From: Oscillospiraceae bacterium | Lineage (GTDB): Bacteria > Bacillota > Clostridia > Oscillospirales > Ruminococcaceae | Assembly (NCBI GenBank): GCA_018110985.1 | Contig: JAGAWT010000015.1 | Location: forward strand, 1 to 64,000 | DNA length: 64,000 bases | Direction: 5' to 3' | Part shown: positions 1 through 64,000 of the stretch, one piece after another | Position numbering within the stretch: position 1 is the first letter of the stretch | Layout of the letters: every line of letters starts with the position of its first letter | Notes under the pieces: model-generated | Databases searched by the model: none | The model's input: only the letters and a program-made list of their open reading frames with translations | Told to the model about the DNA's origin: nothing | Made by a program: the position numbers and the translations under genes

Positions 1-136
1 TAACCCCACTTCCTCGCTGTCTACGCTTTACTGCATACATTACTGTATGCAGCACAAGACTCGCTAACGGTGGCTGGTTAGACCTTACCGTACAGGATTC
101 TCACCTGTTAGACTATCCGCCCTTGGCTGGGCGCAC
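1..136 (-). mobile_element. Group II intron, 5' end (cut by window edge)
   Basis: Read on the minus strand from 136 leftwards, the sequence begins GTGCGCCCAG, the conserved 5' splice-site start of bacterial group II introns. It continues with a GGTGAGAATCC segment and an AACCAGCCACC segment that resemble domain I of clostridial introns. The rest, including any reverse transcriptase, lies outside the window. The minus-strand 5' exon is the AT-rich sequence at 137-160, downstream of a terminator hairpin. Recognition rests on recall of the family consensus. Confidence 0.78.
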
Positions 137-160
137 AATTCTGATTTATCTTAACAACCG

Positions 161-202
161 TATAAAAAATAATGCCCCTAAGCGCATAAACGCTTGGGGG
201 CA
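161..202 (-). terminator. Rho-independent terminator next to the intron
   Basis: TGCCCCTAAGCG (173-184) pairs with CGCTTGGGGGCA (191-202) with one G-U pair. On the minus strand it is followed by a T-rich tract (172-161). No minus-strand gene is visible directly upstream in 203-400. The intron starts about 37 nt past the stem. Confidence 0.6.
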
Positions 203-307
203 AAACTTCTATATGGGTATTCGTCTTAATTGTGCGGCTTTTTTATTATCCCCTGATAACAGCCCTGCCTGTTTGCCGACAATGGTGCCATATTATATAA
301 AAAATCA

Positions 308-336
308 TTGACAAGCCGGGATTTTTCTGTTAAAAT
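308..336 (+). promoter_or_regulatory. Sigma-A promoter for the REC-EAL gene
   Basis: TTGACA (308-313), a 17-bp spacer and TAAAAT (331-336) lie 64 bp before the start codon at 401. No other gene is seen in 203-400. Confidence 0.7.
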
Positions 337-400
337 TACAAATAAGATATCTTTGACAGAATAAAAGCCGTACCGAGGCGGCAGACAAAGGAGTGATACA

Positions 401-2713
401 ATGAGTTTATTTGACAAGCTTGTGACAAAGCTGACTAAAACTCCCGGCGAATCCGAAAAAAAGGCGGAAGCAGCAGAAGAGACAGTCATCACCGAAGAAC
501 AGGCAGTACAGAGCGAAGCTGAGGAAGTCCTCCGGCAGGAGCCTGCGGAGGAAGAAGCAGCCGAGAAGCCCGACGGAGCGCCTGCTGACGGGAGTTCCCC
601 CGAAAAGGATGCCATCCCCGATGTGGTGGATATAATGACAGTCCGGAAAGAGATCCTTGTTGTTGACAGCGATGAAAAGAGCGAAAAAGACCTTGCTCAG
701 ATACTTAACGGAGAGTATGACCTTGTTTTGGCATCCGACGGGGAAGAAGCCCTTAAAGTGCTCAGGGAGAGAAAGAACACCGTTTCTCTTATCCTTGTGG
801 ATGTGATGATGAACGGCAGAAGAGGAATGGATATACTCCAGAGCATAAAGGCAGACAAGGACTTCAAGGACATACCCGCAATGGCGTTCACCTCCGACAG
901 GGATTCCGAGATAAAGAGCATCGGACTGGGCGCACTGGATTTCATCCCCAAGCCCCTGCCCGACCCCTTCATAGTGCGCACAAGGATAAACCGCTGTGCA
1001 GAGCTTGCCGAGAGCAGGGAAATAATCAGCTCCACAAAGACCGACAGACAGAGCGGCCTGTTCAACGAAGGCTATTTCAAACACTATGTGGATATATTTG
1101 ACAGGTATCATCCCAATGCCGCCATGGACAGCATATTTGCGGTCATCGGCAATTTCCGCACCATAAACGAGCACTACGGAAAAAGGTTTGCACGCAGTGC
1201 CATCCAGACTGCCGCAGCTGCAATAAAGGATGTCTCCGAGAAGCTGGGAGGAGCCTGCTGCCGTGATTCGGAGGATTCCTTCCTTATATATATCCCCCAT
1301 ACGGAGGATCACAATGCACTTTTGAGAAAGATCACCGCCATTATAGAAGAAGATGCTTCACTGGCGGGAAAGCTGCGCCTTTGTCTGGGTGTTTATGCGG
1401 AGAGAGGCAAGAGGATACCCTCCGAGCGCAGGTTTGAACTGGCGGAAATAGCGGCACAGACTGTTCTGAACAGCTACACGGAAAGCGTGGGCATCTATGA
1501 TGCAAAAATGCAGGAAAGAGCGCTGTTCAAGGAGCAGATACTGAGCGAGTTCATGCCCTCCCTTTCAAAAGACCGCTTCAAGATATACTTCCAGCCGAAA
1601 TTCGATATCAGGGGAGACAGCCCCATTCTTTACAGTGCGGAAGCCCTTGTGCGCTGGGATCACCCTCAGCTGGGGATGCTGGGACCCGGTGCTTTCATAG
1701 AGCTGCTGGAGGAAAACGGTCTTATCACTCAGCTTGACCGCTATGTGTGGAGCCGTGCCGCTGCGGAGATACGCCGCTGGAAGGATGAATTCGGGTTCTC
1801 CGTGCCTGTTTCGGTCAATATCTCTCAGATAGATATGCTCCTGCCCCTGCTGAAGGATATTTTCAAGGAGATACTAAAGCAGTATTCCCTCACCGAGAAC
1901 GACTTCATCCTGGAGATCACCGAATCCGCCTACAACAACGACGGCGATCAGATACTTTCGGCTGCAAGAGAGCTCCAGGGCATGGGTCTGGGTATGCGCA
2001 TAGAGGTAGGCAGCTTCGGTGCGGGCTATTCCTCTATCGGAACTCTTTCCCATATGCCCATAGATGCTCTGAAGATAGACATGGACTTTGTACACAATTC
2101 TCTGGGCGACAAGAAGGATATGAGCATGATCGAGCTTATCATCGACATTGCGGACTATCTTCATGTTCCGGTCGTGGCAGAGGGCGTCGAGACCGAGGAA
2201 CAGTACCTGCTGCTCAAGGCACTGGGCTGCGATCTGGTACAGGGCTTCTACTTTTCAAAGCCTGTTCCTAAGGAGGAGTTTGAACACTTCATCAGAGAGG
2301 CGTGCGAGGACAAGAATGCTCCTGTTATGGCGGAATCAAAAGGCAACTATGTCAGCATCTCCAAGGCACTTACGGGAGAGTATGAGGGCATTTTCTACAT
2401 CGACATCAGGACAGATCACTATATGCTCTTCTATTCCGGCACAGGCAGCGCTCTGCGTATACAGACAGGCGGCAAGGACTTTTATGCGGATATAGACGAG
2501 ACCGTCCTCAGCCTTGTCGTGGAGGAGGATAAGGAGAGGATAGCCAAGCTCCTGAGCAAAAAGGAGCTTATGAGCTGGGTCACCTCCGACAAGCCCCTTT
2601 CCACACAGTTCAGGCATGTGGATGAAGGGCTGTACACCCTTGAGACCATACACACCAGAAATCAGGACGATCACCATGTGGTCATAGGCATAAGGAGATC
2701 CGTAAACACCTGA
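401..2713 (+). CDS. Response regulator with degenerate GGDEF and EAL domains
   Basis: This 770-residue cytoplasmic regulator has an acidic, Ala/Glu-rich N-terminus (1-75). A REC domain follows (about 83-205, acceptor D134 in LILVDVMMNG), then a degenerate GGDEF region (about 230-375, no GGDEF motif) and an EAL domain (about 390-640). A C-terminal PAS-like segment (about 645-770) ends the protein. The EAL domain keeps AEALVRW, VNIS, EITES, LKID, AEGVET and QGFYFSKP. The metal-binding DDFGTGYSS motif, however, reads EVGSFGAGYSS, so both Asp are missing. Hydrolysis of c-di-GMP is therefore doubtful and a binding or scaffold role is more likely (inference). Start: AAAGGAGTG eight bases upstream. 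The gene is monocistronic between its own promoter and terminator. Confidence 0.9.
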   Translation: MSLFDKLVTKLTKTPGESEKKAEAAEETVITEEQAVQSEAEEVLRQEPAEEEAAEKPDGAPADGSSPEKDAIPDVVDIMTVRKEILVVDSDEKSEKDLAQILNGEYDLVLASDGEEALKVLRERKNTVSLILVDVMMNGRRGMDILQSIKADKDFKDIPAMAFTSDRDSEIKSIGLGALDFIPKPLPDPFIVRTRINRCAELAESREIISSTKTDRQSGLFNEGYFKHYVDIFDRYHPNAAMDSIFAVIGNFRTINEHYGKRFARSAIQTAAAAIKDVSEKLGGACCRDSEDSFLIYIPHTEDHNALLRKITAIIEEDASLAGKLRLCLGVYAERGKRIPSERRFELAEIAAQTVLNSYTESVGIYDAKMQERALFKEQILSEFMPSLSKDRFKIYFQPKFDIRGDSPILYSAEALVRWDHPQLGMLGPGAFIELLEENGLITQLDRYVWSRAAAEIRRWKDEFGFSVPVSVNISQIDMLLPLLKDIFKEILKQYSLTENDFILEITESAYNNDGDQILSAARELQGMGLGMRIEVGSFGAGYSSIGTLSHMPIDALKIDMDFVHNSLGDKKDMSMIELIIDIADYLHVPVVAEGVETEEQYLLLKALGCDLVQGFYFSKPVPKEEFEHFIREACEDKNAPVMAESKGNYVSISKALTGEYEGIFYIDIRTDHYMLFYSGTGSALRIQTGGKDFYADIDETVLSLVVEEDKERIAKLLSKKELMSWVTSDKPLSTQFRHVDEGLYTLETIHTRNQDDHHVVIGIRRSVNT

Positions 2714-2736
2714 GAATAACCCCTATGGATACATGA

Positions 2737-2778
2737 GCGCCGCAGCGGCTCTTATCGGAGCTGCTGCGGCGCTTTTTT
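2737..2778 (+). terminator. Terminator of the REC-EAL gene
   Basis: GCGCCGCAGC pairs with GCTGCTGCGGCGC (2737-2772) and is followed by six T residues. It lies between convergent genes. Confidence 0.9.
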
Positions 2779-2799
2779 CATTCTTTTCCGAATTACGTG

Positions 2800-3591
2800 T
2801 CAGGTGAAGCTGTAGGTCGATGCGATCCTCAGCATATCATCTACCTTTTCGTCGGGACACTCAATGTTGAGAAAATGGGTCAGAAGATCCTCATCCTCGA
2901 ACACCCAGACTACGGCTGTGCGATCCTTGTCGTCCAGATGCACATCTATGCGGTATGCGGTGCAGCCGCATACATTTGTCCTGATGCTGCCGATAATGGA
3001 GTAGTTCTCACGGGACTCATAATCGTCATATATATCATCAGCCGCCATCCGGGAGTAATAGTTCTCCCTGGAGAACATGACTATCTCGCAGGTGCCCTCA
3101 GGGTCGTCGTATTCAAGGTACGGAATGGCTATTTCCGGGTCCTGCTCCGCCTGCACCCAGTCTGCGGGCACCGTCACATAACCGTAGGCAGGGTCGCCCC
3201 TCTTTTCGCCGTTCTGTATGTCGGCGGAGCATGCGATACTTTCCTCATCGTCCTCGCTCCCGGTGCTCAGTGTGGTCTCGGAGCTGTCATCACTCACATT
3301 CTCAGTGTCCTGCCTGAAATATGCCATCTGTTCGTTAAGGTTTTCCAGAAACTCATTGGATGTGGTGGATACAGTCTCCTCCGAAACGCTTTCCTCCGAC
3401 ACAGCCTCGGACATTTCGGAAGCTGCTTGTGTCACGGCTTCTGTCTGCTCTGTCCTTTCTGTCTGCTCCGTTTGGCTAAGGGAGGGTACAGAGACCGCAG
3501 TTTCACTCACAGGTGACAGGCTTTCGGCAGGAGCTTTCCCGCAGCCTGCCAGAAGAAGGCATCCTATAAGCAATGCACCGTATCTTTTCAT
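2800..3591 (-). CDS. Putative lipoprotein, function unknown
   Basis: The 263-residue product starts MKRYGALLIGCLLLAGCGK, a short signal peptide with lipobox LLAG-C17, so it should be anchored outside the membrane. Residues 20-95 are Ser/Thr/Glu-rich linker. About 120-263 form a compact globular domain with many acidic and aromatic residues. I do not recognise the family. The start is supported by AAAGGAAA upstream and a well-spaced promoter. A pair of TCTAATC repeats upstream of its -35 matches those before the response-regulator operon at 18171, suggesting shared control (inference). Confidence 0.8.
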   Translation of the reverse strand: MKRYGALLIGCLLLAGCGKAPAESLSPVSETAVSVPSLSQTEQTERTEQTEAVTQAASEMSEAVSEESVSEETVSTTSNEFLENLNEQMAYFRQDTENVSDDSSETTLSTGSEDDEESIACSADIQNGEKRGDPAYGYVTVPADWVQAEQDPEIAIPYLEYDDPEGTCEIVMFSRENYYSRMAADDIYDDYESRENYSIIGSIRTNVCGCTAYRIDVHLDDKDRTAVVWVFEDEDLLTHFLNIECPDEKVDDMLRIASTYSFT

Positions 3592-3709
3592 TTGTCATTT
3601 TCCTTTCCGATCAATCCGTTCAGGATCTGCTTTGATGTCGGCAGACCCGTGAATTTGCACCTGCTCAGGCACATAAAACACATATGCCTTTTCGCAGCGA
3701 CCGTGTGAA

Positions 3710-3771
3710 ATTATAACATATCCGCCTTGTTATTGCAAGGAAAACAGGGGTTTTCTAATCTGATTCTAATC
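3710..3771 (-). promoter_or_regulatory. Lipoprotein promoter with tandem TCTAATC sites
   Basis: On the minus strand TTGCAA (3738-3733), a 17-bp spacer and TATAAT (3715-3710) form a promoter. Just upstream, TCTAATC occurs on the plus strand at 3754-3760 and 3765-3771, an 11-bp period typical of OmpR-family response-regulator sites. The same arrangement occurs at 18060-18081. Confidence 0.6.
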
Positions 3772-3778
3772 ATAGAAA

Positions 3779-3806
3779 AAGCACCCCTCCTTATCTGAGG
3801 GGTGCT
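3779..3806 (-). terminator. Terminator of the dockerin gene
   Basis: AGCACCCCTC pairs with GAGGGGTGCT around a short loop. On the minus strand it is followed by TTTTTCT. The 105-bp repeat lies between it and the dockerin stop codon, so the repeat should be transcribed in that gene's 3' UTR. Confidence 0.8.
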
Positions 3807-3807
3807 A

Positions 3808-3912
3808 ATACTGATCCTTCCTCGATGTATAGACGATCTCCAAGCCTCAGATCCCTTATATTCAAGCATTTGCGGCTTGTTTCTTGTCTGTACATAGGTC
3901 AGAGATCAGTAT
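3808..3912 (-). repeat. 105-bp palindromic repeat, copy 1
   Basis: First of six copies. Ends are inverted (ATACTGATC / GATCAGTAT), with an inner inverted pair CGATGTATAGAC / GTCTGTACATAGG (imperfect here). It is in reverse orientation relative to the copies at 20068, 28799, 51202 and 55092. The base flanking each end is A (3807, 3913). It lies 10 bp past the stop codon of the dockerin gene. Confidence 0.9.
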
Positions 3913-3922
3913 AAGTGCTGTC

Positions 3923-6322
3923 TTACAAAACGGCAGCTTTTTTCAGGAGTATGACATCTCTTATGTCTATAACACCGTCGCCGTTAATATCAAAAGCGGG
4001 GATGTAGGATAGTTTTCTGTTCATGATGTGTCGGGAAAGGAGATCAACATCCCTGCGGGTGACTATGCCGTCTCCGTCAAGATCCATCGGCGCTTCGGCG
4101 GCAGTGACCGTAACGATGACATCCTCAGAAACATTTCCTACAGAAGCAGTGATAACGACAGTGCCTTCGCCCAGACCGGTTATGCGGACGCCGTTTGCAT
4201 CGGCAAGAGGCTCCAGAGATACTGTGTATCCATCGGAGGGTGTCCATGTGATGTTCTTGTCTGTGGCATCTGCGGGGAGAACGGCAGCCGTGATGTCGGC
4301 GCTCTCATTGACCGCTATGGATACCTTTTCAGAGCTTACTTCTATTGATGCCGCAGGTATAACAGCTTCTGTTACGGTAACAGTGCAGGTCGCCGTCTTT
4401 CCGTTGGACGTGGAGGCGGTTATGGTCGCCTTTCCTGCTGAAACTGCGGTCACTGCTGCGGTCGTTGACGAGGTGCCCTCTACCCTTGCCACCTTTTCAT
4501 TTGAAGATGTCCATTTGACGCTCTTGTCTGCGGCATCTGCGGGGAGAACGGTGGCTGTAAGGCTGAGAGTATCTTCTGCGGTAAGCTCTGCCTTGGTCTT
4601 GTCAAGGCTTACGGACGCAGCTTCTATTACCTTGTCCTTTACGGTAACAGTGCAGGTCGCCGTTTTTCCGTTGGGTGTGGAGGCGGTTATGGTCGCCTTT
4701 CCTGCGGAAACTGCGGTCACTGCTGCGGTCGTTGACGAGGTGCCCTCTACCTTTGCAACTTTTTCATTTGAAGATGTCCATGTGACGCTCTTGTCTGTGG
4801 CATCTGCGGGGAGAACGGTGGCTGTAAGGCTGAGAGTATCTTCTGCGGTAAGCTCTGCTTTGGTCTGTGTAAGTGTGACGAATGCAGGCTCAACAGAAAG
4901 ACCTCCGCCTACATTTACTGTATAAATGACCCTTGTTTTGCTTTCACCGAAATACATATCCTCATACTTCATGCTGATCGTATGGTCAAGTTCAACTGTA
5001 TATGTACCCTCTTTCAGAGCTGTAAGGTGTACTGTCTTATCATTTTCGGTGCTTTTTACCACACTCAATGCGCTGCTGTCTTCTGCGGTCCAATCATAGA
5101 CCTGAGTAAAGCCCAGGACAGAGCCGCTTTGAACAGCCGTTCTCGGGAACGAAAGGGAATAAAGCTCTATGGTGCTTCCCAGCGGCACATTTACAGTGTG
5201 ACTGAACACGGGAGGATATGTTTCACTGTCATAGTCATACATATCTTCTGCCGCAGCAGGATAATTTTCATAATAGCTTTCCGCTGTATGGGAGCCGTCG
5301 CCGTAATCCTCTGCAAGCAGTGCTTCATCGGACACATTGAATATACCCTCATACCTATATGTATCTACACACAGATCATACCCTCCGCTGCCGTCAGGTG
5401 TAACGCTTTCTGTGCCAAAGGAATTATCCAGCCATGTAGGGTCAACAGCGTACCATTTGCCGTCAATATCCACCTTGCACCAGCCATGGCCCCTGCTGTG
5501 CATGGATATGGTCTTGAGCCCGGAAAGATTGCACAGGTGGGAAAATGCACGCATATAGCCTGCGCATACACAGGTCTTATCCACAATTGCACCATATGCT
5601 GTCTGGTCGTGATCGGCTTTGGCGTAGGTCACTGTATCGGCAAGGGTGTCACAGATGAATTTTTCACGCTCGACATCGGTGGTGAAGGCACTGACACTCT
5701 GGGCAAACTCATCGATCGCTCTGTCATATTCCACAATGGCATCCTTCAGCGCCGAAACATCGGAGAAAGCGGTCTTGACCGTACCCACATAAACATAATT
5801 TTCGAGATAGGGGTGAGGTGTACAGTAATAGCCCTTATCCGGCTCTACAAAGAAATACTCCGGGTGGGAATCTATAAACGAGGTCATCAGGAAGCTTGGT
5901 CTTGATGTGGCGGCAGCAGGATCACTGCAGCTTATCATATCCGTGAATGTCGTGGAAGCCGCTGTTCCGTCCAGTACGGATGCCTTGAATTTCTCGCAGG
6001 CTTTTTCCAGTCCGAGGAATACTGCCTTTTCATCCTCGTTGAGAACATTCTCAAGAAGGTAATTGCGGTAGTAGTGGTCTTCATAGTTTTCTGCGGAGGC
6101 ATACTCTTCCTCCGAAAGATCATCTGCGGGAAGCACAAGGTCAGAAGGGAGTTCAAGGAGCACGGGGCTCCTGAAGTCACCCGAAGGTGCATTTTCAGCG
6201 GCGGCTGCCGCAGATACTGTGACAGGCGCACTGTCCCCTTCCTCCATATGGGCGGAAGGTGCGAGAGAGGCAGTCAGGAATGTGGAAAGTACCAGGGCTG
6301 TAAACATTCTGCTTTTTCTCAT
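3923..6322 (-). CDS. Secreted transglutaminase-like protein with Ig-like repeats and dockerin
   Basis: The product is 799 residues with a signal peptide (about 1-25). A transglutaminase/CEP52-type Cys-His-Asp domain lies at about 220-320, with Cys in KTCVCAGYMRAF, His in SRGHGWCKV and Asp in YAVDPTWLD. Three bacterial Ig-like (Big_2) domains follow at about 480-740. The C-terminal type I dockerin has two Ca-binding repeats starting DLDGDGIVT and DINGDGVID. The dockerin implies attachment to a cellulosome-like scaffold through cohesin (family knowledge). The first two Ig repeats are nearly identical in DNA, with a 267-bp period. Start at 6322 (ATG) is preferred over GTG at 6331 because of the AGGATG spacing. 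Whether the enzyme is a protease or crosslinker is unknown. Confidence 0.9.
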   Translation of the reverse strand: MRKSRMFTALVLSTFLTASLAPSAHMEEGDSAPVTVSAAAAAENAPSGDFRSPVLLELPSDLVLPADDLSEEEYASAENYEDHYYRNYLLENVLNEDEKAVFLGLEKACEKFKASVLDGTAASTTFTDMISCSDPAAATSRPSFLMTSFIDSHPEYFFVEPDKGYYCTPHPYLENYVYVGTVKTAFSDVSALKDAIVEYDRAIDEFAQSVSAFTTDVEREKFICDTLADTVTYAKADHDQTAYGAIVDKTCVCAGYMRAFSHLCNLSGLKTISMHSRGHGWCKVDIDGKWYAVDPTWLDNSFGTESVTPDGSGGYDLCVDTYRYEGIFNVSDEALLAEDYGDGSHTAESYYENYPAAAEDMYDYDSETYPPVFSHTVNVPLGSTIELYSLSFPRTAVQSGSVLGFTQVYDWTAEDSSALSVVKSTENDKTVHLTALKEGTYTVELDHTISMKYEDMYFGESKTRVIYTVNVGGGLSVEPAFVTLTQTKAELTAEDTLSLTATVLPADATDKSVTWTSSNEKVAKVEGTSSTTAAVTAVSAGKATITASTPNGKTATCTVTVKDKVIEAASVSLDKTKAELTAEDTLSLTATVLPADAADKSVKWTSSNEKVARVEGTSSTTAAVTAVSAGKATITASTSNGKTATCTVTVTEAVIPAASIEVSSEKVSIAVNESADITAAVLPADATDKNITWTPSDGYTVSLEPLADANGVRITGLGEGTVVITASVGNVSEDVIVTVTAAEAPMDLDGDGIVTRRDVDLLSRHIMNRKLSYIPAFDINGDGVIDIRDVILLKKAAVL
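4374..4875. repeat. Tandem 267-bp intragenic repeat (Ig-like domains)
   Basis: ACGGTAACAGTGCAGGTCGC begins at 4374 and again at 4641, and long near-identical stretches follow, encoding two successive 89-residue Big_2 modules. The near-identity suggests recent duplication or gene conversion. Confidence 0.85.
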
Positions 6323-6384
6323 ATATATCACATCCTGTTGACGTAATTAAGCATATTGACGGTTTTTCAACCGCTTCAACTATA

Positions 6385-6413
6385 ATTTTACCACATATCT
6401 TCCATAAATGCAA
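6385..6413 (-). promoter_or_regulatory. Promoter of the dockerin gene
   Basis: On the minus strand TTGCAT (6413-6408), a 17-bp spacer and TAAAAT (6390-6385) lie about 60 bp before the start at 6322. Confidence 0.6.
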
Positions 6414-6415
6414 GA

Positions 6416-6448
6416 GAAAGGAAAATGCCGCTTGAAAAAACGGCATTT
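6416..6448 (-). terminator. Terminator of the iorAB-DUF1294 operon
   Basis: AAATGCCG and CGGCATTT (6423-6448) pair around an A-rich loop. The minus strand then reads TTTTCCTTT. It follows the DUF1294 stop codon at 6463. Confidence 0.75.
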
Positions 6449-6462
6449 ATCACAATCTGCTT

Positions 6463-6771
6463 TTATTTCTTTAGGTAATTTAGCCAAAAGTCAAGGTCGG
6501 AACGAAGCAAATATCCAACTATCACACAAAGGATGAGCCACAGCACAAGAAATACATACACCAGCTTAAACTTTCCCTTCTGTGTTTTGTGGCGGAATAC
6601 ATTCATTCCCAGAGCCGCTCCGAAGGCTCCGCCCAGTGCCGCAAAAAGGATAAGCGTCCTTTCGGGGATCCGCCATGCACCGCTTTTTGCAAAGAGCTTG
6701 TCAAGACCGGAAGCGGCAAAGGCTACAAGGGAAAATACAAGAACATAGGCATAAAACACTATTATGAGCAT
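6463..6771 (-). CDS. DUF1294 family small membrane protein
   Basis: This 102-residue protein has three or four hydrophobic helices and the DUF1294 signature near SGLDKLFAKSGAWRIPE, followed by a glycine-rich helix (ALGGAFGAALGMNVFRHKTQK). The function of the family is unknown. The start codon lies inside the end of iorB (10-nt overlap) with GGAGAG upstream, so it is cotranslated as the last gene of the iorAB operon. A functional link to indolepyruvate metabolism is not implied by the family. Confidence 0.85.
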   Translation of the reverse strand: MLIIVFYAYVLVFSLVAFAASGLDKLFAKSGAWRIPERTLILFAALGGAFGAALGMNVFRHKTQKGKFKLVYVFLVLWLILCVIVGYLLRSDLDFWLNYLKK

Positions 6772-7364
6772 ATACTCTCCAGTGCCCCGATGTTCATATC
6801 CACAAACTGGGGCTTGACGTTTTTTCTGATGGCGTTCTTTATGTCCTCTGCCGTGATGCCGTCTATGGTTCCGCTCTTTACAGTCAGCCCCAGCATAAGG
6901 ATATTCAGTACCCTCGGGTTCCCGAGCTCACGGCACCGGGCTGCCATATCCTCCGCAAAGAGCTTTATATAAGAGCCTTTCTCAAGTTCCCGCAGATAGT
7001 CCGTCATCTCACTGCCGCTGTAGCTTCCTCCCGTAAGAGCAGCCGTAACCGGCATTACCGGGTTTGTGTTCACTATCACCGTTCCGCCTTTTTTCAGACA
7101 GGAGATGTTCCTTACAGCCTCCGAAGGCTCAAAGGCTATGATTATATCTCCCTTTCCCTTCGGAAACATGGGGCAGTAGAGCTTTTCACCCTTTTCCGCA
7201 GAGGCTGTGCGCAGGAAACCTGTGACGGAGCCGCCCTTCTGGGCCATTCCTATCGTCTCCGCTCCCATTACATCCATGCCGTTCCCGGAGGCTGCAAAGG
7301 CAATGAGCTTTGAGGCAAGGACTATCCCCTGCCCGCCCACACCGGCTATAAGTATATTGTTCAT
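6762..7364 (-). CDS. iorB: Indolepyruvate:ferredoxin oxidoreductase, beta subunit
   Basis: This 200-residue protein starts MNNILIAGVGGQGIVLASK, the glycine-rich N-terminus of the pyruvate:ferredoxin oxidoreductase gamma-type domain. With IorA it oxidatively decarboxylates aryl pyruvates from aromatic amino acids to aryl-CoA, reducing ferredoxin in the cytoplasm. The true start is 7364, preceded by AGAGAGGTG and only five bases after the iorA stop; longer upstream readings overlap the iorA ferredoxin domain. Typical family length is about 200 residues. Confidence 0.93.
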   Translation of the reverse strand: MNNILIAGVGGQGIVLASKLIAFAASGNGMDVMGAETIGMAQKGGSVTGFLRTASAEKGEKLYCPMFPKGKGDIIIAFEPSEAVRNISCLKKGGTVIVNTNPVMPVTAALTGGSYSGSEMTDYLRELEKGSYIKLFAEDMAARCRELGNPRVLNILMLGLTVKSGTIDGITAEDIKNAIRKNVKPQFVDMNIGALESICS

Positions 7365-7369
7365 GCCTT

Positions 7370-9160
7370 TCACCTCTCTATGGCGCCGAACGGACAGACC
7401 TGTGCGCACAGGCCGCAGCCCGTGCAGAGGGAAGTGTCTATCTTCACCTTTTCGTTCTCTATGACTATGGCAGGGCAGCCTATCTTTCGTATACAGCCCT
7501 TGCAGCCCGTACACTTGTCGGTAATGCTGTAAGCCTTTTCGGGTCTTATGAGCATAGCGCAGGGGGACTTGAATATTATAGCCTTAACGCCTTTTTTCAA
7601 AGCTGTATCGGCTACGGTCCGGACAGCTTTTTCGTGGTCGAAGGGGTCAGCGGTGACTACCTCGGTAACGCCCACGCCCTTTAGCACCGCTCCTATATCT
7701 ATCTTTTCCACTATGTCCCCCATCATGGTGCGGCCTGTGCCGGGGTGGGGCTGGTGTCCTGTCATGGCAGTGGTGGAGTTGTCGAGGATGACAAGGGTCA
7801 TATCCGCCCCGTTGTACACACCGTTTATGGCGCCTGTAACAGCGGATGCGAAAAAGGTGGAATCTCCCACAAAGGCAAAGCACACAGTATCGGGGTCTGC
7901 TCTGCCTATGCCCTGTGCGATATTTACTCCCGCACCCATGCAGAGACAGGTATCCACCATGTCAAGAGGCTTGGCGTTGCCCAGAGTGTAGCAGCCTATA
8001 TCTCCGCAGAAAACAGCCTTTTTCCCCTTCATGGCGCATTTTACGGCGTAGAAGGAGGCTCTGTGGGGACATCCTGCGCAGAGAACGGGCGGACGGGCGG
8101 GAAGTGCGGGGGGATCCGGCATCCTTTCAGTCTGCAAAACATTTCCGAGAACGCTGTTTATCAGGCTGTTCACATAGGAGGGGTCGTTTTCCCCCGCAGT
8201 GTGTACATCTCCGGAAAGCTTGCCCAGTATATGCGTATCAAGGCGGTATTCTCCGCAAAGGTAGGTCAGTTCTCTTTCTATGACAGGGTCCAGCTCCTCT
8301 ATGCAGTAGACCTCGTCGCAGCTTTTAAGGAATCCCACCGCCAGATCCTCAGGGAACGGGAATGGGGTGCCCACCTTCAGGAAGGACGGCTTTTCCGAAA
8401 GTCCCTCAAGGGCTTCCGAAACATAGGCGGCACTGATACCGTGGGATGCTATGCCCGTCTTCAGAGTACCCCTCTCAAAGGAATTTCCCTCATAGGATGA
8501 AAGCAGGGAAGAAAGCTCACGGTTCCTCTTTTCGATCGCCATATGTGCGTTGTAGGAAAGCTTTGGAAAGATGACCCACCTTGAACTGTCTTTTACAAAG
8601 CCCTCCGCAGGTATCTCAAGGTACTCGCTCTCGTCATATACGTCTATGGAAGCATAGCCGTGGCATATCCTTGTGGTGGGGCGCAGTATGACAGGGGTAC
8701 GGTACTTCTCCGAAAGCTCAAAGGCATCCCTTACCATGCGGTAAGCCTCTTCCACACTGCCCGGGTCGAAACAGGGGAGCTTTGAGTACAGGGCAAAGGT
8801 GCGGGTGTCCTGTTCCGTCTGAGAGGATATGGGGCCCGGATCGTCTGCCACAAGTATTATCATGCCGCCCTTTACCCCTACATAGGCAAGGGACATGAGA
8901 GGATCCGATGCAACATTGAGCCCTACCTGCTTCATCGTCACCATAGAACGTGCCCCGCAGTAGGCAGCACCCGCAGCCGCCTCAAGAGCAGCCTTTTCGT
9001 TTACGGACCACTCCACATAGGTCTTGTCCGTCCTGTATTTTGCGGCAGTTTCAAGCACCTCCGAAGAAGGGGTGCCGGGGTAGCCGGAAATAAAGCTCAT
9101 TCCCGCTGCAAGTGCCGCTCTGCCTATGGCAGCATTTCCCATAAGGTATTCTTTGTGCAT
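7370..9160 (-). CDS. iorA: Indolepyruvate:ferredoxin oxidoreductase, alpha subunit
   Basis: The 596-residue catalytic subunit begins MHKEYLMGNAAIGRAALAAG. An N-terminal pyrimidine-binding domain contains GYPGTPSSEVLE. A central domain carries the thiamine-diphosphate site (GDIGCYTLG, then GDSTFFASAVTGAINGVYN). Two C-terminal 4Fe-4S motifs follow: CTGCKGC with a following C, then CTGCGLCAQVCP. The start at 9160 with GGTGAT upstream is chosen over an in-frame ATG eight codons earlier. It forms an operon with iorB and the DUF1294 gene. Substrates are indolepyruvate and related aryl pyruvates (family knowledge). Confidence 0.95.
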   Translation of the reverse strand: MHKEYLMGNAAIGRAALAAGMSFISGYPGTPSSEVLETAAKYRTDKTYVEWSVNEKAALEAAAGAAYCGARSMVTMKQVGLNVASDPLMSLAYVGVKGGMIILVADDPGPISSQTEQDTRTFALYSKLPCFDPGSVEEAYRMVRDAFELSEKYRTPVILRPTTRICHGYASIDVYDESEYLEIPAEGFVKDSSRWVIFPKLSYNAHMAIEKRNRELSSLLSSYEGNSFERGTLKTGIASHGISAAYVSEALEGLSEKPSFLKVGTPFPFPEDLAVGFLKSCDEVYCIEELDPVIERELTYLCGEYRLDTHILGKLSGDVHTAGENDPSYVNSLINSVLGNVLQTERMPDPPALPARPPVLCAGCPHRASFYAVKCAMKGKKAVFCGDIGCYTLGNAKPLDMVDTCLCMGAGVNIAQGIGRADPDTVCFAFVGDSTFFASAVTGAINGVYNGADMTLVILDNSTTAMTGHQPHPGTGRTMMGDIVEKIDIGAVLKGVGVTEVVTADPFDHEKAVRTVADTALKKGVKAIIFKSPCAMLIRPEKAYSITDKCTGCKGCIRKIGCPAIVIENEKVKIDTSLCTGCGLCAQVCPFGAIER

Positions 9161-9178
9161 ATTATCACCGTCTGCAAA

Positions 9179-9204
9179 GTGCACATCCCCGAAGGAATGT
9201 GCGC
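9179..9204 (-). promoter_or_regulatory. UUCG-loop hairpin in the iorA leader
   Basis: GCGCACAT and ATGTGCAC flank a TTCG-type loop with further C-G pairs. The hairpin ends 18 bp before the iorA start and is followed on the minus strand by only TTTGC. It may be a weak terminator or attenuator. The 9161-9293 gap holds nothing else recognised. Confidence 0.4.
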
Positions 9205-9293
9205 TTATGTGTTATCCTGTATTATCGTGAGATCTTTCCGAACTGTGCGGCGGAACACACTGCACGGTGCGCCCCTTTCAGGGAGAGAGCTCA

Positions 9294-9509
9294 TCAGTCC
9301 TCTCCGCCTGCGGATACACCGTATCTGGCACAGAAGGCACGGATATCGTCATTTGAAGTGACGAGCTCGCTGTAATGGAGCTTTTTGTCCGCCTTGCTGT
9401 AAAAGCCGATGGTCCTTTCGCCTGTGCAGATGCTTGACTCCACTTTTATATCCGCAGCCGTAAAGCCCTCCGGTATAGGCTCAACTGCCTTTTTGCCGAG
9501 ACCGAACAT
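9294..9509 (-). CDS. Small conserved-looking protein coupled to metG
   Basis: This 71-residue protein starts MFGLGKKAVEP. Its ATG shares the A of the metG TGA stop (TGATG), a common sign of translational coupling. The sequence has no membrane segment and a single CTGERTIGFYSKADKK stretch. I do not recognise the family. Codon use resembles neighbouring genes, which supports it as real. Confidence 0.7.
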   Translation of the reverse strand: MFGLGKKAVEPIPEGFTAADIKVESSICTGERTIGFYSKADKKLHYSELVTSNDDIRAFCARYGVSAGGED

Positions 9510-11440
9510 CAGCTCAGCTTGCTGCCGCAGGGTATGCTGTCATCCACGAAGATCACCTTGCAGTCCTCTCCCACGGAAGCCGCAACGATCATCCCGTTGG
9601 ATTCCGTTCCGCAGAGGGTGGCAGGCTTCAGGTTAGCCACAAGGATTATCTTCTTTCCGATGAGATCCTCCGGTGCGTACCAGGGAGCGATGCCCGAAAC
9701 CACCTGTCTTTCACCGAAGCCGTCATCAAGGATAAGGCGCAGCAGCTTCTTGGACTTCTTCACCTTTTCGGCGGTCTTTATGCAGGCGATGCGCAGATCG
9801 ACCTTTCCGAAATCCTCTATGCCGATAAGCTCGGAAATGGGCACCAGGTCGGCTTTTTCCTCTTCCTTGGGAGCAGAGCTGCGGATTATCTCGTTGAGCT
9901 CCTCTATCTCCTTATCCACATCTATCCTGGGGAAGATGATATCTCCCTTCTTTACGGTCACATCAAGGGGAAGAACGCCGAATTTGTCCGCATTCTCATA
10001 TACGGCAGAATCTCCCGCCCCGATCTGTTCCCATACTTTGGGCATGGTGTTGGGCATAAAGGCGGAAAGGAGAGTGGATGTTATGCGGATAGTTTCAAGA
10101 AGAGTGTAAAGGACGGAGGCAAGCCTTGCCTTCCTGCTCTCATCCTTTCCGAGTATCCACGGGGTAGTCTCGTCGATGTACTTGTTGGCACGGGATATGA
10201 CCTTGAATATCTCCGCAAGAGCAACATTAAGGGTGCAGTCGTCTATACACTTGTCCACGGTGTCACGCAGGGCAACAGCCATGTTTATAAGCTCGTCGTC
10301 GACAGCTTCCTTTTCTCTGTCCCTGATAAGGGTGCCGCCGAAGTATTTGTCGGCCATGGCAACGGTGCGGGAAACAAGATTGCCCAGGTCGTTTGCCAGG
10401 TCGGTGTTTATCCTGCCTATCATGATCTCGTTGGAGAAGTTGGAGTCGGCACCGTAGGGCATATCACGAAGCATCTGATAACGGACGGCATCAACGCCGT
10501 ACCTCTCGCCCAGAACAAAGGGATCCACCACATTGCCAAGGGATTTCGACATCTTTGCACCGTTGAAGGTTATCCAGCCGTGGCCGTAGAGCCTGTTTGC
10601 CACCGGGATATCGAGCATCATGAGGATGGCGGGCCATACGATGGAATGGAAGCGCACTATCTCCTTTGCGGTCATATGGATATTGGCAGGCCAGTACTTC
10701 TCAAAGTCATTGTAGGTGTTGTTTTCATAGCCCAGCGCACTTATATAGTTGATAAGGGCATCCAGCCATACATACACGGTATGCTTTTCGTCAAAGGGAA
10801 CGGGTATGCCCCATTTAACGGTAGTCCTGGATATGCACAGATCCTCCAGACCGTCCTTGACGAAATTGTTTATCATCTCGTTTACACGGCTCTCCGGGCG
10901 CAGATAATCCGTATTCTTCAGAAGATCTATTATCCTGTCGGTCATTACGGACAGCTTCAGGAAATAAGCCTCTTCCTCTGCCTCTATAACATCTCTGCCG
11001 CAGTCGGGACATTTGCCGTCCACAAGCTGGGTCTCTGTCCAGAAGCTCTCGCAGGGCACGCAGTATTTGCCCCGATAGGTGCCCTTGTAGATGTAGCCCT
11101 TGTCATAGAGCTTTTTGAATATATTCTGCACCGTCTCTATGTGATAGGGGTCGGTAGTCCTCACATAGCGGTCATAGCTTATGCCCATAAAGCTCCAGAG
11201 CCGCTTGAAGTTGGCAACTATGCCGTCAACATACTGCTGAGGAGTAAGCCCCTGCTCCTCCGCCTTTTGCTGTATCTTGGCGCCGTGCTCGTCGGTGCCC
11301 GTAAGGAACATCACATCCTTGCCCTGCATCCTCTTGTAGCGGGCGATGGAATCGCAGGCAACGGTGGTGTAGCAGTGACCGATGTGGGGGTTCCCGGAAG
11401 GATAGTAGATCGGCGTGGTTATATAGAATGTTTCAGACAT
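9509..11440 (-). CDS. metG: Methionyl-tRNA synthetase
   Basis: The 643-residue class I synthetase charges tRNA-Met in the cytoplasm. The HIGH motif is at 19-22 (NPHIGHCYTT). A zinc-binding knuckle contains CVPCESFW and CPDCGRD. KMSKSLGN lies near 298-305. The C-terminal about 105 residues form an EMAP/Trbp111-like tRNA-binding domain (GKVDLRIACIKTAEKVKKSK), as in most Firmicute MetG. GGAGGAAAG precedes the start. No T-box is visible in the short leader. Confidence 0.97.
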   Translation of the reverse strand: MSETFYITTPIYYPSGNPHIGHCYTTVACDSIARYKRMQGKDVMFLTGTDEHGAKIQQKAEEQGLTPQQYVDGIVANFKRLWSFMGISYDRYVRTTDPYHIETVQNIFKKLYDKGYIYKGTYRGKYCVPCESFWTETQLVDGKCPDCGRDVIEAEEEAYFLKLSVMTDRIIDLLKNTDYLRPESRVNEMINNFVKDGLEDLCISRTTVKWGIPVPFDEKHTVYVWLDALINYISALGYENNTYNDFEKYWPANIHMTAKEIVRFHSIVWPAILMMLDIPVANRLYGHGWITFNGAKMSKSLGNVVDPFVLGERYGVDAVRYQMLRDMPYGADSNFSNEIMIGRINTDLANDLGNLVSRTVAMADKYFGGTLIRDREKEAVDDELINMAVALRDTVDKCIDDCTLNVALAEIFKVISRANKYIDETTPWILGKDESRKARLASVLYTLLETIRITSTLLSAFMPNTMPKVWEQIGAGDSAVYENADKFGVLPLDVTVKKGDIIFPRIDVDKEIEELNEIIRSSAPKEEEKADLVPISELIGIEDFGKVDLRIACIKTAEKVKKSKKLLRLILDDGFGERQVVSGIAPWYAPEDLIGKKIILVANLKPATLCGTESNGMIVAASVGEDCKVIFVDDSIPCGSKLS

Positions 11441-11476
11441 TTTTCTTTCCTCCAGATATAAATATAGCCAAGGTCA

Positions 11477-11505
11477 ATTGTAACATATAAATGTGAAAAA
11501 ATCAA
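11477..11505 (-). promoter_or_regulatory. Promoter of metG
   Basis: On the minus strand TTGATT (11505-11500), a 17-bp spacer and TACAAT (11482-11477) lie about 37 bp before the metG start. Confidence 0.6.
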
Positions 11506-11603
11506 GTGGATTTGGATAACAAGCTGACCGCCCGGGGGCACACAAATATGCAGAAAGCCTTCCGGGTGCGGACACAGGTATGTCCTGCGGTGAAAAAGCA
11601 TGG

Positions 11604-12128
11604 TCACAGCAGCTTTACCATAAAAATATCCCCCGTGTATGTGCCGTCCTCATACTTGTTGCAGCGGGGCATATGCCCGCACTCCTCAAAGCCCAGCTTC
11701 CTGTAAAGAGCAATGGCTCTTTCGTTCTCATCCACCACGCTGAGCTCCGCCTGTTCAAATCCCTCATCCTTTGCCTTTTGCAGCAGCCTTTCAAGCATGA
11801 GCCGCCCCAGACCGAAGCCCGTAAAGCGTTCAAGCAGGGATATGCCTATGTCCATACGGTGCCTGTATCTCTTTCCGCAGCGCCCCATGCTCTCAAAGGA
11901 GCAGCTGCCCGCAAATTCGCCGTCGGAAAACGCCAGTATCATGACGGAATCCTCCGAGCCGTTGCGGGAGTTTATAAACTCCCTTTCCTCCTCCACGGTG
12001 AAGTTTATCTCATCCGGGTCGTGCATAAGGTAGGGGCACTCCCCCGAAACGGTCCTGAGATATTCTGTAAGCAGCGCCGCATCCTCCGGAATGGGGCTGC
12101 GCAGTGTGATGTCATGCCCTCTGAGCAT
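11604..12128 (-). CDS. GNAT family N-acetyltransferase
   Basis: This 174-residue protein opens MLRGHDITLRSP, the usual start of the RimI/SpeG-like branch. It carries the acetyl-CoA loop in GFGLGRLMLERLL and a C-terminal ENERAIALYRKLGF motif. The start at 12128 has GGAGGAAAGG eight bases upstream; an ATG at 12152 with AAGGAGG only three bases away is the alternative. The acetyl acceptor is not predictable. Confidence 0.9.
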   Translation of the reverse strand: MLRGHDITLRSPIPEDAALLTEYLRTVSGECPYLMHDPDEINFTVEEEREFINSRNGSEDSVMILAFSDGEFAGSCSFESMGRCGKRYRHRMDIGISLLERFTGFGLGRLMLERLLQKAKDEGFEQAELSVVDENERAIALYRKLGFEECGHMPRCNKYEDGTYTGDIFMVKLL

Positions 12129-12205
12129 GATCCTTTCCTCCGGATATATCATGATCCTCCTTACCGGCCATCAAAGTATGATGTCCCTCGCCCTGCTGCA
12201 TACCG

Positions 12206-12781
12206 TCAGCCTATATCCATTTCCGAAATGCTCTGCTCTGTCTCTCTCATTATACCGTTCACATCCGCACCGTCTATGTCAAGCCCTGCTGCTTTGATGA
12301 GCCTTACATCTTCTATGCCGTAATAGCTTTGTGCCAGGGCTTTTACATATTCAAACCCGAATGTATCGGGAGCGAAATATCCTCCCGCAGTGCAGACATA
12401 AAACAGCCTCTTTGCCCTGCAAAGCCCTTCAGGTATGCCTTCTTCCGAATAGCGGAAGGTGATGCCCACCGCATTTACCTGTTCAAGGTACCGCTTGAGA
12501 GACGCAGGGAAGGACAGATCCCAGTAGGGAGCCGCTATAACTATAGTCTCTGCCTCCGAGAAACGCCGTGCCTGCTCAAATATGGGATCGGCGGTCTTCC
12601 CTTCGGAAATGAGCCGTTCACGCCTGAGGAGGAACTCCTCATCCGCTTTTGGAAAAGAGAGCTCCTCCGTCCGTATCTCCTCAAAGGGCTCCCCTATCCT
12701 TTCAAGCAGCTTTTCAGCCAGTCTTTTTGTCCTCGACCCGCTTCTGACACAGGCATTTATGTACAAAACCTTGTTTTCCAT
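12206..12781 (-). CDS. Flavodoxin-fold NAD(P)H oxidoreductase (azoreductase-like)
   Basis: This 191-residue protein starts MENKVLYINACVRSGSRT, matching the FMN phosphate-binding loop of the NQO1/AzoR-type flavodoxin fold. The segment IVIAAPYWDLSFPASLKRYL is the second family signature. It probably reduces quinones or azo compounds using FMN. ATG at 12781 is chosen over an upstream TTG. It lies head-to-tail with the GNAT gene, 77 bp apart. Confidence 0.88.
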   Translation of the reverse strand: MENKVLYINACVRSGSRTKRLAEKLLERIGEPFEEIRTEELSFPKADEEFLLRRERLISEGKTADPIFEQARRFSEAETIVIAAPYWDLSFPASLKRYLEQVNAVGITFRYSEEGIPEGLCRAKRLFYVCTAGGYFAPDTFGFEYVKALAQSYYGIEDVRLIKAAGLDIDGADVNGIMRETEQSISEMDIG

Positions 12782-12871
12782 ACTTTTCCCACCCAAACTT
12801 TATGATTTTTTCCGTCTGTTTTCCCTGAGCTCGTTTTCTCCGGAAGTGTTGTCCGCAATATCGATCCCGTT

Positions 12872-13369
12872 TTATTTATCTGTCCCTAACCACTGTATGA
12901 AGGCTGTCTTGTCACTGCTGTTATACCCTGCCTTTTCATAGAAACGCAGTGTCTCCGGCTTCTTTGAGCCGGTAAGGAGCATCATCTTATAGCAGTTTTC
13001 CTGCTCGGCTATTTTCTTTGCATAGTCCAGACATTCCGTCGCAAGACCCTTTCCACGATGGTCTGCCCGTGTCACCACATTCTCAACAAAGGCATAAGGT
13101 CTTACATTCCTTGTCAGATTCGGTATGATAACACATACACAGGAGGATACGATCTGACCGTCAATTTCATTCACGAGCAGATGATGATTCGGATCTTCAA
13201 TAATCTGCGCCCATGTTTTCTCTAAGTGATTATCATGATCCGGAATACTATCTTCATGTAAAAACAGATACAGATCGAGCAATGCATCCAGATCCTCTTT
13301 TACCGCTTCCCGTACCATATGTAAATACCCCGCATCGGATAGTATTGCTTTATCCTTATTTATCGTCAT
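12872..13369 (-). CDS. GNAT family N-acetyltransferase
   Basis: The product is about 165 residues. The recognisable domain starts MVREAVKEDLDALLDLYLFL and includes the acetyl-CoA loop RADHRGKGLATECLDYA and a C-terminal RFYEKAGY motif. GGTGAAA precedes the ATG at 13369; the more compact start at 13318 (MVREAV) is also possible. Substrate unknown. Confidence 0.85.
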   Translation of the reverse strand: MTINKDKAILSDAGYLHMVREAVKEDLDALLDLYLFLHEDSIPDHDNHLEKTWAQIIEDPNHHLLVNEIDGQIVSSCVCVIIPNLTRNVRPYAFVENVVTRADHRGKGLATECLDYAKKIAEQENCYKMMLLTGSKKPETLRFYEKAGYNSSDKTAFIQWLGTDK

Positions 13370-13439
13370 TCGTTTCACCTGTATTTCCGATTCAGCAGGG
13401 AGCCGATACATCCGTACCGGCTCTCTGCTTTTGTTTCGT

Positions 13440-14066
13440 TTAGAACAACTGTCCCGGAAGCTTCAGTTTCTCCTTGGGCGGGAAGCCTTTGTCGAACTCT
13501 TCCACATCGTCATCATCCACATAATACCCCTGCGGTGTCTGATAAACACCGGTGATGCCGTCAAGGTATCCCGGGATCAATTCCCGGCAGAGGAAGAACG
13601 AGTCGTCCGCATCCTTCGGCAGGTCATGGTAGCGGATGCCAAACTCACGGGCATAGGTGAAGCCGCACTTTCCATAAAAGCCAATGTTGCCCTCAAAAAG
13701 CACTGCACCAAAGCCAAGCGCCGTTGCTTTCTCCAAAGAGTAATCGAGCAGAGCTTTCCCGTAACCTTTGCGTTTGAGTTCCGGAGTAATGCCGATCGGC
13801 CCCATCGTCAGAATGGGGATCACCCTGCCGTCATCCGCTTCGATGATCGTTCTCATGAACATATTCTGCCCAATCAGTCTGCCATTCTGTTTCATAACAA
13901 AATCCAGATCCCTGACGAAGGCAGGATCATTGCGAAGCACATGGATCACGTAATGCTCACTGCATCCCGGACGGTACACGTTCCAGAACGATTCTCTGAC
14001 GAGGTTTTCAACCTCTCTGTAGTCTTTGGGTTTTTCCAAACGAATGGTGTAGTCATTTGTATTCAT
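13440..14066 (-). CDS. GNAT family N-acetyltransferase (COG3153-like)
   Basis: The product is 208 residues starting MNTNDYTIRLEKPKDYREVE, with acetyl-CoA loop ELKRKGYGKALLDYSLEKA and the IGFYGKCGFTY motif typical of predicted acetyltransferases of this group. GGAGGAAAAACA gives a clear ribosome site for the 14066 start. A perfect hairpin lies in the leader at 14110-14142. Substrate unknown. Confidence 0.88.
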   Translation of the reverse strand: MNTNDYTIRLEKPKDYREVENLVRESFWNVYRPGCSEHYVIHVLRNDPAFVRDLDFVMKQNGRLIGQNMFMRTIIEADDGRVIPILTMGPIGITPELKRKGYGKALLDYSLEKATALGFGAVLFEGNIGFYGKCGFTYAREFGIRYHDLPKDADDSFFLCRELIPGYLDGITGVYQTPQGYYVDDDDVEEFDKGFPPKEKLKLPGQLF

Positions 14067-14109
14067 TGTTTTTCCTCCTGAGTATTGTTGACTGCAATTG
14101 CCTTTCAGC

Positions 14110-14142
14110 GGGAGGTTTGTTCTGATCGTCCGCAAACCTCCC
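14110..14142. promoter_or_regulatory. Perfect 10-bp stem hairpin in the GNAT leader
   Basis: GGGAGGTTTG (14110-14119) pairs exactly with CAAACCTCCC (14133-14142) around a 13-base loop. There is no T-run on either side, so it is not a standard terminator. It lies 44 bp upstream of the GNAT start. The 14143-14275 stretch holds nothing recognised. Confidence 0.45.
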
Positions 14143-14275
14143 GGTCAGCCGACAATCTCCGGTGTGTTGTACTTTTTCAAACAGTACTCTCCTTAAAATG
14201 TTTTTATAATCATGCCTGATGGCTTGATCACTGCTTGATGTTCTTACTTTGTTTCGGCTAATGGACTTATCCCTG

Positions 14276-14386
14276 TCAATCCAAACAGAGATACCATCCC
14301 GGAAGAATCCGTTCCTGTATTGCCTTATAAGCTGCCTTGGCTCCTGCGCTGGTCAGATCCGGCTCGTCCATTCCTGCTTTTACTCC
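14276..14386 (-). pseudogene. Possible coding relic downstream of rlmD
   Basis: Beyond the rlmD stop, a minus-strand frame reads about 36 codons including MDEPDLTSAGAKAAYKAIQ and ILPGWYLCLD before TGA at 14276. The helical Ala/Lys pattern looks protein-like, but there is no full gene or ribosome site. It may be the tail of a lost gene or chance. Confidence 0.22.
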
Positions 14387-15765
14387 TATGTGATGCTTGG
14401 CTTCTTGGATTTGGACAAAAGCGCTACTGCTTCCACATGCGCAGTTCCCGCATACATATCCGCTGCCGACACCTTGTCAAGGGAGTAGCCCCTGTCCGCA
14501 AGGTAGCGTATGTCACGGGCGGCGGTGCTCACATCACAGGAGACCATGACTATCCTTTCGGGGCTCATTTTCAGTATGGCATCAAGAGTATCCGTGTCAC
14601 ATCCCTTGCGGGGCGGGTCTGTGACTATTACATGGGGATGCGCTCCCTTTGCAGCATATGCAGCAGCAGCCGCTCCCGCATCCGCACACAGAAATTCTGC
14701 CTCTATACCGTTTTCAGCCGCATTGAAACGTGCATTTTCCACCGCATCAGGGATGATCTCCACTCCGGTGAGCTTTTTGGCACCCTTTGCCATGGAAAGA
14801 CCTATGGTGCCTGCTCCGCAGTACAGATCCAGCACCTCTTCCTCCCCCGTCAGAGCCGCATATTCGTATGCCTTGCGGTATAAGAGCTCTGCGGCAGCGG
14901 TGTTTACCTGATAGAAGGAGTGCAGGGACAGCCGCACCTTCACCCCGCACATGATGTCTGTCATGTATTCCCTTCCCGCCAGCAGGACAGTTTTCTTTCC
15001 GAGGATGACATTGGTCCTGTCCGGATTTATATTCATAAGTACCGACACTATCTCTCCGAAGCTGCTTATTATGTCACGGGCTATGTCCCTCAGGACAGCA
15101 CATTCTGCGGATGTGACAAAGCAAAGCATTATCTCTCCCGTGTGGTAGCCTCTCCGCAGAAAGATATGCCGCAGGATGCCCTTCCCTGTTATCTCATCAT
15201 AGGCGGAAATGCCCTTTTTCTCCAGCATTTCAAGCAGGGTGCACAGGATACGGGAATATATCTCCGGGGCAAGGAGGCAGTCGGTACACTTAGCGACTCT
15301 GTGGCTGCGCTTTGAGTAAAAGCCGCAGATAAGGTGTCCGTTTTCCTCCGCCACGGGAAGCTGTGCCTTGTTGCGGTATCTGTCATGTTCGGGACAGGGG
15401 ATGAATTCGTCAAAGGGGATCTCACTGAAGCCCCCCACACGGGAAAAAGCATCTCTTACCGCCTTTTCCTTTATGCGTGCCTCTTCCTCGTAGGATATGT
15501 GCCTGAAACAGCAGCCGCCGCATTTTGAGTATACCCCGCAGCCCCTGTCCTCACGCCGGGGGGATGCCTTTTCGATCCCTGCTATGATGCCGTAGGCATA
15601 GTTTTTGCACACCTTTACTATCCTGCATCGTATAACATCCCCCACAGCCGTAAACGGCACGAATACCGCCATGCCCTCATACTTTCCCACTCCGCTGCCG
15701 AGGGCATTCATGTCGGTTATTTCAAGAACTGTCTCATCGTTTTTCTTCAAACTTGTCTTTTCCAT
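14386..15765 (-). CDS. rlmD: 23S rRNA (uracil-5-)-methyltransferase RumA/RlmD type
   Basis: This 459-residue SAM-dependent RNA m5U methyltransferase has an N-terminal TRAM domain (ALGSGVGKYEGMAVFVPFT). Cluster cysteines lie in CGVYSKCGGCCF and CTDC. The SAM site is DLYCGAGTIGLSMAKGAK, followed by VTDPPRKGCD and the catalytic VMVSCDVSTAARD. Bacterial members with this layout modify 23S U747 or U1939; the exact site is not decided by sequence. The start is 15765, because a terminator for the upstream gene lies just before it and AGGTAG precedes the ATG. Confidence 0.9.
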   Translation of the reverse strand: MEKTSLKKNDETVLEITDMNALGSGVGKYEGMAVFVPFTAVGDVIRCRIVKVCKNYAYGIIAGIEKASPRREDRGCGVYSKCGGCCFRHISYEEEARIKEKAVRDAFSRVGGFSEIPFDEFIPCPEHDRYRNKAQLPVAEENGHLICGFYSKRSHRVAKCTDCLLAPEIYSRILCTLLEMLEKKGISAYDEITGKGILRHIFLRRGYHTGEIMLCFVTSAECAVLRDIARDIISSFGEIVSVLMNINPDRTNVILGKKTVLLAGREYMTDIMCGVKVRLSLHSFYQVNTAAAELLYRKAYEYAALTGEEEVLDLYCGAGTIGLSMAKGAKKLTGVEIIPDAVENARFNAAENGIEAEFLCADAGAAAAAYAAKGAHPHVIVTDPPRKGCDTDTLDAILKMSPERIVMVSCDVSTAARDIRYLADRGYSLDKVSAADMYAGTAHVEAVALLSKSKKPSIT

Positions 15766-15778
15766 TTCTACCTGCTTT

Positions 15779-15820
15779 GAAAAAAGCGGGAACAAGAAAG
15801 ATGTTTCTCCTGTTCCCGCT
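15779..15820 (-). terminator. Terminator of the zinc-ribbon gene
   Basis: AGCGGGAACA (15785-15794) pairs with TGTTCCCGCT (15811-15820). The minus strand continues TTTTTTC. It separates the zinc-ribbon gene from rlmD. Confidence 0.85.
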
Positions 15821-15845
15821 CCTTTGGTCATATTTTCCGAAAATA

Positions 15846-16199
15846 TCAGTTATCCAGCCTCGATCCGCACTTTGAACAGAAGGAATCGTCGGGATAATTC
15901 TTGTTGCCGCAATAGGGGCAGATCTTCTTCTTTCCGCTCTCCTCCTCCGCAGCCCGCAGATCGGACTTGAGAAGGTTTATCTCGCCTATGAGCCTTTTCA
16001 TTTTGCCCGTCTCATCCGTGTTGTTCTCGTGCATCTCGTAGCAGACCTTGCCGAGCTCGGTGTACTTTTCCCTTATCTTCACGGATATGTTTGCCCTTTG
16101 TGCATAGGCTTTTCCCGTGTCGAGCGCCGCTGTTGCCTTTTCGCTCACAAAGCCCGCAAAGCTCCTTGTGCTTTCAACAAATCTGTTTATATCTGCCAT
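15846..16199 (-). CDS. Zinc-ribbon protein with coiled-coil N-terminus
   Basis: This 117-residue protein starts MADINRFVESTRSFAGF. The first 80 residues are helical and charged, likely coiled coil. The C-terminus is a double-CxxC zinc ribbon (ICPYCGNKNY, FCSKCGSRL). Such proteins are common in Firmicutes and poorly characterised. GGAGG precedes the start at 16199. Confidence 0.85.
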   Translation of the reverse strand: MADINRFVESTRSFAGFVSEKATAALDTGKAYAQRANISVKIREKYTELGKVCYEMHENNTDETGKMKRLIGEINLLKSDLRAAEEESGKKKICPYCGNKNYPDDSFCSKCGSRLDN

Positions 16200-16293
16200 T
16201 TTTATCCTCCTTCTGACTGTTTTCAGGGAAAATGCCCCCTGCACAGCCGGACTGCCTGCCTTCCTTTTGCGGAAGGCCTGCTGATACCGCTCG

Positions 16294-17889
16294 TCAATAA
16301 TACATTACTACGGGTGTGCCTCTTTCCACCATGTTGTAAAGGGTCTGCACCTCGGAATACCTCATGTTGATACAGCCGTGGGAACCGTTGTTGATGTAGG
16401 TGTCGCCGCCGTATGCCGAACGTGAAAGGTCATGCAGACCTATGCCCTCAAAGCTGCAGCGCATGAAATAGGAGCACTTTGCACGGTAGGAATTGTCGGG
16501 AGCCACCATGGTGTAGTTGGTCTCCTTGGAATAAACGCTGTAAAGTCCGGGAGGTGTCTTTCTTGAAGGGTCTGTGGCTTTTCCCGAAACGATGGAAGCG
16601 GTCTCGAATTTCAGCTCTCCCTCTTCGTAGTACCACAGGTGCTGATTTGAAAGATCCACCTCTATATAGGTGCTGCCTATATCGCCCTCTGCGCTCCTGT
16701 CCTTTTCAAAGCCCTCATAGGTATAGCCTGTGTCAAGCTGAACATAAACAGGGTCAATGGTCTTGCTCACGCCCTCCTCTATGTGGGAGAGGAGCCTGTC
16801 CACGGTCTTTTCCCGGTCTATCCACCAGCCGTACTGACCTGCGCTGTAACGCCCCTGTGAAATGTCTATCCTTCTGCCGTCGGTGGTGGTGAATGTCCTT
16901 GATGTCATAAAGGTGTCGTACTTATTGGCAAGGTTTTCCACAAAAGCCTCAGCCTTGCGCCTGTCCACCTCATGACCGCCGTTTGTCCAGCCGTAGACCT
17001 CCGCACCGGTGAGATATTCCTGTGCGTAGTCAAAATCGTAGGTGATGATGAAATCGAAATGAGCCTTGATATTTTCAAGCTCGTCTTTCAGATCCGCCTC
17101 TTTTATCCTGGGTTCGGTGTAAAGGTCGGCATCTGAGATGTCTATGTCGAAATTGCCCTTTCCTATCTCCTCTTCCACATACTCCACCAGCAGATCCAGA
17201 TCCACGTTGTCGCCGTAGACCTCCGGGATTATGTAGTAGCCGCTGTCGCCGTAGGCTATCCTTGCATCCGCCGTGTCGGAGGTGCTCCAGGTGGTGCGTC
17301 TGAGCACCCTTTCAAAGTGAGACTTGTCAAAGGAATAGTCTGTGTTTATATCCAGCCTTGACTCCTTGAACAGGGACATGAACCACTTTGAATGATCCTG
17401 ATCCTCGTACAGTCTCTTTACGGGGCCTGTTATATCCACATTATACCCGAAATCCGCCATGCTGAGCGTCACAACATTTCCGGAGCGGGTGGTTATCTTC
17501 ACTTCGGGGGCGGAATACTTTCCCGCAAGCTGGGTGGTAGCCTGCAAAGGGGTCATCCCGCTGACATCCGTATCATCTATATAGGTATTTTTGAGGAAGG
17601 TCCCCATAGAGGATGACCACCCCACCAGGTAGCCCGCACCCATCAGTATGGCAACGGCAAAGAGCACCGCTATCACAGCGGGAGCCGCACTCTTCTTTTT
17701 CTTTCTCCGCCTTTTCCCTGAGGTGTGTTCCCTCACATTCTCACGGTGCTGCGGCTCACGGCGGGGGCTCTCCCTGCGGACAGGTTCCCTGCGCACCGCA
17801 GATTCTCCCGAGCCCGCACTCTGTCTCTTCTTCCGTGCGATAGCCTCGGAGAGGTCTATGGATGTGGCCTCAAAATTATTATCATTCAT
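16294..17889 (-). CDS. L,D-transpeptidase with peptidoglycan-binding (PG4) domains
   Basis: The product is 531 residues. A cytoplasmic Arg/Lys-rich tail (about 1-75) is followed by one transmembrane anchor (AAPAVIAVLFAVAILMGAGY), extracytoplasmic PG_binding_4 repeats (about 115-390) and a C-terminal YkuD domain. The YkuD domain has the catalytic HDLS and GSHGCINMRYSEVQTLY motifs. It probably forms 3-3 peptidoglycan crosslinks or attaches proteins at the outer membrane face. Start at 17889 has AGGAGAAC upstream. It diverges from the DUF4342/response-regulator operon. Confidence 0.92.
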   Translation of the reverse strand: MNDNNFEATSIDLSEAIARKKRQSAGSGESAVRREPVRRESPRREPQHRENVREHTSGKRRRKKKKSAAPAVIAVLFAVAILMGAGYLVGWSSSMGTFLKNTYIDDTDVSGMTPLQATTQLAGKYSAPEVKITTRSGNVVTLSMADFGYNVDITGPVKRLYEDQDHSKWFMSLFKESRLDINTDYSFDKSHFERVLRRTTWSTSDTADARIAYGDSGYYIIPEVYGDNVDLDLLVEYVEEEIGKGNFDIDISDADLYTEPRIKEADLKDELENIKAHFDFIITYDFDYAQEYLTGAEVYGWTNGGHEVDRRKAEAFVENLANKYDTFMTSRTFTTTDGRRIDISQGRYSAGQYGWWIDREKTVDRLLSHIEEGVSKTIDPVYVQLDTGYTYEGFEKDRSAEGDIGSTYIEVDLSNQHLWYYEEGELKFETASIVSGKATDPSRKTPPGLYSVYSKETNYTMVAPDNSYRAKCSYFMRCSFEGIGLHDLSRSAYGGDTYINNGSHGCINMRYSEVQTLYNMVERGTPVVMYY

Positions 17890-17944
17890 ATTGTTCTCCT
17901 GTTTATCCCTTTCAAATAAAGAGGGGTTATGACACCCCACATTG

Positions 17945-17973
17945 ATTATATCATACCTAAACAGACCCGTCAA
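17945..17973 (-). promoter_or_regulatory. Promoter of the L,D-transpeptidase
   Basis: On the minus strand TTGACG (17973-17968), a 17-bp spacer and TATAAT (17950-17945) lie about 55 bp before the start. Confidence 0.65.
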
Positions 17974-18059
17974 CCATTGATTTTCACAAATTTGACTGTC
18001 TGTATCCGTTGTTAATGCACGCTTTTTATGAGAATTGTCCAATTATCCGCTCAAAAAAT

Positions 18060-18115
18060 TCTAATCAAAATCTAATCAAAACCCACTTTACTTTAATACT
18101 TCCTGGGTGTATAAT
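18060..18115 (+). promoter_or_regulatory. Promoter with tandem 11-bp TCTAATCAAAA operator
   Basis: TCTAATCAAAA is repeated exactly at 18060-18070 and 18071-18081, immediately upstream of a weak -35 TTTACT (18087-18092). A 17-bp spacer leads to TATAAT (18110-18115). A tandem 11-bp period next to a weak -35 is the classic layout of OmpR-family activator sites. The regulator encoded downstream at 19264 is the likely ligand (inference). Confidence 0.65.
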
Positions 18116-18170
18116 AGAGACAGTTCCAAAAGAAAAGGTTTTCATGTGAGTATTCTTACGGAGGTACACC

Positions 18171-18830
18171 ATGTTTGATGATATAAACAGGCTTTGCCAG
18201 CTCAGCGGAGCATCCTACGAAAAGGCAAAAAAAGAATACACCGATCAGGGCTGTGATTTTTACAGGGCTCTCGGCGTTCTCCAGACACAGGGATTTGACG
18301 GCAAGGGCTTTGACAGGCGGCAGGATCCCGGCTACGGCCGCAGCGGAGGCACAGGCAGCACATACAGCTATGCAGGCAGCTACGGCGATGGCAGCTTTGC
18401 TCAGAGACGGGCAAGGATGATGGGCAGAAGGAGACAGGGAGTGGAGAATTTCCTGGGGTCTTACTTAAAGATAAACGATCTGAGAGTCCCCCTCATACTT
18501 TCGGTCATTTGCCTGGTGTTCGGCTTTGAGATACTCATCCCCGCTGCTATCATCGCTCTTATCTGCGGTGTGAAGTTCTCCTTCGAGGGTCCTCTCTTTG
18601 ACGGAGGCAGCACGGCTGCTTTCGGCACTGATGCGTTCAGGAAGCAGGCTGAGGCTTTCGGAGCAGAGGCGTTCGGTAACCGTCAGACCACATCCGCACC
18701 CGAGGCAGACAAAGGCGTTGCTTACAGGATGCCTCCCAGATATGAATACGAAAGTGCCTATGCCGGCAGGGGCAGCAGCGAGAACAGTGGTTACGAAAGG
18801 GATATCAGCGAAGAAAAGGGGTTTTTCTGA
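18171..18830 (+). CDS. UBA-like / DUF4342-related membrane protein
   Basis: The product is 219 residues. The N-terminal about 45 residues (LCQLSGASYEKAKKEYTD) resemble a UBA/EF-Ts-type three-helix fold. A Gly/Arg/Ser-rich linker follows. A hydrophobic region (about 105-140) is preceded by FLGSYLKINDLRVPLIL, which resembles the DUF4342 beta-strand plus membrane helix. The tail (about 145-219) is low complexity. It is first in an operon with a paralogue and a response regulator. Function unknown. Confidence 0.8.
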   Translation: MFDDINRLCQLSGASYEKAKKEYTDQGCDFYRALGVLQTQGFDGKGFDRRQDPGYGRSGGTGSTYSYAGSYGDGSFAQRRARMMGRRRQGVENFLGSYLKINDLRVPLILSVICLVFGFEILIPAAIIALICGVKFSFEGPLFDGGSTAAFGTDAFRKQAEAFGAEAFGNRQTTSAPEADKGVAYRMPPRYEYESAYAGRGSSENSGYERDISEEKGFF

Positions 18831-18832
18831 TC

Positions 18833-19267
18833 GTGGACAGAGCTCATATCATAAATGAACTTGCCTCCCGTTTCGGTATCTCCTTTGCGGAGGCAGCGGA
18901 TGCCTTTGAGGAGGCAGGCGGCGACGAATTTGCCGCAGCCGAGCTCATCGGGCGCTATCACGCACGCTACGGCGCAGGCACAGGCTATTCAACAGACCGC
19001 CGTTTTTACATGACCGAACAGGATCGCTCAAACGACGGAGACAGCTTCAGGGACTTTGCCCGTTCCCTCTTTGACCAGATAGGAAATTTTATGCGTTCCC
19101 TCTTTACCGTCTCTGTGGTGGTAGTTGACAAGAGCGGGCGCAAGGTAACGGGCTTTCCTCTGATACTTGCGGTCATAGGGTGTATCTTTGCCGCACCTGT
19201 ATTTATAATAATCGCCATTATCCTTCTTTCCTCCGGGAAAGAAATACTTACGGAGGGTATAGAATGA
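18833..19267 (+). CDS. DUF4342 family protein (UBA-like plus membrane domain)
   Basis: This 144-residue protein starts at GTG, two bases after the previous stop, with AAGGGG upstream. The UBA-like N-terminus (IINELASRFGISFAEAADAF) is followed by VVVVDKSGRKVTGFPLILAV, the DUF4342 core, and one or two membrane helices. Its stop overlaps the response-regulator ATG (ATGA). Domain order matches the gene upstream, so the two are probably paralogues. Confidence 0.8.
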   Translation: MDRAHIINELASRFGISFAEAADAFEEAGGDEFAAAELIGRYHARYGAGTGYSTDRRFYMTEQDRSNDGDSFRDFARSLFDQIGNFMRSLFTVSVVVVDKSGRKVTGFPLILAVIGCIFAAPVFIIIAIILLSSGKEILTEGIE

Positions 19268-19932
19268 AGATCCTTATAGTAGAGGACGAAGCCAAGATAG
19301 CAAGGTTCGTCTCCCTTGAACTCAAGCACGAGGAATATGACACCCGTTCCGTGGGAGACGGCAGGGAGGCTCTTGACATCATCTCCTCCGAGGAATTTGA
19401 CCTTATTATCCTTGACATAATGCTGCCGGGGCTAAACGGTCTTGAAGTCCTGCGCAGGATGCGCAAGGACGGCAACATGACCCCGGTCATCATGCTCACC
19501 GCCCGTGATTCCGTAATGGACAAGGTATCAGGGCTTGACATGGGAGCCAATGACTATCTGACAAAGCCCTTTGCCATCGAGGAGCTCCTCGCACGCATAA
19601 GGGCGGTTCTTCGTGCCCCCAAGCCCGTGACCAACGGCGATATCATTTCCTATGAGGGGCTTGTGCTGGACAGACAGGGACACACCGTCACCGTCAACGG
19701 CACCGAGGTGGAGCTTACTGTCAAGGAATACGGTCTCCTGCAGGCGCTTCTTGAAAATCTCTCCACCGTTATGTCCAGGGAACAGCTCCTTGAAAAGGTC
19801 TGGGGCTACGACTATTTCGGCGAGACCAATGTTGTGGATGTTTATATCAGATATGTACGCAGCAAGCTGGAAGCGGTAACTCCCAAGCGCTACATCCAGA
19901 CCGTCAGGGGCGTAGGCTACAAGATCGGCTGA
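19264..19932 (+). CDS. OmpR/PhoB family response regulator (no adjacent kinase)
   Basis: The product is 222 residues. The REC domain has acidic pocket VEDE, phospho-acceptor D51 (LIILDIMLPG) and the conserved K of YLTKPF. The C-terminal winged helix contains LTVKEYGLLQALLEN and the recognition-helix region NVVDVYIRYVRSKL. The true start is MKILIVEDE at 19264, preceded by GGAGG and overlapping the upstream stop. No histidine kinase follows; the nearest is the lone kinase at 28903. It likely regulates its own operon through the 18060-18081 repeats (inference). Confidence 0.93.
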   Translation: MKILIVEDEAKIARFVSLELKHEEYDTRSVGDGREALDIISSEEFDLIILDIMLPGLNGLEVLRRMRKDGNMTPVIMLTARDSVMDKVSGLDMGANDYLTKPFAIEELLARIRAVLRAPKPVTNGDIISYEGLVLDRQGHTVTVNGTEVELTVKEYGLLQALLENLSTVMSREQLLEKVWGYDYFGETNVVDVYIRYVRSKLEAVTPKRYIQTVRGVGYKIG

Positions 19933-20015
19933 CCGGCAGCACCGGCTGGCAGGACTACAGGCACGAAGGTCATGGGCAGACAATATAGACTGATACTGAT
20001 ATCCATGTTCAGCAT

Positions 20016-20048
20016 CTCCTCCCCTTTTTCGGGGGAGGATCTTTTTTT
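20016..20048 (+). terminator. Terminator of the response-regulator operon
   Basis: CTCCTCCCC pairs with GGGGGAGGAT around a T-rich loop and is followed by seven T residues. Confidence 0.85.
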
Positions 20049-20067
20049 GACCTGCTCCTGTCGGCTT

Positions 20068-20172
20068 ATACTGATCTCTGACCCATGTATAGACAAGAAA
20101 AAATCCGCAAATGCTTGAGTATAAGGGATCTGAGGCTTGGAGATCGTCTATACATCGAGGAAGGGTCAGTAT
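20068..20172 (+). repeat. 105-bp palindromic repeat, copy 2
   Basis: Same element as at 55092, with ends ATACTGATC and GTCAGTAT and exactly 105 bp. The base flanking both ends is T (20067, 20173). Here it lies after, not before, the terminator. Confidence 0.9.
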
Positions 20173-20193
20173 TAAGCTCACCCCTTTTTCGAT

Positions 20194-20226
20194 TTACAAA
20201 ACGGTAAAAATAAACCTGTTTTGTAA
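20194..20226. promoter_or_regulatory. Inverted repeat upstream of the solute-binding protein
   Basis: TTACAAAAC (20194-20202) and GTTTTGTAA (20218-20226) are perfect inverted arms 15 bp apart. They lie about 75 bp upstream of the -35 at 20302. This is a candidate operator; no regulator is identified. Confidence 0.35.
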
Positions 20227-20301
20227 TGTTTACGGGGCTGAACACCTTTAAATTTGGTGAATATCAACAAATTAGTTTTATATTTTTTGATATTTCGGTG
20301 G

Positions 20302-20330
20302 TTGACAAAACCAAATAATTATAGTAAAAT
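20302..20330 (+). promoter_or_regulatory. Promoter of the solute-binding protein
   Basis: TTGACA (20302-20307), a 17-bp spacer and TAAAAT (20325-20330). Confidence 0.75.
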
Positions 20331-20396
20331 TAACTTAAATGAATTGTTTAACTGTAATTTGTCGTCCTAATAAAGTACAGTACGGAGGTCATGATA

Positions 20397-21857
20397 ATGA
20401 ATTTAAAGAAAACTCTGGCAGGTCTTTCAGCTCTTACTTTTGCTCTTAGCCTTTCTGCCTGCGGCGGCAGCAGCGACAGCGGCAATGCAGGCGGCGGAGA
20501 GGGCGTTGCCACCACCGCTGAGACCACCACAGCCATCACCGTTGAGCTCAACACCGAGACAGTTTCCGAAGAGGATCAGGGCACTCTTGACAAGGCTGCC
20601 GCTGAATTCCTTCCCGATGTGGAGCTTGAAAACAAGACCATCAAGTGGCTGGCTCACTACGATCTTAACCCCAACACCTCCGCAGGTGTTTCCGAGTCCA
20701 TCCCCCTGAACCTGTTCAGGACAAAGTACGGCGGACAGATCGAATGGACAACCACCACATGGAACTCCAGGTATTCCGATCTTTCCACAATGGTCCTGGG
20801 CGGTGAAGGCATCGACTTCTTCCCCTGCGACACCGCAGCTCTCCCCAAGGGCGTTATCTCCGGAATGTTCCAGCCCATCGATGACTGCATCGACATGAGC
20901 GATCCTCTCTGGGACGATGTCAAGGATGCCATGGAGAAGTACAACTTCAACGGCAAGCACTATGAGATAGTTACAGGCGTTTCCGCAGAGCAGGTAGTAG
21001 TATACAACAAGCAGACCATCGAAGAAGTAGGTCTTGACGATCCCTGGGAGCTCTATCAGGAGGGCAAGTGGAACTGGGATACCTTCAAGCAGATGCTGGT
21101 AGACTATGTTGATCCCGATGCAGAGCGCTACGGTCTTGACGGCTACTGGGCAGAGAAGACACTCTTCCTCTCCGCAGGTGTTCCTTCCGTTGAGTCTATT
21201 GACGGTACACTTACCGTGAACCTTTCCAACGAGACTGTTGAAAAGGCTCAGAACTTCCTCTATGACCTCTGGCAGAGCAACCTTATCATAGACCGTGAGA
21301 TCTTCAACTGGAACGAGCAGCCCGCATTCATGGGCGACGGCAGAGAGCTCTTCTACATCATCGGTGCATGGGCAGTAAACACCGCTCCCGATGCGTGGAC
21401 CACAAAGATAGATCCTTCCAACCTGGGTCTTGCTCCCGTTCCCTCTCCCGCAGGCTCCGATCCCTATCAGTCCGCTACTCTTGACGGCTGGGTACTCTGC
21501 AAGGGTGCTGCAAACCCCGAGGGCGTAAACCTCTTCGCACTCTGCAACAGACTGGCTGCCACCAATGATGAAGCCATTGCCATCGGCGACGAAAAGCTGA
21601 AGGCAGATGCAGGCTGGTCCGATGAGCTTGTTGCCATCAACAAGGAGATAAACGCTCTGGCACAGAAGTATCCCGTAGTTGACCTTGCTACCGGTGTTTC
21701 CACAGACGTTGCATCCATTACCACCGACGGCGGCGACAATGTAGGCCTCAGAGCTGCAATGCACGGTGTTGAATGGGCTACCAACAAGGAGCAGATCTCC
21801 GATGTTGTTGAGATGCTGGTCAAGGAAGCAGACGATCAGCTCAAGGCTATGAACTGA
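20397..21857 (+). CDS. ABC transporter solute-binding lipoprotein (family 1, sugar type)
   Basis: The product is 486 residues. Signal peptide with lipobox LSLSAC (C22) is followed by a Gly/Ser/Thr linker. The mature region has the family 1 extracellular binding-protein pattern (EGKWNWDTFKQMLVDYVD, YQSATLDGWVLCKGAANPEG). It should capture an oligosaccharide or similar solute for an ABC importer. No permease or ATPase is adjacent; the MalF/MalG-like permeases at 36.5-38.7 kb lack their own binding protein, so a partnership is possible but unproven. ATG at 20397 sits eight bases after GGAGG; ATG at 20391 is too close. Confidence 0.9.
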   Translation: MNLKKTLAGLSALTFALSLSACGGSSDSGNAGGGEGVATTAETTTAITVELNTETVSEEDQGTLDKAAAEFLPDVELENKTIKWLAHYDLNPNTSAGVSESIPLNLFRTKYGGQIEWTTTTWNSRYSDLSTMVLGGEGIDFFPCDTAALPKGVISGMFQPIDDCIDMSDPLWDDVKDAMEKYNFNGKHYEIVTGVSAEQVVVYNKQTIEEVGLDDPWELYQEGKWNWDTFKQMLVDYVDPDAERYGLDGYWAEKTLFLSAGVPSVESIDGTLTVNLSNETVEKAQNFLYDLWQSNLIIDREIFNWNEQPAFMGDGRELFYIIGAWAVNTAPDAWTTKIDPSNLGLAPVPSPAGSDPYQSATLDGWVLCKGAANPEGVNLFALCNRLAATNDEAIAIGDEKLKADAGWSDELVAINKEINALAQKYPVVDLATGVSTDVASITTDGGDNVGLRAAMHGVEWATNKEQISDVVEMLVKEADDQLKAMN

Positions 21858-21890
21858 TGACCCCAAAAACCTACAGTAAACTTTAAAATG

Positions 21891-21929
21891 AGCCATGGTA
21901 TCGCATTTTGCTGATACCATGGCTTTTTG
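21891..21929 (+). terminator. Terminator after the solute-binding protein
   Basis: AGCCATGGTATC pairs perfectly with GATACCATGGCT and is followed by TTTTTG. Confidence 0.92.
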
Positions 21930-21956
21930 TCTCAGTAAAGCAGAATATATGGTACA

Positions 21957-22000
21957 CCTTCCCGAAGCACCTTATCACAGGTACTTCGGGGAGGTCTTTT
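21957..22000 (+). terminator. Second, tandem terminator
   Basis: CCTTCCCGAAG pairs with CTTCGGGGAGG and is followed by TCTTTT. It protects the convergent minus-strand gene. Confidence 0.75.
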
Positions 22001-22009
22001 CATCCTGTA

Positions 22010-23002
22010 TTATTTCACATATCCCGACTCTTTTAGTATCCGGTCAAGGAGCTCTGCGTTTTTAAGGGAAAGATCCTTGGAAACAAGAGGCTTTTCTCCT
22101 TTGAGTATACATCTGTTGATGTCCTCGATCTCAAGGCTGTAATTTGATGCGGCTGTCACCCTTTCCTCTCTGCGGATACGCTCACCCTTGTCGTTTTTCA
22201 CCGTGATCCAAAGGGAGATCTCCCCCTCCTGATTGTATTCGTAATCCGAGCGGATGTATCCCTTTGAGCCGTGGATAAAGAGCCTGTCGTACCTGTCGGA
22301 GGTGTCCGTCCCAAGTATCATCCCCGCATTGAAGGACGCCCTTGCACCGTTCTCAAAGCGCAGGAGCACGGATGCCATGTGATCCACTCCCCTGTCATCC
22401 ATTTCCGCATCTGCCTTTACATAGCTCACGGGTGAGTCGATAAGCGAAAGTATCATGGTAGTGCAGTAGCACCCCACATCGTATATCCCGCCGCCGCCGT
22501 ATTCCCTGTAGAGCCTGAAATCCTCCGAATAGTCCTGGGTGAGGAATGCGGTGTCTATATAATCTATGACGCCTATCTCCTTTGACAGACTTTTGAGCAG
22601 CTTTATAAAGGGACTGTGAAGGTAGGCATAAGCCTCCGCCAGTATGACGCCGTTTTCTTCTGCGGCTTCAAACATCTTCGCCGCTTCATCCCTGTTCATA
22701 GCCAGCGGCTTTTCGCAGAGAACGTGCTTTTTGGCTTTCAGCGCCTTTATGACCCATTCACAGTGGATGTGGTTAGGCAGAGGGATGTAGACCGCTTCCG
22801 TCTCCGGATCCGCAAGCAGGGCATCATAGCCCTCATAAGCCTTTTCAAAGCCGAATCTTTCCCTGAAGCTCTCCGCCTTTTTTATGCTTCTTCCCGCAAC
22901 GGCATAAAGCTCACAGCCATCAGCCTTCTTCATTCCCGGTATGGTGCAGCCCTCTGCTATGCCTGCTGTACCCATTACTCCCCACTTTACTTTTCTGTCC
23001 AT
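22010..23002 (-). CDS. Gfo/Idh/MocA family oxidoreductase
   Basis: The product is 330 residues. N-terminal Rossmann fold MDRKVKWGVMGTAGIAEGC, the EKPLAMNRDEAAKMF motif with its conserved Lys, and a C-terminal alpha/beta domain with YDVGCY. It is an NAD(P)-dependent oxidoreductase, probably for sugars or cyclitols; the substrate is unclear. AGGAGGACAGC gives the start at 23002. It is 20 bp downstream of the aldo/keto reductase gene and likely cotranscribed. Confidence 0.93.
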   Translation of the reverse strand: MDRKVKWGVMGTAGIAEGCTIPGMKKADGCELYAVAGRSIKKAESFRERFGFEKAYEGYDALLADPETEAVYIPLPNHIHCEWVIKALKAKKHVLCEKPLAMNRDEAAKMFEAAEENGVILAEAYAYLHSPFIKLLKSLSKEIGVIDYIDTAFLTQDYSEDFRLYREYGGGGIYDVGCYCTTMILSLIDSPVSYVKADAEMDDRGVDHMASVLLRFENGARASFNAGMILGTDTSDRYDRLFIHGSKGYIRSDYEYNQEGEISLWITVKNDKGERIRREERVTAASNYSLEIEDINRCILKGEKPLVSKDLSLKNAELLDRILKESGYVK

Positions 23003-23022
23003 GATGCTGTCCTCCTGTTCTG

Positions 23023-24201
23023 TTATCTTAAAAGGAATTTCCTTGCTATACCTATACCCGCCCTGAACGGCAGCGGCCGCAGAGCCTTGTCCGCATTTTT
23101 CAGCTCCTGCCTTATGGGGATGCTCTGCGGACAGTGCTTTTCGCATTTCCCGCATTCTATGCAGCCGGTGGCAAAGCCCGGTTCCTTTGTAAGTGCCACG
23201 GACTGGGCATATTCAAAGCGCCCCTCGCTCTTCCCCTCAGTAAACATCCTGTTGTAGCACCGAAAGATGTCGGGTATACGCACTCCCTTCGGACATGGCA
23301 GACAATATCCGCAGGCGGTGCACCCCACCTTGGTGGACTGTCGGATCATTTCCCTGATGCTGCTCACAAGACCGAACTCCCTGTCGGTGAATTCGTGTTC
23401 GTTCACTTGGGAAGCCACACGGCAGTTTTCCTTTACCATATCAAGGCTGTTCATCCCCGACAGCACACAGGTGACCTCCGGCTGATCCCAGAGCCAGCGG
23501 AAGGCAAGCTCTGCGGGAGTAAAGCCTGTGCCGCTGTCTTTTATCAGCTTCTTTGCCTTTTCCGGCAGCATATCCACCAGCTTGCCGCCTCTCAGAGGCT
23601 CCATTATCACAACAGGTATGCCCTTTTCGGCAGCCGCCTTCAGTCCCCTGACACCCGCCTGTGTGTCCACATCAAGATAGTTGTACTGTATCTGGCACAT
23701 ATCCCAGTCATAGGCATCCAGTATCTTTATGAAGTTCTCCGTGTTGCCGTGGTAGGAAAAGCCTATGTTCCTGATAAAGCCCTTTGCCTTCTTTTCGTAG
23801 ATCCAGTCCTCTATACCCAGCTTTTTCAGTTTTTCCCACTGGGCAATATCGGTCATGTGATGCATGAGGTAATAGTCCACATAATCCGTGCGCAGCCTTT
23901 TCAGCTCCTCGTCAAAGTATTTGTCGATGGCATTTCTGCTCATGACCATGTACTGCGGCAGCTTGGTGGCTATCTTTACCTTGTCCCTTATGCCGTTTTT
24001 CTCCAGCACCTCTCCCACAAGAGCCTCGCTCCCGGTATAGATATAGGCGGTGTCAAAGTAGTTCACACCCGCATGATATGCCTCCATCATTTCCTTTTCG
24101 GCTTTGCCGTAGTCTATGCCGCCGCCCTTCTTCGTAAACCTCATGCACCCGTAGCCCAGAATGGAAACAGGTTCGCCGTTCCTATCTTTTCTGTACTTCA
24201 T
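23023..24201 (-). CDS. Aldo/keto reductase with C-terminal 4Fe-4S domain
   Basis: The 392-residue product has the AKR barrel with catalytic Tyr in FDTAYIYTGSE, Lys in KIATKLP and His in YYLMHH. A C-terminal ferredoxin-like region follows (CTACGYCLPCPKG, CIECGKCEKHCP). This architecture is common in anaerobes (COG1453), where physiological substrates are mostly unknown. AAGGAGTGACAG supports the ATG at 24201. Confidence 0.93.
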   Translation of the reverse strand: MKYRKDRNGEPVSILGYGCMRFTKKGGGIDYGKAEKEMMEAYHAGVNYFDTAYIYTGSEALVGEVLEKNGIRDKVKIATKLPQYMVMSRNAIDKYFDEELKRLRTDYVDYYLMHHMTDIAQWEKLKKLGIEDWIYEKKAKGFIRNIGFSYHGNTENFIKILDAYDWDMCQIQYNYLDVDTQAGVRGLKAAAEKGIPVVIMEPLRGGKLVDMLPEKAKKLIKDSGTGFTPAELAFRWLWDQPEVTCVLSGMNSLDMVKENCRVASQVNEHEFTDREFGLVSSIREMIRQSTKVGCTACGYCLPCPKGVRIPDIFRCYNRMFTEGKSEGRFEYAQSVALTKEPGFATGCIECGKCEKHCPQSIPIRQELKNADKALRPLPFRAGIGIARKFLLR

Positions 24202-24304
24202 ACTGTCACTCCTTAAACCAAGGCAGGAAGTCAAATAACCGTTACCTAATTGTAGCAGACATATCGTGTATTGTCAAGTCGCCATTGCGGGCAGACATAC
24301 ATGG

Positions 24305-24456
24305 CGAGCAGTAAAGCAGATGCCTTTGATTCGTTATAAACGGGTGCCTGCGGGTGCTGCCCGCCCGACAAAACCTGTACGCATATGAAAAGTTACCGAG
24401 CAGTAAAGCAGTTGCCTTTGGTTCGTTATAAACGGGTGCCTGCGGGCGCTGCCCGC
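24305..24456. repeat. Pair of 60-bp direct repeats in an intergenic region
   Basis: CGAGCAGTAAAGCAG begins copies at 24305-24364 and 24397-24456, with only a few mismatches and a 92-bp period. Each ends in a small GCGGG/CCCGC hairpin. The 24202-24465 gap holds no other recognised feature. Confidence 0.8.
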
Positions 24457-24465
24457 AAAAAATCC

Positions 24466-24494
24466 TTGACAAGGCTGTATAAATATAGTATCAT
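24466..24494 (+). promoter_or_regulatory. Promoter of the GGDEF gene
   Basis: TTGACA (24466-24471), a 17-bp spacer and TATCAT (24489-24494). Confidence 0.65.
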
Positions 24495-24560
24495 AAGATT
24501 AGTTACCATAGTTTATGAACCAGTTAAGTTTTTTTGAAAACAGGGGAGGCGACAGCCGCA

Positions 24561-26090
24561 ATGTATATCTGCAACATCAGCTTTATCGTGGTAAGCCGTG
24601 ACGGACATATAGGCTCCATAATAGAAAACACGCCTCTTCCGCCCCGCACCAATGTGAGCGTACTCACCTGTGCAGGTCTCGGAGACGAGATAAATGCCGC
24701 CGACACCATAGTTGTATTTGACGGCGAGGCTGCCTACGAAAAGGAGCGGCACCTTGTAAGGGAAAATGCGATCTCCGTCCTCCTCACCAAGGGCTTTGAG
24801 CTGCCGAAGGATATGCCCCATCACCTGTGGCTCGCCCCCACCGATGACCATATCCGCTACTTTGCAGCCAGAGCCATTGAGGAACACCGGAAGGCATTTG
24901 ACTACAGACGGCTGAAGATCTGCTTTGAGACCGCCTTTGACAGTATACCCGACCTTGTGTGGTTCAAGGATGTGAAGGGCTCCCATCTCTGGGTAAACGA
25001 CAGCTTCTGCGGTGCGGTGGGCAAGACCAAGGACATGGTATTTGACAGAGGTCACTACTACATATGGGACATACCCAAGGAGGAATACGACCAGGGCGAA
25101 TATGTATGCCTTGAATCCGAGGATGTGGTAATGAAGGAAGGCCGCACCTGCCTTTTCGACGAAAAGGTAAAGACCAAAAACGGCATGAAGCAGTTCCAGA
25201 CCTACAAATCCCCTCTCTACGACGTGGACGGCACACTTTTCGGCACCTGCGGAGTGGCAGGAGACGTTACCTCTCTCCACAATGTAAAGTGCGAGGTTGA
25301 TGCCATTCTGGAGACCATGCCTTTCTCCGTCCTTGTGGAGGACGACCTGGGAAAAGTGGTGAGCGTCAGCTCGCATTTCTTTGAGCATTTCCCGGAATAC
25401 GAGAACAGACCCGAGGACTGGGTGCGGGAGGTCGTAAAGGACAAGTGCGAGATAAGCGTCACCAAAAAGGACGGCTCCCCGGTCATACTCACGGTCTTTA
25501 AAAAGAACATCTATTCCGTTTTCCACGATGTGGTGGGCAGGCTCATAATACTTACGGATGTAACGGACGAAAGGGAAAGCTACGACCGTATACTCTCCAA
25601 CGCCAACACTGACTTTCTCACGGGTCTGTACAACCGCAGGCACATGGACGAATATCTGAAAACTCTTTTGGAGGATCCGTCTGATCTTGCATTTATCTAC
25701 GTTGACCTTGACAATTTCAAGAACATCAACGACACCCTCGGACACAATGCGGGAGACAATGTGCTCATCCGGACTGCCAAGACCCTCTGCAACTGCTTCG
25801 ACAAGGATTTCATCGTCAGGATGGGCGGTGATGAGTTCCTTATCATCAGCAAAAGGCATGGAGACACAGCTTTCTTTGAAAGTGAGGCACAAAGGCTCAT
25901 ACAAAAGCTGCACGAGGTTTTTGAAAATGCGGATATGCCCCTCTGTCTGAGCGCTTCTGCAGGTGTTGCCGTGGCAGATCCCTCCGTAAGGAAAACGCCC
26001 GCCTACCTTGAAAAGCTGATACGCAAAAGTGACGGTGCTCTGTACCGTGCAAAGCACGACGGAAAGAACTGTGTCAGAACGGAGCATTAA
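24561..26090 (+). CDS. Diguanylate cyclase with PAS domains
   Basis: The product is 509 residues, cytoplasmic. An N-terminal region of unknown fold (1-110) is followed by a PAS domain (about 115-245, PDLVWFKDVKGSHLWVN), a second PAS-like domain (about 245-335) and GGDEF (about 340-509). The active site is intact (VRMGGDEFLII, FKNINDTLGHNAGD). No RxxD inhibitory site is seen five residues upstream, so product inhibition may be absent. It should make c-di-GMP. Start at 24561 follows GGGGAGG; the in-frame TTG at 24534 is unlikely. Confidence 0.93.
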   Translation: MYICNISFIVVSRDGHIGSIIENTPLPPRTNVSVLTCAGLGDEINAADTIVVFDGEAAYEKERHLVRENAISVLLTKGFELPKDMPHHLWLAPTDDHIRYFAARAIEEHRKAFDYRRLKICFETAFDSIPDLVWFKDVKGSHLWVNDSFCGAVGKTKDMVFDRGHYYIWDIPKEEYDQGEYVCLESEDVVMKEGRTCLFDEKVKTKNGMKQFQTYKSPLYDVDGTLFGTCGVAGDVTSLHNVKCEVDAILETMPFSVLVEDDLGKVVSVSSHFFEHFPEYENRPEDWVREVVKDKCEISVTKKDGSPVILTVFKKNIYSVFHDVVGRLIILTDVTDERESYDRILSNANTDFLTGLYNRRHMDEYLKTLLEDPSDLAFIYVDLDNFKNINDTLGHNAGDNVLIRTAKTLCNCFDKDFIVRMGGDEFLIISKRHGDTAFFESEAQRLIQKLHEVFENADMPLCLSASAGVAVADPSVRKTPAYLEKLIRKSDGALYRAKHDGKNCVRTEH

Positions 26091-26094
26091 CTTG

Positions 26095-26198
26095 TTCAAA
26101 ACGTATAAATGTCTTTGTTTTCAGGGATAATATTTGTTATATGAATACAAATTATTTCAGACATAATTCAAAACGTAGACACAATTAAGTGCTATAAT
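26095..26198 (+). promoter_or_regulatory. mscL upstream region with direct repeats
   Basis: TTCAAAACGTA occurs at 26095-26105 and 26167-26177, 72 bp apart. The second copy lies 15 bp before a TATAAT (26193-26198) that lacks a good -35, so the repeats may be activator sites (inference). Confidence 0.4.
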
Positions 26199-26244
26199 AG
26201 AAAAAATATTTTAAAGGCCACCGTTAATTATGGAGGAGATCATT

Positions 26245-26688
26245 ATGGCAGATGAAAAGAAGAGCTTTCTTCAGGAATTCAAGGAATTCGCACTCAAAGG
26301 CAATGTAATGGACATGGCAGTCGGTGTTATCATCGGCGGAGCTTTCGGCAACATCGTTACCGCACTGACAGACTCTTTCATCACACCGCTTATCCAAGCC
26401 ATAACAGGCAGTGATTCCGTTGAAGTGGGCGGAGAATTTGTGATAAATGGCGCACATTTCACATACGGTGCTTTCATTTCTGCGATAATCAACTTTATCA
26501 TCCTGGCGCTCATACTCTTTTGTATGCTCAGAGCCATAAACAAGGCTACGACCGCTGCCGAGGAGGCTGCAAAGAAGCTGAAAAAGGAAGAGGAAAAGAA
26601 AGCCGAAGAGGCTGCCGCCGCTCCTGCAGAGCCTTCTAAGGAAGAGGTCCTTCTCACCGAGATAAGAGATCTTCTTGCCAAGAAGTAA
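26245..26688 (+). CDS. mscL: Large-conductance mechanosensitive channel
   Basis: The product is 147 residues. The first helix and TM1 carry the MscL signature FALKGNVMDMAVGVIIGGAF and TM2 is AIINFIILALILFCMLRAIN. A cytoplasmic Lys/Glu/Ala-rich tail ends in the MscL-type helix EVLLTEIRDLLAKK. It forms a homopentameric pore opening under membrane tension. GGAGGAGATC precedes the ATG at 26245. Confidence 0.95.
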   Translation: MADEKKSFLQEFKEFALKGNVMDMAVGVIIGGAFGNIVTALTDSFITPLIQAITGSDSVEVGGEFVINGAHFTYGAFISAIINFIILALILFCMLRAINKATTAAEEAAKKLKKEEEKKAEEAAAAPAEPSKEEVLLTEIRDLLAKK

Positions 26689-26701
26689 GACGACATATAA
26701 A

Positions 26702-26730
26702 AGAGGATAGATCATTCTATCCTCTGTTTC
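26702..26730 (+). terminator. Hairpin between mscL and guaB
   Basis: AGAGGATAGA pairs perfectly with TCTATCCTCT, followed by GTTT. It is a modest terminator. Confidence 0.6.
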
Positions 26731-26738
26731 ATAAATAA

Positions 26739-28244
<1,506 letters not shown>

Positions 28245-28519
28245 GCCGGCACGGCCGGCAGCGAGCCGTATGTTGCTTTATCATTTACCGTTACGAGCGG
28301 CTCGACCGCTTGCAAACAATATTTGACAGATGACACCGGATAGCTGGCAGCGAGCCGATACGATCGGCTTCGATAATTATGTTTCATTAGTCGGGAAATC
28401 ATTACATATGGATTTGACCGCTAAGCAGCGCCGACAGTCACTTTGGAAAGTCACTGTGCAGTAAAGTGTCGTATCATCTAACATATATTTCATTTTTTCC
28501 TATGAAAGGAGCTTTTACC
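28245..28519. other. Structured intergenic region with short repeats
   Basis: The region contains a 12-bp direct repeat GGCAGCGAGCCG (28257-28268, 28346-28357). It also holds an AGCCGAT/ATCGGCT hairpin at about 28353-28370 and a near-perfect hairpin CAGTCACTTT/AAAGTCACTG (28435-28456). No T-run terminator or known riboswitch is recognised. It forms the leader of the small gene at 28520. Confidence 0.4.
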
Positions 28520-28762
28520 ATGGATCTCAACGAAGCTAAGGGAATTATCGAAAAGGCAGCCACCACTGCAAAGAACGACCCGGATTTTGCTGCCCGTTTT
28601 GCCAAGGAGCCTGTCAAGACCTTAGAGGAGCTTACGGGCTTTGATCTCCCTGACGATCAGATCAATCCCATCATAGAGGGTATCAAGTCCAAGATCGCAG
28701 GCGGCAACCTCGCAGAGGGTGTCATGGGCAAGCTGGGCGGACTTTTCGGCGGCAGCAAATAA
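28520..28762 (+). CDS. Small helical protein with LPDDQ motif
   Basis: This 80-residue protein starts MDLNEAKGIIEKAATTAK with AAGGAGC upstream. The pattern DPDFAARFAKEP, LEELTGFDLPDDQ, then a Gly-rich tail (GGNLAEGVMGKLGGLFGG) superficially resembles Nif11/NHLP-type RiPP leader peptides. No maturation enzyme or exporter lies nearby and there is no core cysteine, so a RiPP role is only a possibility. It might equally be a small cytoplasmic helper protein. Confidence 0.75.
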   Translation: MDLNEAKGIIEKAATTAKNDPDFAARFAKEPVKTLEELTGFDLPDDQINPIIEGIKSKIAGGNLAEGVMGKLGGLFGGSK

Positions 28763-28792
28763 AAAAGAGGGGAGCGAAAGCTCCCCTTTATT
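28761..28792. terminator. Bidirectional terminator
   Basis: AGGGGAGC (28768-28775), GAAA loop and GCTCCCCT (28780-28787) have a T-run on both strands. It can end the small gene and, on the other side of the repeat, the histidine kinase. Confidence 0.9.
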
Positions 28793-28798
28793 CATATC

Positions 28799-28903
28799 AT
28801 ACTGATCTCTGACCGATGTATAGACAGGAAACAAGCCGCAAATGCTTGAATATAAGGGATTTGAGGCTTGGAGATCGTCTGTACATCAAGGAAGAATTAG
28901 TAT
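28799..28903 (+). repeat. 105-bp palindromic repeat, copy 3
   Basis: Exactly 105 bp in the same orientation as copies 2, 5 and 6. The flanking base on both sides is C. Its last base (28903) is the A of the TGA stop codon of the histidine kinase gene. Confidence 0.92.
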
Positions 28904-30231
28904 CACATATCTTTCGGCAGCAGCACTCTGAAGGTTATCTCCCCGTTTTTGTAGGATACATCTATGCTTCCCCTGTTCAGCTCTGCTATGCTCTTTGCCA
29001 TTGACAGCCCTATTCCGTACCCCTCCGTGTTTTTATCCTTTCTGGTATGGGATGAATCCTTACGGTAGAACCTTTCAAAGAACCGGCTGTAATCCACGCC
29101 CTTTCCGTCCTTATAGGAATTTGACACGCTGATAACGGCGTGTTTCTTTTTATATTCTGCCCTTATGCTCACCGTGCCCCCCTCATCGCAGTACTTCACC
29201 CCGTTGTCAAGGAGTATGGATATGAGCTCATACACAGATTTCTCCTGTGCTCTTGCATATATATCATCCGGTATGGAGGAGGTCAGCGCAACATTTCTTT
29301 TCCGGGCAACAGGCTCGAACTGAGCGCTGAGCTTTCGTGCGTTTTCGCTCACAGACACCTTTTCAAAGCCTATATCCCTGCTGTCCGCTTCTTCAAGCCT
29401 TGCCAGTGTTATAAGCTCATTTACCAGCTTTGTGAGCCTGTCCACCTGTTCAAGCGTGCTCTGTGTCCATTCGCTGCTCCCCTCTGTTGCCTCTATCACC
29501 TCTGTATTTGCGGATATGATGGCAAGCGGGGTCTTTAGCTCATGCCCCGCATTGGTTATGAACATCTTCTGTCTGTCATAGTTTTCTATATAAGGCTTCA
29601 CCGCATAATTTGAAAAGACCGACACCAGTATGAAAAACAAAAGAAATACCAGCAGCCCCAGTGATACGGTAAATATCCTTAAATAATACATCCTGTAGGT
29701 GCGTCCCGTATAATCAAGGAACACATATAGGGTATAGGTGCTGTTCTCATCGAAACGATCTATGCTGTCCGTGGCGGAGTAATCGTAGGAACGTGCCGTA
29801 TATGATCTGTTCAGCTCCCCGCCCGTCACATTCTTTTTCCTGAACATGAACGTGCTTTTGTCTATCATCATCATACCGTATTCCCTGCCCGACCTCTTTA
29901 CCATGGAATAGACCGTACCCGCATCCTCCTCCGAGATCGCAGCGATGTGCTCATAGTTTGAGCTAACGATATTGTCCGACTTATCTGCAAGAAGTGAGAA
30001 ATAGCGGGTCTCATAGGGGAGCTCCTCAGTGTATCTGAATGCAAATTTCGGTTCGTTCCCGCCAAAAAGCATAAGACCGTTATTGGCCGTGATAAAATCC
30101 AGTATGGACATAGCTTCGGAATAGTTGTTTATCCCCACTATGACATTTATCAGCACCATCAGCACGGTGATTATCAGCACTATTACACCGGATGCTATCA
30201 GAATGAACCTCGTTCTCAGGCGGCGTATCAT
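28903..30231 (-). CDS. Sensor histidine kinase, orphan
   Basis: The product is 442 residues. TM1 at about 10-32, an extracytoplasmic sensor of about 150 residues and TM2 at about 185-207 are followed by HisKA. Phospho-acceptor His lies in ITNAGHELKTPLAI near 228. The HATPase_c domain has N box DNGVKYC and G-rich GYGIGLSMAKSI. No response regulator is adjacent; the nearest is the kinase-less regulator at 19264. It has its own promoter. Its stop codon shares a base with the 105-bp repeat. Confidence 0.93.
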   Translation of the reverse strand: MIRRLRTRFILIASGVIVLIITVLMVLINVIVGINNYSEAMSILDFITANNGLMLFGGNEPKFAFRYTEELPYETRYFSLLADKSDNIVSSNYEHIAAISEEDAGTVYSMVKRSGREYGMMMIDKSTFMFRKKNVTGGELNRSYTARSYDYSATDSIDRFDENSTYTLYVFLDYTGRTYRMYYLRIFTVSLGLLVFLLFFILVSVFSNYAVKPYIENYDRQKMFITNAGHELKTPLAIISANTEVIEATEGSSEWTQSTLEQVDRLTKLVNELITLARLEEADSRDIGFEKVSVSENARKLSAQFEPVARKRNVALTSSIPDDIYARAQEKSVYELISILLDNGVKYCDEGGTVSIRAEYKKKHAVISVSNSYKDGKGVDYSRFFERFYRKDSSHTRKDKNTEGYGIGLSMAKSIAELNRGSIDVSYKNGEITFRVLLPKDM

Positions 30232-30263
30232 CCATGCCCCTCCTCATCTTTGTGATAACTTAA

Positions 30264-30292
30264 AGTATAGCACATTTTCACGCCTTTGTCCA
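30264..30292 (-). promoter_or_regulatory. Promoter of the histidine kinase
   Basis: On the minus strand TGGACA (30292-30287), a 17-bp spacer and TATACT (30269-30264). Confidence 0.65.
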
Positions 30293-30376
30293 CCGACAAA
30301 ATAAACAACTATGTCTGCATCCCGGGAGTATATGCCCGAAAACCTGCTCATTATATCGTTATCGGGTATAATGATA

Positions 30377-30410
30377 TGCCCCGAAACGCCTTTTTCGGCG
30401 GATCGGGGCA
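30377..30410. terminator. Nested hairpin after the phosphoribosyltransferase gene
   Basis: TGCCCCGA and TCGGGGCA enclose a second small CGCC/GGCG stem. There is no clear T-run after it, so termination is uncertain. Confidence 0.4.
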
Positions 30411-30471
30411 GAATGTCAGTACGATCTGTTTTCGGTCTCTTTCCTGTCTGTGCGGCAGGCGTACACAGTTT

Positions 30472-31101
30472 TTACAGCTTTGAGTAGCCGAAGCTGTTTA
30501 TAAGTGCATCTACCTTTCTTCCGTTCTTGCACATGGGGCATTCACCGGGAAGGCAGTTTATGTATTCGGGCAGATCATCTTCGGTGAAGATGGACTTCAC
30601 CTCTAAGCCGTGTATCTCATTTATGGCGGAGAATATGGCAGCCGTTCCCACAAGAGTCCCGCTGTAATACTGGAGACAGTCTATGGCACGGTTTATGCTC
30701 TTTCCTGTCGAAGCGGAGGAGATAACAAGAAGGACATTCTTCCCCCATATGTTTTTCTGGACATTGTCACGGAAAATAAGCTGGTTGTTGGTGTTGGTCT
30801 CGGGAGTGACAACGCTTATATCCTGGTCTACGTTTATTCCCGCACCGGAAAGGTATTCCGCAAGGAATGCGCCGATTATCTCCGTACCCTCAAGGCAGAT
30901 GATGGTGTCCACCTGGGTGGAGGAGTAAAGAGAGCCCAGCTCCTTGGCAGTCTCTCTTGCCATCTTCATACCGGTCTTAACGGATGTAAGATCCACATAG
31001 TAGTTTACATGGGAATGGCTGGTAGCAAAATGACCCGGTATGATGCCGATCTCTATTCTGCTGTTCTTCTTGAATTTGAGGAATTTCTCTCTGGATTCCA
31101 T
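30472..31101 (-). CDS. Phosphoribosyltransferase-like protein
   Basis: The product is 209 residues with the type I PRTase fold layout of orotate phosphoribosyltransferase-like proteins. It has TIICLEGTEIIGAFLAEYL and the LLVISSASTGKSINRAID loop in place of a canonical PRPP motif with two acidic residues. The usual acidic pair is missing (VISSASTGKS), so PRPP binding may be altered. A C-terminal CLPGECPMCKNG could bind metal. AGGAGTGATAA supports the start at 31101. It is 27 bp after the EAL gene. Confidence 0.75.
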   Translation of the reverse strand: MESREKFLKFKKNSRIEIGIIPGHFATSHSHVNYYVDLTSVKTGMKMARETAKELGSLYSSTQVDTIICLEGTEIIGAFLAEYLSGAGINVDQDISVVTPETNTNNQLIFRDNVQKNIWGKNVLLVISSASTGKSINRAIDCLQYYSGTLVGTAAIFSAINEIHGLEVKSIFTEDDLPEYINCLPGECPMCKNGRKVDALINSFGYSKL

Positions 31102-31128
31102 AATTATCACTCCTTATGAAAATATGAT

Positions 31129-33084
31129 CTATGAAAGCAGTTCATTGAACCTGTCAACAGGCAGGGGCTTTGAAAAATAGTAGCCCTGAAGGTAATCCGC
31201 TCCCATTTTTGTAAGTATTTCTATCTGGCTTGCGGTCTCCACGCCCTCTATCAGCACTCTGTAGCCCAGCTCCTTCATCATGCGCACACAGTTTTCCAGA
31301 AGGATATAGCCCTGCCTTGATTCTTCCGCTCCCCACAGGATGCTTTTGTCTATCTTGATAACATCCACTCCCAGTGAGAAAAGGGATGAAAGGTTGGAAT
31401 AGCCTGTGCCGAAATCATCTATGGAGAAAAGGAAGCCTTTTTCCTTCAGTCCCTTTATGACATTTCTCAGTAAGTCATAGTCGTTGGCGGCAACGGATTC
31501 CGTTATCTCAAAGTTGATAAAGTGCCTGTCTATGCCGAAGGTGCCCACAAGACGGTCTATATGATCCGCAAAGCCCTCCTTCATGCACTGGAGAACGGAA
31601 AGGTTCACATTTATGCTGTCAAGTCCAAGTTCGCCCGGCTTCCCCGTTGCCACATAGCGGCAGACCTCACAGAGGACGAACTCATCTATCTCATCTATGA
31701 GCCCCAGGCTCTCGGCTACGGGTATAAATTCATCCGGGTACAGATCCCCGAGCAAAGGGTCGTGCATCCTCAGCAGTGCCTCCGCCCCGTGGAGGCTTTT
31801 GTCAAGGTTGTAGGTGGGCTGGTAGTATACCTCGAAGCTGCCTCTTTCAAGCCCCTTTGATACAGCCGTTTCCACGGACATACGCCTTGTAAAAAGGCTC
31901 AGTCCCTCTCCGCAGATGAGCCCGTTTTCCGTGTTTGCGGGGAAAGGGCTGTCCGCAATGTAGAAAAGATCCTCTTCGCTCTGTGCATTTTTGGGTACAG
32001 AAGCACAGATGACCGTAACGGAAACGGGAATCTCCGCATCCCCCACTTTCCAGGGGGAATCAAAGCGTTCCCTTATGTGTCCGGAAAACTCCTCCGCCCA
32101 TCTTTCAGGACTTTCGCCGTGAATGTTTCCCGCAAATTCGTCGTATACCAGCAGGGCGAAGGTGGAGGGATTTGCAAGGTAGATGGAGTAGGAAGGCACC
32201 TTCGTGAGAAGGTAGCGCACTATCTCACGGTTCAGAAGGTCTCCGCTCTGCGACCCTGTGAGCCTTTGCACAAGACCGGGGTCGTGGAGCCTTACAAATA
32301 CTACGCTGAAATGTCTCCTGTTCCTGATACATCCGGCAACATCAAGCCGCAGAGCAGCTCTGTTGTAGCAGCCCGTTTCCACATTCATGCGCTCGTCCTC
32401 GTTTTCGATGACGGTCATTACCCCCGTGAAGCCCAGTGCTTCAAAAAGCACCTCTGCTCTGCACAGCGGGTACACAAGCTGTATGAGTATGCCCAGAAGA
32501 GCAAGGGCAAAGGAAAAGACCATCATGTACTTGTCACGGCGGGTAAGCACGTTCCAGGAGCGGATGAGAAGGTCAAAGGTGATGACGAAGGAAACAGCCG
32601 CACAGATGTATATGACCATTTCCAGCGGTCCCCTGTGGAATTCCCTGCTGCTGTCGTAGTACCAGGTGAGGTGAGTAAAGGGATTGACGATCACCACAGC
32701 CTCCGAAGCAATGAAAAGGAACAGGTTCAGCTTGTCCGTCCCCTTCCTGCTTTTCAGTGTGCCCTTTACTGAAAAGGTGACATCTATGACAGACGATACA
32801 TACCAGTAAAAAAGGGGGCACAGTGCAGAATGGGTGAAAAAGTAGATAAACCTTGTGATCCTGTAGACTTCAAAGGCATTATCCGAGGTGAGCCTCAGAC
32901 CTGTGTCTATGCCCCTGCCGATTATACCCGTGACAGAATTTATCATGAGTATGGCAAGTATCAGCATAAAGTACCTGTTCTGCTTTTTGCCCATCCTTCC
33001 AGCCAGAACGGAAAAGCAGATGTCTGCCAGACACAGAAGGAGTGCTGCGATGTTAAATCCGATACTTATCTGATTAAGATCCAT
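31129..33084 (-). CDS. Membrane c-di-GMP phosphodiesterase (EAL)
   Basis: The product is 651 residues. Seven or so N-terminal membrane helices (about 1-230) form a sensor module, followed by a degenerate GGDEF domain (about 240-390) and an EAL domain (about 400-650). All catalytic motifs are present: GAEALLRM, INVNLS, FEITES, SIDDFGTGYSN, VIKIDKS, LIEGVET and QGYYFSKPL. It should cleave c-di-GMP, unlike the defective protein at 401. TAAGGAGGG precedes the start. It is 90 bp after the MacB-core-like gene, so it may belong to the same operon. Confidence 0.92.
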   Translation of the reverse strand: MDLNQISIGFNIAALLLCLADICFSVLAGRMGKKQNRYFMLILAILMINSVTGIIGRGIDTGLRLTSDNAFEVYRITRFIYFFTHSALCPLFYWYVSSVIDVTFSVKGTLKSRKGTDKLNLFLFIASEAVVIVNPFTHLTWYYDSSREFHRGPLEMVIYICAAVSFVITFDLLIRSWNVLTRRDKYMMVFSFALALLGILIQLVYPLCRAEVLFEALGFTGVMTVIENEDERMNVETGCYNRAALRLDVAGCIRNRRHFSVVFVRLHDPGLVQRLTGSQSGDLLNREIVRYLLTKVPSYSIYLANPSTFALLVYDEFAGNIHGESPERWAEEFSGHIRERFDSPWKVGDAEIPVSVTVICASVPKNAQSEEDLFYIADSPFPANTENGLICGEGLSLFTRRMSVETAVSKGLERGSFEVYYQPTYNLDKSLHGAEALLRMHDPLLGDLYPDEFIPVAESLGLIDEIDEFVLCEVCRYVATGKPGELGLDSINVNLSVLQCMKEGFADHIDRLVGTFGIDRHFINFEITESVAANDYDLLRNVIKGLKEKGFLFSIDDFGTGYSNLSSLFSLGVDVIKIDKSILWGAEESRQGYILLENCVRMMKELGYRVLIEGVETASQIEILTKMGADYLQGYYFSKPLPVDRFNELLS

Positions 33085-33173
33085 TGTACACCCTCCTTAT
33101 TCTGCCGTTCATCAGCGCAATGGCCGAAGGTCTGCGCCTGCCGCCTGCTTGCCGAAAGCAGGATCTTGAATAA

Positions 33174-34238
33174 CTACTGTACAGTGGGGTGTGTCTTTGC
33201 GTACAGCTTTTTGAGCCGTTTTTCTCTCTGTGCATCGAAGAAAGCGTAGATACGCTTTGCAATGGCACCCATGCCCTTTGCAGCGGCAAACATGAGAGCC
33301 ACAGTGGAGCAGGCTGTGATTATCAGCAGCAATGCGGTTGGAAATGCCAGTATCCTTGCCTCCAGCTCCGCTGCCCGAACGGTATTCTCCGACCAGGGGT
33401 AGGCAAAGGTGGAGATCCTCATCGCTGTGGTGGGGATGTCCCGAACGCCCTTTACAAGCTCTATAAGGTCAAAGCGCTTGGATTGTTCCACGGTGTTTCC
33501 CTTGTCGTACTGGGTCTTGAAGACCTCTTCTGCTACTATACGACCGAAATCCCTTACCTTTTCCGGTATACAGTATTCGTAGACCGACAGTGCGGAATAG
33601 GGTGAAAAGTCCTTCATTGCCTGATAAGGCACATACACATGGGGCTTTACCCCGTAGGCAGTCCTTGCGATCCTGTCCTGTATATCCGGAGCTCTCACCA
33701 CTCCCCTGATGCGGTAGTTCCTGCCGTTTATTAATACCTCTCTGCCCACGGTATCCATAGAACCGAACATATTCCATGAGGCGAGGTCGTCAAGAACGAT
33801 GATATCTATATTGGGGTCACTTTCGGAGAAGTAGGAGCCGTAGAGCAGCTCCTCGGGGTGGAAAACGAAGTAGTCTCCCCACACTCCTGTAGCTATAACA
33901 TCCGTGTAGACACGGCCGTTGTAGATCGAGGTCTCCGTTTCTGCATAGGCGCAGTCTATCCACTGTCTGCCCGCAGCATCATCCGAAAGGGCTGCCTGAT
34001 CCTTCAGGGTCTTTTCCATCTGCCTTCTCAGCATAAAGGCATCTACTTCGCTCTTTCCCTCAGATCCCGAAAAGTACACAGATTCCTGTGTGTACTTCAC
34101 ACTGCCGTTTCCCCAGCTGCTTGCAGCGCCGTCAAGGGCATAGTGTTCTTTGAGATAGTTTATCCTGAGCAGCGTACAGGCCGTAAAGATCAGGATAAGC
34201 ACATTTACGGCTATAAGTACCTTTATCTCTGTTTTCAT
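33174..34238 (-). CDS. MacB periplasmic-core-like membrane protein
   Basis: The product is 354 residues. One N-terminal membrane helix (IKVLIAVNVLILIFTACTLL) and one near the C-terminus (FPTALLLIITACSTVALMF) flank a large extracytoplasmic domain. That domain resembles the MacB core (GREVLINGRNYRIRGVVRAP). The four-helix FtsX permease and ATPase of real MacB are absent. It overlaps or abuts the adaptor gene; ATG at 34238 has AAGGGATC upstream, while ATG at 34256 overlaps the previous stop (TGATG). Confidence 0.75.
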   Translation of the reverse strand: MKTEIKVLIAVNVLILIFTACTLLRINYLKEHYALDGAASSWGNGSVKYTQESVYFSGSEGKSEVDAFMLRRQMEKTLKDQAALSDDAAGRQWIDCAYAETETSIYNGRVYTDVIATGVWGDYFVFHPEELLYGSYFSESDPNIDIIVLDDLASWNMFGSMDTVGREVLINGRNYRIRGVVRAPDIQDRIARTAYGVKPHVYVPYQAMKDFSPYSALSVYEYCIPEKVRDFGRIVAEEVFKTQYDKGNTVEQSKRFDLIELVKGVRDIPTTAMRISTFAYPWSENTVRAAELEARILAFPTALLLIITACSTVALMFAAAKGMGAIAKRIYAFFDAQREKRLKKLYAKTHPTVQ

Positions 34239-34255
34239 GCTTGATCCCTTCGGCA

Positions 34256-36382
34256 TCAGGTGCCGCTCTCCGCAAGCCTTACCTGTTCTCCCGGGCTTAC
34301 GGGCTTGTTGGTGGTGGTGATTATGAACTCACCGCCCGCAAGGCCGTTCACAGCGGTATTGTTGTCGTCCTGAGCTATCTTTTCAACGCTGACTCTCACA
34401 GCAGTGTACCTGTTGCCCAGAGGTGTCGCCTTTGACTCGAGAACAAAAACATAGCTGCCGTTTGAATCCTCTCTGAACGCCCTGTTGGGGATGACTGTGG
34501 AGTAGGACTGTCCCTTGCTGCCCATTGCCAGGGAAATGGTCTGACCCGGAGTGATATCCGTGCCCTTTATTGAGAACACAAGGATCTTCTGGGTCTGATT
34601 GTTGGGGTCGGACTTTATCTCCTTCAGGGTAGCCTCAAAGTCATCGCCGGTATACCAGCTGGTGATCTGCGCCATGTCCCCTACTCTTACCTTTCTTGCC
34701 TGATCCTGCTTGCAGGGCATCTCCACCTGTAAGCCCAGATCCACCACATTGATGGTGGCTATCAACTTTCCGGACTCGGTCTGGCTCCCCTCGGTAACAT
34801 TTATGTCTGCTATCTCTCCGGAGATCTTTGCGGTGATCTCCGTATCCACAGCCTTCTTTGCCTGGTTGCGGGCTATCTTCTCCTTGGCACGCTGTACAGC
34901 CTCATTGTAATCCATCTCTGCCTCGGACAGCTTGGAGCGCAGGGTGGTTATCTTGTCACGCTGCTTTTCTATCTCCCTTGCCTTGTCCCTTATCTGTGTC
35001 TGTCCGTCCTTGGCGTTCTTCTCGTTTGTTTTGGCATCGGTGTCGTATTTCTTTTCCAGTTCGGTCTCCAGCTTTGTGATGGCAAGCTCCTGATCCTGTA
35101 TCTTTGTCCTGAGCTGTGAAGCGTTCATAGTGACCGTGGTGCCCGCCTCCGTCTTCTTGTTGTTGGCGGCGTCCACCCTGGGCTGGAGTTCATATAATTC
35201 GTTTGTAAGGTTATCTATCCTCTTCTTGATGAGGAGCTTTATCTCACGCTTCAGGTCGGAAAGTGCCTTCTTTGCATCCTTCAGATCCTGATCCGCCTTC
35301 TTGACCTTCTTTGCCTCGGCAGCGATAAGATCCTTTGCCTGCTTGGACTTGGCATTCTTAACCATCAGCTCTTCTATCTCATCATGGAGCACACTTATCT
35401 GTGCCTCATAGCTTGCGATGTTGGAGTTGTAGGCGGAAACGGTGTTATAGTAGGAGTCCATGTCCTCGGGGTTCATGGCAGTGCCGTTTATCTTGGTGTA
35501 TTCAATATCTATCTTTCCCCTGAGAGCTGTTATCTCCTTGCGCTTTGCAGCGATGTTCTCATCCTGTGAAGCGGTATTTGAGGAGTTTTCGTCCGTAACC
35601 TTCTTCTGGTGCTCCTGTGCCTCTGCAAGGGCGTTCTCCATGCGGGTTATCTTGTCCTGTGCGGCGACTATGCGGTTGTATATGGGCTCGGAAAGATTGA
35701 GCATCTCCGTGGTGTCAACAGAGGAGAGCATATTGGTGTACTTTTCCTTCTGCCTTGTCTTTTCGTCCTGCTCCGCTTTCAGCTTGTTGTACTCCTCGGT
35801 GGCAACACTGAGGGGATCCTTCCCGCTCTCCACCAGTACCAGCAGATCCTTGTAGTCCTGCAGCTGCTTCTTTGCATTTTCTATCTCAAGGAGCTCGGAG
35901 CTGTAGTTGGTGGAGGTAGAGGTGTCAGGAGTGTCAAGCAGTTTCTGATAAGCATATTCAAGGTCGCTAAGGGTGATGAGAGCATCATCCACATTCTGCT
36001 TGGCTGTGTCAAGGGTGCTCTTGGCGGAGACCACCTTTGAATCATCCCTGTAATCTTCCGGATCCGCTTCATCGGTCTTGGGCAGCGCAAGCGTGAACAG
36101 CTTGTCCCCTGCCGTCACCTTGTCGCCCTTCTTTACCAGCACCTTCTCTATCTCACGGACAGAGTCTATCTTTACTTCGTATTTCTGGGCATAGTCCACT
36201 GTGCCGCTTCCCTTTATCTGCTCCGATACCGTGCCCTGATTGGCGTAGGTCGTGGATACCTGGGGCAGGGTGTAGTTCATGATGGTGTTTGAGAACAGGG
36301 TGAGCAGAAGCATTATGGACAGAAAGATGATAGCGATATTTTTTATCGTATCCTTCTTCTTTTTTGTCTCTTCCATTTCCAT
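34256..36382 (-). CDS. HlyD/MacA-like membrane fusion (adaptor) protein, very long coiled coil
   Basis: The product is 708 residues, about twice the length of a typical MacA. One N-terminal membrane anchor (NIAIIFLSIMLLLTLFSNTI) is followed by a lipoyl-like half (KGSGTVDYAQKYEVKID, VKKGDKVTAGDKLF). A charged alpha-helical hairpin spans about 110-500, then the second lipoyl half (AVDTEITAKISGEIADINV) and beta-barrel domains. In exporters such adaptors bridge transporter and envelope. The stop overlaps the start of the MacB-core-like gene. Confidence 0.88.
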   Translation of the reverse strand: MEMEETKKKKDTIKNIAIIFLSIMLLLTLFSNTIMNYTLPQVSTTYANQGTVSEQIKGSGTVDYAQKYEVKIDSVREIEKVLVKKGDKVTAGDKLFTLALPKTDEADPEDYRDDSKVVSAKSTLDTAKQNVDDALITLSDLEYAYQKLLDTPDTSTSTNYSSELLEIENAKKQLQDYKDLLVLVESGKDPLSVATEEYNKLKAEQDEKTRQKEKYTNMLSSVDTTEMLNLSEPIYNRIVAAQDKITRMENALAEAQEHQKKVTDENSSNTASQDENIAAKRKEITALRGKIDIEYTKINGTAMNPEDMDSYYNTVSAYNSNIASYEAQISVLHDEIEELMVKNAKSKQAKDLIAAEAKKVKKADQDLKDAKKALSDLKREIKLLIKKRIDNLTNELYELQPRVDAANNKKTEAGTTVTMNASQLRTKIQDQELAITKLETELEKKYDTDAKTNEKNAKDGQTQIRDKAREIEKQRDKITTLRSKLSEAEMDYNEAVQRAKEKIARNQAKKAVDTEITAKISGEIADINVTEGSQTESGKLIATINVVDLGLQVEMPCKQDQARKVRVGDMAQITSWYTGDDFEATLKEIKSDPNNQTQKILVFSIKGTDITPGQTISLAMGSKGQSYSTVIPNRAFREDSNGSYVFVLESKATPLGNRYTAVRVSVEKIAQDDNNTAVNGLAGGEFIITTTNKPVSPGEQVRLAESGT

Positions 36383-36470
36383 TGTAGTATATCCCTTCTT
36401 ATAGAGGCTGTAATTTAAGAGTCAAAAAGCAGTTATCGGAAAGCTGCGCATTGGCTGCAGGCACTGCCTG

Positions 36471-37595
36471 CTATTTCAGAGTAGCGGAGCTGGCGATGCC
36501 GTTTACGAGGGCATCCTCACCGTAGAGGAAAAGCAGCAGGGAGGGCACCATATAAATGACCGCCACCGCAAAGGCGAGCCCCGTGTCTCCGGAGTTTATC
36601 TTGGAGAGGAACACCGACAGGGGGTGCATGGCTTCGTCCTTCATAAGTATGAGGGGCTGCTCAACCATGTTCCAGTAGTCGATGAAGATCAGTATGGCGA
36701 CAGATGCAAGAGAGCTGTTCACCATAGGCATCACGATGCGGACGAAAATGTTGAATTCCGACGCACCGTCAAGGCGTGCAGCCTCATAGTAGACCTTCGG
36801 TATCCTCCTCATTTCCTTTGTCAGCAGGTATACCGCAAAGGGTGAGAAAATGCCCGGAAGTATGACCGCAAGGCGGGTGTTGAGTATCCCCAGCTTTTCG
36901 GATACCAGGTAATTGGGTACCAGTGTTACCTGATAGGGCATCAGCATAACTATGATGTACAGAAAGAACACTATTTCCTTGAGCCGTCCCGTGAGCCTTG
37001 AAAAGGAGTAGGAGGCTCCAAGAGCCACCAGCACCTGGAATATCACTATGGGGACCGTAAGTATGACAGAGTTCCAGAATTTGAAAAGGTAATCCGGGTT
37101 TTTCAGAAGAACGTCCCTGTACTGGGAAAAGCTCACAATGTCGGGGATGAATTTCAGGTTCACCACCTTGGACATAAAGACCTTTCCCGTCCCTGCGGCG
37201 GCGTTGAACACCACGCCGTAGTTGGAGTTTATCTCCGACTGGGACATAAAGGAGTTTGTGATGGTGAGCACCGTGGGCAGCAGGAAGATAACTGCCGAAA
37301 CTGCCGCAAAGACAGTGAGTATGCCTATACCCACCTTGGTGAAGAAAGCCCTCGGCCCCTGTATCTTCTTTCGCCTGTGAAAGCGTGCAAGGCTTTTCTT
37401 CTGTTCATCGGTAAGCTCCTTCGGAGCGTTTTCCTCCGCTTTCTTTTCCTCCTCCGCCTTCCGGGCTATTATAGCCTTTACGGGGCTTTCCGCAGCAGGC
37501 GTGACCGGCGGATCACCTGCCGGAGGTGCGGCAGATGCTGCCTTTTCGCCCTCCTCGGCAGCGGGAGCAGACTTTACAGTTTCTTCGGATGTCAT
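36471..37595 (-). CDS. MalG-type ABC permease with long N-terminal extension
   Basis: The product is 374 residues. An Ala/Pro/Glu-rich cytoplasmic tail (about 1-85) precedes six membrane helices. The EAA loop is EAARLDGASEFNIFVRIVMP, typical of carbohydrate importers (CUT1). Its ATG overlaps the stop of the MalF-type gene (ATGA). No ATPase gene is nearby, so a shared MsmK-type ATPase would be needed (inference). Confidence 0.88.
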   Translation of the reverse strand: MTSEETVKSAPAAEEGEKAASAAPPAGDPPVTPAAESPVKAIIARKAEEEKKAEENAPKELTDEQKKSLARFHRRKKIQGPRAFFTKVGIGILTVFAAVSAVIFLLPTVLTITNSFMSQSEINSNYGVVFNAAAGTGKVFMSKVVNLKFIPDIVSFSQYRDVLLKNPDYLFKFWNSVILTVPIVIFQVLVALGASYSFSRLTGRLKEIVFFLYIIVMLMPYQVTLVPNYLVSEKLGILNTRLAVILPGIFSPFAVYLLTKEMRRIPKVYYEAARLDGASEFNIFVRIVMPMVNSSLASVAILIFIDYWNMVEQPLILMKDEAMHPLSVFLSKINSGDTGLAFAVAVIYMVPSLLLFLYGEDALVNGIASSATLK

Positions 37596-38680
37596 TCTTC
37601 CACATCCTTTCCGAATATAGATTCTACCACGAAAAGCAGACCTATTATTACCACCATCGCCGCCGCCATGATTATCGCCGCCGATGACAGCTTCTGGTAA
37701 TCAAGGGAAAGGAAGGTGTTGTTCATGAAGTGCTGCAGCATATACAGGCCGTCATAGGGGTAGGAGCCCGTCAGCAGGTATATCTCTCTGAAAAGCTTGA
37801 ATGAGTTTATAAGAGAGAGTATGGTCACAAAAAGAAAGGTTGGGGAAAGATAGCGGAATTTGATGTGGAACATCCTCCACACAGGCCCCGCCCCTTCAAG
37901 ACTTGCCACCTCAAGCAGATCCTTGGGTATGTTGTTTATTCCCGACAGGAAAAGCACCATATTGTATCCCAGGTTTTTCCACAGAAACAGCAGTATTATG
38001 ACTATAAGGCATTTCGGTGACTTGAACCAGTCCACAGGCTCCCAGGATGAGAGCAGCTTTGACAGGATGGTGTTTGCCGTTCCCCTCTGGTCGAACACCA
38101 CCTGCCATATAAGGACTATGGAGGCGATAGGAACCATCATGGGTGAAATGAAGAATGTCCTGAAAAGGCTCTTTCCAGGTATCTTGGAATCAAGCAGCAC
38201 CGCCAGCAGCAGCGACAGCGCCACAGCCAGAGGCACCGCCGTGAAGGACAGCTTCATAGTGTTCACTGCCGCCTGGGTAAATGCCTTGTTGGCAAAGAGT
38301 GCCTTGTAGTTTGCAAGCCCGACAAAACTCTTGTTTATAGGGTTATCCAGCACCGAATAGTAAAAAACTATAATGAACGGCACTACGAAAAACACCATCA
38401 CACCTATGAGGGAGGGTATTACCAGCACTCTTGCAAAAAGCGTGTTGGGATCCGTGATGTCCTTTTTGCGGCGCACCTTTTTCAAGGTCTTTTTCCCTGT
38501 CTTCGGGTCCGTGACCTCTACATACCGCACCCTCGGAGGCTTTTTTTCCTTTTCCCTCTTTTCCTTTCCGGGAACAGAGGGAAAGTGGAGCTTTGCCTTT
38601 TTTTCGCCCTTGTCCCCGGCTTCCGGACCGGGCTTCGGGAGGGATGCCGCCCCGCTTTCTTTTTTCTCTTTATTATCCAT
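37592..38680 (-). CDS. MalF-type ABC permease with charged N-terminal extension
   Basis: The product is 362 residues. A Lys/Glu-rich tail (about 1-85) is followed by six membrane helices and the EAA-like loop EVASLEGAGPVWRMFHIKFR. It belongs to the CUT1 sugar permease family. It is the first gene of the operon with the MalG-type permease, adaptor and MacB-core-like protein. AGGTAAC precedes the ATG. Confidence 0.88.
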   Translation of the reverse strand: MDNKEKKESGAASLPKPGPEAGDKGEKKAKLHFPSVPGKEKREKEKKPPRVRYVEVTDPKTGKKTLKKVRRKKDITDPNTLFARVLVIPSLIGVMVFFVVPFIIVFYYSVLDNPINKSFVGLANYKALFANKAFTQAAVNTMKLSFTAVPLAVALSLLLAVLLDSKIPGKSLFRTFFISPMMVPIASIVLIWQVVFDQRGTANTILSKLLSSWEPVDWFKSPKCLIVIILLFLWKNLGYNMVLFLSGINNIPKDLLEVASLEGAGPVWRMFHIKFRYLSPTFLFVTILSLINSFKLFREIYLLTGSYPYDGLYMLQHFMNNTFLSLDYQKLSSAAIIMAAAMVVIIGLLFVVESIFGKDVEE

Positions 38681-38744
38681 TTTGTGTTACCTGTCTGTAT
38701 ATATAAATGTTTTATCCCAAAAATAAAGACTAAATACCATTTTC

Positions 38745-38773
38745 ATTATATATCCTAATTATAAAAAAATCAA
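38745..38773 (-). promoter_or_regulatory. Promoter of the permease-adaptor operon
   Basis: On the minus strand TTGATT (38773-38768), a 17-bp spacer and TATAAT (38750-38745). Confidence 0.65.
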
Positions 38774-38814
38774 GTTAATTTCTGAATTGTAATATTTTAC
38801 TGTCAATCTACCCA

Positions 38815-38847
38815 AAGAAAAAAAGGTCGGTCTGCAATTGACCGACC
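38815..38847 (-). terminator. Terminator of the membrane-protein gene
   Basis: GGTCGGTC (38825-38832) and GACCGACC (38840-38847) pair perfectly. The minus strand continues with a T-run. It separates the membrane-protein gene from the permease operon. Confidence 0.9.
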
Positions 38848-38886
38848 CTTTAAAAAAGAGAGAAAATGATGGAGGTATTGTCGATA

Positions 38887-39459
38887 TCACTGTTTTTGCT
38901 TTTTTACCACCTTTTTGCCGAAATAGGTGGGGCGGAACCACTCTATATAGATCTCCTCTATGGCTTCTATGGTGTAGTCGTAGAGGAAGAAGATCATGCT
39001 GACAAAGGCTATGACCCCCAGAGTGATGTATTTGCCCAGAAAGCTGAAATTGGAAAAGAAATCATATATGCCGAAAAGGTAGGTAGTCATCTTGTACCAC
39101 AGGTACATAGCTGCCATAAAAAGCAGGTATTTCACCGCAAGGCAGAGCGCTTTCGGCTTTATCTTCCTGAAATAGGGCAGTATGATAGGGTAGTAGCCGA
39201 AAAAGAAAATGAATATGGTAGATGACTGCTTGTCGGGGGTGAGGAAAAGGGACAGCAGGGAAACGGCAAGGTACGCCGACATCGCCCAGCCCGGTGTGAC
39301 CTCATGTGATACCACTATCATCAGCGCCCCGGCATATATGGGTATGGCAAAGCTCAGAAGAGGGAAGACTCCCGTAAAGAACATGAGGGTAAGGCTCAGG
39401 GCGCAGACTATGCCGCCTATTGCCACCTTGTAGCTTTTTGAATTGTTGTTCATAGACAC
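38887..39459 (-). CDS. Integral membrane protein, possibly ECF S-component-like
   Basis: The product is 190 residues with about five membrane helices. The N-terminus SYKVAIGGIVCALSLTLMF resembles the first helix of ECF-type substrate-binding (S) components, but the rest is not diagnostic. The GTG start at 39459 fits the AAGGAT spacing better than ATG at 39453. It has its own promoter and terminator, so it is not part of the downstream operon. Substrate unknown. Confidence 0.75.
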   Translation of the reverse strand: MSMNNNSKSYKVAIGGIVCALSLTLMFFTGVFPLLSFAIPIYAGALMIVVSHEVTPGWAMSAYLAVSLLSLFLTPDKQSSTIFIFFFGYYPIILPYFRKIKPKALCLAVKYLLFMAAMYLWYKMTTYLFGIYDFFSNFSFLGKYITLGVIAFVSMIFFLYDYTIEAIEEIYIEWFRPTYFGKKVVKKQKQ

Positions 39460-39485
39460 AATATATCCTTATACTAATTATTTTA

Positions 39486-39562
39486 ATCATACCACAAAAT
39501 AAAGGAAAATTCAAGGGAATGTTATTGTGCAAATCAACGAAAATCCATGTGCATTTTGCACT
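39486..39562 (-). promoter_or_regulatory. Promoter and dyad upstream of the membrane-protein gene
   Basis: On the minus strand TTGAAT (39514-39509), a 17-bp spacer and TATGAT (39491-39486). A perfect dyad GTGCATTTTGCAC (39550-39562) and a half-site GTGCAAA (39527-39533) lie upstream of the -35 and could be operator sites. Confidence 0.5.
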
Positions 39563-39768
39563 ACTCACAAGAAGCAGGCACCGGAAATGTTGAAAATGCC
39601 CGAAAGTAAAAATATGACATCAAATTAACAAACAAATTGGACAAATCTTACAAAAAACCGTATATATATCAAATTGTAAACCTATACTATTGTAAGAAAT
39701 ACCGATTTATCAGCTATGTAAACCATTATCATAAATATTTCATAATATATTTAGATTAAACTAATGTA

Positions 39769-39823
39769 TTACAGATTGTAATTGACTATAATTGGAAAAG
39801 AGGAAAATGTTACAGATTGTAAT
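39769..39823 (+). promoter_or_regulatory. Two identical operator-like dyads before the surface-protein gene
   Basis: TTACAGATTGTAAT occurs exactly at 39769-39782 and 39810-39823, 41 bp apart. The core is a perfect dyad, TTACA-N3-TGTAA. The first copy lies in the spacer just upstream of a TATAAT (39787-39792) that lacks a good -35. The rest of 39563-39768 is AT-rich with nothing recognised. Confidence 0.5.
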
Positions 39824-39890
39824 CATTGTTTCCGATTTGATATTAGATGCTGCCGCACGGAAGGGTGACGGGCAGCACGGGAGGATCATT

Positions 39891-42800
39891 ATGAAGACCA
39901 GAAAACAAACGGTAAGACAGTGTGTGTCATTTGCCGCAGCCCTTTTGATGGCGTTTTCTGCTTGCGGCGGTGCATTGCCGCAGATCACCGGCACAGGTAT
40001 ATCCGTAGCCGTATCCGCAGAGGCTGCTAAGGGCTCTTACACCTTTGAGAACGGGAGCGGTATCCTCACTTTCCAGGGCGGTACCTTCTCGGACTATGAA
40101 AGCCTTACACACGACACAGCAAATCCCAGGACCTATGAGAACTATATGTACGACGTAGACAGGTTCCTGGTACAGGAGATCCACAATAACGGCGGCTCTT
40201 CCACCAAGTTCAGCGGAGACATGAGCCGTCTGTTCAAGGGAATGAAGAACGCCTACACCATTGACCTTTCGGGGCTCGACTCCACGGATGTCACCTGCTA
40301 CAATGAGATGTTCAAGGGCTGCAACAATCTCCAGACCCTGAACATCGGCTCCTTCAACGTGACACGTTCTCTTATGTACAACGGCAACAATGCCGAGATG
40401 TTCGACTTTGCCTACGGCGGAAAGTCCAAGATAAAGTCTCTTACACTGCCCGCATGGTTCAAGGTGACCACCGACCTTAAGCTCCCCAACATCGATGAGA
40501 ATTATCTGGGCTGGGCAAAGGCAGGCACCACCAAGATAATCTCCGGCAGAGGTCAGTACGCAGACTTCGTTGCAGACACTGCAGGCGAATATGTTCGTAT
40601 ATCCAAGGAGCAGTTCAGAGAGGATGCAGGCACCTATTCCTTCAATGAGAATACGGGTGAGCTGGTCATCACAGGCGGTTCCTTCTCCAACTACGGTCTC
40701 AGGCACGTAGAAGGTCATACCTATGAAGAATGGTTCTATGACATCTACAAGCCCCTCATAAAGTCCGTAAGGGTGAATGCTTCCGCAGGTGCAGAGCTTT
40801 CCGGCAACTGCACGGGTATGTTCTCCAACATGGAAAACTGCACATCCATAGATCTTACGGGTCTTGCTACCGGCAAGGTCTACAACTTCAATGAGATGTT
40901 TGCAAACAACCCTGCCCTCACCAACCTGAAGGTGCCCATCGTAACCAGCAATGCCACATCCATGGCATCCATGTTCTACAACTGCCCCAAGGTATCTACA
41001 CTTGACATCTCCTCCTTCTATATGGACAAGGTGACAAGCAAGAGCGAGATGCTGGCACTGGCTCCCATGAACGGCTACTCCTCCATCACCACTCTCAAGC
41101 TCCCCAGGAACTTCAAGGTGACAAAGAACGAGTACCTCCCCAACAAGGACACAAACTATGTGGGCTGGGCAAAGAGCGGCAGCAAGTCCGTAGTCAGCGG
41201 TTCAAAGGACTATGCGGTATTCACCTCCGACAATGCAAATATCGAGACCTATACAAGAGTAAAGACCGATGAGCCCGATTCCAATAACAAGTCCATCCAG
41301 CTCTACTACTTTGCAAACGGTTCCTACTATCCTGTTCCCGACGGGATGAACACCACAGGAGTTACACTTTACAAGCTGGTAAACGGTGAGTATGTAAGGT
41401 ATCAGAACACCGATCAGCTCTACTACTACTCCAACGGCAGCTATTATCCCGTTCCCTCCGGAATGGACACCAATGGCATGACCCTTTACAAGCTGGTGAA
41501 CGGTGTTTATCAGGTATACAGCCAGGCAAGCTCCACTCAGCTCTACTACTATTCCAACGGTTCCTACTATCCTGTATACACAGGCATGAACACCAACGGG
41601 ATAACTCTTTACAAGCTGGTGAACGGTGTGTACACCATTTACAGCCAGCCCAATACCAATCAGCTCTACTATTACCTGAACGGTTCCTACTTCCCTGTTT
41701 ACACGGGAATGAACACCAACGGCATGACCCTTTACAGACTGGTCAACGGCGTTTATCAGGTATACAATCAGGGCAATACCAATCAGCTCTACTACTATTC
41801 CAACGGCAGGTACTATCCCGTATATACAGGCATGAACACCAACGGCTTGACACTGTACCGCTATGTTAACGGTCAGTATCAGGTATACAGCCAGGCTAAT
41901 TCCAACCAGCTGTACTACTACTCCAACGGCAGCTACTATCCTGTATACTCCGGCATGAACACCAACGGCTTGACGCTGTACCGCTATGTGAACGGTCAGT
42001 ATCAGGTGTACAGCCAGGCTAATTCCAACCAGCTGTACTACTACTCCAACGGCAGCTATTATCCCGTATACTCCGGAATGAACACCAGCGGTATGACACT
42101 GTACCGTTATGTGAACGGTCAGTATCAGGTATACAACGGCACCAATGAGCAGCTCTACTACCTGAACAACGGTGTTTACTATCCTGTTACCACAGGAATG
42201 AATACCAACGGCATGACTCTGTACCGCTTCGTGAACGGTCAGTATCAGATCTACCAGAACGGCAGCACCAATGAGCAGCTCTATTATCTCAACAACGGCA
42301 TCTACTATCCCGTTACCACCGGTATGAACACCAACGGCATGACCCTTTATCGTTTTGCCAACGGTCAGTATCAGGTATACAGGAACGCCGTTTCCAATGA
42401 ACAGCTCTACTATCTCAACAACGGTGTGTACTATCCTGTCACTGCCGGCATGAACACCAACGGCATGACCCTTTATCGCTATGCCAACGGTCAGTACAGC
42501 ATTTACAACAACAGCAATAACGGTACCCTGAACCTCACCGGCAAGAACTATGTTCTCGTCAACGGTCAGTACTATGAGATAACCTCCAGCACTACCGCTT
42601 CCGACGGCACTCAGTATGTATTTGCCAACAACAGGTACTACAACACTAATCAGGTGCAGATAGTTTCCGCCGACAAGCTCCCCAAGAGCGCTTCCGCAAC
42701 GGGGAACGCAACAGGCATCACTTACTACGCTTCCAACGGCAAGCTCCACATAACATGGGACAACGAGCCCGCAGCTACGAGCTACATCCTCTATCAGGTG

Positions 42801-43217
42801 AAGTCCGACGGCTACAAGAAGATAAAGGAGACCACTTCCTCCACCGCAACTCTCGGCAATGCCAAGGGCGGCAAGACCTACGAAGTAGTGGTTTGCCCCG
42901 TTATCAACGGCAATATCTCCAGCCCTGACAACGCTCAGAGGGTAACTGTGAAGGTACCCGTTACCAAGCCCGTAGTAACAGCAAAGGTAAGCGGTTCCTC
43001 CGTAATGCTCTCCTGGGAGACCGTTCCCAACGCAGAAAAGTATCGTGTATACAAGTACGTTGACGGTTCCCTCAAGAAGATGGGAGAGACCAAGAAGCTC
43101 AATGTCAAGATCACAAGCCTTGCAAAGGGCAAGTACACCTTCGCAGTAAAGGCTTATGTGAACGGCAAGTGGACTACGGTCACCAAGAGCGACCTTGCAG
43201 CTGCCACCGTCAAGTAG
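39891..43217 (+). CDS. Large secreted protein with DUF285 repeats, Tyr-rich repeats and Fn3 domains
   Basis: The product is 1108 residues. The signal peptide (MKTRKQTVRQCVSFAAALLM) is followed by two copies of a DUF285/BspA-like leucine-rich module with preceding strand (about 45-450; MFSNMENCTSIDLTGL, MASMFYNCPKVSTLDISSF). Ten Tyr-rich repeats of about 40 residues occupy about 465-880. Two Fn3-like domains close the protein (about 935-1108). No LPXTG anchor or dockerin is seen. Secreted and probably wall- or glycan-associated (inference). GGGAGGATC precedes the ATG at 39891. Confidence 0.9.
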   Translation: MKTRKQTVRQCVSFAAALLMAFSACGGALPQITGTGISVAVSAEAAKGSYTFENGSGILTFQGGTFSDYESLTHDTANPRTYENYMYDVDRFLVQEIHNNGGSSTKFSGDMSRLFKGMKNAYTIDLSGLDSTDVTCYNEMFKGCNNLQTLNIGSFNVTRSLMYNGNNAEMFDFAYGGKSKIKSLTLPAWFKVTTDLKLPNIDENYLGWAKAGTTKIISGRGQYADFVADTAGEYVRISKEQFREDAGTYSFNENTGELVITGGSFSNYGLRHVEGHTYEEWFYDIYKPLIKSVRVNASAGAELSGNCTGMFSNMENCTSIDLTGLATGKVYNFNEMFANNPALTNLKVPIVTSNATSMASMFYNCPKVSTLDISSFYMDKVTSKSEMLALAPMNGYSSITTLKLPRNFKVTKNEYLPNKDTNYVGWAKSGSKSVVSGSKDYAVFTSDNANIETYTRVKTDEPDSNNKSIQLYYFANGSYYPVPDGMNTTGVTLYKLVNGEYVRYQNTDQLYYYSNGSYYPVPSGMDTNGMTLYKLVNGVYQVYSQASSTQLYYYSNGSYYPVYTGMNTNGITLYKLVNGVYTIYSQPNTNQLYYYLNGSYFPVYTGMNTNGMTLYRLVNGVYQVYNQGNTNQLYYYSNGRYYPVYTGMNTNGLTLYRYVNGQYQVYSQANSNQLYYYSNGSYYPVYSGMNTNGLTLYRYVNGQYQVYSQANSNQLYYYSNGSYYPVYSGMNTSGMTLYRYVNGQYQVYNGTNEQLYYLNNGVYYPVTTGMNTNGMTLYRFVNGQYQIYQNGSTNEQLYYLNNGIYYPVTTGMNTNGMTLYRFANGQYQVYRNAVSNEQLYYLNNGVYYPVTAGMNTNGMTLYRYANGQYSIYNNSNNGTLNLTGKNYVLVNGQYYEITSSTTASDGTQYVFANNRYYNTNQVQIVSADKLPKSASATGNATGITYYASNGKLHITWDNEPAATSYILYQVKSDGYKKIKETTSSTATLGNAKGGKTYEVVVCPVINGNISSPDNAQRVTVKVPVTKPVVTAKVSGSSVMLSWETVPNAEKYRVYKYVDGSLKKMGETKKLNVKITSLAKGKYTFAVKAYVNGKWTTVTKSDLAAATVK
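41298..42522 (+). repeat. Ten tandem about 120-bp repeats encoding Tyr-rich units
   Basis: Each unit has the pattern QLYYYSNGSYYPV, GMNTNGMTLYRYVNG and QYQVY plus a variable Asn/Ser/Gln linker. Units 5, 6 and 7 are nearly identical in DNA; units 8-10 form a second subgroup with YYLNNGVYYPV. A degenerate eleventh unit follows. Confidence 0.9.
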
Positions 43218-43290
43218 CGGGCAGCGGGAGCACGGCTCCCCTATGAAATGATAGTTCCTCATTTCTTCATAAATCCCTTCCAAAGGCTAT

Positions 43291-43320
43291 TCCCCCGGTC
43301 TTCTGCAGATCGGGGGTTTA
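43291..43320 (+). terminator. Terminator of the surface-protein gene
   Basis: CCCCCGGTC pairs with GATCGGGGG and is followed by TTTAGT. Confidence 0.75.
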
Positions 43321-43449
43321 GTCTGTCTGTATGAAAGACAGTGACCTGTCATAACTCTTTCAGGGCACAGATCGGCATTTTCCCGACCGCTTACCACCGT
43401 TTTAGTGCTTTTATCTAAACAAAAAATCAAATTTTGTTGCTTTTCACGA

Positions 43450-43478
43450 TTGCATTCAATGCTTTAAAGAGATATAAT
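43450..43478 (+). promoter_or_regulatory. Promoter of the SSS symporter
   Basis: TTGCAT (43450-43455), a 17-bp spacer and TATAAT (43473-43478). Confidence 0.7.
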
Positions 43479-43561
43479 AGTAGAAAGGGTCGCTGACCCT
43501 TGAATACTTTGTCCGCTTATTTTTGGAGTTTAAAGCACTAAATTAAAAGGAGAAGATCTTA

Positions 43562-45112
43562 ATGTTGCTTTGGCTGATTCTCATTCTTTACCTGCTGCTG
43601 ATGATAGGCATCGGCATCTACTGCCGGAAAATGTCCTCTTCGGTGGATGATTTCGTTCTGGGCGGAAGGAGCATAGGCCCCTGGTTCACCGCCTTCGCCT
43701 ACGGCACCTCTTACTTTTCCGCAGTCGTTTTCATAGGCTATGCCGGTCAGTTCGGGTGGCTTTACGGCGCATCCTCGACCTGGATAGGCATAGGGAACGC
43801 CATCATCGGCTCCCTGCTTGCGTGGATAGTGCTGGGAAAGCGCACAAGAGCCATGACAAAGCACCTTGGTGCATCAACTATGCCCGAATTCTTTGAAAAA
43901 AGGTATGGTTCCAGGTCACTGAAAATAGCCTCAGCCGTTATCATCTTCATCTTTCTTATCCCCTACACCGCTTCGGTGTATAACGGTCTCTCAAGGCTCT
44001 TTGAATCCGCCTTCCATGTTCCCTACTCTGTCTGTATCATAGTTATGGCAGTGTTCACCGCTGTTTATGTTATACTTGGCGGATACTTTGCCACAGCCAT
44101 CAACGACTTCATTCAGGGAATGATAATGCTGGCGGGCATCATTGCCGTAGTGGGCTGCTGCGTAAACTACAAGGGCGGCCTTACCGCTGCGCTCTCCGCT
44201 CTTGCAGAGATACCCGACAGCGACGGTGTATACGGTTCCATAGTGGGTCCCGACCCCATCAACCTCATAGGTGTTGTTATCCTCACTTCCCTCGGCACAT
44301 GGGGACTTCCCCAGATGGTGGCAAAGTTCTATGCCATAAAGGATGACAAAGCCATCACAAGAGGAAGCATCATCTCTACTGTCTTTGCGGTCGTTGTTGC
44401 AGGCGGTTCCTACTTCCTCGGCGGCTTCGGCAGGCTTTATGCTACTCTTACCGGAGAGCCGGGCAAAACTCCCCTCAACATTCTCTCCAACGGAAAGCCG
44501 GAATTTGATGCCATAGTGCCTGCGATGCTTAATGAAGCCCTTCCTCAGGCTCTTCTGGGTCTTGTTGTGGTACTGGTGCTCTCCGCTTCCATGTCCACCC
44601 TGTCCTCCCTTGTGCTCACCTCCTCCTCCACCCTTACCATTGACCTTATAAAGCCCCTGAAAAAGGATATGGACGAGAAAAAGCAGGTGCTCTGCATGAG
44701 AGTGCTCATAGTGGCTTTCCTTGCCCTTTCCGTTATACTTGCCATGAACAAGAACGCCTATATCACCACCCTTATGTCCATTTCGTGGGGTGCGCTTGCA
44801 GGCTCCTTCCTGGCACCCTTCCTGTGGGGTCTTTACTCCAAGAAGATAACCAAGACCGCCTGCTGGTTCTGCCTTGTCTGGGGCGTGAGCATCACGATCC
44901 TCCACACCGCTCTTTTCTCAATGGGCTGGTTCCCCGAGATAACCGAAGAGGTCGCAGAGCTGGAACTGAAGCTCAACATCATGTCGCCTCTTAACTGCGG
45001 TGCCTTTACCATGCTGTCATCCCTTGTCCTCTGCCCGCTGGTGAGCCTTTTCTCCCCCGTTTCCAAGAAGACTTCCGCCGCAGCCGACAACGCTTTCGCA
45101 TACAGCACCTGA
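43562..45112 (+). CDS. Sodium:solute symporter (SSS family)
   Basis: The product is 516 residues with about 13 membrane helices and no signal peptide. The family pattern is clear in DDFVLGGRSIGPWFTAFAYG and WLYGASSTWIGIGNAI near the N-terminus, and in SASMSTLSSLVLTSSSTLTI near TM9. It imports a solute with Na+; proline or pantothenate are common in the family but not certain here. GGAGAAGATC precedes the ATG. It is a single-gene unit. Confidence 0.92.
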   Translation: MLLWLILILYLLLMIGIGIYCRKMSSSVDDFVLGGRSIGPWFTAFAYGTSYFSAVVFIGYAGQFGWLYGASSTWIGIGNAIIGSLLAWIVLGKRTRAMTKHLGASTMPEFFEKRYGSRSLKIASAVIIFIFLIPYTASVYNGLSRLFESAFHVPYSVCIIVMAVFTAVYVILGGYFATAINDFIQGMIMLAGIIAVVGCCVNYKGGLTAALSALAEIPDSDGVYGSIVGPDPINLIGVVILTSLGTWGLPQMVAKFYAIKDDKAITRGSIISTVFAVVVAGGSYFLGGFGRLYATLTGEPGKTPLNILSNGKPEFDAIVPAMLNEALPQALLGLVVVLVLSASMSTLSSLVLTSSSTLTIDLIKPLKKDMDEKKQVLCMRVLIVAFLALSVILAMNKNAYITTLMSISWGALAGSFLAPFLWGLYSKKITKTACWFCLVWGVSITILHTALFSMGWFPEITEEVAELELKLNIMSPLNCGAFTMLSSLVLCPLVSLFSPVSKKTSAAADNAFAYST

Positions 45113-45120
45113 TGTTATCA

Positions 45121-45152
45121 TCCCCTTGCAGCAGCAATTGCTGCAAGGGGAT
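45121..45152 (+). terminator. Hairpin after the symporter gene
   Basis: CCCCTTGCAGCA pairs with TGCTGCAAGGGG, followed by ATATTTCT. Strong stem, weak T-run. Confidence 0.7.
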
Positions 45153-45273
45153 ATTTCTGCTTTCCTGTCCGAAAGAGACAGCTTTTTTATGCTTCTGTCC
45201 CCACTGATAACTGACCACCCGCTGCCCCGCCATGTTCATCCTTTGCTAATTGCACAAATTATCAAAAAATATA

Positions 45274-45302
45274 TTGACTATTATGCGAATTGATGATATA
45301 AT
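45274..45302 (+). promoter_or_regulatory. Promoter of eno
   Basis: TTGACT (45274-45279), a 17-bp spacer and TATAAT (45297-45302). Confidence 0.75.
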
Positions 45303-45349
45303 AACATTTGTAGGCTGCGGTCACTGTGACGGCGGCAGTAAACAGTTAA

Positions 45350-46666
<1,317 letters not shown>

Positions 46667-46691
46667 TAGCTTTACACCAAGAAACTAAGGA

Positions 46692-46717
46692 GAGGGAGCG
46701 CTTTGCTCCCTCTTTTT
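46692..46717 (+). terminator. Terminator of eno
   Basis: GAGGGAGC and GCTCCCTC pair around GCTTT and are followed by TTTTT. Confidence 0.92.
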
Positions 46718-46858
46718 GCATTTGTTCCGCATTGCCGGTATTGATGCGAATAAACAATGTTGGTCTTCTGTTTCAGAGCAGCAGTTGAACGGCAAAAGCA
46801 GGACGACCGTCATTGACCCCACAAAACTACTCAATAAATACAAGTAAGGACAGATCTT

Positions 46859-47539
46859 ATGAAAAAAGCATTACTTTCTGTCTGTGCTGCCTTACTCTGC
46901 CTTCTCCCCTCCTGCGGAGCGGCGGAGAAGACAGCCGGGAGCACATCGGCAGAGCCTGTCGGTATCACGGTATACGGTATGTCCCCCACAAAGGAGGGAA
47001 CGGCGAGATTCGAGAAAAAGCTGAAAGCCTCCCCCGACTATGTCCCCGCACAGTTTTTTGAGGATGACGAGTGCTATCTTATCTCCCCCCGTGAAATGGC
47101 CGAAAAATACGGCTTTGAGATCTACAAATACGACAAATGCACCGCCACATACCTTTTCTACGAGAACAAGGTATACACTCTGGGAGAATCCTTCGGGGGA
47201 CTCGGGGCTGTGTCCTTTGCAGTCGCCGATCTGGATCTGAACGATATGCCGGAGCTTTACTACACCTATTCAAGCGGTTCGGGGATGCACCGCTCACAGG
47301 CAGGCTATTTTGACACTGCCACTGATACCTACACAAACTTTGAATATATAATGCCCGATACTGATATGGTGCTCAAGGCGGGAACGGACAGACTGGAGCT
47401 TTACACGGCTGAAGTCTCCGGCGGGAGCTTTGTGGATATAAGCCTTACCCCCACCGCAAAAGCCGGAGAGATACTCCTTTTGAATGGTACCGTTTCACTG
47501 ATAGCCCCGGAAAAGGAAGAAGAAAGTACCAAGATATGA
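46859..47539 (+). CDS. Putative lipoprotein, function unknown
   Basis: The product is 226 residues. Signal peptide with lipobox LLPSC (C19). The mature part contains VADLDLNDMPELYYTYSSGS, an acidic loop of the kind seen in FG-GAP/VCBS-like calcium-binding segments. AAGGAC precedes the ATG. A 102-bp copy of the repeat family and a terminator follow it. Confidence 0.75.
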   Translation: MKKALLSVCAALLCLLPSCGAAEKTAGSTSAEPVGITVYGMSPTKEGTARFEKKLKASPDYVPAQFFEDDECYLISPREMAEKYGFEIYKYDKCTATYLFYENKVYTLGESFGGLGAVSFAVADLDLNDMPELYYTYSSGSGMHRSQAGYFDTATDTYTNFEYIMPDTDMVLKAGTDRLELYTAEVSGGSFVDISLTPTAKAGEILLLNGTVSLIAPEKEEESTKI

Positions 47540-47674
47540 TATCAGGTGAAACTCTGCGATAACGGTACCCGGGCTTGTCAATGCACTGCTGAAAAGAAAA
47601 AACGCAACGGTCTTATAAAGAAAATAGCCGCAGATAATACAGTAAAGCTGCAATATAATGAATAATACAGTATA

Positions 47675-47776
47675 ATACTAATTCTTCCTCGATGTATAGA
47701 CAATCTCCACTCAAATCCCTTATATTCAAGCATTTGCGGCTTGTTTCTTGTCTATACATCGGTCAGAAATCAGTAT
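47675..47776 (-). repeat. 102-bp palindromic repeat, copy 4 (internally deleted)
   Basis: Same element as the 105-bp copies but with about 3 bp missing in the middle. Reverse orientation, like copy 1. The flanking base on both sides is A. It lies between the lipoprotein stop and a terminator. Confidence 0.88.
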
Positions 47777-47781
47777 AACAG

Positions 47782-47823
47782 AATGCTCCCGTGAGGATGG
47801 ATGACCTTCACGGGAGCATTTTT
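47782..47823 (+). terminator. Terminator downstream of the lipoprotein
   Basis: AATGCTCCCGTGA pairs with TTCACGGGAGCATT and is followed by TTTTT. A second short hairpin GTCGGGCA/TGCCCGAC (47864-47883) lies between it and the trpS stop. The 47540-47674 stretch shows nothing else. Confidence 0.88.
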
Positions 47824-47920
47824 GACATCGCATATCGGCGGGGATCTGTTCTTATCGTGTTGGGTCGGGCAAAGCTGCCCGACAGCAGGATAATCCCTCC
47901 TTGAACTGCGGTCACCGGAC

Positions 47921-48919
47921 TTATCTGGATGGAACGAAGCCCACCTTTTTGTACATCTTGCTGAGAGTTTTGTAGGCTATCCTGGTGGCAGTCTCCGCAC
48001 CCTTGGTGTAGCACTCCTTAAGATAGTCCTTGTTTGCCATAAGGCGGGCAAAGCTTTCCCTTACGGGTGCCAGGTGGTCTGCTACCGCTTCGCCTACGGC
48101 GATCTTGAAATCACCGTAGCCCCTGCCCTCAAACTCACGCTCTATATCATCATAGCTTTTGCCCGTAACAACGGAGTAGATAGACATAAGGTTGTTTATG
48201 CCGTCCTTGCCCTCCGCAAAGCGGACGCAGGTCTCGGAATCGGTAACGGCACGCTTGAACTTGCGGATGATAGTATCCTTGTCTTCAAGGATGAAGATGC
48301 AGGCGTTGGGGTTATCGTCGGATTTGCTCATCTTGGATGTGGGATCCTGAAGGCTCATGATCTTTGCTCCCACTTCTGTGATATATGCCTCCGGCAGCTT
48401 GAAGGTGTCGCCGTACTTCTGGTTAAAGCGCTGCGCCACATCCCTTGCAAGCTCCAGATGCTGCTTCTGGTCTATGCCTACGGGCACCAGATCGGACTGA
48501 TAGAGCAGGATATCTCCCGCCATAAGAACGGGATAGGTGAAAAGTCCTGCGTTGATGTCGTCGGGGTGCTTCTCGGACTTCGCCTTGAACTGGGTCATGC
48601 GGGAAAGCTCTCCGAACTGCGTGGAGCAGGCAAGCACCCAGTTGGCCTCGGCATGGGCAGGGTTGTGGCTCTGGATGAACGCCACGGACTTTTCGGGATC
48701 TATGCCGCAGGCAAGGAGCAAAGCATATGCCTCTACGGTATGGTTCCTGAGAGCGGCGGGACCCTGCCTTACGGTGATGGCGTGCATATTGGCTATCATG
48801 TAGATGCAGTTGTAATCCTCCTGCATCTTTGTCCAGTTGCGCACGGCTCCGATGTAGTTGCCCAGTGTAAAGGTGCCGGTAGGCTGTATGCCGCTTAAAA
48901 TGATCTTTTTGTCTTCCAT
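47921..48919 (-). CDS. trpS: Tryptophanyl-tRNA synthetase
   Basis: The 332-residue class I synthetase has SGIQPTGTFTLGNYIGA (HIGH-type motif) at 9-25 and KMSKSDDNP at about 198-206. It charges tRNA-Trp. It is the third gene of an operon with the duplicated zinc-ribbon protein and prmA, 20 bp after prmA. No T-box is seen ahead of it. Confidence 0.97.
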   Translation of the reverse strand: MEDKKIILSGIQPTGTFTLGNYIGAVRNWTKMQEDYNCIYMIANMHAITVRQGPAALRNHTVEAYALLLACGIDPEKSVAFIQSHNPAHAEANWVLACSTQFGELSRMTQFKAKSEKHPDDINAGLFTYPVLMAGDILLYQSDLVPVGIDQKQHLELARDVAQRFNQKYGDTFKLPEAYITEVGAKIMSLQDPTSKMSKSDDNPNACIFILEDKDTIIRKFKRAVTDSETCVRFAEGKDGINNLMSIYSVVTGKSYDDIEREFEGRGYGDFKIAVGEAVADHLAPVRESFARLMANKDYLKECYTKGAETATRIAYKTLSKMYKKVGFVPSR

Positions 48920-48939
48920 TTCTCTCTTTCCTTTATAGC

Positions 48940-49896
48940 TTATTCAAGGCTTATGGCAAGCCAGTTTTCCGAAGCTCTTTCCTCTTTTACGGTGAATCCC
49001 CTGTCAAGGAGAGCACTTCTCACATCATCCGCCCTTGTGTCGATTATACCGGAAACGATAAGAGTGCCGCCCTTTTTGAGAAAACTGCGGAACATGGGTG
49101 CCATACCGATGAGCACATCTGCCACTATATTCGCGGTTATGATGTCGTAGCCCGTTCCGAGACGGCCGGCAAGACCGCTGTCCGACAGGATGTTCCCTGT
49201 GTGTATGGTGTAGCTCCGAGGGGGAAGGGCGTTTTTCTCAAAGTTCTCCCCTGCTATACGGGTGCTGTTCTCGTCTATGTCAACGGCGGTAACGCTCTCT
49301 GCACCCAGAAGAAGTGCTGCTATCCCCAGTATACCGCTGCCGCAGCCCAGATCCAGCACTCTTTCCCCGCCCTTTACAAGGCCGTCCAGAAATTCAAGAC
49401 AAAGCCTTGTGGTGTTGTGCTGACCCGTTCCGAAGGAGGAGCCGGGGTCTATTTCCAGTATCACACGGCCGGGGTCGGAAAACTCCTCCCATGAGGGCTT
49501 TACAGCAAGCCTTTCCCCCACCGTAAAGGGCTTGAAATACTGCTTCCAGTTGTTTTCCCAGTCCGATTCCTTCAGGTGCCTGTCCGTCACAAGCACAAGA
49601 CGGCCAAAGTCCTCGTCAAGCTCCTTCATTTCGCTCAGCTGACCCAGAGCCGCTTTGAGTATCTCCGCCCCCTGTGCGTTTTCGGGAACATAAAATGAGA
49701 CAGTGGTCTCTGCGTTTTTCAGTTCGTCCAGGCTGTCGTCATAATAATCCCAGTTGCCGTCCTTTCTTTCAAGGAACTCGTCAAAGTCGGCGCTGTCCAC
49801 TATCTCAAAGCCTGTGACTCCTATATTCATCAGCCTTCCGGTAAGGGGCTCTATCCCCTCGCCGTTGGTGTATATATCCGCTTTTATCCAGTCCAT
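48940..49896 (-). CDS. prmA: Ribosomal protein L11 methyltransferase
   Basis: The 318-residue product has an N-terminal alpha/beta domain, then GSSFGTGQHNTTRLCLEF and the SAM-binding VLDLGCGSGILGIAALLLGA, then ITANIVADVLI, all typical of PrmA. It trimethylates ribosomal protein L11. Its start is 3 bp after the zinc-ribbon gene stop. Confidence 0.95.
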   Translation of the reverse strand: MDWIKADIYTNGEGIEPLTGRLMNIGVTGFEIVDSADFDEFLERKDGNWDYYDDSLDELKNAETTVSFYVPENAQGAEILKAALGQLSEMKELDEDFGRLVLVTDRHLKESDWENNWKQYFKPFTVGERLAVKPSWEEFSDPGRVILEIDPGSSFGTGQHNTTRLCLEFLDGLVKGGERVLDLGCGSGILGIAALLLGAESVTAVDIDENSTRIAGENFEKNALPPRSYTIHTGNILSDSGLAGRLGTGYDIITANIVADVLIGMAPMFRSFLKKGGTLIVSGIIDTRADDVRSALLDRGFTVKEERASENWLAISLE

Positions 49897-49898
49897 AC

Positions 49899-51101
49899 CT
49901 ATACCTTTTTCGCCACGATGGAGCCGAAATTGCCTGTAATGGCATTATAGCCGCAGGAGGTGCAGCGCACCTTGACTCCCGTGTTTCTCCAGCTGCATAC
50001 GGGACAGTCCCATCCCTCCGGATCCAGCTGTGCCTTTTCGTATTCCTTTATCTGTACATCACTTGCAAAGGCGTTTTCCCTGTCATGCTCATACATGGCA
50101 TCTCTGAGCCACCTTTTTACGATGTTGCTGTCGGAAACGGCACGGCGTCCCAGAACGCTGTCTTTCAGGGTCTTCTGGAATATGAAGGGTATCTTCAGAG
50201 CTGCACGGTCTTTAAGGTTCAGCATGACATAAAGGTAGAATTCGGTCATATACACTCTGTCAGAGCCTTCAAAATCATATTCCTCTTCTGCGGAAACGGT
50301 CTGGTTTTTCTGGATGACCTCAACATCGAAAATATCCCTGTAATGGCAGAGCTGAGGCATGGTAGCATTGTTGGGGACAAAGCGGATGAGCTGGCGCACA
50401 GCATCCACCTCCACAATGCCTGTAAGGGTCTCGCAGGTCTTGGTAGCTTCAAAGTCATTGAAGGGCACCAGTACTCTGCCCAGGTTCAGATCTACCTTTA
50501 CGCCGTCCTTGGCAAAGGCATCCTCTCTGGATATACCGCAGGACATACATATGCTCTTGATCCCCCTGTTGACATAGGAGCACCTGGGGCATATCCATGA
50601 GGAGGTATCTCTCTTTGCAAGCTCTTCCTTGCGCTTTGTATCCTCCGCCTCATATGCCGTGTCAAGAGGAGCTTCCTTCATGGCACCCCTTACCCAGCGC
50701 TTAATGACATAGCTGTCCTCAATGGCTCTTTTCCCGAGAACGCTGTCCTTCAGAGTTCTCTGAAAGATGAAAGGTATGCGGACATTTCCCCTCTCCGGGT
50801 CTGCCATGAGAACATAGAGGTAGAATTCCGTGAAGTAGGGAGCATCGTTTTTCTCCCCGGGATCGGTCTTCTTCTCCGCACCCTCATCCTCGCCGTCTGC
50901 GTTGGCATACTTCGAGTCGTGGAAGATGGTGTCCGCCTCTAAAATATCCTGATAGTGCATATACACGGGCACCATTCCGTTGGACGGCACAAAGCGCATC
51001 ATCTGATGCACCGCATCCATTTCAAACATACCCGTAAGGGATTCATAGCTCATGGTGGACTTGAATACATCATAGCCCGCCAGTCTCTTTTTTTCTTCCA
51101 T
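49899..51101 (-). CDS. Internally duplicated zinc-ribbon protein, function unknown
   Basis: The product is 400 residues made of two similar halves of about 190-200 residues. Each half has a beta-rich PH-like core (SLTGMFEMDAV / TLTGIVEVDAV), TEFYLYV, IPFIFQxTLKDSVLGxRA and then a double-CxxC RanBP2-like zinc ribbon (ICPRCSYVNRGIKSICMSCG / WDCPVCSWRNTGVKVRCTSC). I recognise no named family. Operon position before prmA and trpS suggests, but does not prove, a translation link. Confidence 0.82.
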   Translation of the reverse strand: MEEKKRLAGYDVFKSTMSYESLTGMFEMDAVHQMMRFVPSNGMVPVYMHYQDILEADTIFHDSKYANADGEDEGAEKKTDPGEKNDAPYFTEFYLYVLMADPERGNVRIPFIFQRTLKDSVLGKRAIEDSYVIKRWVRGAMKEAPLDTAYEAEDTKRKEELAKRDTSSWICPRCSYVNRGIKSICMSCGISREDAFAKDGVKVDLNLGRVLVPFNDFEATKTCETLTGIVEVDAVRQLIRFVPNNATMPQLCHYRDIFDVEVIQKNQTVSAEEEYDFEGSDRVYMTEFYLYVMLNLKDRAALKIPFIFQKTLKDSVLGRRAVSDSNIVKRWLRDAMYEHDRENAFASDVQIKEYEKAQLDPEGWDCPVCSWRNTGVKVRCTSCGYNAITGNFGSIVAKKV

Positions 51102-51144
51102 AGTTGCCGTCCCCTTTCCGAAAGGTCAAATATCAGCGTTGATA

Positions 51145-51188
51145 CTGTTTTCCTGCCGAAGCTCGTCTGCCCATGGGCGGGAAAACAG
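51145..51188. terminator. Hairpin downstream of the GH26-like gene
   Basis: CTGTTTTCCTGCC pairs with GGGCGGGAAAACAG. There is no clear T-run. It follows the repeat copy at 51202 on the minus strand. Confidence 0.45.
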
Positions 51189-51201
51189 TACCGGTCGGCT
51201 C

Positions 51202-51306
51202 ATACTAATTTCTGACCGATGTATAGACAAGAAACAAACCGCAAATGCTTGAATATATAGGATTTGAGGCTTGGAGATCGTCTATACATCGAGGAAGAAT
51301 CAGTAT
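51202..51306 (+). repeat. 105-bp palindromic repeat, copy 5
   Basis: Exactly 105 bp. The flanking base on both sides is C (51201, 51307). Its last base is the A of the TGA stop of the GH26-like gene, the same junction as at 28903. Confidence 0.92.
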
Positions 51307-52745
51307 CAGACCCGCTTCACCACGGGCTCGAACTCCACACGCAGGGAGGGGAGCTTTTCCATGGTGCTGATGTAGTCCGTATCCCAGCCTTCTCCCTGTG
51401 AAGGGTCGTTCTCGCCTGTGGAGGGAGTTGCAAAAATAACTATATCCATATCGCAGGAGGCATCTATATGCCTGCCGTAGAAAGCACTCATAAGGTCTAC
51501 GGTCTTCACTCCGGGGGCACGGTAGAACCAGCGGTCGTTTATCTTTATCATGTAGCTGCCCTCATCCTCAAAGCTGAGCTCGCAGAAATGAGGATCTCCC
51601 TCAAAGTGGACTGTCATGGCTACGCCGTCGGAATCGTCGGATGCACCCCAGCGCATTTTCACGGGGAAGCTCACCTCATCCGAAAGACTTATGACCGGAG
51701 AGAAATCCTTTGAATGGATGATCTCCCTGTAAGTGTCCATGACCGGCTGGGGAATACCCACATCGGGGTTGTTGGGGTCTTCGATCTCAAGACCGAGGCG
51801 TCCTCTGTCCCTGAACTGGTAGAAGGTAAAGCCGGTGAACCAGTCCTCCTTGTCCGCAGACATGAGAGCACAGAATTCCTTTACCATCTCTGCCTGATCG
51901 TAGGCACCCGTAACATCACCGTCGGCATTGAACTCTGCCATTGTCATGGGCTTTCCTTTGCCGCCGTTGAGGAATCTGAACCTTTCGTAGCTCCTCTTGG
52001 TCTTTTCGTAGGTCTCCGCCACATTGCTGCGGGAATACTGATTGGTCTCCTTAGTGGCAACATCAAAGGGCCAGCCCCAGTGAAGAGCCATGTATTTGTC
52101 AACAGACCAGATATCGGCGGAGGGCACGACTGCCTTGAACTCCTCCTCCATTATCATCTCTGTCTCATTCAGATCCTCTATGCCGCCTATGCACATAACT
52201 GTCTTTACATTGGGGGCATATTCATGGATAATGTCCGTGAAGTGAACGAAGAAATCCCCTACCTCCTTGTAGGAAGCCCTTTTGGTAAAGGAGAACCAGT
52301 TGCCCGTAGCCTCGTGGTTTATACGCAGGTACATCCTTCCGAAGGGTTTGAGATCCTTTGCTATGGCTATAAGATGATCGTCCGTGCAGTTAGGGTCAAT
52401 GGTGAGGGTCAGGTTCACATCCTGCCCGTGGCGGCGTATGTCCCTCATCTGCTCAAAGGGCTCTGCGCCGGTGGCCCTGAGCCCGCCGCCGTAGGTGAAA
52501 TAGTCATCATAGGGGTAATCCCACTGGAATGCCACATCCGCATCCTTCATGACCTCCGAGATACGGCCCGGCCACTCCTTGTCATAGGGGTAGTAGCAGT
52601 ACATAAGGCTCACAGCCCTGTGAGGCCTTCCCAGAGAATGGAGGATATAGTCCTGATCTACATACTCCCCTCTTTCTGAGCCGTCTCCCAGATCCACGGA
52701 AAAACGTGCCGGTCCTATATGAGCCCTTCTTATTTTGTAATCCAT
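51306..52745 (-). CDS. Cytoplasmic GH26-like glycoside hydrolase
   Basis: The product is 479 residues without a signal peptide. A TIM-barrel-like region has the putative acid/base Glu145 in YLRINHEATGNWFSF, matching the GH26 HE-x-x-G-x-W pattern, and a candidate nucleophile Glu271 in MTMAEFNADGD. A C-terminal beta-rich domain (about 355-479) follows. GH26 enzymes are mannanases and related endo-hydrolases; an intracellular one might process imported mannan oligosaccharides (inference). ATG at 52745 follows GGAG; GTG at 52748 is less well spaced. Confidence 0.8.
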   Translation of the reverse strand: MDYKIRRAHIGPARFSVDLGDGSERGEYVDQDYILHSLGRPHRAVSLMYCYYPYDKEWPGRISEVMKDADVAFQWDYPYDDYFTYGGGLRATGAEPFEQMRDIRRHGQDVNLTLTIDPNCTDDHLIAIAKDLKPFGRMYLRINHEATGNWFSFTKRASYKEVGDFFVHFTDIIHEYAPNVKTVMCIGGIEDLNETEMIMEEEFKAVVPSADIWSVDKYMALHWGWPFDVATKETNQYSRSNVAETYEKTKRSYERFRFLNGGKGKPMTMAEFNADGDVTGAYDQAEMVKEFCALMSADKEDWFTGFTFYQFRDRGRLGLEIEDPNNPDVGIPQPVMDTYREIIHSKDFSPVISLSDEVSFPVKMRWGASDDSDGVAMTVHFEGDPHFCELSFEDEGSYMIKINDRWFYRAPGVKTVDLMSAFYGRHIDASCDMDIVIFATPSTGENDPSQGEGWDTDYISTMEKLPSLRVEFEPVVKRV

Positions 52746-52764
52746 CACATTCCGCTCCCGTTTT

Positions 52765-53250
52765 TCAGATGATATCGTCGTTTTCCTTCTGTGAAGGCTG
52801 CTGGGGAGCTATGGCGCCCTTTGCCCTCTGCACCGCATCTATATTGGCGGTAAGTATCTTTTCCGTGCGTGTGAGCATATCTATGATATAGCTGTCTGTC
52901 GCCGCCTTTACCTGCTTTGACTGGTACTGGGCGCTCTTTTCTATCTCCTCAGCCCTTGCCTGTGCAGCCTTGGTCACAGCGTGCATATCCGTCAGCTCTC
53001 TCGCCCTTGCCTCGGCTCTGGTGATGACCTCTTCGGCGTTCTTCTTGGCATCATCGATAATGGTCTTGCGCTCGTTCACTATCTTCTTTGCCTGCTTTAT
53101 CTCGTCGGGAAGATTCATTCTGATATTGTCGATGCAGTCCTGCAAAAACATGGGATCCACCGATTTCTGGTTGGTGAAGGGGACTGTTTTGGACTTCATA
53201 ACGTGCTCGCTCATCTGGTCAAGGATGACCTCGATCAATTCTTCAGCCAT
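52765..53250 (-). CDS. Coiled-coil protein (ATP-synthase/DivIVA-like helix)
   Basis: The 161-residue product has a long charged helix at about 50-140 (KKIVNERKTIIDDAKKNAEE). Its family is often annotated as ATPase or V-type subunit H-like in Firmicutes and is uncharacterised. GGAGAA precedes the ATG. It lies 19 bp after yfcE in a ddl-yfcE run. Confidence 0.75.
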   Translation of the reverse strand: MAEELIEVILDQMSEHVMKSKTVPFTNQKSVDPMFLQDCIDNIRMNLPDEIKQAKKIVNERKTIIDDAKKNAEEVITRAEARARELTDMHAVTKAAQARAEEIEKSAQYQSKQVKAATDSYIIDMLTRTEKILTANIDAVQRAKGAIAPQQPSQKENDDII

Positions 53251-53269
53251 GATAATTCTCCTCTTGTTT

Positions 53270-53815
53270 TTATTTTAAATGCAAAGTGCCCAAAGCCTTT
53301 CCGTCAAAGCACTTCACAGAAAATTCTCCGTCCCGGTACAGGGCATAGGTGGGAGGGTTCCCCTCTTTCGGGAGAGAAGCGGAACCCGTGTTGATGTAGC
53401 TTATGCCGTTCTTCGTGTAGGCCTTCCATATGTGAGTGTGTCCGCTCACCACAACGCTGCCCTTTGCCGCATTGGGTATGCTCTCCGGCTCCCACAGGTG
53501 TCCGTGGGTAACGAATATCTCCGTACCGTCTGCCCACAGCACCGAATAATCCGCAAGACAGGGGAATGAGAGCATCATCTGATCCACCTCTGCTTCGCAG
53601 TTCCCTCTCACGCAGATGATCTTATCCTTCATGGAGTTGAGAGCGGCTGCCACCTCTGCGGGGGAATATCTTTCCGGAAGAGGGTTCCGGGGTCCGTGGT
53701 ATAGTATATCCCCGACGAGCACCAGCTTTTCCGGCCTTTCCCTTTCAAAGGCATCAATGACCCTTTCGCACCCGCTGAGGCTTCCGTGTATGTCCGATGC
53801 GAACATCAGCTTCAT
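53270..53815 (-). CDS. yfcE: YfcE-type metallophosphoesterase
   Basis: The 181-residue product has the full phosphoesterase motif set: SDIHG, VGDILYHGPRN, RGNCE, THGH and SGHTH. Members hydrolyse phosphodiesters with Mn2+; the natural substrate is unknown. The start overlaps the ddl stop (ATGA), so it is translationally coupled to cell-wall precursor synthesis. Confidence 0.92.
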   Translation of the reverse strand: MKLMFASDIHGSLSGCERVIDAFERERPEKLVLVGDILYHGPRNPLPERYSPAEVAAALNSMKDKIICVRGNCEAEVDQMMLSFPCLADYSVLWADGTEIFVTHGHLWEPESIPNAAKGSVVVSGHTHIWKAYTKNGISYINTGSASLPKEGNPPTYALYRDGEFSVKCFDGKALGTLHLK

Positions 53816-54876
53816 CGGATCACCCTCTCCTCCGCAAGATCTATAAGCTTGTCAAGCAGTTCGGAATAGGAAATGCCGAAATCCTCCATGAGCTTGGGGT
53901 ACATACTGATGGATGTAAAGCCCGGCATGGTGTTTATCTCGTTCAGGTAGACCGTATCCCCGCTGAGGAAGAAATCCACTCTGGAAAGCCCGAAGCAGCC
54001 GATGGCCTTAAACGCCTTTACAGCCGTTTCTCTTATCTCCTTTGCCTTCTCTGCGGGAAGGTCTGCGGGGATGGAAAGCCCGGAAGTGCCGAGGATATAC
54101 TTAGCGTCGTAGTCGTAGAACTCATTGCAGGAGATTATCTCCCCCACGCCCGATGCAAAGGGATTGTCGTCTCCGAGGACGGCACATTCCAGCTCACGCC
54201 CCTTTACATACTCCTCAACGATGACCTTCCTGTCATGGGAAAAGGCGATCTTTATGGCGTATTTCAGCTCTTCAAAGCTGTTCGCCTTGTTCACTCCCAC
54301 GGAGGAGCCGCTGGAGGAGGGCTTAACGAACACGGGGAAACCCAGTTCGTTTATGATATCCTCTGTCACGCTGTCCAGCTTTGAGAGCTGAGACTGCTTT
54401 ATGACACGGTAGCGTGCCATCTTTATGCCGTGGTATTCAAGAACGGTGTGGGTAAATTCCTTGTCCATGCAGGCAGCCGAGGCAAAACAGCCGCAGCCCA
54501 CATAGGGGATACCCGACATATCCAGAAGTCCCTGTATGGTGCCGTCCTCCCCGTACTTTCCGTGGAGAACGGGGAATACGGCGTCCACCCTGATAACATT
54601 CACCTCGCCGTCAAGAATGGTGGCGATGCCCCTGTACAGAGGGTCGGGCAGTATAGCCGCAGGCACATTGTCCGGGAAGGTCTCCCAGGTATTGTCCTTT
54701 ATGCCGTCCACAGAGCCGGGGTAGAAGAACCACCGTCCCTTTTTGGTTATGCCTATCTGTATTACCTCATACTTTGATTTGTCGATATTTGAAATGACAT
54801 TTGCAGCAGAAATAAGAGAAATGTCATGCTCGTTGGATTTGCCGCCGAAAATTACGGCAATGCGTTTCTTAGCCAT
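53812..54876 (-). CDS. ddl: D-alanine--D-alanine ligase
   Basis: The 354-residue ATP-grasp enzyme makes the D-Ala-D-Ala dipeptide of peptidoglycan precursors. Motifs: AVIFGGKSNEHDISLISA, VLHGKYGEDG, FPVFVKPSSSGSSVGV, YDYDAKYI in the omega loop (D-Ala rather than D-lactate type) and YLNEINTMPGFT. ATG at 54876 with GGGGATC upstream is preferred. No VanA/B-type ligase is nearby. Confidence 0.97.
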   Translation of the reverse strand: MAKKRIAVIFGGKSNEHDISLISAANVISNIDKSKYEVIQIGITKKGRWFFYPGSVDGIKDNTWETFPDNVPAAILPDPLYRGIATILDGEVNVIRVDAVFPVLHGKYGEDGTIQGLLDMSGIPYVGCGCFASAACMDKEFTHTVLEYHGIKMARYRVIKQSQLSKLDSVTEDIINELGFPVFVKPSSSGSSVGVNKANSFEELKYAIKIAFSHDRKVIVEEYVKGRELECAVLGDDNPFASGVGEIISCNEFYDYDAKYILGTSGLSIPADLPAEKAKEIRETAVKAFKAIGCFGLSRVDFFLSGDTVYLNEINTMPGFTSISMYPKLMEDFGISYSELLDKLIDLAEERVIR

Positions 54877-55063
54877 TTGATATGATCCCCGATCTAAAAA
54901 ATTCACATAAATACGGATAATAACATTCTATCACAAATTTTGTCGATTTTCAAGGTTTTCGGGAAATATTTTTACAAAAGAAAAGCCTTTCCCTCCTGCC
55001 GGTGTCCAATTTTCCGGCGGATATTTGTTGATATCGACGAAAGCTTTTTTTTGCGCAGCAAAT

Positions 55064-55088
55064 AAGCTGCCGCATGAAACGGCAGCTT
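55064..55088. terminator. Perfect hairpin beside repeat copy 6
   Basis: AAGCTGCCG pairs exactly with CGGCAGCTT. It lies directly left of the 105-bp repeat, so on the minus strand the dipeptidase message would pass repeat then hairpin. T-run absent. The rest of 54877-55063 shows nothing else. Confidence 0.5.
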
Positions 55089-55091
55089 ATC

Positions 55092-55196
55092 ATACTGATC
55101 TCTGACCGATGTACAGACAAGAAACAAGCCGCAAATGCTTGAATATAAGGGATCTGAGGCTTGGAGATCGTCTATACATCGAGGAAGGATCAGTAT
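55092..55196 (+). repeat. 105-bp palindromic repeat, copy 6 (reference copy)
   Basis: Ends ATACTGATC and GATCAGTAT are perfect inverted repeats. The inner pair is CGATGTACAGAC against GTCTATACATCG, and CAAGCC pairs with GGCTTG in the middle. Flanking base C on both sides. Confidence 0.93.
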
Positions 55197-55262
55197 CACA
55201 TGTCAATGATCTGTGATGCGGTTCCGGCTCCGAAAATGCCGGGCAGCAGAACAGTACAGGTA

Positions 55263-55892
55263 TCACAGACTGACAGGAAAATCAAAGTATGTTTCGGGGA
55301 ACGGCTCGTTTTCAAGAGTGAAATGCCACCATTCCTGCTCTATGGGGGCAAAGCCGCTGTCCGTCATCGCCTTTTGGAGTATCATGCGGTTTTCATACTG
55401 CTCCGGGGTCACAAGGCGGCTGTCAGGGTGGGAAATGTCGTCAAAAAGGTCAAAGGGGCTGCCCATATCCAGATCCTTTCCCGTTTTCATGTCGAAAAGA
55501 GTAAGATCCACGGTGCTCCCCCTGCTGTGGGAGGACTTTGAAGCTATATATCCCTCCTTGAAAAGCTCCTGCTTTTCAAGCTTCGGGTAGAAGTATTCCT
55601 TCATCCGCACATCCGTGTCCTCAATGCCCCAGTAGACAAAGTGCTTTACAGCGGACGCAGGGCGGTAGGCATCATAGATGCGCAGCCTGTAGCCCCGCAC
55701 ATACAGCTGTACCGCAGCATTTTTCAGCGCCCGTGCCGCCTCCTTTGTGATAAGGGCGACAGGTGCCTCATAGCCGTTTATCCTGTCTCCGATGAAATTG
55801 TAAGTGCTGAAATAGCGTATTTCAAGTATAGCACCGGGTATCATGTCCGTAAGGGATATAAAGTCTTTTCTCTCATAAATGCTGTCTGCCAT
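55263..55892 (-). CDS. VanX/DdpX-like D-alanyl-D-alanine dipeptidase
   Basis: The product is 209 residues. The M15D zinc site is present: His and Asp in SSHSRGSTVDLTL and the EWWHF motif with catalytic Glu and zinc His. It should cleave D-Ala-D-Ala. Without vanHA or vanSR this is more likely housekeeping recycling than glycopeptide resistance (inference). ATG at 55892 follows AGGGTGATATC, 4 bp after the radA stop. Confidence 0.9.
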   Translation of the reverse strand: MADSIYERKDFISLTDMIPGAILEIRYFSTYNFIGDRINGYEAPVALITKEAARALKNAAVQLYVRGYRLRIYDAYRPASAVKHFVYWGIEDTDVRMKEYFYPKLEKQELFKEGYIASKSSHSRGSTVDLTLFDMKTGKDLDMGSPFDLFDDISHPDSRLVTPEQYENRMILQKAMTDSGFAPIEQEWWHFTLENEPFPETYFDFPVSL

Positions 55893-55896
55893 GATA

Positions 55897-57300
55897 TCAC
55901 CCTTTTTCCGAGTTTTTTTCGGCATATTTCTTCAGGTATTCAAACGCCTGCCTTATGCTTGCCACTCCCACTATCCCCGTTTTGTACTCCTTGGGATCCA
56001 GCCCTCTCAGGGAGGTCTTTGGCACGATACAAACGGAGAAGCCCAGTCTTGCGGCTTCGTTCAGCCTCTGGGATATACCGGAAATGCTCCTCACTTCTCC
56101 TCCCAGACCCAGCTCTCCGAAAGCGGCGATGTTTTCGGGTATAGGAAGATCTATAAGAGAACTGTAAAGGGCCAGTGCCACAGGGAGATCCGCCGCAGGC
56201 TCATCAAGGCGAAAGCCGCCGACCACATTTACATACACATCAAGAGTGCCGTAGAAAAGCCCTGCTCTTTTTTCAAGGACAGCCAGTATTATAGCGAGCC
56301 TTGAAAAGTCAAAGCCCTGAGATGTACGCCTCGGGGACGGATAGCCGGATTTTGTCACAAGAGCCTGTATCTCAGCCAGAATGGGGCGGCTGCCCTCCAT
56401 GACACATCCTACCGAACAGCCCGAGACCCCGACAGGGCGACCCGAAAGGAACATGGCAGAAGGGTTCAGCACCTCCTTCAGCCCCCTGTCGGACATATCA
56501 AAGACACCTATCTCATTGGTGGAGCCGTACCTGTTCTTTACCGCACGCAGCAGCCTGTAAGACTGGTTCCTCTCCCCCTCGAAGAAAAGCACCGTGTCCA
56601 CTATATGCTCCATGACCTTTGGCCCTGCAATGGCACCGTCCTTGTTTACATGACCCACGATAAAGACGGGTATCTCCAGTTCCTTTGCAAGGCGCATGAA
56701 CAGGTTGGTACACTCCCTCACCTGCGTTATGCTGCCGGATGAAGAATTGAGCTCCCGCAGGTTCATGGTCTGGATGGAGTCGATAATAACTATGTCAGGC
56801 GTCCTTTCACGGACACAGTTTGCTATGGAAAGAGCATCGGTGGAGGACAGCAGAGAAAGGCTCTCCCCCTTTACTCCCAGCCTGTCAGCTCTCAGCTTTA
56901 CCTGCCTTGAGCTCTCCTCTCCCGAGACATAGAGTATGCTGTGCTCCTTTCCGAAATAGGTGCAGATCTGCAGGAGAAGGGTGGACTTTCCTATGCCGGG
57001 CTCTCCTCCGAGCAGCACGATAGAGCCTTTCACAAGCCCTCCCCCAAGCACACGGTCAAGTTCTGCGGAGCCTGTGGGATAACGTATCTCCTCGTCCGTA
57101 TCCACCTCTGACAGCTTTCTCGGAACGGCAGCCTTTGCGGGGTAGTGGACTGCGGCGGTGTTTTTGGCTGAAACGGGAGCCGCACTTTCCTCCACATCCT
57201 CTTCAAGGGTGTTCCAGCTGCCGCAGGTGGGACATTTGCCGTACCACCTGGGGGTCTTGTAGCCGCATTCGGAACAGATGTAAACAGTTTTTAGCTTCAT
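55897..57300 (-). CDS. radA: DNA repair protein RadA
   Basis: The product is 467 residues. A zinc finger at the N-terminus (YICSECGYKTPRWYGKCPTC) is followed by a RecA-like ATPase with Walker A GGEPGIGKSTLLLQ. The RadA motif KNRYGSTNE and a Lon-like C-terminal domain complete it. It helps branch migration in recombination. The ribosome site is weak; GGAGAG lies 19 bases upstream within a hairpin (57319-57348). Confidence 0.96.
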   Translation of the reverse strand: MKLKTVYICSECGYKTPRWYGKCPTCGSWNTLEEDVEESAAPVSAKNTAAVHYPAKAAVPRKLSEVDTDEEIRYPTGSAELDRVLGGGLVKGSIVLLGGEPGIGKSTLLLQICTYFGKEHSILYVSGEESSRQVKLRADRLGVKGESLSLLSSTDALSIANCVRERTPDIVIIDSIQTMNLRELNSSSGSITQVRECTNLFMRLAKELEIPVFIVGHVNKDGAIAGPKVMEHIVDTVLFFEGERNQSYRLLRAVKNRYGSTNEIGVFDMSDRGLKEVLNPSAMFLSGRPVGVSGCSVGCVMEGSRPILAEIQALVTKSGYPSPRRTSQGFDFSRLAIILAVLEKRAGLFYGTLDVYVNVVGGFRLDEPAADLPVALALYSSLIDLPIPENIAAFGELGLGGEVRSISGISQRLNEAARLGFSVCIVPKTSLRGLDPKEYKTGIVGVASIRQAFEYLKKYAEKNSEKG

Positions 57301-57318
57301 ATACAAATACAGAATGTG

Positions 57319-57348
57319 CTCTCCGCCCCGTAAAACAGGGTCGGAGAG
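57319..57348 (-). promoter_or_regulatory. Hairpin in the radA leader
   Basis: CTCTCCG pairs with CGGAGAG. The 3' arm on the minus strand contains the GGAGAG that is the only Shine-Dalgarno-like sequence before radA, so the stem could limit initiation (inference). It may alternatively be a weak metY terminator. Confidence 0.35.
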
Positions 57349-57375
57349 TCACTGAAAGGGTGTTTTTTACGTTTT

Positions 57376-58650
57376 TTATGCTTTGAGTGCCTGTGCCACA
57401 TCGGCGATAAGGTCGTTCTTGTCCTCTATGCCGCAGGAAAGGCGTACAAGTCCCGCAGGGATACCCGCAGCAGCAAGCTGCTCGTCGGTGAGCTGACGGT
57501 GAGTGGAGGTAGCGGGATTGAGGCAACAGGAACGGGCATCTGCCACATGAGTCTCTATGGCGATGATGCGCAGCTTCTTCATAAAGCTCTCTGCTGCGGT
57601 TCTTCCGCCCCTGATCTCAAAGGAAACTACGCCGCAGCCGCCGTTGGGCATATACTTCTGCGCCAGATCGTAGTACTTGTCGCCCTTGAGGTGAGGGAAG
57701 GTAACGCTTGCCACTTCCGGCTGCTCCTTGAGGAACTCTGCCAGTGCAAGACCGTTCTCGCAGTGACGGGGCATCCTTACATGAAGGGATTCCAGTCCGA
57801 GATTAAGATAGAATGCGTTCTGGGGCGACTGTATGGAGCCGAAGTCACGCATGAGCTGGGCTGTAGCCTTGGTGATGAATGCACCCTTGCCGAACTTCTT
57901 GGAATAGGTTATGCCGTGATAGCTCTCATCGGGAGTGGTAAGACCGGGGAAAAGCTCTGCATGAGCATCCCAGTCAAAGTTGCCGGAATCCACTATGGCA
58001 CCGCCGACTCCGGTCCCGTGACCGTCCATGTACTTGGTTGTGGAGTGGGTAACTATGTCCGCACCCCATTCTATGGGACGGCAGTTCACGGGGGTGGGGA
58101 AGGTGTTGTCCACTATAAGGGGCACGCCATGGGAGTGGGCGCACCTTGCAAATTTTTCTATGTCAAGAACGGTGAGGGCGGGATTTGCGATGGTCTCGCC
58201 GAAAACTGCCCTTGTGTTGGGGCGGAAAGCGGCGTTTATCTCCTCCTCGGAGGCATCCGGGGAAACGAAGGTAACATCTATGCCCATCTTCTTCATGGTA
58301 ACGGCAATAAGGTTGAAGGTGCCGCCGTAGATGGTGGACGCCGAAACTATATGGGAGCCGTTCTCGCAGATGTTGAAAAGGGCGAAGAAGTTCGCAGCCT
58401 GTCCGGAGGATGTGAGCATTCCCGCAGCACCGCCTTCAAGAGCGGTTATCTTAGCTGCCACAAGGTCATTTGTGGGGTTTTGCAGCCTTGTGTAGAAGTA
58501 GCCGGATTCTTCAAGGTCGAAGAGCTTCCCCATGAACTCGGAAGTGTCATACTTGAAGGTAGTGGACTGGTATATGGGGACCTGTCTGGGTTCACCGTTC
58601 TTGGGAGTATAGCCTGCCTGCACGCATTTGGTATTTACGGAAAGATCCAT
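57376..58650 (-). CDS. metY: O-acetylhomoserine sulfhydrylase (Cys/Met PLP enzyme)
   Basis: The 424-residue product is a gamma-family PLP enzyme. PLP Lys lies in HSTTKYMDGHGTGVGG, with LTSSGQAANFFAL and PLIVDNTFPTPVNCRPIEWG. The long form with this layout is O-acetylhomoserine aminocarboxypropyltransferase, making homocysteine from sulfide. AGAGAGGTAA precedes the ATG at 58650. It has its own promoter; no SAM riboswitch is seen. Confidence 0.92.
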   Translation of the reverse strand: MDLSVNTKCVQAGYTPKNGEPRQVPIYQSTTFKYDTSEFMGKLFDLEESGYFYTRLQNPTNDLVAAKITALEGGAAGMLTSSGQAANFFALFNICENGSHIVSASTIYGGTFNLIAVTMKKMGIDVTFVSPDASEEEINAAFRPNTRAVFGETIANPALTVLDIEKFARCAHSHGVPLIVDNTFPTPVNCRPIEWGADIVTHSTTKYMDGHGTGVGGAIVDSGNFDWDAHAELFPGLTTPDESYHGITYSKKFGKGAFITKATAQLMRDFGSIQSPQNAFYLNLGLESLHVRMPRHCENGLALAEFLKEQPEVASVTFPHLKGDKYYDLAQKYMPNGGCGVVSFEIRGGRTAAESFMKKLRIIAIETHVADARSCCLNPATSTHRQLTDEQLAAAGIPAGLVRLSCGIEDKNDLIADVAQALKA

Positions 58651-58699
58651 TTTATTTACCTCTCTTAACATAACTGTAATATATAGAAACAATAAATAA

Positions 58700-58728
58700 A
58701 GTATAATAGATTTTTCCTATAATGTCAA
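58700..58728 (-). promoter_or_regulatory. Promoter of metY
   Basis: On the minus strand TTGACA (58728-58723), a 17-bp spacer and TATACT (58705-58700). Confidence 0.75.
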
Positions 58729-58775
58729 ATATGGCAAATCTATAATAAGCTATAAGTAAAAGCTATATCTCGGTT

Positions 58776-59528
58776 TTACCCGATCATCCCCGACATATCA
58801 TACATACCCGCAGGCTTGTCCGAAAGGAACACCGCAGCATTCACCGCTCCCACTGCAAACACCTCTTTGGAAGCCGCCTGGTGGGAAAGAGTTATCACCT
58901 CGTCACGCCCGGCAAAGATGATGTCGTGTTCGCCTACGATGGTGCCGCCCCTGATGGAACTGATACCCAGTTCCTTTTTGCCTCTCTTCTGCCTTACGGA
59001 GTGGCGGTCATAGATGTATTCATACTGTCCGCCGGCAGCCTCGTTTACGGCATCCGCCAGCATGAGAGCCGTTCCCGAGGGAGCATCTATCTTCTGGTTG
59101 TGGTGCTTTTCGAGTATCTCTATATCAAACTGACCGCCAAGCACCTTTACAGCCTGCTTTGCAAGGGCTGCAAGGAGATTTACTCCGAGAGACATATTGA
59201 AGGTGAAGAAAACGGGTATCTTCTCCGAAACGGCGGTTATCTGCGCCTTCTGTTCGGGAGTGTAGCCTGTTGAGCCGATGACCACGGGCACATTGTTTTC
59301 CGTACAGTAGGCAAGCATCGCATCGAGAGCCGAGGGGTGGGAGAAATCTATGACACAGTCCGGCTTTTCTTTAAGTTCGGAAAAGGACTTGTAAACAGGG
59401 AACTCCTCGTTCTGCTTGTCATTAAGGTCTATGCCCGCCAGCACCGTGCAGTCCTCACGGTTAGCTATAACGGAGGCGATGACTTTTCCCATATGACCGT
59501 TGGCACCGGTGATAACAAATCTTTTCAT
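58776..59528 (-). CDS. dapB: 4-hydroxy-tetrahydrodipicolinate reductase
   Basis: The 250-residue enzyme has NAD(P) loop VITGANGHMGKVIAS and the catalytic EKHHNQKIDAPSGTA motif. It performs the second committed step of lysine/diaminopimelate synthesis. It is 12 bp after dapA in the asd-dapA-dapB run. Confidence 0.97.
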   Translation of the reverse strand: MKRFVITGANGHMGKVIASVIANREDCTVLAGIDLNDKQNEEFPVYKSFSELKEKPDCVIDFSHPSALDAMLAYCTENNVPVVIGSTGYTPEQKAQITAVSEKIPVFFTFNMSLGVNLLAALAKQAVKVLGGQFDIEILEKHHNQKIDAPSGTALMLADAVNEAAGGQYEYIYDRHSVRQKRGKKELGISSIRGGTIVGEHDIIFAGRDEVITLSHQAASKEVFAVGAVNAAVFLSDKPAGMYDMSGMIG

Positions 59529-59540
59529 GTCTGCTCTCCC

Positions 59541-60431
59541 TTACTTGATAAGACCGCTGTCTGCCAGTATGCGGCGGAGCTTTGCCTTCTTTTCCTCCTC
59601 CATCTCATAAAGAGGCAGACGGCACTTGCCTGCGGGGAAGCCTGTCATGTTCATTGCCTCCTTGATACCTATGGGGTTCACATCAAGGAAAAGACCGTTT
59701 GCAAGAGGAAGGTACTTTGCAGCCATGGCAGCAGCTTCGGGATAATTGTTGTCAAGGCAGAGCTGTGCGATGGTGTGTGTCTCCAGGGGAGCGATGTTGG
59801 ACATTACGGATATAACGCCCTTTCCGCCCAGAGACATTATGGGCACGATCTGATCGTCGTTGCCGCTGTAAACATCTATCTTGTCGCCGCAGAGAGCAAA
59901 GATCTTGGCGATCTGGGATATGTTGCCGCTGGCCTCCTTTACGGCTGCGATGTTCTTATGCTCCGCAAGAGCCTGTACGGTCTCGGGGGCGATGTTCACG
60001 CCTGTGCGGGAGGGAACATTGTAGAGTATGCAGGGGATGTTCACCGCATCCGCAATGGCGGTGTAATGGGCGATAAGTCCTCTCTGTGAGGTCTTGTTGT
60101 AGTAAGGTGTCACAAGCAGAAGGGCATCTGCGCCCATAGCCTCAGCCTCCTGTGAAAGGTGGATGGCATAGGCGGTGTCATTGGAGCCTGTCCCTGCAAT
60201 AACGGGCACACGGTGAGCCACCTTCTCGATGGTGTAGCGTATGCACTCCTTGTGCTCCTCATCATTGAGGGTGGAGGATTCGCCTGTGGTGCCGCATATT
60301 ATGATAGCATCCGTCTTGTTTGCTATCTGGGTCTCTATGAGTTGTCCCAGTGCCTCGTAATTAACGGAGCCGTCCTCGTTCATGGGAGTTATGATGGCAA
60401 CTCCCGCACCGGTAAAAATTGTGTTTTTCAT
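59541..60431 (-). CDS. dapA: 4-hydroxy-tetrahydrodipicolinate synthase
   Basis: The 296-residue TIM-barrel aldolase has GTTGESSTL, catalytic Tyr in CILYNVPSRTG and Schiff-base Lys in AAVKEASGN. It condenses pyruvate with aspartate semialdehyde. Two ATGs (60434, 60431) follow GGAG; the second is better spaced, the first overlaps the upstream stop. Confidence 0.96.
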   Translation of the reverse strand: MKNTIFTGAGVAIITPMNEDGSVNYEALGQLIETQIANKTDAIIICGTTGESSTLNDEEHKECIRYTIEKVAHRVPVIAGTGSNDTAYAIHLSQEAEAMGADALLLVTPYYNKTSQRGLIAHYTAIADAVNIPCILYNVPSRTGVNIAPETVQALAEHKNIAAVKEASGNISQIAKIFALCGDKIDVYSGNDDQIVPIMSLGGKGVISVMSNIAPLETHTIAQLCLDNNYPEAAAMAAKYLPLANGLFLDVNPIGIKEAMNMTGFPAGKCRLPLYEMEEEKKAKLRRILADSGLIK

Positions 60432-60433
60432 CA

Positions 60434-61000
60434 TTATTCTCCTTTATCGGATTCCCTATGAAATTTCAGATTGTTCTCTTTCAGTTCTTCAAACGTCACC
60501 GGGGCATAGCCGTTTATCATGACCCCTGCGTTGAAAGCGCTGTCTGTCCTGTGAGTCGCCATAAATCCATATCCGTCATCACGGCTGGCGTGGATATGAC
60601 CGTATATCAGATAACTTCCTGCGGGGCGTCTGTACCACTCCACAAGAGGATAGTGGTACATGAATATCTTCCGCTCGCCTGTCTCAATATACTTTTCATA
60701 TACACATTCTTCAAACAGGCTCTGCAGCGCAGGGCTTTCCTTTATACGCCCGTCGTGGTTGCCGTAGATAAGGTGCTTTCTGCCTCTGAGTGCTTCTGCA
60801 TACCGGCGGATAGTGTCATCACTTTCCTCACCATAGTAGGTGAAGTCGCCGATTATCCACACATCATCACTGTCTGCTACCTTAGCGTTCCATCTGTCAC
60901 GCATCACATCAAACATATGAGCCGCATTTCTGAAAGGCCTTTTGTCCCATATCACCCTGTCTTCATGACCAAGGTGCAGATCGGATGTGAAGAAATCCAT
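60434..61000 (-). CDS. Calcineurin-type metallophosphoesterase inside the lysine operon
   Basis: The 188-residue product has SDLHLGH, IGDFTYYG, YGNHD, YHYPL and YGHIHASRD, the complete dimetal site. Substrate unknown. It starts 2 bp after the asd stop and overlaps the dapA start, so it is embedded in the asd-dapAB operon. Confidence 0.9.
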   Translation of the reverse strand: MDFFTSDLHLGHEDRVIWDKRPFRNAAHMFDVMRDRWNAKVADSDDVWIIGDFTYYGEESDDTIRRYAEALRGRKHLIYGNHDGRIKESPALQSLFEECVYEKYIETGERKIFMYHYPLVEWYRRPAGSYLIYGHIHASRDDGYGFMATHRTDSAFNAGVMINGYAPVTFEELKENNLKFHRESDKGE

Positions 61001-61002
61001 TA

Positions 61003-62088
61003 TCAGTCAAAGTATCCCTTTGCGGCAAGGAGCTCTGCCATGAGCACAGCACCGCCTGCTGCACCTCTCAGGGTGTTGTGGGAGAGGCATACGAACTTGT
61101 AGTCGAAGATGAGGTCTTCACGGAGCCTGCCCACGGAAACAGCCATGCCGCCTTCAAGCATCCTGTCCAGCTTGGTCTGCGGACGGTCATCCTCCTCAAA
61201 GTAGTTGATGAACTGCTTGGGTGCGGAGGGGAGAGAAAGCTCCTGGGGAACACCGGAGAAGTTCTTCCACGCTTCCAGTATCTGCTCCTTCGTGGGCTTC
61301 TTCTCAAACTTCACGAATATAGCTGCCATATGACCGTCGGAAACGGGAACTCTCAGACACTGGGCGGAGATCCTGGGGGAGGTGGCATTCACTATCCTGT
61401 CTTCCTCAATGTGTCCCCATATCTTCAGAGGCTCCTGCTCGGACTTTTCCTCTTCGCCGCCTATGTAGGGGATAACATTGTCTATTATCTGGGGCATGGT
61501 CTCAAAGGTCTTGCCGGCACCGGATATAGCCTGATAGGTGCAGACAAAGGCTTCCTTCACGCCGAAATCCTTCATGAGAGGATTGAGGGCAGGCACATAG
61601 GACTGGAGAGAGCAGTTGGACTTGACTGCTATAAAGCCTCTCTTTGTGCCGAGGCGCTCTCTCTGCGCCTTGATTATCTCTATATGCTCGGGGTTTATCT
61701 CGGGGACCACCATGGGGACATCGGGAGTCCCTCTGTTGGCGGAATTGTTGGATACTACGGGGCATTCAGCCTTTGCGTAGCGCTCCTCAAGAGCCTTTAT
61801 CTCATCCTTCTTCATATCCACCGCACAGAACACGAAATCCACCTGAGAAGCTATCTCATCCACATCTGCCGTGGCATCCTTTATAACGATATCCTTAAGG
61901 TTTTCGGGTATGGGAGCATCTCTGAAAGCCCAGCGCTTTCCCACTGCCTCTTCATAGGTCTTGCCGGCACTGCGGGGAGATGCCGCCAGTACCTTTACCT
62001 TGAACCAGGGATGATCTGCCAGAAGGAGCGCAAAGCGCTGACCTACCATTCCCGTTGCACCGATGATGCCTACATTATACTGTTTCAT
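61003..62088 (-). CDS. asd: Aspartate-semialdehyde dehydrogenase
   Basis: The 361-residue product has NADP loop GIIGATGMVGQRFALLL and catalytic Cys in VKSNCSLQSYVP. The length and motifs fit the branch found in archaea, fungi and some Firmicutes. It reduces aspartyl phosphate to the semialdehyde used by DapA. It lies 117 bp after the CPBP gene with no strong terminator between them. Confidence 0.94.
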   Translation of the reverse strand: MKQYNVGIIGATGMVGQRFALLLADHPWFKVKVLAASPRSAGKTYEEAVGKRWAFRDAPIPENLKDIVIKDATADVDEIASQVDFVFCAVDMKKDEIKALEERYAKAECPVVSNNSANRGTPDVPMVVPEINPEHIEIIKAQRERLGTKRGFIAVKSNCSLQSYVPALNPLMKDFGVKEAFVCTYQAISGAGKTFETMPQIIDNVIPYIGGEEEKSEQEPLKIWGHIEEDRIVNATSPRISAQCLRVPVSDGHMAAIFVKFEKKPTKEQILEAWKNFSGVPQELSLPSAPKQFINYFEEDDRPQTKLDRMLEGGMAVSVGRLREDLIFDYKFVCLSHNTLRGAAGGAVLMAELLAAKGYFD

Positions 62089-62205
62089 TGTCCTTTACCC
62101 CGTATGATGAGCGCTCTCCGGCAGAAGGCTGTCATACGTTCCTTTCTGTTGTTTTTTGCTTTTTCTTAAGTGTCTGAGCCGGATGATGTACATTTAAAGT
62201 TAAGC

Positions 62206-63276
62206 TCAATATCCGAATGCCGCCCTGTAAGCCGCATAGTCTGTGAATATCAGCATTATGGCAAGGGCGATAACACCCACTATGAGCGGGAGAGTGGCAA
62301 GCCTCTCTTTGCCGCCGCCGCCTGCGTTGCAGGCTTTGAGCTTGTGTGTGCTTTTCTCAACTTCCGCAAGGCGGCGTATAAAGATCACCATAAGAACAAG
62401 CCCCACAGCCGCCGCAACTATGCTTCCCGCCTCTATAAGGGGATCTCCAAGATCACGGGCAAGGAGATATTTGAGTATGCTGTCGTTTTCACGGAGAGTA
62501 GGTTCCAGAAGAGTGAATGTGACTGTTGCACCCTTTCGCAGTATCTGGAAAAAGATGCAGGGCCATATGGAATCCGTGAGGACGTATATGAGCGCCGCCA
62601 CAACCCCCAGCACAAAGGCATCAAGAAAGCCTGTGGCAGTCATCTGCACAAGGCCGAATACCAGCGCCGTAAGGAGAACGGTCGCACGGTATCTCCCTGT
62701 GGACAGGTAGCTTCCCGCCATACAGCCACGGATGAGAAATTCTTCGAGAATGGCTGTGAGGAACACCAGCGCCACTGCGTTTACTATATGCCCTACGGAA
62801 AGCGCCTGCTCTATGTCATCCCTGATGAAAAGAGTGGGGATGATCATCTTCACAAGAGAGGATATAAGGCTTGCAAAGGGATATACGGCAATGGCAATGC
62901 CTGCTGTCAGTAAATAGGAGATGGGCTTTGAGCGTTTGAAGCCTATGTCCCTTGCCTTTACTCCCTGCTTTCTGAATACCACAAGAGCCATTATGACTAC
63001 GGGGATGTAGGCAAGAACGGATCTCCATTCACGGGGTATGATACGCAAAGGGGTGACTGTAAGTGCGATCACCAGCACAGTGAATATAAGGAAGAGCCAG
63101 TTTGCCCACTTGACAGGCAGTACCCCCTTTTGGGACTTTGACTGAGCAGATGAGCCTTCGGACTTTGGCTTGGGAACATCCTTTTTGACAGTGGCTGTCT
63201 GCTGTGCACTGGCGTTTTTGGCAGGGGCATTGCTCCTGCTCCGGAAAGATCTGTTCTTTTTCTTTTTCTTAGCCAT
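62206..63276 (-). CDS. CPBP family membrane protein with altered active site
   Basis: The product is 356 residues. A Lys/Arg/Ser-rich cytoplasmic tail (1-55) is followed by eight or so membrane helices. The CPBP (Abi, type II CAAX protease) motif EEFLIRG is present, but the FxxxH motif reads FGLVQM and the later HxxxN motif reads FFQILRKG, so both catalytic His are Gln. It is probably not a protease. It lies directly behind a lysine riboswitch and ahead of asd. Confidence 0.85.
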   Translation of the reverse strand: MAKKKKKNRSFRSRSNAPAKNASAQQTATVKKDVPKPKSEGSSAQSKSQKGVLPVKWANWLFLIFTVLVIALTVTPLRIIPREWRSVLAYIPVVIMALVVFRKQGVKARDIGFKRSKPISYLLTAGIAIAVYPFASLISSLVKMIIPTLFIRDDIEQALSVGHIVNAVALVFLTAILEEFLIRGCMAGSYLSTGRYRATVLLTALVFGLVQMTATGFLDAFVLGVVAALIYVLTDSIWPCIFFQILRKGATVTFTLLEPTLRENDSILKYLLARDLGDPLIEAGSIVAAAVGLVLMVIFIRRLAEVEKSTHKLKACNAGGGGKERLATLPLIVGVIALAIMLIFTDYAAYRAAFGY

Positions 63277-63314
63277 AGCTTCTCCTCCTTTTGTGCCGAT
63301 CCCCGGCCTGATAT

Positions 63315-63552
63315 AAAAAACGGCCGGATGACCCGACCGAATGACCTATTCCATGCAATACGCCTATATTTACCGCAAGCATCCGAATAGCACTCCACCC
63401 GAAGGTGACAGCCGCACACCTGTTCGGTGTACGTCCGGGGCGGCCTTTACAAGCCCTGTTCCGGGCGCCCCTCGGCGGTATTGCCTTTTATGCGGGATAA
63501 ACGGGCTTTTTCTGCCCCGCACTACTCATCTTTACCGCGCCTCTATCGAATC
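63315..63552 (-). promoter_or_regulatory. Lysine riboswitch (L box)
   Basis: On the minus strand, GATAGAGGCGCGG opens the aptamer, followed by GATGAGTAGT, CCGCCGAGGGG, GCGGCTGTC and GGGTGGAGTGCTATT. These match the conserved order of L-box elements. A terminator stem (CGGTCGG/CCGGCCG plus TTTTTT, about 63315-63340) forms the expression platform. Lysine should promote termination and shut off the downstream genes. Confidence 0.88.
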
Positions 63553-63563
63553 ATATTAGGACT

Positions 63564-63592
63564 ATTCTATCACTTATGATAGCTCTTGTCAA
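63564..63592 (-). promoter_or_regulatory. Promoter of the riboswitch transcript
   Basis: On the minus strand TTGACA (63592-63587), a 17-bp spacer and TAGAAT (63569-63564) start the message just before the aptamer. Confidence 0.75.
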
Positions 63593-63788
63593 TAGTCTTT
63601 TTGCACTTTTTCCGCCAATAATGACCGTCTGTTATTGTGCACCCCTACAGGTCGGTACGACCGACAGCCACATAGTCGGCATACCTGCAGCAGCACATAT
63701 TATTATTCAAAGCCGCATCGTGTCAAGTTTTTTTTCATATCTCCCGACAACTTTGGCTAAAATGTACAGAAAAACATTCGGAAATTCG

Positions 63789-63818
63789 TTGACATTTTCG
63801 GGTCTCATATGCTATACT
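63789..63818 (+). promoter_or_regulatory. Promoter of the gene at 63901
   Basis: TTGACA (63789-63794), an 18-bp spacer and TATACT (63813-63818). In 63593-63788 only a small GTCGGT/ACCGAC hairpin at about 63652 is seen. Confidence 0.65.
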
Positions 63819-63900
63819 TAAATAGATATTGTAAAGCTATGCCCGCAAGCGCCTTGCTGCGGCTTATTTAGATATATTCAAAGCGGGGGTCTTATAGAGA

Positions 63901-64000
63901 ATGGAACCGAACACAACCAATATTCAGGCAAACAGGACCGGCAGTGAAGAAACGGAGATAGATCTTCTCAAGCTGGCGGTGAACCTGCTCGATCACATAG
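63901..64000 (+). CDS. Truncated gene, possibly a polysaccharide chain-length regulator
   Basis: Only 33 codons are inside the window (MEPNTTNIQANRTGSEETEI then DLLKLAVNLLDHI). The acidic EIDLLKLAVNLLDHI segment resembles the start of Wzz/YveK-type capsule proteins just before TM1. GCGGGGG lies upstream. The identification is tentative because of truncation. Confidence 0.45.
   Translation, partial: MEPNTTNIQANRTGSEETEIDLLKLAVNLLDHI

Follow-up and report, generated by a model that had tools for sequence, protein, structure and literature searches.

The four genes described here lie in a 64,000-nucleotide stretch of DNA from an Oscillospiraceae bacterium (the window). They are a genuine conserved unit and probably belong to an ABC importer of the CUT1 type that is driven by ATP and carries an additional conserved extracytoplasmic module, made of an HlyD-type adaptor and a MacB-core protein. 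This reading draws on the gene set and order, the folds, common descent, the types of ATPase and binding protein and a set of gene fusions, all established by sequence comparison.

Table 1. Genes of the operon in the window
Protein	Length (aa)	Positions	Strand	Pfam match (E-value)
PermF, CUT1/MalF-like permease	362	37592..38680	-	BPD_transp_1 (8.9e-16)
PermG, CUT1/MalG-like permease	374	36471..37595	-	BPD_transp_1 (7e-11)
HlyD/MacA-type membrane-anchored adaptor	708	34256..36382	-	HlyD_3 (1.2e-9), Biotin_lipoyl_2 (1.9e-8)
MacB-core protein	360	33174..34256	-	MacB_PCD (3.6e-9)

The sequence-only reading had described four tightly overlapping genes for two sugar-importer permeases with long charged N-terminal tails, a HlyD/MacA-like adaptor with a long coil and a MacB core lacking FtsX helices. 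The overlaps were found between PermF and PermG (4 bp) and between HlyD and MacB-core (1 bp), whereas PermG and HlyD are separated by 88 bp. The protein assignments were borne out, every Pfam match (BPD_transp_1 twice, HlyD_3 with the lipoyl halves, MacB_PCD) exceeding its own curated cut-off. Upstream, the operon is set apart from a 190-aa gene by a terminator-like stretch and some 200 bp. In the surroundings, a gene for an EAL-domain (c-di-GMP phosphodiesterase-like) protein (31129-33084, minus strand) starts 89 bp downstream of MacB-core, and a 1141-aa secreted protein (39792-43217, plus strand) contains DUF285/BspA-like repeats together with many near-identical ~40-aa YYYSNGSYYPVYSGMNTNG repeats.

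PermF and PermG form the paired BPD_transp_1 permeases of a CUT1 importer, and the EAA coupling loop is present in both. The loop of PermG is canonical (EAARLDGASEFNIFVRIVMP) and conserved over the 80 rows of the alignment; that of PermF is modified yet recognisable (EVA..LE(G/S)A....IK.RY), and its K and R do not vary across the 80 rows. PermG gave PDB profile matches to AlgM2, SugB and MalG, and PermF matched the NCBIfam UgpA-like family at 7.9e-29, below its cut-off. The charged tails preceding the transmembrane part are long in the window (86 aa in PermF, 87 aa in PermG) but this length is not conserved, the ortholog medians being ~39 and ~26 residues, respectively. A tree of 40 MalG-type permeases placed one branch (support 99/96) between the 31 adaptor-linked sequences and the nine others, eight of which come from the genome of the window; these nine form long branches whose own placement is unsure. 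Adaptor linkage required a single change in all (100%) bootstrap trees, and the adaptor-linked permeases appear to share one origin.

The adaptor has all the parts of an HlyD/RND-type membrane fusion protein: an N-terminal transmembrane segment (residues 10-35), lipoyl and beta-barrel halves and, between the lipoyl halves, an alpha-helical hairpin of 408 residues. Its AlphaFold model (pLDDT 84.8) placed helices at 108-511, with a pTM of 0.38 that makes the long-range geometry unreliable. Foldseek matched the model to AcrA, MacA, EmrA and Spr0693, and the NCBIfam RND_mfp score was 78.7 bits, below the 94.9 cut-off.

The model of the MacB-core protein (pLDDT 89.2) consists of TM1, the MacB periplasmic core and a long C-terminal helix holding TM2. 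MacB (1.2e-10) and YknZ (3.5e-9) were the best PDB matches in Foldseek, LolCDE and YbbAP being matched as well. The periplasmic core fold of the MacB family was thus recovered by Pfam, PDB profile and Foldseek, but the four transmembrane helices and the FtsX-like C-terminal half of that family were not: the protein has two transmembrane helices and no Pfam match to FtsX, and TM3/TM4 and the ATPase domain were absent by Pfam, transmembrane prediction and the model. Two transmembrane helices were also predicted in 58 of 65 near orthologs, as against about 4-6 in the MacB-like proteins of distant members. This suggests that the MacB-core of the window's clade is a reduced ancestral MacB-like permease, the direction of the change being not polarised. 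No ATPase of the MacB/LolD type is fused to it or adjacent in the window operon.

Outside the window, the adaptor was present in 17 of the 20 genus genomes, with the same four-gene order where contigs were long enough. A scan with one genome per species returned at least 587 relatives of PermG, and the best 80 kept loci were analysed. They came from Ruminococcus, other Oscillospiraceae and Lachnospiraceae, including isolates of Kineothrix alysoides, Butyrivibrio and Parablautia. The gene order proposed for checking across relatives proved nearly fixed: (SBP>)PermF>PermG>HlyD>MacB-core(>SBP) prevailed in these 80 loci, with rare exceptions and with incomplete orders mostly at contig ends. Median gaps were -4 bp for PermF-PermG, 30 bp for PermG-HlyD, 12 bp for HlyD-MacB-core and -1.5 bp for MacB-core-binding protein. 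A swapped order, PermF>PermG>MacB-core>HlyD, was seen once in the 80 loci (L168, 5172-8640). Both findings named in advance as fatal to a hybrid complex were looked for: no MacB ATPase/FtsX pair was present in the homologous clusters, and the permeases were not separate from the adaptor, the adaptor-linked ones being one clade. With the nearly fixed order in 80 loci and the single permease clade, the proposed hybrid envelope transporter stands.

Class-wide, MacB-core matches below 1e-60 were confined to a few families, with weaker matches in further families, so the system is widespread but patchy. A tblastn search of MacB-core against plasmids gave zero matches, hence no sign of plasmid spread. 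The five proteins (binding protein included) co-diverge, with pairwise-distance correlations of r 0.83-0.92 over 48 loci. Vertical descent alone also yields high r, so this co-divergence backs co-inheritance rather than contact.

The claim that no ATPase or binding protein is present held for the operon and failed for the genome, which encodes both in trans; in relatives they occur in cis. The cognate binding protein in relatives is a ~780-aa lipoprotein encoded after or before the operon. A family-1/8 solute-binding protein makes up its C-terminal half (SBP_bac_1 in 32/36 members, SBP_bac_8 in 22/36), and its N-terminal half weakly resembles propellers. Most relatives thus possess the solute-binding protein of a CUT1 importer in cis, and the window genome has two tandem homologs on another contig (C13:11181-16067), 48% identical mutually and 38-39% identical to the operon-linked protein. 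Such homologs were found in 18/20 genus genomes. In three loci (L132, L141, L162), MacB-core and the binding protein are fused into one polypeptide of 1078-1093 aa. The fusions are topologically consistent, the former lipoprotein signal being a plausible third membrane segment, and they tie the MacB-core to the importer's binding protein.

The MalK/UgpC-type ATPase of a CUT1 importer was likewise found. A single MalK-type ATPase bearing an OB_MalK domain is encoded in the window genome; it is an orphan outside any importer operon and is named UgpC by NCBIfam (1.8e-145). In two distant operons, the ATPase is a gene of the operon itself: in L124 a MalK/UgpC-type ATPase is the first gene and overlaps PermF by 4 bp, and in L241, which belongs to another family, the operon ends with the gene of a 365-aa UgpC-type ATPase, which overlaps MacB-core. 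Each shares 54% identity with that orphan ATPase, and both exceed the NCBIfam UgpC cut-off. An OB_MalK ATPase was present in 23 of the 24 system-bearing genomes examined. Together, the cis ATPases, the fusions and this near-universal presence identify the energy source. A MalK/UgpC-type ATPase is well supported in this role, and the label "ATPase-less" has to be abandoned. The window's own system is split over at least three genomic places. The sole system-bearing genome without an OB_MalK match, G019 of the genus, encodes several homologs of the binding protein; perhaps this genome is incomplete or relies on a divergent ATPase.

It is highly improbable that the operon holds two machines, an ordinary sugar importer and an HlyD-MacB-core pair driven by a MacB-type ATPase from elsewhere. 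YknXYZ-type systems do occur in Firmicutes, and the multitask ATPase is evidence that in-trans partners are common. However, one permease clade keeps the adaptor across several families, all five proteins co-diverge, MacB-core is fused to the importer's binding protein, and MacB-core is without the helices used for coupling to a MacB-type ATPase. Relatives were also tested for a linked MacB-type ATPase, and the idea was rejected. Among 16 ATPase-like ORFs near the 80 loci, the single one abutting the operon as a subunit is MalK-type, none of the MacB type does so, and the others nearby (e.g., L126, L144) resemble different ABC families by inspection.

In the single-importer reading, to which we return, import is a well-supported though inferred direction and the substrate is presumably an oligosaccharide or similar. 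We infer a physical complex and, with it, the mechanism beyond ATP-driven import. The substrate would be captured by the lipoprotein with its propeller-like N-terminal half and family-1/8 solute-binding half (trans here, usually cis), PermF/PermG would form the channel, and the shared MalK/UgpC-type ATPase would engage their EAA loops and power import. The bitopic MacB-core beside the channel could serve as the platform for a ring of HlyD-type adaptors, as MacB does for MacA, a presumed stoichiometry. The hairpin of the adaptor, which may pass through the wall, could hold the substrate and the binding proteins or guide them to the channel.

The relatives belong to the Clostridia, which are considered monoderm. 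With ~200 residues per arm, the hairpin would reach ~30 nm if straight (0.15 nm per residue), which is comparable to the thickness of a thick cell wall, and at that length it could cross a monoderm wall. We tentatively raise the possibility of a wall-spanning importer, in which giant HlyD-type adaptors, arranged in a ring on platforms of MacB-core, would form a guide through the thick wall and deliver large ligands, or binding proteins held by a tether, to the MalFG-type channel. The coil between the lipoyl halves varies from 219 to 474 residues among orthologs, a spread that speaks against a ruler of fixed length across the wall. If true, this would be the tripartite efflux architecture turned to the import direction in monoderm bacteria. 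The movement of large substrates through the monoderm wall becomes testable in the culturable Kineothrix alysoides, Butyrivibrio and Parablautia and in the genetically tractable C. thermocellum.

The homologs of HlyD and MacB-core elsewhere are parts of export systems, which counts against the importer reading. An export or surface-assembly machine, in which the adaptor and MacB-core take the leading part while the permeases and ATPase push a product out or do mechanical work, would fit the Foldseek matches (MacB, YknZ, LolCDE, YbbAP), these parts being typical of exporters and mechanotransmission systems. Yet we consider it quite unlikely: importer types were found for the permeases, the ATPase and the binding protein alike, most operons include the binding protein, which is in some cases fused to MacB-core, and the window MacB-core has neither TM3/TM4 nor an ATPase. 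The secretion complex suggested by the sequence-only reading therefore gives way, in view of the importer-type ATPase and binding lipoprotein, to an importer with an extracytoplasmic module. Exporters and mechanotransmission systems are where HlyD-type adaptors and MacB cores are known, a division challenged by a widespread importer clade of gut and rumen bacteria that is almost never found without them.

Compared with known systems, the importer shares with CUT1 importers (MalFGK2, UgpABCE, MsmEFGK with shared MsmK/MsmX) the EAA-loop BPD_transp_1 permease pair, the family-1/8 binding lipoprotein and the shared MalK/UgpC-type ATPase. It differs from them in the obligate HlyD-type adaptor and MacB-core partner, in the modified EAA loop of PermF and in the propeller-like N-terminal half of the binding protein. 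With MacAB-TolC, YknWXYZ and Spr0693-0695 it shares the adaptor and MacB periplasmic core folds (Pfam, PDB profile, Foldseek); unlike them, it lacks the MacB ATPase and TM3/TM4 and is paired with importer permeases, and the hairpin of the window adaptor is several times longer. No description of the system was found in a literature search combining HlyD, MacB, MalF/sugar permease and binding protein. Two hits were discarded: PMC5780487 concerns a Prevotella FtsX protein, and "MACB" in PMC8579813 refers to strain names, not the MacB protein.

Among proteins of solved structure, CbpC of C. thermocellum is the nearest relative of the binding-protein domain (2.9e-45). A locus from the class-wide search with 100% identity to the solved CbpC chain (L238) encodes, in one direction, CbpC, a MoxR-like ORF, PermF, PermG, an HlyD/AcrA-like adaptor and a 473-aa MacB_PCD protein. 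By this gene content, transporter C of C. thermocellum (CbpC, Cthe_2125-2128) is a distant member of the system. It differs from the window in a CbpC of 460 aa without the propeller-like half of the ~780-aa lipoprotein, in the MoxR-like ORF between CbpC and PermF, in about six rather than two predicted transmembrane helices in the MacB-like protein and in a much shorter adaptor, which reads as two ORFs (300 + 152 aa; L238 4633-5986, minus strand). The adaptor may be interrupted in this record, which could bear on the missing mutant phenotype described below.

An 'acrA' gene is listed in the figure 1 legend of PMC9601137 among the sugar-transporter clusters of C. thermocellum, and the adaptor is not discussed as a component of transporter C in the part of that paper considered here. 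An adaptor-bearing importer would account for this gene and possibly for the puzzling behaviour of CbpC. The importer clade is real and conserved, its export-type extracytoplasmic module is near-obligate, and a distant member has been studied without, in the same part of the paper, discussion of the module. The CbpC pocket was reported there to be blocked by a loop, with the tested sugars unbound, and glucose, cellobiose and Avicel supported normal growth of the transporter C mutant (PMC9601137); these reports count against the importer reading. They contradict an earlier study, as tabulated in PMC11212667, in which CbpC bound cello-oligosaccharide with sub-micromolar affinity.

The blocked pocket and the lack of sugar binding in that one study (PMC9601137) would also suit a sensor rather than a nutrient transporter, with the complex detecting an extracellular or wall-derived ligand and signalling, and with the binding protein and MacB-core passing a state on to the permeases or nearby regulators. 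Neighbouring genes lend it some colour: histidine-kinase-like genes near several distant-clade operons (L081, L082, L084-L086), the EAL gene 89 bp after the window operon, a sensor-GGDEF-type gene after some Lachnospiraceae operons (e.g., L132 16174-17448) and the position of the Lachnospiraceae locus amid housekeeping rather than glycan-degradation genes. Sensing is nevertheless unlikely, since the EAA loops and the MalK/UgpC ATPase are kept and would be superfluous for a pure sensor, the neighbouring regulators vary between clades and signalling domains were found in none of the five proteins.

For the importer with its extracytoplasmic module, a role in a glycan-utilisation locus was unsupported: judged from sequence starts and lengths, the conserved neighbours of the Lachnospiraceae loci look housekeeping-like. 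In many Lachnospiraceae (flanks of L130-L183), the conserved upstream genes, judged from sequence, resemble those for DNA polymerase I, dephospho-CoA kinase, FtsA, a metallo-hydrolase and ACT/DUF711 proteins, and the downstream ones, judged in the same way, those for phosphotransacetylase/acetate kinase.
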